Shown here: positions 1 through 39,298 of the stretch, one piece after another
How the letters are laid out: each line of letters starts with the position of its first letter
How positions within the stretch are numbered: position 1 is the stretch's first letter
NCBI GenBank assembly: GCA_012960845.1
Contig: DUAN01000051.1
Location: forward strand, 1-39,298
Source of the DNA: Planctomycetota bacterium
GTDB lineage: Bacteria; Planctomycetota; UBA8108; UBA1146
Direction of reading: 5' to 3'
DNA length: 39,298 bases
Notes under the pieces: model-generated
What the model was told of the DNA's origin: nothing
Seen by the model: the letters and a program-made list of their open reading frames with translations, nothing else
Database searches by the model: none
Program-made: the position numbers and the translations under genes

Positions 1-2
1 CA

Positions 3-392
3 TATGGTGGGTCCTGCACTGCGGGCAAAAAAGAGGACATGAACATGTACGCCGAGGTTCTCCGCCACGGATTGCAACATGGGCGACGAGTGGCGGATGG
101 GGTCGAGTTCTGGATTCAGTTCGGATCTCAGGAGGTCAAGGAGTACTGTCGCGAGATGGGATATCTGGAGATCTTCGAAGAGGCGGGAGCTCAGGTCATC
201 GAACCTTCTTGCGGCGCCTGCATCAATGCCGGTCCAGGGGTCAGTCGTACGCCGGAGCAGGTCAGTGTTAGCGCCGTCAACCGCAACTTTCCGGGACGTT
301 CAGGTCCAGGACAGGTGTATCTGGCCAGTCCGCTGACGGTTGCTGCCAGTGCACTGGCGGGCCACATCGTGGCGTTCAACAGGGACCAATGA
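3..392 (+). CDS. Aconitase/3-isopropylmalate dehydratase large-subunit family, C-terminal part (5' truncated by window start)
   Basis: Frame open from base 3: YGGSCTAGKKEDMNMYAEVLRHG...IEPSCGACINAGPGVS...FPGRSG, typical of the aconitase/LeuC family C-terminal half; the ORF track starts at an internal Met (39). Confidence 0.85.
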   Translation, partial: YGGSCTAGKKEDMNMYAEVLRHGLQHGRRVADGVEFWIQFGSQEVKEYCREMGYLEIFEEAGAQVIEPSCGACINAGPGVSRTPEQVSVSAVNRNFPGRSGPGQVYLASPLTVAASALAGHIVAFNRDQ

Positions 393-421
393 GCGACTTG
401 AGATCGATCGCGGTATCATCC

Positions 422-475
422 GCCGCAGTATCATCATCCGCAGCGGTGTCATCATCCGCAGCGGTGTCATCGATG
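422..475. repeat. 18-bp direct tandem repeat, three units plus a partial unit upstream
   Basis: gccgcagtatcatcatcc / gcagcggtgtcatcatcc / gcagcggtgtcatcgatg, preceded by gcggtatcatcc. Confidence 0.85.
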
Positions 476-868
476 GAGACCGGCAACTCTGGCCAGTTCG
501 GTCCGAAGTTCTAGTTGCCTGGAGACCGGTTCGATGAGGTCGAGGTAGCAAACGCCATCCCGTGCGGAGCGGTCCGGTTGCCAGGTAACTGCGGATTCCT
601 CCTCGATCGCGCCGATAACTTCTCGGACCACCGGAAATCGACGGGGATCGTCCGCAGCGAACTGGTCGCTGGCGGGTCGCCACCACGATTCTCCTCGTAG
701 AAGCCACTGGTGCCAATGCGATGGTAATTCACTGCCCAGGTGAAGTTTCAGATCTTCGACCAGCCTGCGAATCAGCGGCAATGAGCACTGGATCAACTTG
801 GTTTCCACGACGCGAATCTGCTCGAGAGCCAGAATCCGCTCGCGTGCATCTTTATTGCTGTTCATCAT
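467..868 (-). CDS. Hypothetical protein (133 aa)
   Basis: Open reading frame MMNSNKDARERILALEQIRVVETKLIQ... with balanced amino-acid composition; convergent with upstream gene; family not recognised. Confidence 0.5.
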   Translation of the reverse strand: MMNSNKDARERILALEQIRVVETKLIQCSLPLIRRLVEDLKLHLGSELPSHWHQWLLRGESWWRPASDQFAADDPRRFPVVREVIGAIEEESAVTWQPDRSARDGVCYLDLIEPVSRQLELRTELARVAGLHR

Positions 869-917
869 GATCGCCTGTCGTTTCTTTTCTCGTGTTCTCC
901 AGTTGAACGGGCCTGGA

Positions 918-1766
918 ATGGAGTGGCCGTTGTTTGATCAAGATTCAGGGCTCTATATCGGTACATCATCCTGGTCCGAGAAAAGTTGGCAAGGGGTCTT
1001 TTATCCCGAGGGTCTCGCACCACGGGAGTTCATCCGCCATTACTCTACGGTGTACGACAGCGTCGAGATCGATGCGACCTTCTACGCCATTCCCACCCGC
1101 AAGACCGTGGAAGGGTGGAGAGAGAGAACTCCGGCTGGATTCCAGTTTGCGGCCAAGGTTCCACGAGTGATCACACATGACAAGATTCTGGTGGACGCTC
1201 AGGAAGACATGGAACTCTTCGTCGAGACGATGCAGTGGCTCGGTGATCGACTCGGGCCATTGTTACTGCAGTTTCCATACTTCAATCGAAAAGTATTCTC
1301 GAGCCCCGAGCCCTTTTTTGATCGTCTCGATCAATTTTTGACGAGGATTCCCGTGGGGCCCAGATACGTGGTGGAAGTCAGGAATCGCCACTGGGTGGGT
1401 CGACGATTGGAGCAATTACTCCGGCGGCATGGGGTGTCGCTGGCCTGGGTAGATCAGGCATGGATGCCGGAGCCGGAAGACTGGCCTCGATTGCTCGATG
1501 GCCCCGGGGCTGGTCCGGGTTATTTCAGGTTTCTCGGTGATCATAAACAGATGGATCAACTCACCGAGAAGTGGGATCGCCAGGTGGTGGATCGACGCGA
1601 TCGACTGGCACGCTGGGTCCCGCTGATGCGGACCTTTCGCGAAGCGGGAGTCGATGTCTTCGGCTTCTTCAACAATCACTACGCCGGCCATGCACCGGCA
1701 ACCGTCGAAGATTTCAGATCGCTATGGGGAGCAGGAGCAGATCACTCGTCTTCATCTTCGAATTGA
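918..1766 (+). CDS. DUF72 (YecE-like) family protein
   Basis: LYIGTSSWSEKSWQGVFYPEGL...YYSTVYDSVEIDATFYAIPTRKTVEGWRERTPAGFQFAAKVPRVITH...FFNNHYAGHAPATVEDF. ORF opens at 798 but Met at 867 or 918 is a more likely start. Confidence 0.88.
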   Translation: MEWPLFDQDSGLYIGTSSWSEKSWQGVFYPEGLAPREFIRHYSTVYDSVEIDATFYAIPTRKTVEGWRERTPAGFQFAAKVPRVITHDKILVDAQEDMELFVETMQWLGDRLGPLLLQFPYFNRKVFSSPEPFFDRLDQFLTRIPVGPRYVVEVRNRHWVGRRLEQLLRRHGVSLAWVDQAWMPEPEDWPRLLDGPGAGPGYFRFLGDHKQMDQLTEKWDRQVVDRRDRLARWVPLMRTFREAGVDVFGFFNNHYAGHAPATVEDFRSLWGAGADHSSSSSN

Positions 1767-3223
1767 TGGGGTCCCTCCAGGCCGGCCCACGATCCCACCC
1801 GGTACACCAGCATCAGGTTGGTCCGACCCATTCGATGAGTGGGCGCGCCCATCAACAACACCAGCAGATCACCTTGGGCGGCAACTTCATCGGTCTGGAT
1901 CGTCTTGTCCAGTTCCTGGATCAGTTCATCGGTGGTTCGGGCGGGGAGGATCAGGTAGGGACGAACTCCCCACACCAGGGTCAGGCGATCTCGAACCGTC
2001 TGGTTGGTGGTGAAGGCAAGGATCGGGCGTTCCGGTCGGCGTCGAGAAGCCAGCAGTGCGGTCGATCCTGACCGGGTAAAGGCGCATAGTGCATGGGCGT
2101 CGACATCATGAGCCACCAGGCAACCCGCATCGGTGACCGCTTCTGCGGGCGAATTGGCCGACTTCTCTCGCCTCTTCCGGCTGAAGGGTTGAACCGTATT
2201 TTGCTCGGTGTAAAGGATCACATCTGACATCATCCTGACCGATTCGATCGGATAATCTCCGATCGCAGTTTCGCCCGAGAGCATCACCGCATCGGTGCCA
2301 TCGAGTACTGCATTGGCCACATCACTCGCCTCTGCTCGTGTTGGTCGTGGATTTCTCGTCATGCTATCGAGCATCTGTGTTGCGGTGATGATCGGGCGTC
2401 CCATCTTCAGTCCTTCTGCGATGATGCGCTTCTGGATGACGGGCACTCGTTCCGGCGGGATCTCCACTCCCAGGTCTCCACGAGCGACCATCGCCCCCCA
2501 GGAATTTTCGAGGATCTGGGTGATGTTCTCGACGGCCAACGGCTTTTCGATCTTGGAGATGATGGGGATATTTGAGCCCTTGCTGGCGAGCAAGTCGCGC
2601 AACTGAATCACATCCTCAGGTTTCCTGACGAAGGAGAGAGCGATGAAGTCGACATTCATCGAAGCGGCAAAGATGGCGTCTTCGCGATCCTTCTCGGTGA
2701 TCGCCGGGGCAGAGACGTGACTTCCGGGCAAGTTGATGCCCTTACGAGGATGAATCAGCCCTGCATTTGCAGCCCTCGCGATCACCAGCCCCTTCTCGAC
2801 GGTAATCGTCTCGAAGGCGATGTTCCCGTCATCGATGAGGATGGGATCACCGACAGAGAGATCCTTGTCGAGCAGGTCATAGTCGCTTCCGATTTCTTCG
2901 TTTGTAGGAGAGCGTCCGACCGCGATCCGGATCTCCTCTCCCTGTTCGATAGGAATCGGATCTCCTTCAAAAAAGGACAGGCGAATCTTGGGTCCCTGCA
3001 GGTCGTACAGGATACCGATCGGATGACCCACCAGATCCGCGATCTCTCGGACCATGTCGATGGTCGCTCGATCCTGGTCGTGGGCTCCATGGGAAGCATT
3101 GATCCGGACCACATCGAGACCCGCCTCGAACATTCCCCGAAGAACTTCGGGGGATTTGGAGGCGGGACCGAGGGTGCCCACGATCTTGGTTTGCCTGAAC
3201 GCAGATGAGTGAGTTGATTCCAT
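1742..3223 (-). CDS. pyk: Pyruvate kinase
   Basis: RQTKIVGTLGPASKSPEVLRGMFEAGLDVVRINASHG..., IISKIEKPLAVENI, MVARGDLGVEIPPERVPVIQKRII, ITATQMLDSM, DAVMLSGETAIGDYPIESVRMM. Confidence 0.97.
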   Translation of the reverse strand: MESTHSSAFRQTKIVGTLGPASKSPEVLRGMFEAGLDVVRINASHGAHDQDRATIDMVREIADLVGHPIGILYDLQGPKIRLSFFEGDPIPIEQGEEIRIAVGRSPTNEEIGSDYDLLDKDLSVGDPILIDDGNIAFETITVEKGLVIARAANAGLIHPRKGINLPGSHVSAPAITEKDREDAIFAASMNVDFIALSFVRKPEDVIQLRDLLASKGSNIPIISKIEKPLAVENITQILENSWGAMVARGDLGVEIPPERVPVIQKRIIAEGLKMGRPIITATQMLDSMTRNPRPTRAEASDVANAVLDGTDAVMLSGETAIGDYPIESVRMMSDVILYTEQNTVQPFSRKRREKSANSPAEAVTDAGCLVAHDVDAHALCAFTRSGSTALLASRRRPERPILAFTTNQTVRDRLTLVWGVRPYLILPARTTDELIQELDKTIQTDEVAAQGDLLVLLMGAPTHRMGRTNLMLVYRVGSWAGLEGPHQFEDEDE

Positions 3224-3285
3224 TGTTCAATGATGGCCGGATCTGACTCTGCTGTAAAGAGAACACCGGCTCGAAGCGTCCTGGA

Positions 3286-3327
3286 AGGAAAAGAAGGCCC
3301 GGAACTCCTATTGGAGTCCCGAGCCTT
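3286..3327 (-). terminator. Intrinsic terminator downstream of the 3351-4697 gene
   Basis: 13-bp stem 3296-3308 / 3313-3325 with TATT loop. Two non-Watson-Crick positions become G.U only when read on the minus strand; followed on that strand by TTCTTTTCC. Confidence 0.8.
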
Positions 3328-3350
3328 CCATCCTCGCAAATCCGCTCTGG

Positions 3351-4697
3351 CTAGGGGCATGGAGGAAAACTGCTGCAGTCGATTCCATCGGTGTCGGTCG
3401 GATCTTCTCCGCAAGTTGGATAGGGAGCAGGTGGGAACGCACCGTTTCCGAAGAGGTTCGACAGCTGGAAGATGGCGTCACTGATATCAAAGCCGCCGTC
3501 ATCATTGTTGTCACAAGAATCGCCACAGGGAGGTAAACCCGCACCAGCGAAGAGGAAGTTGAGAGCTGCCACCACATCTGCGATATCGTTGGGGCCTCCA
3601 TCGGCGTTGCAATCACCCCTGACAAAGAGCGGTCCCGTGGTGCAGGTGAGTTGGCAACAAACTTGAGCAAGTACTCCGCCACAGGCGTCCACCGATTCGA
3701 GGCAAATCGTCTGAGCGTTGGGGGATAGCCCGAGGCTGCCTTGCCAACTGGTCGCCGCTGCAGATGCCAATGTTTCGACGAGGATTCCATCGATGTAAAT
3801 GCGGAGTGCCGAGTAACCACCAGGGTTGGTCCAGCTGGCGTCTGCAGTGCAGCCAGTGAGGGGGTCGGTTGCGATGATGTTACAACTGAACCCGCTCGGA
3901 AGCGGTGGAGGTGTGTATCCAGAGCATGAATCGGTGATGCAAGTCTGGGTCGAGGAAGAGGAAGCCACTACGCCAGTGATGCAGATGTTGGTACTGGCGG
4001 TAGGAAGCGTCACGGAAGTGGAAGTGGCGCTGCCCGGAAGGGTCGCCACCAGCGCTCCATCGAGACGCACCTGGATCCCCGTGTAACTGGCATTATTGGT
4101 CCAGTTGAGATCGTAGTTGCAACTGCAGATGTCGGTGAGGGTGCTGGTGAGAGCGGAAGGGGCGGGCACCTCGATCTGCACGTTTCCCCCGGTACTCGAT
4201 GGAAAGACGCTCGATCCTCCGACAGTGAACACGATGTTGATCGGCGGACTGCCGAGGGAAGACGAGGGGGATACCGCAGAACTGCTCCCCGGAGTTGCAG
4301 TGGGGGCCACCGCATAGTTCATCGTGGCGACCTGCTGGCCGGAACCGGGAGGAAGTGATTCGAGAGCTCCACCAAAAGTGAAGATACATGCCAGTGCCAT
4401 TCCCGGGCCATTGGCCGGGTTCAGATCTCCGAAGAAGTAGTCCGCTCCAGTACCCCCATTGAGTGGAATCAACGCAGATCCCTGGACAATTTCGATCGGG
4501 GTCAAGACCGAGCCATCGTGAGTGGCTCCGTAGGAGAAACCCAGCACCGGAGCGTCATGTGCGATCTCAACGTTGACGCTGACACTAGCACCCGGTAATG
4601 CCGAGTTGCCGACGATCGAGAGGACATTCTGAGCTGTGGCCAGCACTGGCAGGACCAACAAGGTGAGCAGGGTGGCTGAGCGTAAAATCAATTTCAT
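3351..4697 (-). CDS. Secreted Cys-rich protein with two fibronectin-like repeats and C-terminal dockerin-like domain
   Basis: Signal peptide MKLILRSATLLTLLVLPVLATAQ. Two related modules (CNYDLNWTNNASYTGIQVRLDGALVATL / CTADASWTNPGGYSALRIYIDGILVETL). C-term RGDCNADGGPNDIADVVAALNFLF...CDNNDDGGFDISDAIFQLSNLFGNG. Confidence 0.85.
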   Translation of the reverse strand: MKLILRSATLLTLLVLPVLATAQNVLSIVGNSALPGASVSVNVEIAHDAPVLGFSYGATHDGSVLTPIEIVQGSALIPLNGGTGADYFFGDLNPANGPGMALACIFTFGGALESLPPGSGQQVATMNYAVAPTATPGSSSAVSPSSSLGSPPINIVFTVGGSSVFPSSTGGNVQIEVPAPSALTSTLTDICSCNYDLNWTNNASYTGIQVRLDGALVATLPGSATSTSVTLPTASTNICITGVVASSSSTQTCITDSCSGYTPPPLPSGFSCNIIATDPLTGCTADASWTNPGGYSALRIYIDGILVETLASAAATSWQGSLGLSPNAQTICLESVDACGGVLAQVCCQLTCTTGPLFVRGDCNADGGPNDIADVVAALNFLFAGAGLPPCGDSCDNNDDGGFDISDAIFQLSNLFGNGAFPPAPYPTCGEDPTDTDGIDCSSFPPCP

Positions 4698-4755
4698 GGG
4701 TAACTCTCCAGAAGTACCGAAATCCAGATCATGACTGATCGGCCTCGGGTACAGA

Positions 4756-4761
4756 ATTATA
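4756..4761 (-). promoter_or_regulatory. Putative -10 element (TATAAT) upstream of the secreted protein gene
   Basis: Exact TATAAT on minus strand in the divergent intergenic region; no convincing -35. Confidence 0.4.
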
Positions 4762-4949
4762 GTGCGACAGGCATACCACCATTTGAACCATCATCATGGG
4801 GTTCGGCAAGGTCCGCCTACCACTATCTGTGGATCGCTTCCTGCAGCGAGTGCCAGCAGATAAGATCACGAGTGGTAATTGTGTAGTGTTCAGTCCAGAT
4901 CGACCAAACTCGATCCTGAGCGATGATGAGGTGGATTTTGAGTGCGACG

Positions 4950-5990
4950 ATGAAGGCTCTGATCAAATCAGGCCCCCGGCCAGGGTTAACCCTGGTGGAG
5001 AAACCGATCCCTGAATTGACCGCCGATGGAGTCCGGGTCCAGGTGATGGCCACCTCGATCTGCGGTACTGATCTTCACATCTACAACTGGGATGCGTGGG
5101 CGGCCTCCAAGGTCACCACTCCGTTGACCGTGGGGCACGAGTTCTGTGGAGAGGTGCTGGAAGTGGGGCCGAAGGTCACTCGATTCCAGCCCGGTGATTT
5201 CGTCGCTGCCGAGTCGCATGTGTTCTGTGACAAGTGTCGTCCGTGCAGGACAGGTCAGCGCCACATCTGTGAGAACGAGAAGATCATCGGGGTGCAAAGG
5301 GATGGAGCTTTTGCCGAGCAGATCGTGATGCCAGAACGATGCGTCTGGAGAACTCCGAGCACCCTTCCACCGGAAATCGCAACATTACAGGAGCCACTGG
5401 GCAACTCGGTTCATGTCGCGCTGGCAGACGAAGTTTCGAGGCGCCATGTGCTGATCACTGGTTGCGGACCGACCGGCTTGTTCGCTGTGGCCATCGCGAA
5501 GACCTGCGGTGCCGCTTCGGTCACTGCTGTTGATGTCCAGGATTACAGGTTGTCCCTGGCGAAACAGCTGGGCGCCGATCATATGCTGGATCCGATGAAA
5601 TGCGATCTGGTCACGAAGGTGCAAGAGTTGACCGATGGCCGCGGTGCAGATGTGGTCCTTGAGATGTCTGGAAACGACAAGGCGATCGAAGACGGACTGC
5701 GTTGTCTCAGTCGAGGCGGAGACTACCGCTTCTTCGGAGTACCTTCCGACCGGATCTCGATCGATGTCGCTCGTGACATCATCTTCAAGGGGGCACGAGT
5801 ACAGGGGATTCTCGGACGAAAAGTGTGGGATACCTGGCATGATACCGCTCGTCTGCTGGAAGCGGGCCTCGATCTCTCTCCGATCATCACCCACAAACTA
5901 CCCATCGAGGAGTACGAGACTGCATTCGACCTGATTCAACGAGGAGAATGCGGCAAGATCATCCTGTATCCAGGTGGAGTGCCCCAGTAG
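4950..5990 (+). CDS. tdh: L-threonine 3-dehydrogenase
   Basis: MKALIKSGPRPGLTLVEKPIPEL...ATSICGTDLHIYNWDAWA...TVGHEFCGEVLEVG...AAESHVFCDKCRPCRTGQRHICENEKIIGVQRDGAFAEQIVMP. Adjacent kbl supports the call. Confidence 0.95.
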   Translation: MKALIKSGPRPGLTLVEKPIPELTADGVRVQVMATSICGTDLHIYNWDAWAASKVTTPLTVGHEFCGEVLEVGPKVTRFQPGDFVAAESHVFCDKCRPCRTGQRHICENEKIIGVQRDGAFAEQIVMPERCVWRTPSTLPPEIATLQEPLGNSVHVALADEVSRRHVLITGCGPTGLFAVAIAKTCGAASVTAVDVQDYRLSLAKQLGADHMLDPMKCDLVTKVQELTDGRGADVVLEMSGNDKAIEDGLRCLSRGGDYRFFGVPSDRISIDVARDIIFKGARVQGILGRKVWDTWHDTARLLEAGLDLSPIITHKLPIEEYETAFDLIQRGECGKIILYPGGVPQ

Positions 5991-6011
5991 CACAGGAGTC
6001 GTGAGGAGAGA

Positions 6012-7199
6012 GTGATGTTTTTAGATCGTGAACGATTTGTCGAACAGTTGCAGGAGATCGAAGACTCAGGCCTCTGGAAACAGGAGCGGTTGATCACCGG
6101 TCCCCAGGGAGCCAAGATTTCCACCTCGGAAGGCGAGGCTCTCAACTTCTGCGCCAATAACTATCTCGGTTTGTCGAGTCATCCCGCCATCCTCGAGACC
6201 GCTCATGCGGCACTGGATAGCCACGGATTTGGTCTCTCATCGGTGCGATTCATCTGCGGCACGCAGGATATACACAAACAACTGGAACAGCGGATTTCGA
6301 CCTTTCTTTCGACCGAAGATTCCATCCTCTATACCTCCTGCTTTGATGCCAATGGTGGGTTGTTCGAGACACTGCTGGGTCCCGAAGATGCGGTGATTTC
6401 CGACGAGTTGAATCACGCCTCCATCATCGATGGGGTCCGGCTTTGCAAGGCGAAGAGATTTCGCTACTCCCATGCAGACATGTCGCATCTGCAGAGGTGT
6501 CTCACCGAGGCCAGCGATGCCCGCACCCGGATGGTCGTGACCGATGGCGTCTTCAGCATGCACGGCGATCTAGCCCCCCTCGATGAGATCGCAGCGCTTT
6601 GTGATGAGCACCACGCCCTATTGGTCGTCGATGACAGCCACTCGACAGGTTTCATCGGCAAGACGGGTCGGGGAACTGCCGAACACTTCGGTGTTCAGGA
6701 TCGGGTCGACCTCATCACCAGTACTCTCGGAAAAGCACTGGGAGGTGCCAGTGGAGGGTTTACCACTGGCCGCAAGGAGTTGATCGAGTTATTGCGACAA
6801 CGATCTCGCCCATATCTATTCTCCAATACGCTGGCTCCAGCGATCACTGCAGCCGGTATCCGAGTACTGGATCTGATCGATGACGAGCCGGAACGGGTGC
6901 AGAGGAGCCAGTCGAATACCTTGAGATTCCGCCAGGGAATGACCGCTGGAGGATTTGACATCACTCCAGGAATCCACCCGATTGTCCCCATCATGCTGGG
7001 AGACGAACGCAAGACGATGGAGATGGCCGAAGCGATGAACCAACGAGGGATCTTCGTGGTCGGATTCTCCTATCCGGTGGTCCCCAGGGGCCAGGCACGG
7101 ATCAGGGTCCAGATCTCTGCGGGCCACGAAATCGATCAGATCGACCACGCCATCACGGTCTTCACCGAGGTCGGGAAGGATCTGGGACTACTCAACTGA
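6012..7199 (+). CDS. kbl: Glycine C-acetyltransferase (2-amino-3-ketobutyrate CoA ligase)
   Basis: LNFCANNYLGLSSHPAILETAHAALDSHGFGLSSVRFICGTQDIHKQLEQRIS...VVDDSHSTGFIGKTGRGTAEHFG...DLITSTLGKALGGASGGFTTG. Confidence 0.96.
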   Translation: MMFLDRERFVEQLQEIEDSGLWKQERLITGPQGAKISTSEGEALNFCANNYLGLSSHPAILETAHAALDSHGFGLSSVRFICGTQDIHKQLEQRISTFLSTEDSILYTSCFDANGGLFETLLGPEDAVISDELNHASIIDGVRLCKAKRFRYSHADMSHLQRCLTEASDARTRMVVTDGVFSMHGDLAPLDEIAALCDEHHALLVVDDSHSTGFIGKTGRGTAEHFGVQDRVDLITSTLGKALGGASGGFTTGRKELIELLRQRSRPYLFSNTLAPAITAAGIRVLDLIDDEPERVQRSQSNTLRFRQGMTAGGFDITPGIHPIVPIMLGDERKTMEMAEAMNQRGIFVVGFSYPVVPRGQARIRVQISAGHEIDQIDHAITVFTEVGKDLGLLN

Positions 7200-7263
7200 T
7201 CGCTTCCCCTTGCGAGTTCGGTGCCTACTCCCGATAGTAAGGCGAATGAAGGACGGAGGAGCG

Positions 7264-8589
7264 ATGAAGGTGCAGTGCCTGAAGGGTTTCCGCGACTACC
7301 TTCCAGAGGAAATGCTACAAAAGGATCGGATGCTGAGGGCGGTTCAGCAGGTCTTCGAGTGTCATGGATATCCTCCACTGATGACTCCCGCTCTGGAGTA
7401 TTCAGAAATCTTGCTCGGGAAATATGGCGAAGAAGGAGAGATGCTCCTCTATCGCTTCCGCGATAACGGCGATCGAGATGTGGCGCTGCGCTACGATCTG
7501 ACCGTGCCGCTGGCCCGCGTTCTCGCCGAGCATGGTGAGATCACCATGCCATTCCGCAGGTACCAGATCGCTCCGGTCTGGAGAGCAGAGAAGCCCGCCC
7601 GAGGTCGCTTCCGCGAGTTCATGCAATGCGACGTGGACCTTGTGGGAGCCGATACTGCCGCTGCCGATGCCGAGATGCTGGTGATCGGAAGCGCAGTGAT
7701 GAAGGCACTGGGGATTTCCGGTTTCCGTATCCGGATCAATCACCGTGGCATCCTCGGTGCTCTTTGCCGTCTGGCGGGGCTGTCTTCCGCAGGGGAGGTC
7801 GAGTTCCTGCGATTGTTGGACAAACTGGACAAGATCGGAGCCGATGCCTTCCGCGATCAGGTCGGAAAAATTTCGGGTATCGACGAAGCGGGAGTGGAAA
7901 GCGTTCTGAAGATTGTGTTGGCCAGCACCGGTGATTCGAGGCAAGTCCTTCAGCGACTCGAAGACGCACTTGGATCCGATGCAGAAGCGGCCAGTTCGAT
8001 CGAGCGAATGAGAAAGGTTCTCGATCTGGTGGAAGCATCGGGAGCGGCTCAGCAGTGCCACATCGATCCATCTATCGCCCGTGGACTCAGTTACTACACC
8101 GGCCTGGTTTACGAGACCTATCTCGATGAATTGCCAGGTTTCGGTTCGGTGATGAGCGGCGGACGATACGACGGACTGGTGGGAATGTTCTCCGGCAAGG
8201 ATCTTCCAGCGATCGGTATCAGTCTCGGAATCGATCGTCTCTTCTCTGCCATCAAGGAGATGGATCTGCTGGAAGATCGTAGTCAGCCTGCGGAAGTTCT
8301 GGCGGTGCAATTCTCGGAGGATCTGGCACCTGCCACCTTCGAAGTAGCGGCGCGGCTTCGTAGGGCTGGGATCGCCACGGTGGTCTACCCGAGGGAAGCA
8401 AAGATGAAGAAACAGCTCCAGTTCGCCCAGAAGGCAGGAATCCCGTTTGTCGTGGTGATCGGCGAGGATGAGAAGAGCCGGGGCACCCTTCAATTGCGCG
8501 ATATGGAAAAGGGTTCTCAACAGGAGATCACCATCGAAGAGGCGATCCGAATCATCGGCGCTGTAGTTTCCGAGGAAACCGGTCAATGA
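7264..8589 (+). CDS. hisS: Histidyl-tRNA synthetase
   Basis: MKVQCLKGFRDYLPEEM...LRYDLTVPLARVLAEH...RRYQIAPVWRAEKPARGRFREFMQCDVDLVG...GLSYYTGLVYETYL...SGGRYDGLVGMF. Confidence 0.96.
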   Translation: MKVQCLKGFRDYLPEEMLQKDRMLRAVQQVFECHGYPPLMTPALEYSEILLGKYGEEGEMLLYRFRDNGDRDVALRYDLTVPLARVLAEHGEITMPFRRYQIAPVWRAEKPARGRFREFMQCDVDLVGADTAAADAEMLVIGSAVMKALGISGFRIRINHRGILGALCRLAGLSSAGEVEFLRLLDKLDKIGADAFRDQVGKISGIDEAGVESVLKIVLASTGDSRQVLQRLEDALGSDAEAASSIERMRKVLDLVEASGAAQQCHIDPSIARGLSYYTGLVYETYLDELPGFGSVMSGGRYDGLVGMFSGKDLPAIGISLGIDRLFSAIKEMDLLEDRSQPAEVLAVQFSEDLAPATFEVAARLRRAGIATVVYPREAKMKKQLQFAQKAGIPFVVVIGEDEKSRGTLQLRDMEKGSQQEITIEEAIRIIGAVVSEETGQ

Positions 8590-9413
8590 GTAATAATACC
8601 AAGAACTTTGAAGTCCCCATCGATGAGCAACGAGTGGTCCGGGCATCGGTCGATGAACCGATGAATCCGACATCTCGATCGAAGGTCATCGTGTTCATTC
8701 CTGGATTCAAGGGTTTCAAGGACTGGGGTGGCTGGCCGTGGTTTTGTGGTGAGTTGGCGAAAGCCGGCCATCGAGTCCATCGGCTCAATCCATCGATGTG
8801 TGGGGTCGGCCCCAGTCTGGACTCTTTCGATGAACCCGAACGATTTGCCCGGCAGACTCTGGGGCACGATGTCGAGGATCTGGAAACGTTTCTGCTGCGT
8901 CCCGAGGTGGACTCGGACGAGGTGATCTTGCTCGGGCACTCTCGTGGAGGCATCGTTGCGGCTCTCACTGCAGCGGCCTCTTCTCAGGTCGCAGGCGTGA
9001 TCACCATGGGAACTCCGGATGCACTGCTTCGCCTCAGTGATGAGGAGATTGAAGAGTGGCAATCTCGAGGGAAACGAGAAATTGTCAATGCTCGAACTGG
9101 AGAGGTCCTGTACCAGCATCTGGCGGTACTGGAAGATTATCTGGATCAGGAAGATATTTATAATGCCCCGAAAGCACTGGCCAAAGCAGCGGTGCCGGTG
9201 CTGGCGATCCATGGTGAGGCAGATCCCTCGGTCGAGAGTTCCTGCGCGACCAGATTGCTGGAGGATGTCGATTCTGATCTCGCTCGCAAGGTCCTCATCG
9301 CAGGAGCGGGCCATACATTTGGGATGGTTCATCCCTTCAGCGATCCCAGCCCTCATGCCGAGCAGGTGCTCGAGGTGATCACCGACTGGCTGCAGGAAAA
9401 GTGGCCTCGATGA
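8586..9413 (+). CDS. Alpha/beta hydrolase
   Basis: VIVFIPGFKGFKDWGGWPWFC..., nucleophile elbow LLGHSRGGIVA, late acid/base region VLAIHGEADPSV and GAGHTFG. Confidence 0.85.
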   Translation: MSNNTKNFEVPIDEQRVVRASVDEPMNPTSRSKVIVFIPGFKGFKDWGGWPWFCGELAKAGHRVHRLNPSMCGVGPSLDSFDEPERFARQTLGHDVEDLETFLLRPEVDSDEVILLGHSRGGIVAALTAAASSQVAGVITMGTPDALLRLSDEEIEEWQSRGKREIVNARTGEVLYQHLAVLEDYLDQEDIYNAPKALAKAAVPVLAIHGEADPSVESSCATRLLEDVDSDLARKVLIAGAGHTFGMVHPFSDPSPHAEQVLEVITDWLQEKWPR

Positions 9414-10504
9414 AAAGGTATCCGGCATACGACCCGGTCGAGTACCAGCAATGGCAAGCCGATCCTGCGGTGATGAAACAGTACCAGAGCAAGATCGAAG
9501 AGCCTCGAGTAGAGGCTTCAGTGGCGAGCCTTGGTGCCACGGGTCTGATCGACCTGTACAAGGGTCTGTTGAGAGCACGCCTCCATGACATCGCATTGAA
9601 GCGATGGGTTCGCACTGGAGTCATCACCAAGGCCTGGCTTGGCTGCGGTGAGGAAGCGGTGACCATCGGCGCATGTCATGCTCTCGGCCCGGATGATGTG
9701 GTCGGTCCCATGATCCGCAATGCCGCGGCCACTTTTGAGCGAGGGATCCCCATCGAGGAGTCTTTCCGCTCCTACCTGGCGACCGGGGATGGAATCACCC
9801 AGGGACGAGATCTTCACTTCGGGGATCTGGACCATGGAGTGGTCGCCCCGATCAGCCATGTCGGGGATCTGGTCCCTGTTTGTGCTGGTTTCGCCCTCGC
9901 CTTTCAGCTCAAGAAGGAGCCACGGGTGGCCCTGACCTGGGTCGGCGACGGATCGACTCGAACCGGTGCGGTTCACGAGGGGCTCTCGATGGCCTCGAGT
10001 CGCTCACTCCCCTTGATCGTGATCATCGAGGACAACGCAGTGGCGCTGGGCACCCGGCGAGATGATCGGTTGGCGAACTCCCTCGCCAGCATGGCTGCGA
10101 GTTACGATGCTGTAGGACTCGAGTGTGATGGCAACCATGTGCTGGATGTACATGCTGCGGTTTCCGAGGCACGAGAGATCTGTATCGACGGTAAAGGGCC
10201 GGTGATCATCTTGGCCCGTACCTTTCGATTTGGCGGCCACGCTACTCATGACGAGGCCGAGGCTCGTGATCTGTTCGAGCCACAGGAGTTCAAGGAGTGG
10301 GCCCTTCGAGATCCCATCGGCTGCTTCGAGGAGTGGTTGCTGGGCCAACGGGAGCGGCTCGGAAAGGATCCTGGACCTGCGCTACAGGAGTGGGAGCAAC
10401 AGGTCATCGACGAGGTGGAGAAGGCTGCGGAGTCTTCGCTGGAGAGTCGGAACAATTCGTTACCCGATGCCGATGCGATGCTGGGGGATGTGTTCGCAGG
10501 TTGA
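9410..10504 (+). CDS. Thiamine-diphosphate-dependent dehydrogenase E1 component, alpha subunit (2-oxoacid dehydrogenase type)
   Basis: RDLHFGDLDHGVVAPISHVGDLVPVCAGFALA...TWVGDGSTRTGAVHEGLSMASSRSLPLIVIIEDNAVALGT...RTFRFGGHATHDEAE. Start overlaps upstream stop (ATGA). Confidence 0.88.
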   Translation: MKRYPAYDPVEYQQWQADPAVMKQYQSKIEEPRVEASVASLGATGLIDLYKGLLRARLHDIALKRWVRTGVITKAWLGCGEEAVTIGACHALGPDDVVGPMIRNAAATFERGIPIEESFRSYLATGDGITQGRDLHFGDLDHGVVAPISHVGDLVPVCAGFALAFQLKKEPRVALTWVGDGSTRTGAVHEGLSMASSRSLPLIVIIEDNAVALGTRRDDRLANSLASMAASYDAVGLECDGNHVLDVHAAVSEAREICIDGKGPVIILARTFRFGGHATHDEAEARDLFEPQEFKEWALRDPIGCFEEWLLGQRERLGKDPGPALQEWEQQVIDEVEKAAESSLESRNNSLPDADAMLGDVFAG

Positions 10505-10511
10505 TCGGTGA

Positions 10512-10871
10512 TCAGTCGCTCGAGGAGGCCTGTTCAGCCGGATCCTCGATGCTGAAGGATGTCCCACAGCCACAGGCTCCACTGGCGTTGGGATTTTCGA
10601 AGACGAAACCGCGCCCCATCAGAGACTCCTTGAAATCGACGGTGGTGCCGTTGAGGAACATCCATGACTTGGGATCGACGATCACCCTCACGCCCTCCAC
10701 ATCGATGACTCGATCCTTCTCGGTCGGAGCCTCGACGATATCCATGCCGTAGGACATGCCGGCACAGCCACCCCCCTGGACATAGAGACGCAATCCACCC
10801 TCTGCCCCGGCGGATTTCTCCAGGGTCAAACGAGCAATCTCTTGTCCTGCGGCTTCCGTGACGTGAATCAT
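10512..10871 (-). CDS. Iron-sulfur cluster insertion/assembly protein, IscA/ErpA/HesB family
   Basis: MIHVTEAAGQEIARL...GLRLYVQGGGCAGMSYGM...NPNASGACGCGTSF, with conserved Cys residues. AGGAGG upstream of ATG at 10871 favours this start over 10910. Confidence 0.93.
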   Translation of the reverse strand: MIHVTEAAGQEIARLTLEKSAGAEGGLRLYVQGGGCAGMSYGMDIVEAPTEKDRVIDVEGVRVIVDPKSWMFLNGTTVDFKESLMGRGFVFENPNASGACGCGTSFSIEDPAEQASSSD

Positions 10872-11015
10872 CTGTCGAATCCTCCTGGCGGGCGAATTTG
10901 GTGAGTGCATCGCTTTAACAGGTCCAATTTAACAGCAATTACTCGGAAACTCCAGCGATCGGGTGGCGTTTCCGCAGGAGGCTATCGGTGATACCTTTCG
11001 ATAGAAGGAGTTCGG

Positions 11016-12008
11016 TTGTCCATCACCTTGAAATCACTGGCCGCGGTGCCCACCTGGCTGACATTGCAGGTGGTCACCATCTTCATCGGTTGGCTTCCGA
11101 TTTCCCGTGCCAGAAGTCTGGGGCGATTCCTCGGGCGGTGCGGTTGGAGATGGCGACGAGCGGAGCGACGGCGCACCTGTGAGCAGTTGAGGCAACTGGA
11201 TCCGGTGCTGGGTCAGAAAACACGTCAGCGCATCGGAAAACGTTGCTTCGAGCAGATGGGAGAAACGATTCTCGAACTGGTCTCGCTCGCCGGAAAGGAC
11301 CTGGATCATCTCGGCAGTCCTCCTCGGCGAGGGGGCGTCGCCATCGAGGGGCTCGTAGAATTTCGCCGTCAGATTGCTGAACTGAGATGCGATGGTAGGG
11401 GAGTGATTCTCATCTCAGCCCACATCGGCAGCTGGGAACTCGCCGGTTCGATCGTCGGCAGGGAGTTTCCCAAAGACAGCCTGTTTCTGGCACGTCGATA
11501 TCTGGATGCGGTCGAACAGAACTGGGTCAACGGTATACGCTATCGGCTTGGTGATCGTCTGGTCTTTCAGGATGAGTCACTGCTACGATCGCTCCGATTG
11601 CTCCACGGAGGTGGAATCCTCGCGATGCTGACCGACCTCGATATCAAGAGGATGAAGGGGATCCACATCCCCTTCCTGGGCAAGGACGCCCATACCACCA
11701 CCGCCCCCGCACGATTGGCTCTCAAATCAGCAGCGAGGTTGCTGCCCTTCTTCATCATCCGGGATCGCCACGGTTATCATATCGAGATCGATCGGCAGAT
11801 CGATCCCTCTGTCCTGACCGGATCGGAGGAGGAGAAGATTCGAGATGTCACCATCGAGATGAATGGGGCCATCGAGCGAGCGATCCGCCGTCATCCATCG
11901 CAGTGGCCCTGGATGCACTCCCGCTGGCACTCGACCCCGGAGATCGTTGAACGACGATCAAGAGTGAGTGCTCGCCGCTCGCTTGAGGGAGAGGCCGAGG
12001 AGGCATAA
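11016..12008 (+). CDS. Lipid A biosynthesis acyltransferase-like (LpxL/HtrB superfamily)
   Basis: GVILISAHIGSWELAGSIVGREF...GILAMLTDLDIKRMKGIHIPFLGKDAHTTTAPARLALKSAARLLPFFIIRD...HPSQWPWMHSRW. TTG start with AAGGAG 5 nt upstream. Confidence 0.87.
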   Translation: MSITLKSLAAVPTWLTLQVVTIFIGWLPISRARSLGRFLGRCGWRWRRAERRRTCEQLRQLDPVLGQKTRQRIGKRCFEQMGETILELVSLAGKDLDHLGSPPRRGGVAIEGLVEFRRQIAELRCDGRGVILISAHIGSWELAGSIVGREFPKDSLFLARRYLDAVEQNWVNGIRYRLGDRLVFQDESLLRSLRLLHGGGILAMLTDLDIKRMKGIHIPFLGKDAHTTTAPARLALKSAARLLPFFIIRDRHGYHIEIDRQIDPSVLTGSEEEKIRDVTIEMNGAIERAIRRHPSQWPWMHSRWHSTPEIVERRSRVSARRSLEGEAEEA

Positions 12009-12108
12009 GATGCGTGCTGACTCGATCGGAAATCCGGCTCTCGGATAGTGATTACGACCAGAGTGATCTTGACCCATCGTGCGCCACCAGTACGGAAGGA
12101 AACTGCGG

Positions 12109-12990
12109 ATGAAAATTCTCTCGATCTTCTCGACTCTGACCTTGTCATTGTTGCTGGGGGCGATGCTGATCACCACATCGTTTCTGTCGGGGCAAGACGC
12201 TCCTGAACTTTCGTGGAAGAAGGGCGATGGGGCAGAGGTTTTTGAGCAAGGAAAGACCGCCTACGCAGCGCAACAGTTCAAGGAGGCGTATGGCTTCTTC
12301 AAGGACGCACGCAAGCAAGCCAAGAATCGAGAGACTCGCACTCATGTCGAACTGTGGCTCGCCTCGACCGAAGGTGCCAACGAACTGATGGCTCTCAAGA
12401 GACAGGCCGCCGATGGAAAAGAGAATGCTGCCTATCGTTTGGCAGTGAAAAACTATTCAAAGTTTTCCAAGACGCTGATCGGAGAGGAATACAAGAAGTT
12501 CCTCACCGATCTGCAGAGGAAATTGTTTCACGTGCTGGAAGATTTCGAGCGCGTCTCTCGTCGATACTCGGAAAAGTACGGCAAGAAATTTATCGACGAA
12601 GCCGAGTGGGTACAGGAGGGCAAGAGAGCCTTGAAGTGGGATGTCGCATCGGGAAAGACCGAGTTGAAAATCAAGGGAGTTCCTGGTGGTCTGTCCGCCT
12701 ACAAGTCGATCGCGTTCTACCTGGACATGCCCAGGGGAGGGTCACCCTACCAGTTGGTGTTCGTCGTCCCGGGGAAATCGGAGGCGGGGGTGAGCCAGGT
12801 AAAGGTGGTCAGCAACGCCTACATCGCCCAGATGAAATCGCACAAGGGCCTCAAGCGGATCGAAGTTCCGCTGCGGAATTTCAAGGGGCAGGGAGATGTG
12901 TCGTGGGATCGGGTCAAGGATTTCAGGATTCAGTTTCTCGGTGCAAAAAAGTTCACTGCCTATGTCGACTTCATTGCGCTGCTAAAGTGA
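12109..12990 (+). CDS. Secreted protein of unknown function with possible C-terminal carbohydrate-binding-like beta domain
   Basis: Signal peptide MKILSIFSTLTLSLLLGAMLITTSFLSGQ. C-terminal DVSWDRVKDFRIQFLGAKKFTAYVDFIALLK resembles the end of CBM/CIA30-like domains (by eye). Confidence 0.7.
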   Translation: MKILSIFSTLTLSLLLGAMLITTSFLSGQDAPELSWKKGDGAEVFEQGKTAYAAQQFKEAYGFFKDARKQAKNRETRTHVELWLASTEGANELMALKRQAADGKENAAYRLAVKNYSKFSKTLIGEEYKKFLTDLQRKLFHVLEDFERVSRRYSEKYGKKFIDEAEWVQEGKRALKWDVASGKTELKIKGVPGGLSAYKSIAFYLDMPRGGSPYQLVFVVPGKSEAGVSQVKVVSNAYIAQMKSHKGLKRIEVPLRNFKGQGDVSWDRVKDFRIQFLGAKKFTAYVDFIALLK

Positions 12991-13723
12991 GCCCTGAAGT
13001 TCCCAGAGGTGAGGTTCCCGAGCCCTCGCGCCAGCAACGATCGAGGTCATCGGTGGCCTGATCGGTCGCCTCGTCGAGTGCACCCTGAAAACGCAAAGCC
13101 GCATCGCGGTCTCCACTTCGCTCGGTGGCGGGGTAGACCGGTGCTCCCACAACGATCACCGCTTTGCCCCAAGGTGCGGGCAGGATCATCCGATCCCAGG
13201 TGGATAGACGCATCGATCGATCGACGGCGAATCCGAGCGGGATCATCGGGATCCCGGTTCTTCTCGCCAGTGCTGCGGCACCTTCTTTTGCCTCTCTGGG
13301 AGGGCCCTTGGGACCGTCGACAGCGAACACCGGGGAGTTCCCCTCGTGTACCAGCTGTTGCAGATCTTGAAAGCCACGCAGTCCTCCACGAGAACTGGAA
13401 CCGAGGGCCAGCGCCACATCGAGATAGTACAGAGCCGAGCCGAGTCGGGCACCATCGTGGTGCTGACTGGTGATGGCGGCAAATCCATTGGAGCGCAGGG
13501 TGTAACTGAGGGGCAGTACCCACTCGTGCCAGAAACCGACCACCAGGTTGCCATGCTTGCGCAGGGCGTCGATGGCGTGGTGACCTCCCGACCAGCGTAG
13601 ATCGAGGGAGTCAAACAGTGCCGGTAGGAGCACCGAAAGTGCCCGGCCTGCGAGGGGATAGGGTGGCTCGGCGGAGGAGTCCTTCATGGCTTCAGCATGA
13701 GGGAGCAGGGGGGGGCTGGTCAA
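12971..13723 (-). CDS. DUF374-type lysophospholipid acyltransferase family protein
   Basis: NLVVGFWHEWVLPLSYTLRSNGFAAITSQHHDGARLGSALYYL...SSSRGGLRGFQDLQQLVHEGNSPVFAVDGPKGPPREAKEGAAALARRTGIPMIPLGFA. Confidence 0.88.
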   Translation of the reverse strand: MTSPPLLPHAEAMKDSSAEPPYPLAGRALSVLLPALFDSLDLRWSGGHHAIDALRKHGNLVVGFWHEWVLPLSYTLRSNGFAAITSQHHDGARLGSALYYLDVALALGSSSRGGLRGFQDLQQLVHEGNSPVFAVDGPKGPPREAKEGAAALARRTGIPMIPLGFAVDRSMRLSTWDRMILPAPWGKAVIVVGAPVYPATERSGDRDAALRFQGALDEATDQATDDLDRCWREGSGTSPLGTSGLTLAAQ

Positions 13724-14814
13724 TGAGACGCTACCTCCTCATCGCTCCGATCCAGCAGTTCCAGTAACGCCTGTTCGACCGCGGTCACCGGGATCGCTGA
13801 CATGCAGAAGGAGTGATCGCAATCGCGCAGTTGGCAAGGAGAGCAGGGGATGGCACTGCGCAGGACGCGAGTCCAGGGCTGTCGTGGGGCGTAGATGCTG
13901 GGGTCCTTGGGACCGTACAGACCGATGGAAGGGATGCGGCGAATCGCGGCGAGGTGGAGGATTCCGGTGTCTGCTGCGACCACACCCTGGCAGCGTCCGA
14001 TCAGTGCCGCCATCGCAGTCAGATCTCTGGTCTCGGGAGCGGCGTGTACGCAGGCTCCCGCTCCCGCGACGATGGCGTCTCTCCCTGTCCGATCTGCTTC
14101 GCCGCCGGAGATCCAGATGCGGTGACCGCGGTGAGCCAGGGATCGCGCCAGTTCCATCCAGCGCGCTGTTGGCCACTCCTTGAAACGGCCGAAGGCGCTG
14201 ACGAAGGGATGCAGCAGGATCGGAGCCTCGCCATCTTCCAGTGTCTCGATGAGAGTCTCGTCGAGAGCATCGTCGACCTCCCCGATCTGACCCGACGGCG
14301 TCGCTCCATCCCAGCCGAGAGCCCTCACCACCGAGAGGGCGCGGTCGCTTCGATGGACTCGCCCGGCAGCTTCGGGCGGGTGATACCCTCGCCACCAGCG
14401 TGGCAATTCACCACCGTCCTGCGGATGAATTCCGATGACGCGATCGGCTCGAGCCAGCAACCGAACCAGTGCCGATCGAAAATTGGACTGCCAGTCGATC
14501 AGCAGGTCGTAGTGTTGCTCACGCAACTCCCGGGTGAATCGGGCGAACATCGGCCAGGCATGGGCACGCTGATCTGGCTGCTTCCAGCTCCTTTTTAATT
14601 CGCTCCTGGGCAGGCTCAAGACCCTGTTCAGTGACGGATGGCCCAGTAGCAGGCCGCTCGACAGGGACTCGGTCACGGCGTCGATCCGGGCTTCAGGAAA
14701 TTGCTCGGAGAGTGCCTCCAGGGCGGGCAGAACCTGAATCAGATCACCGACGGCGGACAGCCGCACGATGAGGATCGAGCGTGGGAACAGGGGTTCGCTG
14801 GGCAGTGGTCTCAC
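13720..14814 (-). CDS. Glycosyltransferase family 9 (heptosyltransferase-like)
   Basis: ILIVRLSAVGDLIQVLPALEALSEQFPEARIDAVTE...GVVAADTGILHLAAIRRIPSIGLYGPKDPSIYAP...CSPCQLRDCDHSFCMSAI. Confidence 0.9.
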   Translation of the reverse strand: MRPLPSEPLFPRSILIVRLSAVGDLIQVLPALEALSEQFPEARIDAVTESLSSGLLLGHPSLNRVLSLPRSELKRSWKQPDQRAHAWPMFARFTRELREQHYDLLIDWQSNFRSALVRLLARADRVIGIHPQDGGELPRWWRGYHPPEAAGRVHRSDRALSVVRALGWDGATPSGQIGEVDDALDETLIETLEDGEAPILLHPFVSAFGRFKEWPTARWMELARSLAHRGHRIWISGGEADRTGRDAIVAGAGACVHAAPETRDLTAMAALIGRCQGVVAADTGILHLAAIRRIPSIGLYGPKDPSIYAPRQPWTRVLRSAIPCSPCQLRDCDHSFCMSAIPVTAVEQALLELLDRSDEEVASH

Positions 14815-14895
14815 GTGGGGTAGAATGATCTCCCCGGGGCTTCGAGGGAAGCCCTGTTCGCAGCTCGAGGGGGGATTCCCCTGGAAGTGAGCCCG

Positions 14896-16011
14896 ATGAG
14901 CGTTCTTCTCGGAATTGAATTACAGGGATCGACCGTCTCCTTGCTGGCGGTGGATCGCAAAGGCACTGTCCTGGCACAGGTACAAGAGCCGGTCAGTGTT
15001 CCTTTTCAGCAGTGGTGGGGGATTCATCCCGATGAGCGGGTGAGATCGGTCAGGGCACTGCTGCAACACGCTTTGCAGGAGGGGCTGATCCGCCCGGCGG
15101 CGGTGGCGGCCATCGGCATCTCCTGTGAGTCTTCGCTGGTGCTGGTCGATGCGGAGATGGAGCCGATTCCGCCGCGCGCTCTCAACTGGCAAGAACTGGA
15201 TCCCGTCGCAACGCTTCCTCGGCAGGTCCTCCGCTCGACCCTGGCCAGTTATCCGAGCATCTTACGCGGCCTCCATTGCGTCTTTGATCTGCAGGACTGG
15301 CTGCGCTACCGCTGGACCGGAGCAGTGGCCACCACCACCGCCTTCGCCTGGAATAGCGGACTGTCCAGTTCGCGTAGTCCAGGCCAGCGCTGGGATGCAG
15401 AAGAACTGCAGCAACTGGGACTCGAGTCGGGACAGGTTCCTCCGCTGATGCCTGGACCCCATAAAATCGGAACCCTTGCCGAAGAATTGGTACGAGAGAC
15501 GGGATTGCCGAGAGGCACCTGGTTTTGTGGGGGTTCCACACCACAAGCCGCACGGCTTTGGCTCGCTGCAGAACCTCGCCCGGGCCAGGGAATCGTCCTG
15601 CTTGAGCCCGATGGGGCGACCTTGTGGCGAGTCGGAGGAGAACCGAAATCAACAGACTCGATCGAAGATGTGATTCCGTCTCCCTACGGTGATCACTGGT
15701 ATCATCGAGAAGCGGTGGAGGTTGCGGATCCCCGTCGAGGAGACACCCCGATCGCCGATGTGGTCCATGATGCTACTTCCATCGATCCCGAGCAGTCGTG
15801 GAGTGTGGATCGGCAATCGATGGTGGTCTCCGCCGATTTTGGTGCCCCGTCGAGAGCACCGGCACTGCTGGCAGGAGTCGGACTCGGCTGGTATCGCGAC
15901 CTGAGGCCGCTGTGGCGCAAGCGTTGTCGATGCGGATCTCTTCAGCAATGGATCGATCAATCGATTCACGATGAGGGATCCCCAGATGTGGAGACGAGAG
16001 AGCAGACGTGA
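14896..16011 (+). CDS. FGGY-carbohydrate-kinase-like protein, truncated and apparently lacking the catalytic Asp
   Basis: VLLGIELQGSTVSLLAVDRKGTVLAQ...VAAIGISCESSLVLVDAEMEPIPPRALNWQELD...FDLQDWLRYRWTGAVATTTAFA...IGTLAEELVRETGLPRGTWFCGGSTPQAARLWLAAEP. Length ~371 aa, shorter than typical FGGY kinases. ORF track starts at GTG 14887. Confidence 0.75.
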   Translation: MSVLLGIELQGSTVSLLAVDRKGTVLAQVQEPVSVPFQQWWGIHPDERVRSVRALLQHALQEGLIRPAAVAAIGISCESSLVLVDAEMEPIPPRALNWQELDPVATLPRQVLRSTLASYPSILRGLHCVFDLQDWLRYRWTGAVATTTAFAWNSGLSSSRSPGQRWDAEELQQLGLESGQVPPLMPGPHKIGTLAEELVRETGLPRGTWFCGGSTPQAARLWLAAEPRPGQGIVLLEPDGATLWRVGGEPKSTDSIEDVIPSPYGDHWYHREAVEVADPRRGDTPIADVVHDATSIDPEQSWSVDRQSMVVSADFGAPSRAPALLAGVGLGWYRDLRPLWRKRCRCGSLQQWIDQSIHDEGSPDVETREQT

Positions 16012-17027
16012 AGAGCAGCACGACCCTCAAGGACCAGCTTCCAGCCCGCTTTCGTGGAACCATGCTCGGTGCCGCCATCGGCAGCGCCCTTGGCTTTCCC
16101 CATTCTGGGTCATCCCGAACCTTCATGAGGGCTCTCGGATCCGAGGTGATCGAGGGCTATGTCCGACATCGTAACGGCTACTTCCCGGTGGGGCAGCATG
16201 GTGCCGGGGTCCAGTTGATGACACTCGCTGCGCAAGCGATGGCCACTGTCGGTTCGGTGCAACCGCAGTCGATCGTCGATCACTGGATTCCGTTGTGGCG
16301 AGAAAATCGCATCATCGAGCGTCTCCCCGATGTCGATGTGGCGATGTCTCGCTGGCTTCGTCGCGGTCCGGATGCCCGGGGCTGTGCCTGCGGACCGGGT
16401 GAGGTGGGCAGTGGATCGCTGATCTCTAGCGTATTGATCGGGCTGTGGGATCACGATGATCCCACTTCGCTGGTCGAGGACTGCGAACGCTTGATCGGTG
16501 TGACTCATGAGGACCAGGAGGTTCGAGCGGTCAGCTCGGCGCTGGCCAGCGTCATCAGTCATAATCTCACCCACAAGGATGTAGTGCTGGGAGATGTGAT
16601 CGATGGAGCCACTGCCGCTGCGGCTCGTATCGACATGGCAGTGGCGGATCGAATCCAGGAGATTCCGATGTTGCTCGCCTCCTCCGAACTGGTGGCCTTT
16701 GATCAACTGGCCAGTTCTCCCGACGAGATTTCAAATGCCGATCACTCTGGAATCGAAAACCGAGCTCTACCGATCTTCCTGGTCGCTCTTCACAGCTGGT
16801 TGAGAAACCCAGCGGAACCGATGCAGGTGATCGGCTCCTGTCTCTCGGCAGGAGGAGCGGTGGAGATGACCGCAGCGGTGGGTGGGGCGCTGGCAGGCTC
16901 CTGCATCGGCGAACATCGCTTTCCTGCAGTGCTCAAGGAGGGACTGCTGGAGGGGGAAGAGATCTCTGCTGCAGCTGACCTTCTCTACCAGAGCCAGGTC
17001 CAGCAACGCAGGCGCAGGAAACTCTAG
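16008..17027 (+). CDS. ADP-ribosylglycohydrolase-fold protein, putative pseudoenzyme
   Basis: RFRGTMLGAAIGSALGFP...GQHGAGVQLMTLAAQAM...GVTHEDQEVRAVSSALASVI...GGAVEMTAAVGGALAGSCIG follows the DraG/ARH layout. GTGA overlap with the upstream stop. Confidence 0.78.
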   Translation: MKSSTTLKDQLPARFRGTMLGAAIGSALGFPHSGSSRTFMRALGSEVIEGYVRHRNGYFPVGQHGAGVQLMTLAAQAMATVGSVQPQSIVDHWIPLWRENRIIERLPDVDVAMSRWLRRGPDARGCACGPGEVGSGSLISSVLIGLWDHDDPTSLVEDCERLIGVTHEDQEVRAVSSALASVISHNLTHKDVVLGDVIDGATAAAARIDMAVADRIQEIPMLLASSELVAFDQLASSPDEISNADHSGIENRALPIFLVALHSWLRNPAEPMQVIGSCLSAGGAVEMTAAVGGALAGSCIGEHRFPAVLKEGLLEGEEISAAADLLYQSQVQQRRRRKL

Positions 17028-17119
17028 TGCAGTGGCGTCACCGCCGTGTCCTTGGTATCTTCAATCCTCTGATCGTTTTGCATATGTGATGAATCCCCAA
17101 GCGATCGACGGGAGATGAA

Positions 17120-17350
17120 ATGTCTGGTGAGGTGAGGATGTTCGGCGAGATCGCCTTCGAGATGAGATGGATCTCGACAGCCCATCTGTACGAGGCTCTG
17201 GCGCTACAGGCTCGGGATGAAGCGCGTGGCGAGAAGCATCGATTTCTCGGACAGATTCTCATCGAGCTGGGATATATGACAGACCAGCAGGTGCTCGAGG
17301 TCCTCACGGTCCTTCACGATCGCCCCCGCCATGGCCAGCGGGAGACCTGA
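17120..17350 (+). CDS. Small stand-alone GspE/MshE N-terminal-like domain protein (76 aa)
   Basis: MFGEIAFEMRWISTAHLYEALALQAR...FLGQILIELGYMTDQQVLEVLTVL; resembles the N-terminus of the PilT-like protein at 21048 (MFGRIALKNQLVGEADLRRVMSSL...LGKALVAEGLISAKHAEAI). Confidence 0.7.
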   Translation: MSGEVRMFGEIAFEMRWISTAHLYEALALQARDEARGEKHRFLGQILIELGYMTDQQVLEVLTVLHDRPRHGQRET

Positions 17351-17397
17351 TCCTGACCACTGAACCGATCCTGCCCTGGCCCCGTCCGCTGCTGAGC

Positions 17398-18360
17398 TTG
17401 CTCGAACGATGCTGGCGAGCCGGGGTGACCCTCGATCACTGGCGCCATCGCCGTAAAGAAACTGCAGGTGAGTGGCCCCTTCGACTTCCGGTTCCCGTCA
17501 TCAGCATCGGCAACATCACCGTCGGAGGCACCGGCAAAACTCCTCTCACAGAATTGTTGGCTCGAACCTGGCTGGATCGAGGTGGCCATCCGGGCATCGT
17601 CAGTCGTGGTTATCGTGGCGGTGCCGATGGCAATGATGAACACCGGATGCTGCTACGAAGTTTGCCCGGGGTTCCCCATCAGCAACATCGTTGTCGTCAC
17701 ACCGCAGGGCTCCAGTTGCTGGCAGCCCATCCCGAGGTGGATCTACTGCTGATCGATGATGGATTTCAACATCGACGCCTTCATCGAGATCTCGACCTGG
17801 TACTGCTCGATGGACGCAGTCCGCTGGCGGGAGGCTACTGCTTGCCACGGGGGCGCTTGCGAGAGCCCTGGAGTCAGCTGGCTCGTGCCGATCACCTGAT
17901 CCTGACTCGTGTCGAGCGTTGTCGTGATGGGGAACTGGCGAACACCATCGGTTTTTTACGGCAGTGGTTCCCATCGATACCTCGATCGTTGGCGACCACC
18001 GAGGTGGGAGAGGTGAGATCACTCGGCTCAGCGGCGATTCCCGCTGCCGGATCCAGGGTGTTTGGATTTTGCGGTATCGGAGACCCCGATTCCTTTCGAC
18101 AGACACTCACCGATCACGGCTGGAACCTGGTCGGGCTGGAGCCGTTTCGAGATCACCACCGCTACCAGATGGCTGACTTTCGACGCATCGATCGTCAAGC
18201 CGGGGAACGGGGGGCCGAGGCGCTGGTCTGCACTGCCAAGGATGCGGTCAAGATCGAGCTGCTGCTCGCTGCTGGAATGAGTTCCCCATTGCCGATCCTG
18301 GTCCAGGAAGTGACCACGGCAGTCGATCTGGAGCCGATCTTCGCCCAAATTGGTGGATGA
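17398..18360 (+). CDS. lpxK: Tetraacyldisaccharide 4'-kinase
   Basis: VPVISIGNITVGGTGKTPLTELLARTWLDRGGHPGIVSRGYRGG...LLIDDGFQHRRLHRDLDLVLLDGRSPLAGGYCLPRGRLREPWSQLARADHLILTR. True start may lie slightly upstream. Confidence 0.93.
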   Translation: MLERCWRAGVTLDHWRHRRKETAGEWPLRLPVPVISIGNITVGGTGKTPLTELLARTWLDRGGHPGIVSRGYRGGADGNDEHRMLLRSLPGVPHQQHRCRHTAGLQLLAAHPEVDLLLIDDGFQHRRLHRDLDLVLLDGRSPLAGGYCLPRGRLREPWSQLARADHLILTRVERCRDGELANTIGFLRQWFPSIPRSLATTEVGEVRSLGSAAIPAAGSRVFGFCGIGDPDSFRQTLTDHGWNLVGLEPFRDHHRYQMADFRRIDRQAGERGAEALVCTAKDAVKIELLLAAGMSSPLPILVQEVTTAVDLEPIFAQIGG

Positions 18361-18436
18361 GAGGGTGGCGGGAGGCGTGAAACTGCGGCCCCTTCCTGCT
18401 AGCATCCGCAAAAGACCCCGTTGAACAGGAGATCTC

Positions 18437-19408
18437 TTGGTACCGGACTCTCGTTGGCAGCCGCTCGATCTCGGAGATGTGAAACCGATCCCCATCGGTC
18501 AGCGCAGGAATATTGTCCACCGAGATCAGTTTCGCGAACTGTGCGACCCGCAGGGAACCATCGAACAGTTGATCGATTCCTTGCCGGACATCCTGGCTGG
18601 CGGTGAACTGCGTGCTGCAGCGGCTGCGGTGGCTCGATCTGTTGCTGGAGGAGCTCCGGTGATTGCCGCCCTCGGTGGCCATGTGGTCAAGGTGGGAATG
18701 GGTCCACTGATCATCGATCTGATGGAGAAGGGTGTGATCTCTGCCATCGCGATGAACGGGGCGACCGCGATTCACGATCTGGAACTGGCTCTGATCGGCC
18801 AGACATCTGAAGATGTCGAGTCCAATGTCGCCGATGGTACCTTCGGCATGGCGAGAGAAACTGCCGATGCCTTTCGACAGGCGAGTTTGGCTGGCGCCGA
18901 TGAAGTGGGGCTGGGAGCGGCTCTGGGAGACTGGATCGAATCGCAGAGCGCGCCCCATGCCGAGCTCTCGATGTTGCTCAGAGCTCGGCAACTGCGGATC
19001 CCGGCGACGGTTCATGTCGCCATCGGAACCGACATCGTGCACATGCATCCGGGTGTTGCGGGAGCAGATATGGGAGCGGCGACCGCCATCGATTTTCGGT
19101 TGCTAGCAGCGGTGGTCAGTGACCTCGAGAATGGTTGCTGGCTCAACATCGGCTCTGCGGTGGTGATGCCAGAGGTCTTTCTCAAGGTGGTCAACATCGC
19201 TCGTAACCTGGGGAAACCGCTGAATGGAGTGACCGCCATCAACTTCGACATGATCTCGCACTATCGCACCAGTCGAAACGTTTTGCAGCGTCCGGTCGAG
19301 AGAGGGATCTCATTGACCGGCCATCACGAGATCAACTTGCCATTATTCCGGGTTGCCGTGCTGCAACGGATGGCAGCGGAAGATCGAGGAGCCAGTGATG
19401 ATTCCTGA
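18437..19408 (+). CDS. Conserved-looking protein of unknown function between lpxK and hldE
   Basis: Long in-frame ORF with glycine-rich segments PVIAALGGHVVKVGMGPLIIDLMEKGVISAIAMNGATAIHDLELALIGQTSEDV and WLNIGSAVVMPEVFLKVVNIARNLG; 3' end overlaps hldE start. Confidence 0.75.
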   Translation: MVPDSRWQPLDLGDVKPIPIGQRRNIVHRDQFRELCDPQGTIEQLIDSLPDILAGGELRAAAAAVARSVAGGAPVIAALGGHVVKVGMGPLIIDLMEKGVISAIAMNGATAIHDLELALIGQTSEDVESNVADGTFGMARETADAFRQASLAGADEVGLGAALGDWIESQSAPHAELSMLLRARQLRIPATVHVAIGTDIVHMHPGVAGADMGAATAIDFRLLAAVVSDLENGCWLNIGSAVVMPEVFLKVVNIARNLGKPLNGVTAINFDMISHYRTSRNVLQRPVERGISLTGHHEINLPLFRVAVLQRMAAEDRGASDDS

Positions 19409-20903
19409 ACTGAATACCCTGGGGGAGGCGCGCATCCTGGTGGTCGGTGACCTGATGCTCGACGAGTACTTCTACGGCGATATCGAGCGCATCTCGCCGG
19501 AGGCTCCGGTTCCGGTGGTACAGGGGCGTCACCACGAGATGCGAGTCGGAGGGGCAGGGAGCGTGGTGACCAACCTGGCCGCCCTCGGTTTCGAGCCGAT
19601 CGTCGTTGGGCTGGTCGGAGATGACGATGGCGGGCGGTTCATCCGCCAGGCACTCGAGGAGACGGGAGCCCGCACCGAGGGAGTGATCGTCTGTGAGAGC
19701 CGACCGACGATTCGCAAGACTCGGATCCTGGCCGGAGTCCAGCACGCTGGCAGAGCTCAGCAGCAGGTACTGCGCCTCGACCAGGAGGAGAAGAGCCCCA
19801 TCGAGATTGGCCAGCAGACGCTGTTGATCGAGGCCATCCATCACGCTCTTGAGCAAGATCCTGCAGCGGTGCTGATCTCTGACTACGAGAAGGGACTGCT
19901 CGAGAAATCACTGCTCGAGGCGCTGGTCGAGGGGGCTCAGCGACGATCGATTCCGGTGCTGGTCGACCCCGGCCGATCGGGACGCTGGAGTGGTTATCGT
20001 GGGGCGACGCTGATCTGTCCCAATCGATACGAGGCCAGTAGCGCGACCGGGATCGACCTCGACACTGAAGTAAAGGAGCAGTTGAAGGCGGGACAGGCGC
20101 TGGTCGAGGATCTCGAACTGGAGCACTGTATTTTGACCCTGGATCGAGACGGGATCACCCGTGTCTCCGCCAGCGGAGACTCGCGGCGCCATCCGACCCG
20201 GGTTCAGGGGGTCACGGATGTGGCGGGTGCCGGAGACATGGTCCTGAGTCTGCTGGGAGCCGCACTGGCCTCCGGCTGGAACATCGATGATGCCTGTCAA
20301 CTGGCCAATCTCGGGGCCGGAATCGAGGTCCAGAAGGTCGGGGTGCAGCCGGTCGAACGGTGGGAACTGGACGCAGCCAGGAGTGCCTGGATGGGGATCG
20401 TCCCCATCGCACTGCGCTCGTCGCAGCAGATGGAGGAACTGGTCCAGCAAGCGAAGGCCAGTGGCCAGACGGTGGTCTTCACCAATGGCTGCTTCGATCT
20501 GCTCCATGCCGGTCATCTCCAGCTGCTCGAAGCGGCGCGGGCCTTTGGCGATCTGCTGGTGGTTGGAATCAACTCGGATGCGTCGGTGACCCGCCTCAAG
20601 GGCCCCGATCGACCGATTCTGCCCGCCACCGAGCGCGCTCGCTTGCTCGGGGCACTCTCCTGTGTCGATCATGTGGTGGTGTTTGATGAGGACACCCCGA
20701 AAGCACTGATCGGTGCTCTGATCCCCGATGTGCTGGTCAAGGGTGCCGATTACAGCGTCGAGGAGGTGGTGGGTAAGGACGTGGTGGAGGCGGCGGGAGG
20801 CCGGGTCGAGCGGATCACCTTGGTCCAGGGGGCTTCGACCACCGGTCTCATCGAACGAATTCGAAGTGGTACTCGAACTTGCCCCCCGACGCCGGAAGGC
20901 TAG
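19398..20903 (+). CDS. hldE: Bifunctional D-glycero-beta-D-manno-heptose-7-phosphate kinase / heptose 1-phosphate adenylyltransferase
   Basis: PfkB-type kinase half (ILVVGDLMLDEYFYGDIERISPEAPVPVV...VQGVTDVAGAGDMVLSLLGAALASG) plus nucleotidyltransferase half (VFTNGCFDLLHAGHLQLLEAARAFGDLLVVGINSDASVTRLKGPDRPILPATERA). Confidence 0.96.
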   Translation: MIPELNTLGEARILVVGDLMLDEYFYGDIERISPEAPVPVVQGRHHEMRVGGAGSVVTNLAALGFEPIVVGLVGDDDGGRFIRQALEETGARTEGVIVCESRPTIRKTRILAGVQHAGRAQQQVLRLDQEEKSPIEIGQQTLLIEAIHHALEQDPAAVLISDYEKGLLEKSLLEALVEGAQRRSIPVLVDPGRSGRWSGYRGATLICPNRYEASSATGIDLDTEVKEQLKAGQALVEDLELEHCILTLDRDGITRVSASGDSRRHPTRVQGVTDVAGAGDMVLSLLGAALASGWNIDDACQLANLGAGIEVQKVGVQPVERWELDAARSAWMGIVPIALRSSQQMEELVQQAKASGQTVVFTNGCFDLLHAGHLQLLEAARAFGDLLVVGINSDASVTRLKGPDRPILPATERARLLGALSCVDHVVVFDEDTPKALIGALIPDVLVKGADYSVEEVVGKDVVEAAGGRVERITLVQGASTTGLIERIRSGTRTCPPTPEG

Positions 20904-20913
20904 GATGCACCTT

Positions 20914-21022
20914 CCATGCCGTGGGCATGGGCCCGTCTGAGCCGGAGAGCCCATTCCGGACCTCACATCGTGAGGTGAATCCATCGGACGATTTCAATAT
21001 CCGGAGTCCGGTTCCCCGGACT
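20914..21022 (+). promoter_or_regulatory. Hairpin-rich intergenic/leader region upstream of pilT-like pair
   Basis: Inverted repeats CCATGCC-GTG-GGCATGG (20914-20930), CCGGA-N8-TCCGG (20942-20959), ACCTCAC-ATC-GTGAGGT (20960-20976), AGTCCGG-TTCC-CCGGACT (21005-21022). Confidence 0.6.
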
Positions 21023-21047
21023 TACACGATCAGGCCTGGAGCAATGC

Positions 21048-22433
21048 ATGACCGATGATACGAAGGAGGGCACCGCCGACAGGCCCTCCAGCGAAGCAGC
21101 CATGTTTGGCCGCATCGCGCTCAAGAATCAACTGGTGGGGGAAGCCGATCTGCGACGGGTGATGTCGAGCCTCACCAGGGGATCGGATCTGGGAAAGGCG
21201 CTGGTGGCAGAGGGTTTGATCTCTGCCAAGCATGCCGAGGCGATCTCGCAAAAAGTTTCCCAGCGCCTCGAGGGCCAGTCGACAGCGGCTAGCGCGGGTG
21301 ACGCCGGGAGTCAGGCGGGGACCACTGCTCGAGCAGGAGTGATCTCGGTCGACGATGTGCAGCGGATGGACTTCACCTCGATGGTCGGCAAGCCGTTGAT
21401 TGAATATCTGCGCAAGGCGCGAGAGCTGGGTTGTTCCGACTTTCATTTCCAGGTCGATTCAGCACCTCTGGTTCGTCTTCACGGACACCTCATCCGCTGG
21501 AAGCATCCAGTACTGTCCGCCGAGGATACTGCCAGAACCATCGAGGAAATGCTCGATGAGAAGCAGTGGATAGATTTGCAACAAGAACAGGATCTGGACT
21601 ACTGCCTCGACGATGGAGACAGGGGGCGCTATCGCACCAACTGCTTCAAGCAGCGCAAGGGTTTCGAGGCGGTGTTTCGGATCATCCCGACCAAGGTGCC
21701 ATCCCTTGAGGATCTGCACCTGCCGGAGGTGCTTTCCCAGTTCACCCAGTACAACCAGGGCATCGTCCTGGTCACCGGGCCAGCCGGTTGCGGGAAGTCT
21801 GCAACGCTGGCGGCGATCGTCGAGCGGATCAACCAGCAGCGCCATGACCACATCGTGACGGTTGAGGATCCCATCGAATACATCTTCACCCCCGCAGGAT
21901 GCAATATCAATCAGCGCCATGTGCACCATCATACAGAGAGCAACTACAGCGCCTTGCGATCGGCGATGAGGGCCGATCCTGATGTCATCATGGTGGGCGA
22001 GATGCGCGACGTGGAGACGATCTCGATGGCCATCACCGCCGCAGAAACGGGGCACCTGGTTCTGGCCACACTTCACACGACCAATGCCATTCGATCGATC
22101 GATCGCCTGATCGATGTGTTTCCGCCTCGAGAGCAGGAGCAGGTCCGAGCGATGGTGTCCGAGTCGATGCGAGGGGTCATCTCGCAGCAGTTGTTGCCGC
22201 GAAAAGATGGCACCGGCGTTGAGCCGGCGCTGGAGATCATGTTCACCACTCCGGCGGTCGGAAATCTGATTCGGGAGGGCAAGACATACCAGCTGGCGTC
22301 GGTGCTCCAGACCGGTCGTAAACAGGGAATGATCACGATGGATGACTCGATTCGCAACTTGCTCCGTAAGGGAATTGTGACCCTGGAGACCGCTCGATTC
22401 CACGCGGAGGACCCCTCCGCCATGCAGGGTTAG
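21048..22433 (+). CDS. PilT-family ATPase with N-terminal GspE/MshE-N-like domain
   Basis: N-term MFGRIALKNQLVGEADLRR...; Walker A TGPAGCGKSATLAA; DPDVIMVGEMRDVETISMAITAAETGHLVLATLHTTNAIRSIDRLIDVFP. Confidence 0.9.
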   Translation: MTDDTKEGTADRPSSEAAMFGRIALKNQLVGEADLRRVMSSLTRGSDLGKALVAEGLISAKHAEAISQKVSQRLEGQSTAASAGDAGSQAGTTARAGVISVDDVQRMDFTSMVGKPLIEYLRKARELGCSDFHFQVDSAPLVRLHGHLIRWKHPVLSAEDTARTIEEMLDEKQWIDLQQEQDLDYCLDDGDRGRYRTNCFKQRKGFEAVFRIIPTKVPSLEDLHLPEVLSQFTQYNQGIVLVTGPAGCGKSATLAAIVERINQQRHDHIVTVEDPIEYIFTPAGCNINQRHVHHHTESNYSALRSAMRADPDVIMVGEMRDVETISMAITAAETGHLVLATLHTTNAIRSIDRLIDVFPPREQEQVRAMVSESMRGVISQQLLPRKDGTGVEPALEIMFTTPAVGNLIREGKTYQLASVLQTGRKQGMITMDDSIRNLLRKGIVTLETARFHAEDPSAMQG

Positions 22434-22443
22434 GAAAATATCG

Positions 22444-23508
22444 ATGTCTGTTGAAGCACTCGAAAAACTACTCTGCAAGATTCTAGAAGTCGAGGGGTCT
22501 GATCTTCATATCAGTGCCGGAATGCCTCCCAAGATCCGCATTCATGGACACCTCAGGCCGATCAGCAAGGAACCTCTCACCAATCAACAGGTCGAGGATC
22601 TGCTGCTCCCCTCCCTCGATGAGAAGCGCAGCGCGATCTTTGCCGAGAAGAATGATCTCGATTGGGCCTACGCCATTCCTGGAGTGGCACGCTTCCGCTG
22701 TAGCTTCTTCAGGCAGCAACACGGGATGTCCGGGGTATTCCGGATCATTCCCGAGGAGATCAAGACGGTTCAGGAACTGGGGGTGCCCTCTCATATCGAA
22801 GATTTCTGTAAACTACGTAATGGTTTGATCCTCTGCACGGGTCCGACAGGAAGTGGAAAATCGACGACCCTTGCGGCGTTGATCGACTACATCAACAGCA
22901 ATCAGTCGAGGCACATCGTGACCATCGAGGAGCCGATCGAGTTCGTGCATCAGAACAAGAGCTGTCAGATCACCCAGCGCGAGGTGGGAATCGATACGGA
23001 GTCCTTCGCTCGGGCGTTGCGGTCGGTCAGTCGCCAGGATCCGGACGTGATCCTGGTCGGTGAACTTCGAGATCTGGAGACGATCAGTCTTGCCATCACC
23101 GCCGCAGAGATGGGGTACCTGGTATTTGCTACCCTCCATACCAATAGTGCTGCCAAGACGGTCGACCGGATCATCGATGTGTTTCCTGAAGATCAGCAAA
23201 ACCAGGTGCGCACGATGCTCTCTTCATCGCTCAAGGGAATCATCGCCCAGTTACTGATCCCGAGGCAGGATGGCAAGGGTCGTGTGGCGGTCAATGAGTT
23301 GCTCTTCCATGATGGATCCTTGCCCAACATCATCCGTGAGGGTGCGGTGCACAAGATCGTCTCGCTCATCGAGGGTGGACGAGGTAAGGGGATGCAATTG
23401 ATGGACGATTCCATCATGGTCGCATTGAAGAAGGGTGACATCAGTCCAGAACATGCGTACCGATGGGCCAGCGAGAAGAAGAAATTTCAGCACTTCCTGA
23501 AGGGTTGA
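22444..23508 (+). CDS. pilT: Twitching motility protein PilT (type IV pilus retraction ATPase)
   Basis: GSDLHISAGMPPKIRIHGHLRPI...LCTGPTGSGKSTTLAALIDYIN...TIEEPIEFVHQNKSCQITQREVG...DPDVILVGELRDLETISLAITAAEMGYLVFATLHTNSAAKTVDRIIDVFP. Confidence 0.95.
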   Translation: MSVEALEKLLCKILEVEGSDLHISAGMPPKIRIHGHLRPISKEPLTNQQVEDLLLPSLDEKRSAIFAEKNDLDWAYAIPGVARFRCSFFRQQHGMSGVFRIIPEEIKTVQELGVPSHIEDFCKLRNGLILCTGPTGSGKSTTLAALIDYINSNQSRHIVTIEEPIEFVHQNKSCQITQREVGIDTESFARALRSVSRQDPDVILVGELRDLETISLAITAAEMGYLVFATLHTNSAAKTVDRIIDVFPEDQQNQVRTMLSSSLKGIIAQLLIPRQDGKGRVAVNELLFHDGSLPNIIREGAVHKIVSLIEGGRGKGMQLMDDSIMVALKKGDISPEHAYRWASEKKKFQHFLKG

Positions 23509-23512
23509 TCGG

Positions 23513-24577
23513 TTGTCTGACCCCGAACGGCTACTGATCCGGTTGCCGACCTGGGTCGGAGATGCGGTGATGGCTACCCCTGCCCTTCGGGCGGTGAGAA
23601 GAGACCTTCCTCACACCCGCATCGCGCTGATGGGAGGGGCGCATCTCGAACCCTTGCTCGCCGATGCGGACCTTTTCGATGACTGGATCGCGACCGCTTC
23701 AGGTTCGGGCAAGGTCGCTGCCAACATCGCTGCGATCCACAACTTTGGCGCCGATGTGGCACTGCTTCTTCCACATTCCTTTCGAACTGCCTGGGAAATC
23801 TGGCGTGCATCGGTTCCACGGCGCATTGGCCTGAGGGGGCAACTCCGGGGCTGGTTGCTGACCGATCCGCTTCGCCGACACCGCCTTCCGCCGGGGCGGC
23901 GCGCCATCCCCATGCATCACGAGTATCTGGAAGTGGTGGCCTCGCTGGGAGCTTCTGGCGACGGAATCGGTTCGAGACTCGGGGTTGGCGAGGAAGTGGT
24001 CGTTGCTGCGACCCGGCGCCTCGATGCTCTCTCCATCGGTTGCGATCGCGATTGGATCGGATTCCACCCGGGAGCGGCCTTTGGCCCCTCCAAGATCTGG
24101 CCCCTCGATCGAATGGCGCGGGTCGCTCGCACCTTGAGGGATGAAGACGGCTGCGGAATCGTCATCACCTGTGGTCCGGGAGAGGAGCCCTTGGCCCGGC
24201 AATTGAGAGACCTGGTGGGGGGGGAGGTGGTCGATCTTTCCGAAGATCTGTGGCCGCTCGACCAGCTCAAGGTCTTGATGGGGAGATTGGCACTACTGGT
24301 GACTGGCGATACTGGTCCTCGGCATATCGCTGCCGGGATGGGTACCCCGCAAGTGGTCCTGATGGGCCCCACCAGTCCCGATTACACCGACGCTTACCTG
24401 GAAACGACCCGCGTGATCCGGCGCGAAGATGTCGATTGCAGTCCCTGTCAACAAAAGGTCTGCCCACTGGGACATCACCAGTGCATGACCTTCATCGAAC
24501 CGGAGGCGGTGATCGAAGAGGTGCGTCGCTGGCTGGCACGGGCGGCCGATTCGGCAGAGGGAGCGGAGCGAGCGTGA
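23513..24577 (+). CDS. Glycosyltransferase family 9, heptosyltransferase II-like
   Basis: LLIRLPTWVGDAVMATPALRAVRRDLPHTRIALMGG...WIGFHPGAAFGPSKIWPLDRMARV...LVTGDTGPRHIAAGMGTPQVVLMGPTSPDYTDAY...DCSPCQQKVCPLGHHQCMTFI. TTG start. Confidence 0.9.
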   Translation: MSDPERLLIRLPTWVGDAVMATPALRAVRRDLPHTRIALMGGAHLEPLLADADLFDDWIATASGSGKVAANIAAIHNFGADVALLLPHSFRTAWEIWRASVPRRIGLRGQLRGWLLTDPLRRHRLPPGRRAIPMHHEYLEVVASLGASGDGIGSRLGVGEEVVVAATRRLDALSIGCDRDWIGFHPGAAFGPSKIWPLDRMARVARTLRDEDGCGIVITCGPGEEPLARQLRDLVGGEVVDLSEDLWPLDQLKVLMGRLALLVTGDTGPRHIAAGMGTPQVVLMGPTSPDYTDAYLETTRVIRREDVDCSPCQQKVCPLGHHQCMTFIEPEAVIEEVRRWLARAADSAEGAERA

Positions 24578-24595
24578 CCGATCACGCTGGTGAAT

Positions 24596-24655
24596 CGCGG
24601 TCATGCGGAACGCGGTCTTGCGGAACGCGGTCTTGCGGAACGCAGTCTTGCGGAT
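24596..24655. repeat. 15-bp direct tandem repeat, four units
   Basis: cgcggtcatgcggaa / cgcggtcttgcggaa / cgcggtcttgcggaa / cgcagtcttgcggat. Confidence 0.92.
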
Positions 24656-24684
24656 TGCAGTGGTGAGAGGCTCGGACTGCTCGT

Positions 24685-25776
24685 TTATTGAGCCGAGACC
24701 TGTTCCACGATCTGATCGCAGGCTGAGGTCATCACGCTTCCCAGCGCTCCATCGGGATGAGTTTTCATCATCGGAGTGCCACCGTCTCCGCTGAGAGCGA
24801 TGCTCGGTTCGAGGGGGATCTTGCCGAGGAATGGAACCTGGTAGCGCTTTGCGGCAGCTTCACCACCGCCGCCACGAAAGATCTCGGTGATCTGGCCGCA
24901 GGAGGCGCACTCGAAGCCACTCATGTTCTCGATCACACCGAGGATTGGAACGCTGGTTCTCTGGAACATCTGGATGCCGCGCTGAACATCGAGAAGTGCG
25001 ACATCCTGGGGAGTGGTGACGATCACTCCGCCGGTCAGGACGATCGACTGCACCAGGGTTAACTGCGCATCTCCGGTTCCGGGAGGCAAGTCCAGTATCA
25101 GATAATCGAGTTGACCCCATTCGACCTGGAACAGGAACTGACGCAGCAGTCCGGTGACCATCGGGCCACGCCAGATCACCGGAGAGTCATCTTCGAGCAG
25201 GTAGCCGATCGACATCGTCTTGATACCATGCACCTCGATGGGAAGGATGGTGTCCTTTTCGGTCGCTCTCGGCTTCTGATCTTCGGTGCCGAGCATCTTG
25301 GGGGTCGAGGGACCGTAGACATCGGCGTCGAGCAAGCCAGTTTTCAGTCCGCGTGCCGCCAAGGCGAGCGCCAGATTGACCGCTACCGTTGACTTGCCGA
25401 CCCCGCCCTTGCCGCTGGCCACTGCGATCACATTTTGTACTCCTGGGATGTCCTTGGCACCGACAGCGGAGCCTTCCACCCCTGGAGCTCCCGCTGCGGG
25501 ATCCGCAGTCGGGGCGGGAGTCTCGGATCGATGGAGCAGCGTCACCTTTTCGACCCCTTCGATGGTTCGTACGCGGTCCTCGATCTGTTCCGAGATCGAT
25601 CCCTGCTGGGTCGTAAGACCGGCCGGAAATTGCACCACGACCGTGACTTCTCCTTCGTGAACGATGACTCGCTGGATTACCCCGGACTTGACGATGCTGC
25701 TTGGAGTTCCTGGCAGGGGAATCTCAGAGAGGACCTGATTGACGGCTGCTACTATCACGCTTTTATCAGATGGCAT
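24685..25776 (-). CDS. mrp: Mrp/NBP35-family iron-sulfur carrier ATPase
   Basis: NVIAVASGKGGVGKSTVAVNLALALAARGLKTGLLDADVYGPSTPKMLG...LDYLILDLPPGTGDAQLTLVQ...GVIENMSGFECASCGQITEIF. Confidence 0.95.
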   Translation of the reverse strand: MPSDKSVIVAAVNQVLSEIPLPGTPSSIVKSGVIQRVIVHEGEVTVVVQFPAGLTTQQGSISEQIEDRVRTIEGVEKVTLLHRSETPAPTADPAAGAPGVEGSAVGAKDIPGVQNVIAVASGKGGVGKSTVAVNLALALAARGLKTGLLDADVYGPSTPKMLGTEDQKPRATEKDTILPIEVHGIKTMSIGYLLEDDSPVIWRGPMVTGLLRQFLFQVEWGQLDYLILDLPPGTGDAQLTLVQSIVLTGGVIVTTPQDVALLDVQRGIQMFQRTSVPILGVIENMSGFECASCGQITEIFRGGGGEAAAKRYQVPFLGKIPLEPSIALSGDGGTPMMKTHPDGALGSVMTSACDQIVEQVSAQ

Positions 25777-26041
25777 CTGGAATCTCTCTCAAGTGACGAA
25801 GGACTAGAAATGACCGGTTCCTCAATTGACATGGAACTCTATTCCGGTAAATCGTATCCAGTGAGTCGTCGTTCGGCAATCAACACCGTATCCCATACCT
25901 GTCGCAACCCTCTTTTCGTGCCACAGTGGTCGCCTGAATCGAGCGCTCAAGGATCCACAGTTCAGCCTATGCTATGATGTGTTTTCGAGGGGAATTTGAC
26001 CGAATTCAGTTGGATTCGGCTCCCGTCTGGGAAGGTCAGCG

Positions 26042-26425
26042 ATGAGTCAGTTTCTGTTCCTGGATATCGGGCAACTCGAGAGTCGACTCCACCATGATGG
26101 TGGCCTTCTGCTGGTCCATTTCGGCTCACCGCTCGTCTCTTCCTGTGGATTCACCCAGAGAAGTCTGGCACTGATCGCACCGGAGTTCTCGGGCCAGATG
26201 CAGTTCTGCACCATCGATGTACCGTTGCAGGAGGTCCAGAATCTGCGCCAGTATTCGATCCGAGTCGTGCCCACCCTGGTGCTCTTCGACGGCGAGCGAG
26301 AAGTGGAGCGCCTCGACCGGATCTTGCTTCCGGCGGAACTGAGGCTATTCCTGCGAGATGTCGTGGGGTATTACGGAGTTCCTCAACCGGCTCCGCGAAA
26401 TGAAGATCCGGGCCTCTCTTCCTGA
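26042..26425 (+). CDS. Thioredoxin-fold protein with noncanonical active site (VSSC)
   Basis: LLLVHFGSPLVSSCGFTQRSLALIAPEFSGQMQFCTIDVPLQEVQNLRQYSIRVVPTLVLFDGEREVERL; cis-Pro region VVPTLVLFDG; CxxC position reads VSSC. Confidence 0.78.
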   Translation: MSQFLFLDIGQLESRLHHDGGLLLVHFGSPLVSSCGFTQRSLALIAPEFSGQMQFCTIDVPLQEVQNLRQYSIRVVPTLVLFDGEREVERLDRILLPAELRLFLRDVVGYYGVPQPAPRNEDPGLSS

Positions 26426-26454
26426 GTCCGCCGCCGATCTTCGAGAGCCCAGAA

Positions 26455-26592
26455 CCTCGTATTCCTCAGCCTCGTATTCCTTGCCTCGTATTCCTCGCCT
26501 CGTATTCCTCGCCTCGTATTCCTCGCCTCGTATTCCTCGCCTCTTGCTCCTCAGCGTCATGCTTCTCAGCGTCATGCTTCTCAGCGTCATGG
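26455..26592. repeat. Composite direct tandem repeat (14/15-bp units, two families)
   Basis: Six units of CCTCGTATTCCTCG(-like) at 26455-26539, a transition unit CCTCTTGCTCCTCAG, then CGTCATGCTTCTCAG x2 and partial CGTCATGG. Confidence 0.93.
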
Positions 26593-26630
26593 CCGACAAC
26601 CTGTCCCAGTTCTTCTATTCTCCGTGCCCT

Positions 26631-26666
26631 CGAGAATGAGGTCGAGAATGAGGTCGAGAATGAGGT
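26631..26666. repeat. 12-bp perfect tandem repeat, three units
   Basis: cgagaatgaggt x3. Confidence 0.92.
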
Positions 26667-26982
26667 CTGCAGCGCGAGTTACGTCCACCGACGCGGCTCT
26701 GGCTGCCTTTCCTTTCCACCGTGGGAGCCACTTCATCGACTGCGCCTGAGACGGTTTGCGCCGCATCTTGAAGATTGTCGGAACCGATGGCGAATCGGCG
26801 GCGTTGATATGGATGTGCAGAGAGTAGGTCTTTAGTACAAATCGATCTGCTGGCTCCGAGCTCGCTGCGACGATTCCAGGCACGCTGGTACGTCGACAGC
26901 GGCTCGCACATCTGTCGACTCACAGATCGGAGCAGGTCCTCGAAGTCGCCTGACTGCCTGACTTCCGGCCTGACTGAGTGAG

Positions 26983-27011
26983 TTGACATTGAGTTTGAAT
27001 AGAGGTACATT
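26983..27011 (+). promoter_or_regulatory. Putative sigma70-type promoter
   Basis: TTGACA (26983-26988), 17-nt spacer, TACATT (27006-27011). Confidence 0.65.
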
Positions 27012-27017
27012 GACTAC

Positions 27018-27085
27018 TTGAGTCCCACCTTTCAGAGCCCATGAGGCGCGGCTGGTATCCTCTACCAGCAGCGCCTCTTTTTTTA
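27018..27085 (+). ncRNA. Candidate small RNA (~65 nt) between promoter and intrinsic terminator
   Basis: Promoter TTGACA-N17-TACATT immediately upstream and strong terminator at the end; no convincing ORF. Confidence 0.45.
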
Positions 27086-27090
27086 TTTTG
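27043..27090 (+). terminator. Intrinsic terminator
   Basis: GAGGCGC-G-GCTGGTA TCCTC TACCAGC-A-GCGCCTC followed by TTTTTTTATTTTG. Confidence 0.93.
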
Positions 27091-27228
27091 TTTTAGTGGT
27101 GACGACTTCCCGACCAGAATCCTCTGCATCGATCGATACGAGTTCCCCGGTTTACTTTTGTAAGACCAGATCGGGAACGTCTCCGCTCGAACGAATTGGC
27201 GGCCGCTCGATCGAAAGGTCGAACTCGG

Positions 27229-28443
27229 TTAGCGGGGATCCGCTTCCGCGCGGCAGCGCTTCAGATGTTCGTCGAGGGCGCCAAACTGCGAGGACAGATC
27301 ATGAACCTCCGAGAGATGAGGACTCTTGAAGAAAAGTCCACAGTGCTGCTGTAGGCCACTATCTCCTCGTTGGCGAGCCCATTCCAGTAGGCGGCACAGA
27401 TCCAGAACCAGCGGAGCCGCCAGCACCGCATCGCATCCTTGCCAGGTGAACTGCATCGTCATCCGGTGCCCGAGAAAGCCCTCGAAGTGAATCAGATCCC
27501 AGGCGGTCTTGTTGTCTCCCAGACTCGGGACGTAATCGATGGTGACCTGACTGTGAACATCTTTACCGAGGATCTTCTCGATCAACTCCCCTTTGGATTC
27601 GATTTTGGTCTGACGATTTTCGCTGCAGGAGAGGACTTCCCCATCTCGATCTCCCAGCATGTTGTATCCCTGCCACGAGAGAACCTTCAGTGCGCGCTGG
27701 AAAAACATGGGCGCCAGAGCGGACTTGACCAGCGTCTCACCAGTCTTCCCATCGCTACCCGCGAAGGGACAGCCCTTCTTTTCGAGCAACTCACAGGTGG
27801 CCGGCAGCAGTGCTGCGGGAGAGGGAGTGAAGTTGACGAAGGAAGCTCCGACCTGCGCCGCAGCGATGGCATACAGGGTGCTCGATCGAAACGCTTCGGT
27901 GGTCCCCTGTGCCAGTTGATGCAGCAACTCATCTGCGGAACCGTGCGATGGATGGGGGGGTAGCGCCGCTTCCGTCGACGAGAGGTTGACCACAACCACT
28001 CCCGAGAGATCATTTTCTTCGCGGAAGTCTCTGAGGTCCTGTTCGATTTTCACGACCGCCTGTGCCGGATCCTGCTCGATGCAATCGGGCTGGATTCCTT
28101 CGAGTGACAGGATCGCTTCTCCGGCATTGAAGAGGATTCCCGGTCGAATGCGACCGTCGACCTGTTCCAGTGTCGGCGCAATCTGCGCGATCAAATCCTG
28201 GCGAAGACTGCCGCTATCCGCGCAGATCGACCGCGCAGAATCGAGTAGTGATCCCTGGCGTACCTCGTGTCCTCCGATGATCAGGTCGTCGAGCGAGGGA
28301 AGTGGGCACCGTTCGAACATGGGAGTTTCGGTGAGAAGTCCGACACGATCTTCGAAGCCGTACTGGATGGCTGCGAGTCCTGCGATGACGGTGGTCGAGA
28401 CACCACCTCGTGCTCCAACGAGCCATAGTCCGGTGCGGGACAA
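27229..28443 (-). CDS. myo-Inositol-1(3)-phosphate synthase family
   Basis: LWLVGARGGVSTTVIAGLAAIQYG...VVVVNLSSTEA...AQVGASFVNFTPSPAALLPATCELLEKKGCPFAGSDGKTGETLVKSALAPMF...LSWQGYNMLGDRDGEVL...DYVPSLGDNKTAWDLIHFEGFLGHRMTMQFTWQGCDAVLAAPLVLDL. TTG start. Confidence 0.92.
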   Translation of the reverse strand: MSRTGLWLVGARGGVSTTVIAGLAAIQYGFEDRVGLLTETPMFERCPLPSLDDLIIGGHEVRQGSLLDSARSICADSGSLRQDLIAQIAPTLEQVDGRIRPGILFNAGEAILSLEGIQPDCIEQDPAQAVVKIEQDLRDFREENDLSGVVVVNLSSTEAALPPHPSHGSADELLHQLAQGTTEAFRSSTLYAIAAAQVGASFVNFTPSPAALLPATCELLEKKGCPFAGSDGKTGETLVKSALAPMFFQRALKVLSWQGYNMLGDRDGEVLSCSENRQTKIESKGELIEKILGKDVHSQVTIDYVPSLGDNKTAWDLIHFEGFLGHRMTMQFTWQGCDAVLAAPLVLDLCRLLEWARQRGDSGLQQHCGLFFKSPHLSEVHDLSSQFGALDEHLKRCRAEADPR

Positions 28444-28460
28444 CTGGTGATCCTTCCCAA

Positions 28461-28495
28461 GAAAACGGGCCGGTCGCCCGGAAGGCGAACGGCCC
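28461..28495 (-). terminator. Terminator/attenuator hairpin downstream of rpsU
   Basis: Minus strand GGGCCG-T-TCGCC loop GGCGA-C-CGGCCC-type stem (28467-28495) followed by GTTTTCTT. Confidence 0.75.
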
Positions 28496-28518
28496 GATCT
28501 TCCGACCTGGCTCAGAAA

Positions 28519-28746
28519 TTAGCGACGACGCAATTTTCTACGCGAATCCTTCACGTCCTGTTTGCGGTCCTTCTTGCGCATCAGCTTCTCGAATTCACGC
28601 TGTTTGCGACGTTTCGCCTCGGATGGCTTCTCGTAGAAGCTGCGCTTCTTGATCTCCTTGAGGAGACCTTCCTTGGCGACGGTACGCTTGAATCGTTGCA
28701 GCAGTTTTTCTGGGGTTTCCCCGCTTCGCAGAGTGACGCGAATCAA
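28519..28746 (-). CDS. rpsU: 30S ribosomal protein S21
   Basis: MIRVTLRSGETPEKLLQRFKRTVAKEGLLKEIKKRSFYEKPSEAKRRKQREFEKLMRKKDRKQ; TTG start. Confidence 0.95.
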   Translation of the reverse strand: MIRVTLRSGETPEKLLQRFKRTVAKEGLLKEIKKRSFYEKPSEAKRRKQREFEKLMRKKDRKQDVKDSRRKLRRR

Positions 28747-28965
28747 ACCGGCTCACTTTCTCTAGGGCCAATAGGCCACTTTCATTCATCTTCGCCAGAC
28801 CGATTCGAAATCGGATCTGGAAGTCCCTGACCGGACCACCCTCGGGAATCGCTTCGGGTCTTTCCTTCAGGAACCGTGAAGTGTAGGGGATCGGTGGAGA
28901 TCTGACAAGGGAAGCGGAATGGACTGATCGGATTCGACTGGAGGCTGGACTCAGCCATCCTGGCC

Positions 28966-30696
28966 GTGCAGGATCGCCATGGCAGGGGGAGAGGAGCCCA
29001 TCCGGTGCATCAGGGACCAAACCAACCGTTGGCGCGGGCCGACCGCCTTTCCCGGAGTTGTGGGATGGCGTTGCTGGGGGGCCTCTTGGTGCCTCTCTCC
29101 TTCGAGCCGTGGGGGCTAGCGAGCCTCTTGCCCATCTCCATCTGGCTGCTGGCGAGGTCTCTCGAGCAGCGAGACTGGCGCACAGGCCTGCGGATCGGCT
29201 GGATCTTCGGGCTGGCGGTGGAGGGGCTTTCCACGCCATGGCTCGGCAACGCGGTGCAAAAATACCTGGGCATCTTCGTCATCGGGGATCCCGATTCGCT
29301 GCTGGCGCTGCTGGCAGGGGTCGGCGCCTTTCTGTTGTGGTGGCCCCTCGCTGCGCTCGGTTGGGGTCTGGTCGGAGCCACTATCGCAGCGGGACCGGCC
29401 CGAGGTGCCGGTCGCTGGCTGCTGGCTGGTCTCGCCATCGTGGTGCTGGAATCGTGGTGGCCACGGGTCTTCCCCTGGTCGCTGGGCAGTGCGCTGGCGA
29501 CTCCAGACCGAACACTGGGTTGGTGGTGCCTGAGTACCTTCGGAGTCGAGGGGCTCTCGCTGCTGCTGGTTCTGTCCGGTTTCATCGCAGCATCCGCCGG
29601 CCCCTCCTTTCCCCGCCACTGGCGGCATAGTTGGCGCTGGCTGGCGGCACTGCTGTGGATCGCGGTCCCGCTGCTCCCCGGCTCCACAGCGGCTGAGATT
29701 TCACCGCAGGGGGTGCCCGCAGAAGATTCACAGGTGATCTCCATCGTGCAGCCGGCGATTTCCCTGGAAACCCGCCACCGAGGAGACGATGCGGTTCGGG
29801 CTCAGCAGTTGGCGACGATTCGACAGTGGATCGAGCGGGGATCGGATGGCGATGGGCGAACTGCCGATCTGGTCATCTTGCCGGAAGCGATCTTACCTGG
29901 AGTGTGGCGAGAATCTTGGTTGACCGAGTGGCTCGATCCGTGGCTCACAGCGCCGCTGGTGGTCGGTTTTACCCGGGCTCATCCACAGGGCTATGCCAAC
30001 TCTGTCGGCTTCTATCCCGCCGATGGAAAGGGTGAATCGCCGGCGGGTGAAGCGAGGATTCGAGGGGCGGGGATGGCGCAACTGGCAGATAAGAAGGTGC
30101 TGGTACCGTTCGGAGAGAGGATTCCACTGGGCGGACTGATCTCGGCGCTGGGCATCGATCTTCCGCTGGTCGACCTGATTCCTGCGAGCCAGCAAACCGT
30201 CTTCCGCCACGCGGTTCTCGAAGCACCGCTGGGAGTCTCCATCTGCTACGAAGGGATCCTCGCCGAGCCGATCTTCGAGACCATCGAGGGAGGGGCACGT
30301 TGGCACGTCAATCTGACCGAGGATCTGTGGTACGGCGACTGGATCGAACCGGCGCAACACCTCCAGTTGCAGCGATCGCGTGCCATCGAGAGCCAACTGC
30401 TGTGGATGCGAAGCGCCAATGCGGGGATCAGTGCCATCATCGATCCCACCCCGGCGGGGCTGCACGGTGTCACGGCGATTCGCCGCTGGTCCGATGGACG
30501 CTGGTCGCCATGGCTTCCGACCGATGATGGAGAGCCGCTCGAACTGGCGATGGGACAGCCCTCCATCTTGCAGGCGCGTATCGAACACTGGCCTGTTCCG
30601 TCCAACCCCCGCTGGAGGAGAGTGCTGCGCTGGGGATCTCTCCCCTGTGCTCTGCTGTGGCTGGCCCTCCTGTGGTTCCGCAAAAAAAACGGATAG
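28966..30696 (+). CDS. lnt: Apolipoprotein N-acyltransferase
   Basis: Hydrophobic N-terminal helices (PLSFEPWGLASLLPISIWLLA...), nitrilase-like domain with VILPEAILPG, KKVLVPFGERIPL, GVSICYEGIL, WHVNLTEDLWYGDWIEPAQHLQLQRSRAIESQLLWMRSANAGISAIIDP. Exact start uncertain. Confidence 0.92.
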   Translation: MQDRHGRGRGAHPVHQGPNQPLARADRLSRSCGMALLGGLLVPLSFEPWGLASLLPISIWLLARSLEQRDWRTGLRIGWIFGLAVEGLSTPWLGNAVQKYLGIFVIGDPDSLLALLAGVGAFLLWWPLAALGWGLVGATIAAGPARGAGRWLLAGLAIVVLESWWPRVFPWSLGSALATPDRTLGWWCLSTFGVEGLSLLLVLSGFIAASAGPSFPRHWRHSWRWLAALLWIAVPLLPGSTAAEISPQGVPAEDSQVISIVQPAISLETRHRGDDAVRAQQLATIRQWIERGSDGDGRTADLVILPEAILPGVWRESWLTEWLDPWLTAPLVVGFTRAHPQGYANSVGFYPADGKGESPAGEARIRGAGMAQLADKKVLVPFGERIPLGGLISALGIDLPLVDLIPASQQTVFRHAVLEAPLGVSICYEGILAEPIFETIEGGARWHVNLTEDLWYGDWIEPAQHLQLQRSRAIESQLLWMRSANAGISAIIDPTPAGLHGVTAIRRWSDGRWSPWLPTDDGEPLELAMGQPSILQARIEHWPVPSNPRWRRVLRWGSLPCALLWLALLWFRKKNG

Positions 30697-30722
30697 TGTC
30701 CGTCTGAGGACTCGATCTCGGC

Positions 30723-30750
30723 TTGACTAGCAGAAACAATGCCGTAACAT
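30723..30750 (+). promoter_or_regulatory. Possible sigma70-type promoter upstream of rpoN
   Basis: TTGACT-N16-TAACAT. Confidence 0.35.
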
Positions 30751-30950
30751 CGAATATTAGAGAAATTGCTCTAGGTCACTTGTTCGCATGGACTTGTGTA
30801 GTGTCATTGTGCTCATACTGAGCGCTACTCCCGTTCTAGCAAAATGGTGGCCGAAAAAGGGTCTGTATCGGGTCTGTAAAGGGGAAGAGGGTCTTCTCCA
30901 GCACTCGATCTGGGCTGGGACCGAAGACCAGCGTGAAGGGAAAGCAGCGG

Positions 30951-32468
30951 ATGAGACTCAACACCGGCCTTTTCCAGCAACAAACCCAGAAACAGATCCT
31001 CTCTCCCCAGATGATCCAGTCGATGGAGATTCTGGTACTCAACCAGCAACAACTGGAAGAGCGCATCTCGGATGAATTGGAGGAGAATGTCACCCTCGAG
31101 CGGGAGGAATCGGCTGCCGAAGGTTCAGCCAGTGAGGCGATCGGCCTCGACCGGGAGAGTGAATTCACCGAGACATCCGCAGAAGATCTTGCGGGCCAGC
31201 AGGAGTTGACCGAGTTGACTGAGCGCTATGAGCAGTTGCGAGAGCTCCAGCAATCGGACTTCTGGTCCGAATCTTCTCCGATGCAGAAATCGTCGGGGGT
31301 CGATGACGAGGACTCCTTCGAACTGATCGAGAATACCGAAGGGCGACCACAGTCGCTTCCGCAGTTTCTGGTCGATCAATTGAGTCTGAAAAGTCGTATC
31401 GATCTGCGACAGAGGGGGCTCTGTGAGGAGATCATCTACAACCTCGATGATCGAGGCTGGTTGATCCATTCGATCGAAGAGATTCACAATGCATTGGTCT
31501 CTGGAATCGAACTGCCGGGAAGCGATCCGCGACTGGCGGGGAAATCCCCAGCCTTCGAGGAGGTCCTCGCTGCACTGGAGCAGGTGCAGCAACTCGATCC
31601 TGTCGGCGTTGGAGCGCGTGATCTGATCGATTGCCTCTGCCTCCAGTTACATCGTGATCCCGGTGAAAACCAGCTGGAAGAACAGATGGTGCGGCATCAT
31701 CTCGATGATCTGGCGCGCAATCGATTACCCCACATTGTACGGGCCACCGGGCATTCCCTCGAAGAGGTCAAGGTGGCAGTGGATGTGATTCGATCGCTGG
31801 AACCGATCCCGGGCAGGCACTTTCGCCAGGAGCCCAATGCACGAGTGGTCCCGGATGTGATCATCACCGAGGATGAAAAGGGCCAGTTCAAAGTTGAGGT
31901 CAATTCCTCTTCGGTTCCGCGTCTGAAGATTTCTCCACATTATCATGAGTTGCTGAAGTCCTCTCGCAAGGATCCGGAACTACGCAAGTACCTGAAGAAG
32001 CGGATCGAGAATGCCGAGTGGTTGATGGGAGCGGTGCAACAGCGCAGCTCGACTCTTCAGCGAGTTGCTGAAGAGGTGGTCCAGCGGCAAGAACAGTACT
32101 TCCGTGAAGGAGATCGGCACCTGAAACCGCTACGGATGCAGGATGTTGCGGACACCGTAGGGGTCAATGTTTCGACGGTGAGCCGGGCGATCTCGGGCAA
32201 GTGGTTCCAGGCTCCCGGGATGATTCGAGAACTGAGAAGCCTCTTCACCAGCGGCACGGTACGAGACGATGGTTCTCAGGAGTCTCGCGGTGGGGTGATC
32301 GCCCGCATCCAGGACATGGTCAAGGGTGAGGATTCTCGCAAACCACTCAGCGATGCCCAGATCGTCAAGGAACTCGCCGAGAAGGGGGTACGGATCTCTC
32401 GACGAACCGTCACCAAGTACCGTGAGGCGGAGGGGATCCCCTCGTCACGGGAGCGTCGGCAGTACTAG
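30951..32468 (+). CDS. rpoN: RNA polymerase sigma-54 factor
   Basis: MRLNTGLFQQQTQKQILSPQMIQSMEILVLNQQQLEERI...; DNA-binding domain DVADTVGVNVSTVSRAISGKWFQ; RpoN box ISRRTVTKYREAEGIPSSRERR. Confidence 0.96.
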   Translation: MRLNTGLFQQQTQKQILSPQMIQSMEILVLNQQQLEERISDELEENVTLEREESAAEGSASEAIGLDRESEFTETSAEDLAGQQELTELTERYEQLRELQQSDFWSESSPMQKSSGVDDEDSFELIENTEGRPQSLPQFLVDQLSLKSRIDLRQRGLCEEIIYNLDDRGWLIHSIEEIHNALVSGIELPGSDPRLAGKSPAFEEVLAALEQVQQLDPVGVGARDLIDCLCLQLHRDPGENQLEEQMVRHHLDDLARNRLPHIVRATGHSLEEVKVAVDVIRSLEPIPGRHFRQEPNARVVPDVIITEDEKGQFKVEVNSSSVPRLKISPHYHELLKSSRKDPELRKYLKKRIENAEWLMGAVQQRSSTLQRVAEEVVQRQEQYFREGDRHLKPLRMQDVADTVGVNVSTVSRAISGKWFQAPGMIRELRSLFTSGTVRDDGSQESRGGVIARIQDMVKGEDSRKPLSDAQIVKELAEKGVRISRRTVTKYREAEGIPSSRERRQY

Positions 32469-32599
32469 TTCCCTCGCGAATCCCACCCAAAAATCCCCCG
32501 GTTCTGCTCCAGGCAATCGATTGCTCGGGACGATTTCCTGTTATCCTGCCCACTTCCGACAATGTCACTAGTGGCCCCCGCAGGAGTTGATCAGCACCG

Positions 32600-33526
32600 A
32601 TGATCGAGGTTGAAAATCTCTCTAGAAGTTACGGTAGCCGCAAGGCCCTGGATTCCATCAGTTTCCAGGTCCCGTCCGGCTCGGTGACCGGTTTCCTGGG
32701 ACCCAATGGTGCGGGAAAAACCACCACCCTGCGGGTGCTGACCAGCTGGCTCTTGCCCGACCCGGGAACCGAGAAGGTGATGGTTTGCGGGGTCGATCTA
32801 CTGCGAGAACCACGACTCGCTTGCCGCAAGGTCGGGGCATTACTCGAGCAATTACCCTTGCCCGGTGAGTTGCGAGTTTGCGAGTTCCTCCACTCGAGAG
32901 CGCGCCTCAAGGGAATCTCCGGGTCGCAGATTTCAGCCGAGATCCAGCGAGTTCTGGAAGACGTCGATGCTGTGGATGCGAGTCGCCGCGGCATCGGAAC
33001 CCTGTCGCAGGGGTATCGTCAGCGGATCGGCCTGGCCGATGCACTGCTGGGAGATCCACCGGTGTTGCTGCTCGACGAGCCGACTCGTGGCCTCGATCCA
33101 AGGCAAGTAGCGCTGTTTCGAGAACTGGTCGATCGCCTTCGTCATCAGCACACCATCATCCTCTCCAGTCATGTGCTGGGGGAGGTGGAACAGATCTGTG
33201 ATCGAGTGTGCATGATTTCCGCGGGTAAGATCTGTCTCGATGAAGATCGAGCAGCGTGGACCCGGCGTCTGGAAATATCCGGTACCACCCGGGTCGAGGT
33301 GGTCGATGGATCCGACGACGTCGCTGTGGGACTCGCAACTCTCGCTGGCGTGAGCGAGGTCGTGACCGACGGGTCGGGGTGGATCCTTCAAGGGGATCGT
33401 GATCTGCGACGGTCGATTGGAGAACTGGCGCGCCAGAAAGAATGGGTTCTCTCCGAACTGAGTACCGATCCAGCCACTCTGGAATCACTATTCCTGCAAC
33501 TGACCCATCCGGGAGGGGAATCATGA
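32600..33526 (+). CDS. ABC transporter ATP-binding protein (GldA-like)
   Basis: MIEVENLSRSYGSRKALDSISFQVPSGSVTGFLGPNGAGKTTTLRVLTSWLLP...GTLSQGYRQRIGLADALLGDPPVLLLDEPTRGLDPRQ...ILSSHVLGEVEQICDRVCMI. Confidence 0.94.
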   Translation: MIEVENLSRSYGSRKALDSISFQVPSGSVTGFLGPNGAGKTTTLRVLTSWLLPDPGTEKVMVCGVDLLREPRLACRKVGALLEQLPLPGELRVCEFLHSRARLKGISGSQISAEIQRVLEDVDAVDASRRGIGTLSQGYRQRIGLADALLGDPPVLLLDEPTRGLDPRQVALFRELVDRLRHQHTIILSSHVLGEVEQICDRVCMISAGKICLDEDRAAWTRRLEISGTTRVEVVDGSDDVAVGLATLAGVSEVVTDGSGWILQGDRDLRRSIGELARQKEWVLSELSTDPATLESLFLQLTHPGGES

Positions 33527-34254
33527 TGCGGGTGGCATCCCTCGCCAGGAGGGAACTACTGACCCTCTTCGTCTCGCCGGTGGCGTGGACCATCACCTTC
33601 GTGTTCCTGCTGGTGATGGGGATGACCTTTCACCTGTCGCTGTTGTCGGTCGGGGGAGATCTTCAGCAACTGGTCCCGGCGATCTACAGTGGCTATGTTT
33701 TCTGGTTCATGATGCTGATCTTCCCACCACTCATCTCGATGCGAACCCTGGCGGAAGAGCGCCGCACGGGTTCACTCGAGATGCTGGTGACTACCGGGAT
33801 CGCCGATGCCACGGTGATCACCGCCAAGTGGATCTCGACCTGGATCTTCTTCATGTTCCTGTGGCTTTGCATGCTGCCGATGTGGCTTCTGCTCGATGGT
33901 GTTGGGCAGGTCGACTTCGGCGTCTTGCTGTCAGCGCATCTTGGCATCGCCCTGGTCGGAGCTGGATTCTGTGCAGCGGGGATTCTCGCCTCCTGCTTGA
34001 CCTCTCACCCACTGGCCTCTGCGGGATTGGCCATGGCGATCAACCTGGTGCTGTTTCTGGTCGAGTGGCTTCGATTTCTCTACGAGCCGGGAGACTTGCA
34101 ACTTCGTTGGATCGAGCACTTCAGTGCTGTGCATCACATCGGTGCAGAGATGACTCGAGGAATCGTCGATCTGAGGGTGCCGATCTGGTGGGTTTCCTTC
34201 ACCATCCTGGTGCTTTTCATCGCCACCAAGGTGCTGGAGAGGAGGCGCTGGTGA
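33523..34254 (+). CDS. ABC-2 type permease (GldF-like)
   Basis: MMRVASLARRELLTLFVSPVAWTITFVFLLVMGMTF...LIFPPLISMRTLAEERRTGSLEMLVTTGIADATVITAKWIS; multiple hydrophobic segments. Confidence 0.9.
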   Translation: MMRVASLARRELLTLFVSPVAWTITFVFLLVMGMTFHLSLLSVGGDLQQLVPAIYSGYVFWFMMLIFPPLISMRTLAEERRTGSLEMLVTTGIADATVITAKWISTWIFFMFLWLCMLPMWLLLDGVGQVDFGVLLSAHLGIALVGAGFCAAGILASCLTSHPLASAGLAMAINLVLFLVEWLRFLYEPGDLQLRWIEHFSAVHHIGAEMTRGIVDLRVPIWWVSFTILVLFIATKVLERRRW

Positions 34255-35708
34255 TCGACTTCATCCGAACACGTCGTTTCCGCACCAGGTTCCAGGTCCC
34301 GCTGCAGATCTTTCTGCTGATGTGGATCGTCTGGGCCATCAACCTCTGGTCTTTTCACGACTCCATCCGTAGCGACTGGAGCCATGAAGCTCAGATGTCG
34401 GTGACACCATCCGATCGGGCTCTGCTGGACGCTCTGCCTCGATCGGTCGATGTGGTGATTCCGGTCGATCTACCGCCCACCGCAGCGGGTCGAGTGAGAG
34501 CTCGGGTTCTGCTCCAGGCGCTACGCTGGATCGGTGAACTGAGTCGAACCGCTCCCGATGCCTTGTCGCCACCGATTCAGGTCGATGTGAATCGCCAGGC
34601 GGATCGCTGGGAGTTGCTGCGCAATGCCCGTGGCCTCGAGGCGGATGCGATCAACAAGATCCACTTCTTCTGTGGGGAGCGGCGACTGGCTCTCGATGTG
34701 GAGGAACTCGCCATCATCCGGGAGCCGACGCTGATGGAACCGGAGGCGGTGGCTCGCATCGTCGTCGATCGTGTTCGAGAAGCGGTCGAGGCGGCCTTGC
34801 GACAGGTCGCCACCGATCAGGCTACCGAGATACGCATCAGCCAGGGCAGTGGTGAACCGCCACTGAACTCCTCGCGGGGGCCGAGCCTGGTCGCGATGGT
34901 GAGGGATCTGCAACAGAGGGGGGCTCGAGTGGCGGGTCACTCCTTGGCCGTCATCGAGACCATCGATGAGGAAGCCGATCTGCTGGTGATCCTGGGTGGT
35001 GGAGTCCAGCGCTTCGATGCCTTGTCGGCTTCGGTTCGGAGAGAGGTCGAGAGATTCCTGGCGGATGGAGGCGGGGTGCTACTACTGCTTCCGGCCAGCG
35101 GAGAAACCGGTCTCGAGGAATTGATGGCTGACGTTGGAATCTCGGTGCTCCCTGGCCTCGCCGCGCAGGTCACGGCGGTGCCCAATCGAGCGGTCCAATC
35201 GTCATTTTCGGTGGTGGGAGAACGACTCGATCGGTTCCATCCGATCACGGCACCGATGATCGGTGAGAGGTTTGCCGCCCGCTGGACTCCGAGTCGCGTA
35301 CTCGAGGTGACCCAGCCTGCCACCGCCTTGCTCTCGACCGGTGCTTCCGCCTGGTTGGAGCGCGACCGGATCTCTGCTCGCAGAGATGTGGAGGAACTTC
35401 CCGGACCGCAGATTCTGGCAGCGGCGGCACCGGTGGGCGAGGGCCGACTGGTGGTGGTGGGGAACTGGAACACGACGCTGTCCAACCTGTGGACCGGAGA
35501 CGCGAGAAGGTTTCTGCTGGCCTGCTGCGACTGGGCTGCCGGACGCGATCTGTTGCCGGCGGGAGCGGGGAGGGAACCACTCTCTTTTCGCATCGAACTC
35601 GATGAGAGACTGCGCCGGTCCTTCTTCTGGACCTCCTTTGCGGTGTTGCCTGGCTGCGCCTTGATCGGCGGTTTGTTGGTGGCCTGGGCCCGAAGGAGGG
35701 ACCGATGA
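34251..35708 (+). CDS. GldG-like ABC-associated membrane/periplasmic protein
   Basis: Start GTG at 34251 overlaps the permease stop. One TM (PLQIFLLMWIVWAINLWSF), then DVVIPVDLPPTAAGRVRARVLLQALRWIGELSRTAPDA..., LLVILGGGVQRFDALSASVRREVERFLADGGGVLLLLP, C-terminal TM. Confidence 0.82.
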   Translation: MIDFIRTRRFRTRFQVPLQIFLLMWIVWAINLWSFHDSIRSDWSHEAQMSVTPSDRALLDALPRSVDVVIPVDLPPTAAGRVRARVLLQALRWIGELSRTAPDALSPPIQVDVNRQADRWELLRNARGLEADAINKIHFFCGERRLALDVEELAIIREPTLMEPEAVARIVVDRVREAVEAALRQVATDQATEIRISQGSGEPPLNSSRGPSLVAMVRDLQQRGARVAGHSLAVIETIDEEADLLVILGGGVQRFDALSASVRREVERFLADGGGVLLLLPASGETGLEELMADVGISVLPGLAAQVTAVPNRAVQSSFSVVGERLDRFHPITAPMIGERFAARWTPSRVLEVTQPATALLSTGASAWLERDRISARRDVEELPGPQILAAAAPVGEGRLVVVGNWNTTLSNLWTGDARRFLLACCDWAAGRDLLPAGAGREPLSFRIELDERLRRSFFWTSFAVLPGCALIGGLLVAWARRRDR

Positions 35709-37456
35709 ACTGGCGGACCACGCTGTTACTGGCACTGATCGCCGTGGTGATCACTCCGCTGTCGTATCGAGCGGTGCGCGATGCCCGCCCCAGTTACGTG
35801 GTCGGGGATGCTCGCCCCTTCTCCTTTGCCATTCCTGCGGTGGTCTCGCTCGAGATCGCTCGAGGAGAGCAGACGATCCGCATCGAGAAGTCTGCCGTGG
35901 GCTGGGACATCACGGCTCCGGTGAGGGATCGCGGACGCTACGCTTCCATCGAGGATTTGCTCCTTCTGCTCCGCGATCTGGAGATACGCGGAGAAGGGCC
36001 GGACGATCTGAAAGAGTCGGGGCTCGAAACTCCCCACATCGTCGTCACGGTGGAGAGTCCTTCTCGTGAGTATCGCCTCGAACTGGGTTCGGATCATCCC
36101 TCGTTACCGCGAGTCCATGCTCGAGTCGGCGACCGCCCGGTGCTGATTGCAGCAGAGATCCGCGATGCTCTGCGAGATTTTGATCTCGATGAATTGAGAG
36201 ACGATGCGGTCTGCGGGGCTTCGCCCGGCAGAGTCGAGCGTGTCTTGCTGGAACGTCCCGGTCAGCCATCGCTCGAACTGGTACGAGCAGGGGTGCACTG
36301 GCAACTGGTGGCTCCCTTCACCGCCGATGCGAATCCGGATGGAGTGGAGCAATGGCTCACTCGTATCGCTCAGTGGGCAGCCGTGGATTACATCGATCCC
36401 CCTTTTGAGAAACCGCTCGGGCTCGAGGCACCGAGAGCGAAACTGACGGTTCAACTGAAAGATGGCTCGGTCAAGACGGTCGAGGTCGGGGCACGGTATA
36501 CCTCGAAGATCTCGCAAACCGTTGCGGTTCGCTGCTCCGGTCGTGACTCTCCGCTGGTCGCTGCGGGAGTGATGGCGCAGGAACTGATCGAGTTCGACGA
36601 GTCGCTGCTGGTCAGCCCCTACCTGGTTCGCATCGATCAACCTAGGATTCGCGCCCTGTCGCTGACGGACGGCGCTCATGGCAAGGTCGATCTCGAGGTC
36701 GATTCTGCCGGTGGGTGGAGAATGCGCTGGGGCGGGGATCGCACTGCAGTGCCAGCAGATGCGGCACTTGTGGAACGATGGAGCGAGCGGCTGCGTCAAT
36801 TGAGGGTCACCGACCGCCAGCCGATCGATCGGTCCTCGCTGCAGTTGTGGGGATTCGATCGTCCACTGTTGCGAGTGGTGCTGGTGACCGAAGATGGGGA
36901 TCCGGAGGAGATGATGTTTGGCGCCGAGGTGCCAGAGGGATCGGGAGTTCGCTATGCCTGGAATCTACGCCAGGAATCGGTGGCCCAGGTGAGAGTCGAT
37001 GACATCGATCAACTGGTCAACGCTCCCTTCTCGTTGAGGGATCCTCGGGTCACCTCGATGCCAGTTGGAGAGTTACTGCGCTTTCGCATCACCACCGCTG
37101 CCGGGGAAGCTCTGCTGGCTCAGCCCAACCAGACGTGGCGCTGTCAGGGGAAGGAACAGGTCGATCTGCCGCAGCCGGATGTGCGCTGGATCGCCCGCAC
37201 TCTCTCCCAGCTGGTCGCAACAAGCTGGGCTCCAGAGGATCCGACCGCACCGGGCCCACAGCAGTATCTGTTGAAGGCGGAGTTGTTCGGATTGACCGGG
37301 GCTGAGCCACAGGTCACCATCTACCTCGGCGAGAAAGAAGTGGACGGGGATCGGCGAGCACGGATCGATGACTGGGTATTCTCGCTGGCTTCCTCCGATG
37401 GACCCGATCTGGTGAACTTTTGCGATCAGTTCCTCCAACAACTGCAGCAGCAGTAG
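35705..37456 (+). CDS. DUF4340-like protein
   Basis: N-terminal TM then VSLEIARGEQTIRIEKSAVGWDITAPVRDRGRYASIEDLLLLLRDLEIRGEGPDDLKESGLETPHIVVTVE...; follows gldG-like gene with ATGA overlap. Confidence 0.8.
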   Translation: MNWRTTLLLALIAVVITPLSYRAVRDARPSYVVGDARPFSFAIPAVVSLEIARGEQTIRIEKSAVGWDITAPVRDRGRYASIEDLLLLLRDLEIRGEGPDDLKESGLETPHIVVTVESPSREYRLELGSDHPSLPRVHARVGDRPVLIAAEIRDALRDFDLDELRDDAVCGASPGRVERVLLERPGQPSLELVRAGVHWQLVAPFTADANPDGVEQWLTRIAQWAAVDYIDPPFEKPLGLEAPRAKLTVQLKDGSVKTVEVGARYTSKISQTVAVRCSGRDSPLVAAGVMAQELIEFDESLLVSPYLVRIDQPRIRALSLTDGAHGKVDLEVDSAGGWRMRWGGDRTAVPADAALVERWSERLRQLRVTDRQPIDRSSLQLWGFDRPLLRVVLVTEDGDPEEMMFGAEVPEGSGVRYAWNLRQESVAQVRVDDIDQLVNAPFSLRDPRVTSMPVGELLRFRITTAAGEALLAQPNQTWRCQGKEQVDLPQPDVRWIARTLSQLVATSWAPEDPTAPGPQQYLLKAELFGLTGAEPQVTIYLGEKEVDGDRRARIDDWVFSLASSDGPDLVNFCDQFLQQLQQQ

Positions 37457-37471
37457 GGAAGGTGGCCACCG

Positions 37472-38803
37472 TTGTTGGATCCCAGCGATCGTAAGTTGTG
37501 GCTACTGGTACTGGCGATCCCCTTCGTCGCCTGGCTGCTCATCGATCCCCGACCTGCGCCCACCGTGATCCCATCACCGGATCGAGTCGACCCTCCACCT
37601 GTCACCGGGTCGGAAGTGGATTCACACCCCATCCTTCCACCACCGGTTCACATCGACCCACCGGTCGATCCACCGATCGACCCTGAGCCGATGGTGCTCC
37701 CTTTCCAGTGCTGGGTCCGTGGACTGTCTGCCGCCGGAGAACTGTTGCCAGAGGGCACCGAGTTGCCGCTGGTAACCGACGCAGGGACAGTGGTGACCGG
37801 GGCTGACGGCGGGCTCGAGGTGGCTGGAGAGGGGTTGCGGTGGATCTCGTCGAATGGCAGCCAGATCCCGGTCGAACTCCCCCCTGGTCAGTGGATTCTC
37901 GACTGTACCGCTCAAATTCCGCTCGCCGATGCACCGGTTCAACTGGATTGGGTGATCCTGGTGCGAGAGGAGCGGGGGCAATTTCCGGCCCGACTGGTGA
38001 TCTCGGGAACCACTCCACTGCCGGTCGGCATGCGCCTGCTGGTCAAGTTGTCTCATCAGGACCGGACCCTCGATGGTGGATATGAGATCACCGAGGGCGA
38101 ATCGGTGTGGTGGAACCGGGCGCTGGTCTCCGACTCGTGGTTTGCCGGCTGTCTGGCGATGAGTATCGAGTGGGATCCGAATTTGTTACGAGAATCTCAG
38201 CGCTCTCCTCTGGAATCGCTGTGGCCAGGAATTGCTCGAGGAGAGATCTGGTCCTGGCAAGGATTTCTCTGCATCGATGACCCGCAGGAGGCGAGGCGAC
38301 AGCAACTGGAAATCTCCCGCTGGTATGCCGAGGTGCTCGAGGAGGTGCAGGCTTGCCGTGATCTGTTACTGGTGGCCAGTGCCAAGGCGCGTGGAAAGAA
38401 ATCGGGCCTGTTGCGCGATCCGGAACGTGCCGATCGGGTGTTCGAGCATCCCCTGGCAGCTACCTTCGAACTTCTCGGTCGCGGCAAGAATTTTGATTAC
38501 AAGCGCTGGCGTCGTCTCATCGACGAGGTCCTTCCGCAGCGGTGGAGCCAGTGGAGCGCCGTCGGAAAAGTGCCGTATCCCCATCGACAGCCTGCCGCTG
38601 CCAAGAATGTGGCTCTGCTCTTCAATGTGTTGGTAAAATACAGCCGCCTCGAGAGCACGGTGCTCTATGAGGCTCTCGGAAAGCCGCGACACATCCACGA
38701 TTTCGTGGCGAATTTCGACTGGGAGCCGACGACCGAGCGGAAACAGACGCTGTCGAGATTGAGGAACTTCATCGAGGCGATCCGGCAATCGATCTGGAAG
38801 TGA
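37472..38803 (+). CDS. Membrane-anchored protein with Pro-rich linker, unknown function (443 aa)
   Basis: LWLLVLAIPFVAWLLI then HPILPPPVHIDPPVDPPIDPEPM; last gene of the ABC/DUF4340 operon; TTG start. Confidence 0.7.
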   Translation: MLDPSDRKLWLLVLAIPFVAWLLIDPRPAPTVIPSPDRVDPPPVTGSEVDSHPILPPPVHIDPPVDPPIDPEPMVLPFQCWVRGLSAAGELLPEGTELPLVTDAGTVVTGADGGLEVAGEGLRWISSNGSQIPVELPPGQWILDCTAQIPLADAPVQLDWVILVREERGQFPARLVISGTTPLPVGMRLLVKLSHQDRTLDGGYEITEGESVWWNRALVSDSWFAGCLAMSIEWDPNLLRESQRSPLESLWPGIARGEIWSWQGFLCIDDPQEARRQQLEISRWYAEVLEEVQACRDLLLVASAKARGKKSGLLRDPERADRVFEHPLAATFELLGRGKNFDYKRWRRLIDEVLPQRWSQWSAVGKVPYPHRQPAAAKNVALLFNVLVKYSRLESTVLYEALGKPRHIHDFVANFDWEPTTERKQTLSRLRNFIEAIRQSIWK

Positions 38804-38828
38804 GCCCCGCCGCCAGGATCTCGGATGG

Positions 38829-39298
38829 TCAGATTCGATCCTGGTCAGGCTTCTGGCCCGTTTTATTCTCTGGCCCCTTCTCGACACCGTTGGCTGGAGT
38901 GGGTCGATCGGTCGCGTCCGGTTTTGTCGAATCCGGTGGATCTCGCTGAATCCGCCGGATCTCCAGTTCTCCCTGGCGGTACTGTTCGATGGTGCCCCCA
39001 GGGCCGATCCAGAGCTTGGCCTCGAACTCATGACACAGCACGCTCCATCGGGTGGTCTCGACGGAACCGATTTTTTCGGCCCTATCCTTTTTCAGTTCCA
39101 GTTCGATCGACCGGTATTCGCTGGGGATCAGTGCCGTGAACTGGCGTTGATCGGTTCGATCGAGTCGCAGGCCGATCAGCAACCAGTGTTCGAATGCCTG
39201 ATTTTCGAGCAGTACCATCTTGTCGTGGAAGGGCAGGAACCGATCGATGCGGGTGGCACGGGCCGGATCCTGTACGACGATCCGGATTCGGGAGGTTT
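38829..39298 (-). CDS. Hypothetical protein, 5' end beyond window
   Basis: Minus-strand frame stays open to the window edge (RIRIVVQDPARATRIDRFLPFHDKMVLLENQAFEHWLLIGLRLDRTDQRQFTALIPSEYRSIELELKKDRAEKIG...), so the Met at 39218 is likely internal. Confidence 0.6.
   Translation of the reverse strand, partial: TSRIRIVVQDPARATRIDRFLPFHDKMVLLENQAFEHWLLIGLRLDRTDQRQFTALIPSEYRSIELELKKDRAEKIGSVETTRWSVLCHEFEAKLWIGPGGTIEQYRQGELEIRRIQRDPPDSTKPDATDRPTPANGVEKGPENKTGQKPDQDRI

Follow-up and report, generated by a model that had tools for sequence, protein, structure and literature searches.

The open reading frame at positions 16,008–17,027 of the window, by which we mean the whole 39,298-nucleotide stretch analyzed here (contig DUAN01000051.1 of a Planctomycetota bacterium, GTDB lineage Planctomycetota; UBA8108; UBA1146), encodes a 339-amino-acid protein of the ADP-ribosylhydrolase (ARH) fold in which most of the metal ligands of the family have been lost. 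We consider it fairly probable (about 60%) that this protein is a pseudoenzyme that contributes to envelope biogenesis without catalysis, by binding or as a scaffold, and probably together with the product of the upstream FGGY-like gene, a putative pseudokinase. Both the role and the partnership are inferred from gene linkage.

Fold and metal site of the ARH-like protein

The ARH-like gene lies on the forward strand, as do all the residues located below, and its GTG start codon overlaps the stop codon of the upstream open reading frame by 4 bp (GTGA). In a profile search, the protein matched PF03747 over residues 17–307, almost the whole model, with an E-value of 9.8e-26 and a score of 91.5 bits (curated cut-off, 26.2 bits). 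The AlphaFold2 model, built from 30 aligned orthologues and relatives, had a mean pLDDT of 91.4 and a pTM of 0.93. Foldseek comparison of this model with the PDB gave ARH-fold proteins at the top ranks, namely MJ1187 (1t5j; TMq 0.80, E = 7e-13), a Thermus ARH-related protein, DraG, and ARH3. Since both the profile and the all-helical predicted fold agree, the protein is a member of the ARH superfamily by descent and by fold. The first-pass annotation had read a DraG/ARH layout from the sequence and proposed an HMM search and a structure prediction as checks, and both bear this layout out. The PDB profile matches also included chain FP of 6sga (mt-SAF23), an ARH-family protein whose name hints at a role in mitoribosome assembly, so that it may be a further ARH without catalysis.

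The motif positions were set by alignment to solved ARH proteins (phmmer to MJ1187/1t5j) and to the orthologues of the class. At TDDT the window protein reads G65-A66-G67-V68 (16,200–16,211), and at GGDxDT it reads GGAVEM (G282-G283-A284-V285-E286-M287; 16,851–16,868), so that both signature motifs are replaced, as first annotated. No intact TDDT or GGDTDT was found elsewhere when the whole protein was inspected. The further claim that the acidic metal-binding residues were lost applies to four of the five carboxylate ligands, but not to E286, which remains acidic at the second Asp of GGDxDT. This position has Q in genus g5 and either D or E in g3, and is thus no conserved ligand. In addition to the losses first reported, S33 (16,104–16,106) occupies the position of the Glu-flap glutamate (GxPxE), and S26 (16,083–16,085) that of the Asp of GDALG, which is D in the three ligand-intact relatives (L017, L018, and L056).

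The window protein therefore has neither the TDDT/GGDxDT metal ligands of the DraG, ARH1, and ARH3 enzymes nor the flap glutamate of ADP-ribosylhydrolases. The ARH ligand set and the weight of its single members have been reviewed, and in ARH1 the single change D56N is inactivating (PMC7050489). With the binuclear metal centre lost, the protein is, judging from its ligand positions, very probably unable to hydrolyse ADP-ribosyl bonds. Failing this metal-ligand comparison, it should not be filed as an ADP-ribosylhydrolase, and an automatic label of 'ADP-ribosylglycohydrolase' would mislead.

Retention of the gene and ligand loss across the class

The dN/dS values of the window gene, computed by the Nei-Gojobori method against four congeners and one species of the next genus, were 0.10–0.15, similar to those of the neighbouring lpxK and hldE genes. 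Between other relatives the value fell to 0.026, giving an overall range of 0.03–0.15. The gene was present in 29 of the 30 class genomes compared, including all 16 of high quality, and the sole genome without it is 82% complete. Its reading frame was open in every orthologue. The earlier argument that this is not simple decay is thus supported by the open frame and by the low dN/dS against relatives, which indicates strong purifying selection. In nine representatives of the ligand-less clade, 70% of the motif-region positions other than the ligands were invariant, compared with 41% elsewhere (P = 1.3e-4), for motif regions that we picked from the family motifs and whose conservation is partly that of structural glycine. 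A protein that is retained and under selection although most of its metal-binding Asp are gone fits the type of ARH pseudoenzyme represented by vertebrate ADPRHL1.

The named records bearing orthologues are mostly Planctomycetota metagenome-assembled genomes (MAGs), many of them marine by title, and they form a graded series at the metal site. The basal relatives L017, L018, and L056 keep all five acids. L016, congeneric with L017, is half-lost, with DAT and GGATDT at the two motifs. Family f5 mostly has GDT or GDI and GGNMST, family f3 has AFT and GGG, and families f4 and f6 show different partial losses. The clade of the window protein (genera g1, g3, and g5) has A-G/S/A-V and GGAxxx. The question raised in the first-pass annotation, namely whether orthologues in related Planctomycetota also lack the Asp residues, thus has a divided answer. 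The 13 other g1, g3, and g5 orthologues do lack them, whereas the losses are partial in other families and the three basal relatives are intact. Canonical ARH paralogues elsewhere in the class genomes have all five acids intact.

A maximum-likelihood gene tree, built without the motif columns, placed the class orthologues in one group (support 96/96) with the ligand-intact sequences basal. Parsimony on this tree gave three ligand-loss changes over all sequences, two within the class and one in L067. The tree joined the window clade to other families and left out g4, a genus of the same family as the window. A monophyletic window family was, however, not rejected (AU p = 0.062), and the loss count is therefore a minimum. 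By this parsimony count, the ligands were lost independently at least twice in the class. L067 is a Myxococcales MAG whose ARH relative (10,001–10,954) has GGFTAS where GGDTDS would be expected and keeps DDT, a further independent loss that lies beyond the Planctomycetota.

A truncated FGGY relative and the surrounding envelope genes

The open reading frame directly upstream (14,887–16,011, forward strand) encodes a 374-amino-acid relative of FGGY carbohydrate kinases. It matched FGGY_N (PF00370) with an E-value of 2.1e-13 and had no match to FGGY_C (PF02782), the one PF02782 match of the genome being on contig C88. The AlphaFold2 model had a pLDDT of 88.8, and Foldseek matched it to xylulokinases and LsrK. 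T218 (15,538–15,540) stands at the position of D233 of XylB (GGGD) in a profile alignment to 2itm, and D233 is a residue that we take to be the catalytic base. In this column most relatives have T, S, E, V, H, or L, and the Asp is kept in L055, L056, L057, and L123. Lacking the catalytic Asp of FGGY kinases, this class-wide truncated relative is a probable pseudokinase and a probable operon partner of the ARH-like protein.

The FGGY Asp is kept in all three ligand-intact ARH relatives and absent in 24 of the 25 others (Fisher P = 0.001, uncorrected for relatedness). On the tree, this co-loss corresponds to just two independent contrasts (sign test p = 0.5), so the idea that the two sites were lost jointly is suggestive only. 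It should be noted that L123 (G019) keeps the FGGY Asp alongside three of the four core ARH acids. The FGGY-like gene adjoins the ARH gene in every f1 and f2 genome having both. In families f3–f6, FGGY orthologues of similar length are found at a distance from the ARH gene, and several have a DUF374, GT9, or lipid A acyltransferase gene close by. Where the pair is split, the ARH gene is still near lpxK/hldE and the FGGY-like gene near GT9/DUF374/LpxL.

Genes for lipopolysaccharide (LPS) and envelope functions flank the pair on both sides; the first-pass annotation of the ARH-like protein mentioned neither these nor the FGGY-like neighbour. Before it are genes for an LpxL-like lipid A acyltransferase (11,016–12,008, forward strand; PF03279) and, on the reverse strand, an acyltransferase-like DUF374 protein (12,971–13,723; PF04028) and a GT9 family glycosyltransferase (13,720–14,814; PF01075). 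The segment 12,079–12,990 encodes a 303-amino-acid protein that is conserved with the lipid A genes and has no family match over threshold. After the pair, all on the forward strand, follow genes for a small protein with an MshE-type c-di-GMP-binding domain (17,120–17,350; NF053729, 39.2 bits against a cut-off of 38, and synteny), the lipid A 4'-kinase LpxK (17,398–18,360; PF02606, E = 3.6e-68), a GSU2086 family protein (18,437–19,408; NF052581, E = 1.2e-105), and HldE of ADP-heptose synthesis (19,353–20,903). The HldE match to NF008454 (E = 3.7e-134, 448 bits) is below the cut-off of 521, and that to TIGR02199 is over the cut-off. Beyond hldE are two PilT/PilU-type ATPase genes (21,048–22,433 and 22,444–23,508; both over the TIGR01420 cut-off) and a gene for LPS heptosyltransferase II (23,513–24,577; over the TIGR02195 cut-off).

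The synteny of the ARH gene and lpxK was compared in families f1, f2, f3, and f5. On sufficiently long contigs of f1, f2, and f5, the ARH gene adjoins the MshE-type gene near lpxK, in divergent orientation in f5, and in f3 it adjoins lpxK itself. Two features of the cluster are recorded here in their own right. The MshE-type protein has 76 amino acids, barely more than the c-di-GMP-binding domain, with two motif repeats recognizable by eye, and its position between the pseudo-ARH gene and lpxK is conserved in most of the class. The paired PilT/PilU-type ATPase genes between hldE and the heptosyltransferase gene are likewise conserved in the class. The LPS linkage is guilt by association, and the gene-dense cluster also contains these pilT genes.

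Proposed role, alternatives, and known systems

The preferred reading is that a metal-dependent ADP-ribosylhydrolase was the ancestor and that its binuclear metal centre was then lost. The ARH-like and FGGY-like proteins would be made from one transcript, and the ARH-like protein would serve as a scaffold or as a binding subunit that helps to assemble or regulate lipid A and the LPS core, or the envelope-pilus system. The cleft of its former active site has probably kept the capacity to bind a ligand or the surface of a partner.

The main rival, which we regard as unlikely, is a repurposed enzyme performing a new, non-ARH chemistry with another metal or none. The ligand-less clade has six new invariant polar residues in or near the motif regions (H64, E104, C126, C128, E132, and E168), a pattern that is also compatible with a different chemistry. 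H64, E104, E132, and E168 occur in none of the ligand-intact relatives compared, and C126 and C128 are each matched in single relatives (L056, and L016/L017, respectively), never both together. The two cysteines form a new invariant CxC loop (C126-A127-C128; 16,383–16,391) directly before the former GNGA loop, and an invariant C278 stands before the GGDxDT loop. However, the CxC loop is modelled with lower confidence (block mean pLDDT 75–86), and ligand loss in other families of the class was not accompanied by a gain of these residues. To our knowledge, no ARH-fold enzyme has a CxC/Glu/His site of this kind.

The conserved non-ligand residues of the cleft motifs would also suit a reader of nucleotides or ADP-ribose that kept binding, lost hydrolysis, and is unconnected to LPS, which we regard as quite unlikely. 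A search of the window genome found no second, active ARH gene and no macrodomain match, so ADP-ribose signalling is not evident there. Moreover, the LPS linkage is class-wide, and in ADPRHL1 a similar loss is considered to prevent the binding of substrate (PMC7390403).

A surviving ADP-ribosylhydrolase that relies on replacement ligands, for which E286 at one ligand site and several new Glu could be cited, is very improbable. Both Asp of TDDT, the first Asp of GGDxDT, and the flap Glu are all absent, E286 is Q in g5, and the single D56N change mentioned above suffices to inactivate ARH1. We rejected the reading as a pseudogene or decaying gene, to which lost catalytic residues and relatives at different stages of loss might point, given the open frames throughout, the dN/dS range, and the retention in nearly all genomes.

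A further, more specific reading can be stated, which we hold to be decidedly doubtful. The pseudo-ARH and the pseudo-FGGY might together form a two-part, non-catalytic sensor-scaffold that serves the supply of LPS core and tunes lipid A/core assembly. The ARH cleft would read an ADP-sugar, for example the ADP-heptose that HldE, encoded nearby, produces and the neighbouring heptosyltransferases consume, and the FGGY cleft would read a sugar. If so, catalysis would have been lost jointly in two adjacent enzymes of a single ancestral pathway, which would have become a regulator.

One bacterial class thus displays a natural series from ligand-intact (L017, L018, and L056) through half-lost (L016) to ligand-free proteins, with most members located in one conserved cluster. 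The pairing of ARH-like and FGGY-like genes in LPS clusters poses a testable question about the envelope role of two apparently dead sugar/nucleotide enzymes in uncultured Planctomycetota. ARH pseudoenzymes are already known in eukaryotes. In the open-access subset of the literature, searches on bacterial ARH pseudoenzymes, on ARH with LPS in Planctomycetes, on FGGY pseudokinases, and on mt-SAF23 returned nothing on the present system, that is, on a lineage-wide bacterial ARH pseudoenzyme with a truncated FGGY partner in LPS clusters.

Among characterized proteins, XylB (2itm) and LsrK (5ya0) share the fold of the FGGY-like protein, with the N-terminal domain aligning. In contrast to their length of about 480–540 amino acids, the FGGY-like protein has 374, lacks FGGY_C, and has Thr in place of the catalytic Asp. 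MJ1187 (1t5j), DraG (2woc), and ARH3 (2foz/6d36) have the same all-helical fold as the ARH-like protein over its full length, with profile homology, but they possess the ligands of TDDT and GGDxDT as well as the flap Glu, whereas the window protein keeps one of the five carboxylates. The large Orf2971-FtsHi motor complex of chloroplasts includes an ARH-fold subunit, ARHL (8xks chain Q). Where ARHL aligns to the window protein, its motifs too are degenerate (GQYTGDF and GGHAPAT), which would make it a precedent for a non-catalytic ARH fold, although it is organellar and shares only 16% identity across the structurally matched region. A known ARH pseudoenzyme is ADPRHL1 (ARH2) of vertebrates, which has lost three of its four metal-binding Asp and yet is conserved, its altered ancestral active-site loop being essential in the frog heart (PMC7390403, PMC10601310). 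The window protein resembles ADPRHL1 in being conserved despite the loss of most metal-binding Asp. However, ADPRHL1 is a eukaryotic protein of heart muscle, whereas the window protein arose by a separate loss in bacteria, has other residues at the metal site, and is encoded beside a probable pseudokinase in an LPS cluster.
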